The position numbers and the translations under genes were made by a program. A stretch of 5,282 bases of DNA from a bacterium (GTDB lineage Bacteria; JAMCPX01), in the NCBI GenBank assembly GCA_021789095.1, contig JAJYJX010000150.1:1-5282 (forward strand), in the 5' to 3' direction. Of this stretch, positions 1 through 5,282 are shown piece after piece (position 1 is the first letter of the stretch; every line of letters starts with the position of its first letter). The notes beneath the pieces are model-generated. The model ran no database searches. It saw nothing but the letters and a program-made list of their open reading frames with translations, and had not been told where the DNA came from.

Positions 1-456
1 GCAATCGGCGACCCTTCAGTATATGAAGAAGTGGTTTTTGTCGGATACGGCGAACCCACACAGAGGCTTGATATTGTTATAGCTGTGAGCAGGTGGCTGA
101 GGGATCACGGTGCAAAAAGGATCAGGCTTGATACTGACGGGCTTGCCAACCTTCTCTACGGAAGGGACGTAACAAAAGAGCTTTCACAGCACCTTGATGC
201 AGTCTCTGTTAGCCTGAATGCGCCGGACGCAGGGGCCTACGCAAAGCTTTGCCCGAATCCGTACGGAGAGGCATCCTATCATGCGGTCACGGAATTCATA
301 AAGCATGCCAAAAAGAATTTCAAAAACGTCGTTGCAACGATGGTTAATCTGCCGAATATCGACATTGAAAAAACACAGGCTGTTGCAGAGGAACTTGGCG
401 TGAAACTGAGGGTGAGGCAGTACTACAAAGAAAGCCTGCGGTACAAGTCGGATTAA
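1..456 (+). CDS. TatD-associated radical SAM protein, C-terminal part (5' end outside window)
   Basis: The frame is open from the first base and ends at TAA 454-456, giving 151 residues of a longer protein. The stretch VVFVGYGEPTQRLD near the start matches the GEP motif of radical SAM barrels, which contacts the S-adenosylmethionine amino group. It is followed by a strand with LDTDGLANLLYGRD and then VSVSLNAPDAGAYAKLC, ending in EELGVKLRVRQYY. This order of motifs is what I know from the radical SAM family linked to TatD nucleases (TIGR04038 type). The CX3CX2C cluster motif would lie upstream of the window and cannot be checked. The substrate of that family is unknown. QueE or an activase-like radical SAM enzyme is a less likely alternative, because the GLANL and SLNAPD motifs are distinctive. 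There is no terminator-like hairpin between its stop and trpB. Confidence 0.85.
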   Translation, partial: AIGDPSVYEEVVFVGYGEPTQRLDIVIAVSRWLRDHGAKRIRLDTDGLANLLYGRDVTKELSQHLDAVSVSLNAPDAGAYAKLCPNPYGEASYHAVTEFIKHAKKNFKNVVATMVNLPNIDIEKTQAVAEELGVKLRVRQYYKESLRYKSD

Positions 457-477
457 ACCCTGTTTTATACCTTCCAT

Positions 478-506
478 TTGACACCATATACTTATAAAAG
501 TATAGT
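478..506 (+). promoter_or_regulatory. Sigma-70-type promoter for trpBA
   Basis: A perfect -35 box TTGACA (478-483) is followed by a 17-base spacer and TATAGT (501-506), which matches the -10 consensus TATAAT at five of six positions. The usual geometry puts +1 seven bases past the end of the -10, at base 513, which is exactly the A of the trpB ATG. The site sits in the only gap between the radical SAM gene and trpB, which fits an independent promoter for the tryptophan synthase pair. It was found by eye and its activity is inferred. Confidence 0.7.
487..504. promoter_or_regulatory. Candidate operator palindrome over the trpB promoter
   Basis: TATACTT (487-493) and AAGTATA (498-504) are perfect reverse complements separated by ATAA. 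The resulting 18-base palindrome covers the second half of the promoter spacer and the first four bases of the -10 box. A repressor bound here would block RNA polymerase, and the E. coli TrpR operator occupies a comparable place over its promoter. The sequence lacks the CTAG half-site core of the E. coli operator, so any regulator need not be TrpR. AT-rich palindromes also occur by chance, and the one here partly reflects the -10 box itself. Confidence 0.35.
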
Positions 507-512
507 CTTTGC

Positions 513-1724
513 ATGAAAAAATCTGAGAGTAAGAAATCCCTACCTGATGCCCGTGGTTATTTTGGTGAGTACGGAGGGATGTTTGTGCCTGAAACCCTTA
601 TATCTGCACTGCAGGAGCTTGAAAGAGGATACAATCGTATTGCCGGTACACCATCCTTTCAAAAAGAGCTGAGATATTATCTTGAACACTATGCAGGAAG
701 GCCCACGCCGCTTTACTTTGCATCAAGAATGACTGCAGATCTTCATGGCGCCAGGGTATACCTGAAAAGAGAGGATCTTGCCCATACAGGTGCACACAAG
801 ATCAACAACACCGTTGCACAGGTCTTGCTTGCGAAAAAGCTCCGAAAAAAGAGGATCATAGCAGAAACGGGAGCAGGCCAGCACGGGGTCGCGACTGCAA
901 CTGCGGCCGCATTGTTCGGGCTTGAGTGTGAGGTTTACATGGGTGATCTCGATATAAAAAGGCAGGCGCTGAATGTTGACAGGATGCGGTTACTGGGTGC
1001 AAAGGTTATCCCTGTTTATTCAGGCTCAATGACATTAAAAGATGCGATGAATGAAGCAATACGGGACTGGGTTACGAATGTTGAAACAACACATTATGTA
1101 ATAGGTTCTGTGGCAGGCCCGCATCCTTATCCGCGCATGGTAAGGGATTTCCAGTCTGTTATCGGCAAAGAGGCAAAAGGGCAGATCGTTAAACTCGAAG
1201 GCAGACTGCCTGACGTGCTTATTGCATGCGTTGGTGGCGGAAGCAATTCAATAGGGTTATTTTATCCGTTTATAGGATATAAGGATATCGAGCTTGTCGG
1301 AGTGGAAGCAGGCGGCCTTGGTATTGAAACAGGCAGGCACGGTGCATCCTTAACCGCCGGTGAAAAAGGGGTACTGCATGGATCCATGACAAAGATCCTT
1401 ATGGACCGCGACGGCCAGATTATAAACCCTCATTCTGTTTCAGCGGGTCTTGATTATCCCGGCGTTGGTCCGGAACTGAGTTATTTAAAGGATGCCGGCA
1501 GGCTGAAAGTTTATCCTGTAAAAGATGATGAAGCCCTGTCTGCAACAGTATACCTTTCAAGGAAAGAGGGTATTATCCCTGCGCTTGAAAGTGCGCATGC
1601 AATAGCCTTTGCAATGAGATATGTACCAAAACTGCCGAAGCGGTCTCTTGTTGTCATAAATGTATCGGGCAGGGGTGATAAAGATATGGATATCATAAGA
1701 GAACACATAAAACTCGGAGGATGA
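513..1724 (+). CDS. trpB: Tryptophan synthase beta subunit
   Basis: TrpB is the cytoplasmic PLP enzyme that condenses indole with L-serine to give tryptophan, in an alpha2-beta2 complex with TrpA. At 403 residues it is close to the 397 of E. coli. The N-terminus carries [31 protein letters not shown] includes the PLP lysine K96, equivalent to E. coli K87, preceded by H95. AETGAGQHG contains the catalytic glutamate E118, equivalent to E109. GGGSN (241-245) is the cofactor phosphate loop, [11 protein letters not shown] carries the conserved aspartate, and NVSGRGDKD supplies S385. All key residues are present, so this is an ordinary TrpB1-type enzyme rather than TrpB2. An in-frame TAA at 495-497 rules out a longer start. 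No Shine-Dalgarno sequence precedes the ATG, and the promoter places transcription start at the ATG itself. The stop is one base from trpA. Confidence 0.98.
1716..1720 (+). promoter_or_regulatory. Ribosome binding site of trpA inside the end of trpB
   Basis: GGAGG lies five bases before the trpA ATG at 1726 and is part of the last sense codons of trpB. This fixes the trpA start and fits translational coupling, which keeps the two subunits in equal amounts. It contrasts with the absence of any such site before trpB. Confidence 0.85.
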
Positions 1725-1725
1725 C

Positions 1726-2517
1726 ATGGTCAGCCGCATTGATGAAACATTCGGCGCATTGCATGGAAAGGGCGAAAAGGCACTCATAGCATACATCATG
1801 GCTGGTGATCCGGATATACAAAAGACACAGTCCTACACATATGCACTTATAAAAGGCGGTGCCGATATCATAGAGCTTGGTATGCCCTTTTCAGACCCTA
1901 TTGCGGATGGCCCTGTTATACAGAAAGCTGCACAGCGTGCTCTTGGCTCGGGAACAAATATAAGCAGCATACTCGAGCTTGTCCGGAATATCAGGCGGGC
2001 ACACAGTACACCCGTGATCCTTATGGGTTATTTCAATCCTGTGTTCAAGTATGGAGCAGAGCAATTTTTCATTGATGCGGAGAAAAGCGGTGTAGACGGT
2101 GTGATCCTTCCGGACATTCCGTTAGAGGAAATAGGTGCTGTTACGCCGTATGCCGGCAAGTATAATATCGATATTATTCTGCTTGCGGCACCTACATCAG
2201 GCAGAAACAGGCTTTTACAGCTTTCAAAACACACAGAGGGATTCCTGTACTACATATCGTTAACAGGCGTAACAGGCGCGTCGAAAGGAATTGACAGCCA
2301 GGTAATCAGCAGCATTCAGTGGCTTAAAAGGAAAACACAAAAGCCTGTTGCTGTGGGCTTTGGTATTTCAACGCCTGAGCAGGCAGCTATGATAGCCGAA
2401 GTTGCTGACGGGGTTGTTGTAGGCAGTGCATTTGTAAAACTCATAGAAAGTCACGATGATGCATCCAATGATCTGCTCGCCTTCGCCCACGCCCTGAAAA
2501 ATGCTATAAAAGAATAA
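1726..2517 (+). CDS. trpA: Tryptophan synthase alpha subunit
   Basis: TrpA cleaves indole-3-glycerol phosphate to indole and glyceraldehyde 3-phosphate and channels the indole to TrpB. The 263 residues form a complete TIM barrel of the usual length (E. coli 268). ELGMPFSDPIADGPVIQ holds both catalytic acids, E50 and D61, equivalent to E. coli E49 and D60. Further family motifs are AYIMAGDPD near residue 26, VILMGYFNPVFKYG near 97, GVILPDIPLEE near 125, AAPTSG, YYISLTGVTG around 176 (loop 6) and the phosphate-binding segments GFGIS (211-215) and VVVGSAFV near 230. The ATG is supported by GGAGG five bases upstream. It is the last gene of the plus-strand unit and is followed by a repeat-like gap. 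No residue loss or frameshift is visible, and no other tryptophan gene lies in the window. Confidence 0.98.
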   Translation: MVSRIDETFGALHGKGEKALIAYIMAGDPDIQKTQSYTYALIKGGADIIELGMPFSDPIADGPVIQKAAQRALGSGTNISSILELVRNIRRAHSTPVILMGYFNPVFKYGAEQFFIDAEKSGVDGVILPDIPLEEIGAVTPYAGKYNIDIILLAAPTSGRNRLLQLSKHTEGFLYYISLTGVTGASKGIDSQVISSIQWLKRKTQKPVAVGFGISTPEQAAMIAEVADGVVVGSAFVKLIESHDDASNDLLAFAHALKNAIKE

Positions 2518-2524
2518 GAAATAA

Positions 2525-2708
2525 GGGGAAGAAAAGTTTGAGCCGAGGCGGAGTAAAACGCCACCGAACTGCCGGGTATTCTTCTGGGGCACTCTGCGTG
2601 GACTGTGTTTCTATCAGCATCAAAGATTGTGTAATGCATGTTGTAATGACAATCCCCTTTATCGAAGGGAGCTTTGTTTTGCGAGCTGAGGGGGAACTTT
2701 TCTTCCTC
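2525..2708. repeat. MITE-like segment with 12-bp terminal inverted repeats
   Basis: GGAAGAAAAGTT (2527-2538) and AACTTTTCTTCC (2695-2706) are perfect reverse complements 156 bases apart. One wobble-type mismatch followed by a further matching pair extends the arms to 2525 and 2708. The segment fills most of the 204-base gap between the convergent ends of trpA and the acidic-protein gene. No clear target-site duplication is seen; TAA at 2522-2524 and TAA at 2711-2713 are the nearest candidates, and the second is two bases off. The interior has a small stem GGCG/CGCC near 2545-2560 and the hairpin described separately. A 72-codon open frame that starts at TTG 2538 has no protein-like features. 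It could be a non-autonomous transposable element, a dispersed intergenic repeat, or chance. Confidence 0.45.
2653..2704 (+). terminator. Possible weak terminator downstream of trpA
   Basis: CCCTT (2655-2659) and AAGGG (2665-2669) form a 5-bp hairpin with a five-base loop, followed by a T-rich stretch at 2673-2680. An alternative fold pairs TCCCC (2653-2657) with GGGGA (2691-2695) around paired AGCT blocks (2670-2673, 2684-2687) and is followed by CTTTTCTT. It lies about 140 bases past the trpA stop, between convergent genes, where a terminator is expected. The stems are short and the T tracts are interrupted, so this is only a candidate. Confidence 0.3.
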
Positions 2709-2721
2709 CGTAAACGCGGAA

Positions 2722-3072
2722 TTAATCCAGCTTTATCACCCTGTTTTCTATCATGAAATAGAAGATCTCTTTTGTGTATTCATCGGGAGTCATTTCAAAA
2801 CTATCAAAATCGAACAGGGACATCAGTACATCTTTTAATTCTTCAAAACCCTCGGGCCTTTCCTTTTGCAGGGTTTCCACAATAACCCATTCGTCGCTGT
2901 CCTTCGGGAACGGGTTCTTTATGCACTGCACAGTAAAATGTATATGCTGAAGCTCGCTCTCATCAATGGCCAGATCATCTGCATACTCGTCGAGGTCCTC
3001 GCCTTCGTCATCATCGTAAAGCTCAAAATCATCACCTTCATTATCGCTGTCATCATATCTTTTTTTGTCCAT
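2722..3072 (-). CDS. Small acidic protein of unknown function, overlapping mqnA
   Basis: The protein has 116 residues. The first 40 contain 21 aspartates or glutamates and only three basic residues, so this part is probably disordered. Residues 40 to 116 look folded, with a mix of hydrophobic and charged residues (HIHFTVQCIKNPF, DEWVIVETLQKERPEGF, EEIFYFMI-type C-terminus ending in RVIKLD). I see no signal peptide, membrane segment, cysteine motif or known catalytic motif and do not recognise the family. The ATG overlaps the end of mqnA by 20 bases and is preceded by an AAGGGGG Shine-Dalgarno stretch about nine bases upstream, inside mqnA. That supports both the start and translational coupling to mqnA. 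Its position as the last gene of the mqn unit suggests a link to quinone synthesis or simple co-transcription; neither is shown. An out-of-frame artefact is unlikely given the good ribosome site. Confidence 0.75.
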   Translation of the reverse strand: MDKKRYDDSDNEGDDFELYDDDEGEDLDEYADDLAIDESELQHIHFTVQCIKNPFPKDSDEWVIVETLQKERPEGFEELKDVLMSLFDFDSFEMTPDEYTKEIFYFMIENRVIKLD

Positions 3073-3847
3073 CTGCAGCCACCCCCTTAATTTTCTTTAT
3101 GGAATCGGTAAATAGTTCAAGGCTCTTATCAACTGCATCCGTCCGGTTATAGATAAACAGGTGCCAGTAATTTTCAATAAAATCTGCCGGAATAAGTAAT
3201 TCTTTCGACCTTTTCTGTGCCATCTCTTTTTCGTTTTGCCAGAATACGTTCAGGGAATTTTTAAGCAGGCCTGTAAGATAATCCTTTTCATGCCCGGGGA
3301 CAGCTTTTCTTATTGCCCAAACAGCAAAGACAAAGGGTAGACCGGTCCACCTGCGCCATTCCTCGCCCAGGTCGTATATATACTCAAAATCCTTCAGGCC
3401 TTTATAAGTATACACAAGTGCATTATTGCCTATGAACAGATACGCGTCAACCTGTCCGTGCTCAGGCTGCTCCAGATACTCTGCCGGGGTTATACCATAG
3501 CGGTGTTCGAGTATTAACCTCAGAAGTACTCTTGAAGTGGAAGTTTGGGATGTTATGCCTATCCTGCACTTGTCAAGTTTCTCGATCGGATGTTTTGAAA
3601 ACATGGTGACACTGCCTGCTTTTTCCTTTACGGCGACGCACATCCTGTCAAGCGGTTCATACCTGTACTGAAGCTTCAAAAAGTCCATAACGGATATAGG
3701 TCCTGCATCAATGGTATCCTGCTCTTCGGCAAGCCTTCCGATCTGTCTTGGGTAACCCGGTATAAGCTCGGCACCTTTTTCTGCGGCATGTTCAAGCGTA
3801 TAGTAGAATGGATCTACGTTTATATACGGCATCCTTGCAATCTTCAT
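3053..3847 (-). CDS. mqnA: Chorismate dehydratase (futalosine menaquinone pathway)
   Basis: MqnA removes water from chorismate to give 3-enolpyruvyl-benzoate, the first step of the futalosine route to menaquinone. The protein of 264 residues has the periplasmic-binding-protein-like fold of the MqnA/MqnD family. Visible signatures are RMPYINVDPFYY at the N-terminus, DAGPISVMDFL at 48-57, the FSKHPIEKLD segment near 83, GITSQTSTSRVLL near 97, DAYLFIGNNAL near 134 and DLGEEWRRWTGLPFVFAVW near 159. The last is typical of MqnA rather than MqnD. I chose ATG 3847 because family members begin just before this IARMPYIN segment. A GTG at 3880 would add 11 residues but lies inside the inverted repeat upstream and has no ribosome site. 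No strong Shine-Dalgarno precedes 3847 either; the closest purine run, AGGG, is 14 bases away. mqnE lies upstream and makes use of the product. The end overlaps the acidic gene. Confidence 0.92.
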   Translation of the reverse strand: MKIARMPYINVDPFYYTLEHAAEKGAELIPGYPRQIGRLAEEQDTIDAGPISVMDFLKLQYRYEPLDRMCVAVKEKAGSVTMFSKHPIEKLDKCRIGITSQTSTSRVLLRLILEHRYGITPAEYLEQPEHGQVDAYLFIGNNALVYTYKGLKDFEYIYDLGEEWRRWTGLPFVFAVWAIRKAVPGHEKDYLTGLLKNSLNVFWQNEKEMAQKRSKELLIPADFIENYWHLFIYNRTDAVDKSLELFTDSIKKIKGVAADGQKKI

Positions 3848-3861
3848 GTAAGTATCTTTTA

Positions 3862-3941
3862 CCCTGTTAGAAGCGTACACAATGAAGAGCCATTATGTTC
3901 TGTCAGAAAATTATCTCTCATATAATATGCTTCTAACAGGG
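3862..3941. repeat. 80-base element with perfect 13-bp inverted repeats between mqnE and mqnA
   Basis: CCCTGTTAGAAGC (3862-3874) and GCTTCTAACAGGG (3929-3941) are perfect reverse complements. After one G/T mismatch two more pairs (TA/TA) extend the stem to 16 positions. The centre holds TTCTGTCAGAA (3898-3908), itself a palindrome with an odd centre and a relative of the arm sequence. On the transcribed minus strand the element starts one base after the mqnE stop codon and ends 14 bases before the mqnA ATG. No T tract follows, so it is not a standard terminator. It could be an mRNA stem that protects or separates the two cistrons, a protein-binding site, or a small MITE; TTA at 3859-3861 and 3943-3945 is a weak candidate target duplication. 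Confidence 0.7.
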
Positions 3942-3942
3942 G

Positions 3943-5061
3943 TTACCTGTAGATCTTTATGACTTTGTATTCTCCGTTTCTCTGTGCAGGTATATAACCT
4001 GTACCTTTAATCATGGAAATCATCTTGTTTTTTGTCAAGCCTGCCGGCGTCGATGCACCAGCAGCGTGAGCTACCCTTTCTTTGCCGATGGTGCCGTCAA
4101 TATCATCAGCGCCGAAATGCAGCGCTATCTGGGTAATGCCTTCTGAAAGCATTACCCAGTACGCCTTTATATGGGGGAAATTATCCAGGTATAATCTTGA
4201 AAGTGCTATAATTTTTAACTTCCTTATGCCTGCAGGCGTGTGTACCATGTTATGCAGCGGCGTATTTGCCGGATGAAAAATAAGGGGCACGAATGTCAGG
4301 AACCCGGATGTCTCATCTTGCAGCGAACGAAGCTGTTCAAGATGGGATATAATATCATCATCCGTTTCAATATGACCGTAAAGCATTGTTGCGTTTGTTT
4401 TAATGCCCATGGAATGGGCTGTCCTGTGTGTGCGCAGCCATTCATCCTTTGACTCCTTACCCCTGAAGAGTTCCGACCTTATGCTGTCCGACAGTATCTC
4501 TGCACCACCCCCGGGCATCGTATTAAGTCCGGCATCAACAAGTCTTTCGAGTACCTCTTTAACATTCATCCCAAAAAGCTTTGCAAAGTACCCTATCTCT
4601 GTTGCTGTAAACGCCTTTATTGTTATGGAAGGGAAGTGTGAGCTTATTCCCCTTATCATCGAAATATAATAGTCAAACTGTAAATCAGGATGCAGCCCCC
4701 CCACTATGTGGACCTCGTCGAGCTCATTGCCGCACTTATGCAGCTCCCCGATAATTTCTTCAATCGTCATTGTATAGGCATCTGCCGCATGTCTACCTTT
4801 TGCATATGCACATACCTTGCAGTGAACACTGCATATATTGGTGTAATTGATCTGTTTGTTTACCGTAAAGTATACAAGTCTCCCGTTTAACTGCTGTTTT
4901 TTATAGTCTGCCATTGCACCTATAAAATGAATGTCATTGGAATTCAGTATAAGATGTGCGTCTTTCCTGTTGATCCTTATGCCCTCGAGTAATTTCTCCG
5001 CCGCAGTTGAAAGTGAAGCATCCACATAAGGTATACCAAAATATTTTTCCATGCTGTGCAT
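3943..5061 (-). CDS. mqnE: Aminofutalosine synthase, radical SAM (futalosine menaquinone pathway)
   Basis: MqnE uses a radical SAM reaction to add the adenosyl part of S-adenosylmethionine to 3-enolpyruvyl-benzoate, giving 6-amino-6-deoxyfutalosine. The 372 residues have the iron-sulfur motif C77-X3-C81-X2-C84 within NYTNICSVHCKVCAYAKG, the HIVGGLHPDLQFDYY motif at 118-132, IKAFTATEIGYFA near 148, and GLNTMPGGGAEI at 178-189. NATMLYGHIET at 223-233 is typical of this family. HFGADDIDGTIGKERVAHAAGAST near 315 separates MqnE from MqnC, which reads differently at this site. The residue before the last cluster cysteine is valine instead of the usual aromatic. ATG 5061 follows the upstream stop by four bases. 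A second ATG (M4, 5052) is possible, and neither has a Shine-Dalgarno sequence, so re-initiation after the upstream gene is plausible. mqnA follows on the same strand. Confidence 0.95.
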   Translation of the reverse strand: MHSMEKYFGIPYVDASLSTAAEKLLEGIRINRKDAHLILNSNDIHFIGAMADYKKQQLNGRLVYFTVNKQINYTNICSVHCKVCAYAKGRHAADAYTMTIEEIIGELHKCGNELDEVHIVGGLHPDLQFDYYISMIRGISSHFPSITIKAFTATEIGYFAKLFGMNVKEVLERLVDAGLNTMPGGGAEILSDSIRSELFRGKESKDEWLRTHRTAHSMGIKTNATMLYGHIETDDDIISHLEQLRSLQDETSGFLTFVPLIFHPANTPLHNMVHTPAGIRKLKIIALSRLYLDNFPHIKAYWVMLSEGITQIALHFGADDIDGTIGKERVAHAAGASTPAGLTKNKMISMIKGTGYIPAQRNGEYKVIKIYR

Positions 5062-5065
5062 ACTG

Positions 5066-5282
5066 TTATCTGCTTGTTGTTGTGCCGGACAGCCTTAGCC
5101 CAAACACTCCTATCGTTACGGGTCTTGTGTCCTGTACAAACGGAGCGAGTTCTTTGTAAGGGTTAACAGGTTCGTCCATTGAATGTATAATAATGGTATT
5201 ATCGCCTTTTTCAAGACTGAAAGGGGCACTTTCCCAGCCTGTAACAGGTTGGCCGGTTGCATCAAGATCAATTTTATTTATT
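5066..5282 (-). CDS. Unidentified protein, C-terminal 71 residues (5' end outside window)
   Basis: A frame open to the right edge (codons from 5281) ends at TAA 5066-5068, four bases before mqnE. The fragment shows alternating strand-like segments: VTGWESAPFSLEKGDNTIIIHS, then a proline-rich loop, and RPVTIGVFGLRLSG at the end. This resembles the closing strands of a beta-sandwich or jelly-roll domain, such as those at the periplasmic end of some membrane glycosyltransferases or carbohydrate-binding proteins. That comparison is by general pattern only, and I do not recognise the family. No membrane helix is present in the visible part. The short spacing suggests it is co-transcribed with mqnE, although a role in menaquinone synthesis is not implied. 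Confidence 0.7.
   Translation of the reverse strand, partial: INKIDLDATGQPVTGWESAPFSLEKGDNTIIIHSMDEPVNPYKELAPFVQDTRPVTIGVFGLRLSGTTTSR

Follow-up and report, generated by a model that had tools for sequence, protein, structure and literature searches.

A promoter kept six nucleotides ahead of trpB across genera points to a leaderless trpBA mRNA

The window analyzed here, a stretch of 5,282 nucleotides that makes up all of contig C92 in a draft genome of 2.15 Mb (G000; 92% complete, in 203 pieces), holds a canonical trpB gene (trpB1) directly followed by trpA, these two being the only trp genes at the locus. They are preceded on the same strand by the end of a radical SAM protein gene and face a group of genes transcribed from the opposite strand. 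The features considered below are as follows.

1-456, plus strand: 3′ part of a gene for a TatD-associated radical SAM protein (TIGR04038), ending 56 nt before trpB
478-483, plus strand: -35 box TTGACA, 6/6 match to consensus
484-500, plus strand: 17-nt spacer
495-497, plus strand: TAA stop codon in frame with trpB
501-506, plus strand: -10 box TATAGT, 5/6 match to consensus
507-512, plus strand: 6-nt gap CTTTGC between the -10 box and the ATG
513-1724, plus strand: trpB, canonical TrpB1 type, 403 aa (TIGR00263, 608 bits against a cut-off of 392)
1716-1720, plus strand: GGAGG, a Shine-Dalgarno (SD) sequence 5 nt ahead of the trpA ATG
1726-2517, plus strand: trpA (TIGR00262, 274 bits), starting 1 nt past the trpB stop codon
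3053-3880, minus strand: unassigned 275-aa ORF, possibly MqnA-like
3943-5061, minus strand: gene for a radical SAM protein of the MqnE/MqnC/CofH family

The minus-strand genes of positions 2722-5061, which are convergent with trpBA, are of the menaquinone (futalosine-pathway) type and include a 116-aa acidic ORF. The ~200 nt separating them from trpA (2520-2725) carry terminator-like sites on either strand, along with an inverted repeat (2653-2670).

The start codon of trpB, an ATG at 513-515, directly follows the 507-512 gap. With 11 of 12 consensus positions matched at 17-nt spacing, the promoter ahead of it is the joint best promoter-like site found in the window by a consensus scan. The preliminary description of this DNA had read TTGACA, the 17-nt spacer and TATAGT as placing the expected +1 on the A of the trpB ATG, and had noted an in-frame stop at 495-497 precluding any earlier start as well as the lack of an SD sequence; the coordinates proved exact, the stop codon is present, and no SD-like purine run was seen on reading 507-512 and the sequence upstream of it, nor was an SD sequence found before trpB in the aligned relatives. 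Since the TAA bars earlier starts and the next in-frame ATG (codon 23) already falls within the conserved TrpB core, position 513 is the sole usable trpB start. trpB thus combines a true AUG start and no SD sequence with a -10 box 6 nt before the start codon, within the 5-7 nt that characterize leaderless genes, and, judging from this spacing, its transcription is predicted to begin at A513, the first base of the start codon. Folding of 457-560 and 513-572 gave structures no stabler than those of shuffled sequences, so that nothing sets the predicted 5′ end apart structurally; with no Rfam match in the window either, a hidden RNA element was rejected. A perfect inverted repeat (TATACTT-ATAA-AAGTATA) lies within 484-506 and overlaps the -10 box; it was considered as an operator and rejected, as it is not kept in relatives.

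To assess the conservation of this arrangement, we turned to eight further genomes of this family, six of which have trpB with readable upstream DNA. The promoter-to-ATG architecture is kept exactly in five of the six, reading TTGACA-17-TATAGT-6-ATG in G001, G008, G007 and G006 and TTGACA-17-TATAGA-6-ATG in G003; in G006, the promoter and first trpB codons close contig C14, which overlaps the start of a separate trpB contig. Among the six promoter-keeping genomes (the window and five relatives), the -35 box has the same letters throughout and the -10 box is TATAGT in all except G003, yielding mean pairwise identities of 1.00 and 0.94, respectively. Spacer and gap are invariant in length while their letters vary (0.50 and 0.43), and the DNA just upstream of the promoter is at the random level (0.26). 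At the third codon positions of trpB, identity of the relatives to the window's genome is 0.39-0.48. The neighborhood differs too: trpB is preceded by the radical SAM gene in the window, by a different long ORF in G001, G008 and G007 (UvrD-like from its letters only), and by a divergent gene in G003. That the boxes are kept even though the upstream genes differ indicates that the promoter is maintained independently of its neighbors, and in G003, where the upstream gene is divergent, trpB needs a promoter of its own. G002 is the exception, with trpB lying ~30 nt behind another gene and no boxes, showing that not every family member has the arrangement. Since a single genus accounts for four of the five supporting relatives, the comparison amounts to about three independent lineages rather than six. 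Boxes and promoter-to-ATG spacing are kept across genera and no longer leader is, so that the earlier proposal of a leaderless trpB mRNA, with its predicted 5′ end, withstands the comparison of relatives that it had named as a possible refutation. Among 102 distant trpB start regions, a single one has a promoter matching at least 9 of 12 positions 5-8 nt upstream (at 8 nt); leaderless trpB thus looks like a family trait.

The second gene of the pair presents a different picture. The strong GGAGG before trpA, pointed out earlier, is real in this genome; it is not conserved in the relatives. In G001 and G008 the 3′ end of trpB overlaps the trpA start (ATGACTGA), and in G003 a single nucleotide separates the trpB stop codon from trpA, which has no strong SD sequence. 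These overlapping or 1-nt junctions, lacking a shared strong SD sequence, make translational coupling the more general description of trpA, which is probably coupled to trpB. The idea that the two subunits rely on different initiation modes holds for the genome under study, but the strong trpA SD behind it is not shared with the relatives.

The remaining tryptophan genes were found on another contig, as was a gene of the enoyl-CoA hydratase family to which we return below.

L267 (contig C30 of G000), 182-6929, minus strand: trp operon, in the order TPR protein-trpE-trpG-trpD-trpC-trpB2-trpF
L267, 7115-7888, minus strand: enoyl-CoA hydratase-family gene, adjoining the trp operon on its upstream side (also in L268, L270, L271 and L273)

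In this operon, trpE, trpG, trpD and trpF were named from reading the ORFs and trpC from an IGPS match; the trpB2 gene between trpC and trpF encodes a 449-aa protein of the TrpB-like type (NF009057, TIGR01415). The same order is found in G001, G003 and others, as far as contigs reach. The operon has a conventional promoter, a short leader and GGAGG in most genomes; the same search pattern did not pick it up in G003. TrpR (PF01371) was found in none of the nine family genomes, including the 92% complete one under study, with the E. coli and B. subtilis controls positive, and no Rfam family reached its gathering score in the window. At trpB, we found no 5′ leader with a leader peptide or RNA-binding site and a terminator. 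That a leaderless start would rule out attenuation in a 5′ leader, as had been suggested, stands for the transcript from the trpB promoter and does not apply to one that may enter from upstream: the radical SAM gene is on the same strand and the window scan detected nothing resembling a terminator from 456 to 513, making this gene a possible source of a second, readthrough transcript.

Next, the nine family genomes were scanned for the pattern TTGACA-17-TATANT-d-ATG with at most one mismatch, and matches with an intact ATG only were tallied by hand. Shifted spacings served as the main null in place of a reversed-pattern control, in which the ATG is lost. There were 61 matches at d = 6, compared to 20 at d = 9 and 9 at d = 3, such that sites at the trpB spacing are 3-7 times commoner than at spacings 3 nt longer or shorter. 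Perfect matches numbered 13 at d = 6, five of which are trpB itself, and one each at d = 9 and d = 3. Eight genome stretches picked because they held matches did not enter the unbiased counts; in stretches not so picked, the excess was small and spread over 6-7 nt. In the genome survey, where start calls are approximate, a plain -10 scan before predicted starts returned a weak excess at 6 nt, attributable to most promoters lying farther upstream and to the roughness of the start calls, which made the spacing comparison on whole promoters necessary, and SD matches of at least 6 nt preceded 112 of 546 starts compared to 8 of 472 positions inside genes. The lineage is thus mainly SD-using, and its leaderless genes form a small but real class. 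No 16S rRNA gene was found in the 92% complete draft of the genome under study.

Other genes share the promoter arrangement. The enoyl-CoA hydratase-family gene beside the trp operon carries TTGAAA-17-TATACT (TATGCT in G001) 6-7 nt before its ATG in five genomes, and is predicted to be a second conserved gene of the leaderless type. A LexA-like regulator (TIGR00498, borderline: 110.8 bits, cut-off 110.95) is found among the d = 6-7 cases in G006, G007 and G004 (L157, L141 and L143). Its promoter spacer is a palindrome, GCGAACGATCGTTCGC (or GCGAACGTTCGTTCGC), which is probably its own operator. A small putative antitoxin of 82-83 aa with a ribbon-helix-helix look and a weak family match only occurs in G000, G006 and G001 (L147, L148 and L149); its promoter is nearly identical in the three genomes (TTGACATAGGTATTAC...) and ends 6 nt before the ATG. 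Further leaderless-type promoters in the genome under study precede TetR-like, dephospho-CoA kinase and Phd-like genes.

Leaderless genes headed by a TATAAT-like box ("TA-led" genes) were described by Zheng et al. in 2011 as a small class in many bacteria (PMC3160421). trpB resembles them in having such a box with its first T ~12 nt ahead of the start codon, an ATG start and no SD sequence, and in belonging to a minority class in a mid-GC genome; it differs from them in its perfect TTGACA at 17-nt spacing and in that its product is not a regulator but a core biosynthetic enzyme. The word "tryptophan" does not occur in the searched text of that paper, nor is trpB named there. For Leptospira interrogans (PMC5243855) and Corynebacterium diphtheriae (PMC5784534), dRNA-seq/RNA-seq mapping has revealed leaderless transcripts, with 5′ untranslated regions of 0 or near-0 nt that were measured in these organisms and are predicted for trpB. 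At 37 °C, the leaderless mRNAs of Leptospira are enriched in amino-acid metabolism genes, although trpA-trpB of this organism sit within a longer operon, unlike the trpBA pair of the window (PMC5243855). The trp operon of C. diphtheriae, in which trpB1 comes first, has a trp leader peptide and is in this respect the opposite of the window trpB (PMC5784534). The region at 478-512 is, like that of E. coli-type attenuated trp operons, the control region of tryptophan-synthesis genes; in contrast to theirs, the trpB promoter cannot yield a leader transcript, and neither an Rfam match in the window nor TrpR in the family accompanies it. As in the genomes surveyed by Merkl in 2007 (PMC1854888), two kinds of trpB coexist in one genome. 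Where both types were present in that survey, trpB1 usually resided inside the trp operon and trpB2 outside of it (the i1_o2 species, with trpB2_o outside); here, conversely, trpB2 lies inside trpEGDC..F and trpB1-trpA outside.

Altogether, the trpBA mRNA is very probably leaderless and transcribed from a sigma-70-type promoter at 478-512, a reading built on comparison of sequences. From this region a two-gene trpBA unit would be transcribed, presumably by the housekeeping sigma-70-type RNA polymerase. With the -10 box 6 nt before the ATG, the first transcribed base would be the A of the start codon or one no more than 1-2 nt away from it, and ribosomes may engage the 5′-terminal AUG without an SD sequence. 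Coupling, or reinitiation at the stop codon of trpB, would then allow trpA to be translated off this mRNA, with help from GGAGG in the genome under study.

It is rather unlikely that the promoter is genuine with a start displaced by 1-5 nt, for instance to the G at position 511, in which case the mRNA would bear a very short SD-less leader and be functionally leaderless-like. Sigma-70 start sites do scatter over a few bases, position 511 is a purine 5 nt past the -10 box, and the clustering of family promoters at both 6 and 7 nt from the ATG suggests some tolerance; yet the gap is exactly 6 nt in all six trpB copies, the A of the ATG falling 7 nt past the -10 box, while the bases in between are variable. 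We likewise consider it very unlikely that trpB is expressed mainly by readthrough from the radical SAM gene, on a longer mRNA with non-SD initiation and with the promoter playing a minor part. Readthrough alone would not preserve the promoter boxes of trpB, which persist as the upstream genes change and are found in G003 next to a divergent gene, even if the shared strand, the 56-nt gap devoid of a terminator-like site and the promoterless trpB of G002 close behind another gene are all compatible with it.

A chance resemblance to a promoter in an AT-rich intergenic gap has to be considered because weak sites come cheaply, the consensus scan having returned 17 promoter-like sites in the window against 9.2 expected in shuffles. 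However, of the 22,470 ATGs in 554 kb of this genome outside of the window, 1 has a promoter match of at least 11/12 in the register of trpB, and the trpB promoter is kept in five relatives against saturated divergence. The rarity of the match and the register kept in the relatives together exceed chance, and we regard this explanation as extremely improbable.

Leaderless trpB adds a well-supported example to a phenomenon already known, and provides a clean comparative one: a core metabolic enzyme with leaderless initiation in a mostly SD-using lineage, known here only from draft genomes. The trpB start codon would double as the transcription start, with the exact spacing selected across genera. 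One trp gene pair can thus do without a 5′ leader, which excludes classical attenuation for that transcript, while the rest of the tryptophan pathway is laid out in a separate operon with a second trpB type. More tentatively, and with considerable doubt on our part, the canonical trpB1-trpA pair of this family may have left the trp operon, where a trpB2-type gene now resides, and be kept under a leaderless promoter of its own. If so, trpB1-trpA output would be set by promoter strength and 5′-AUG initiation, without attenuation or TrpR, and the conditions of translation would differ between TrpB1A and TrpB2, for example under stress favoring leaderless mRNAs.
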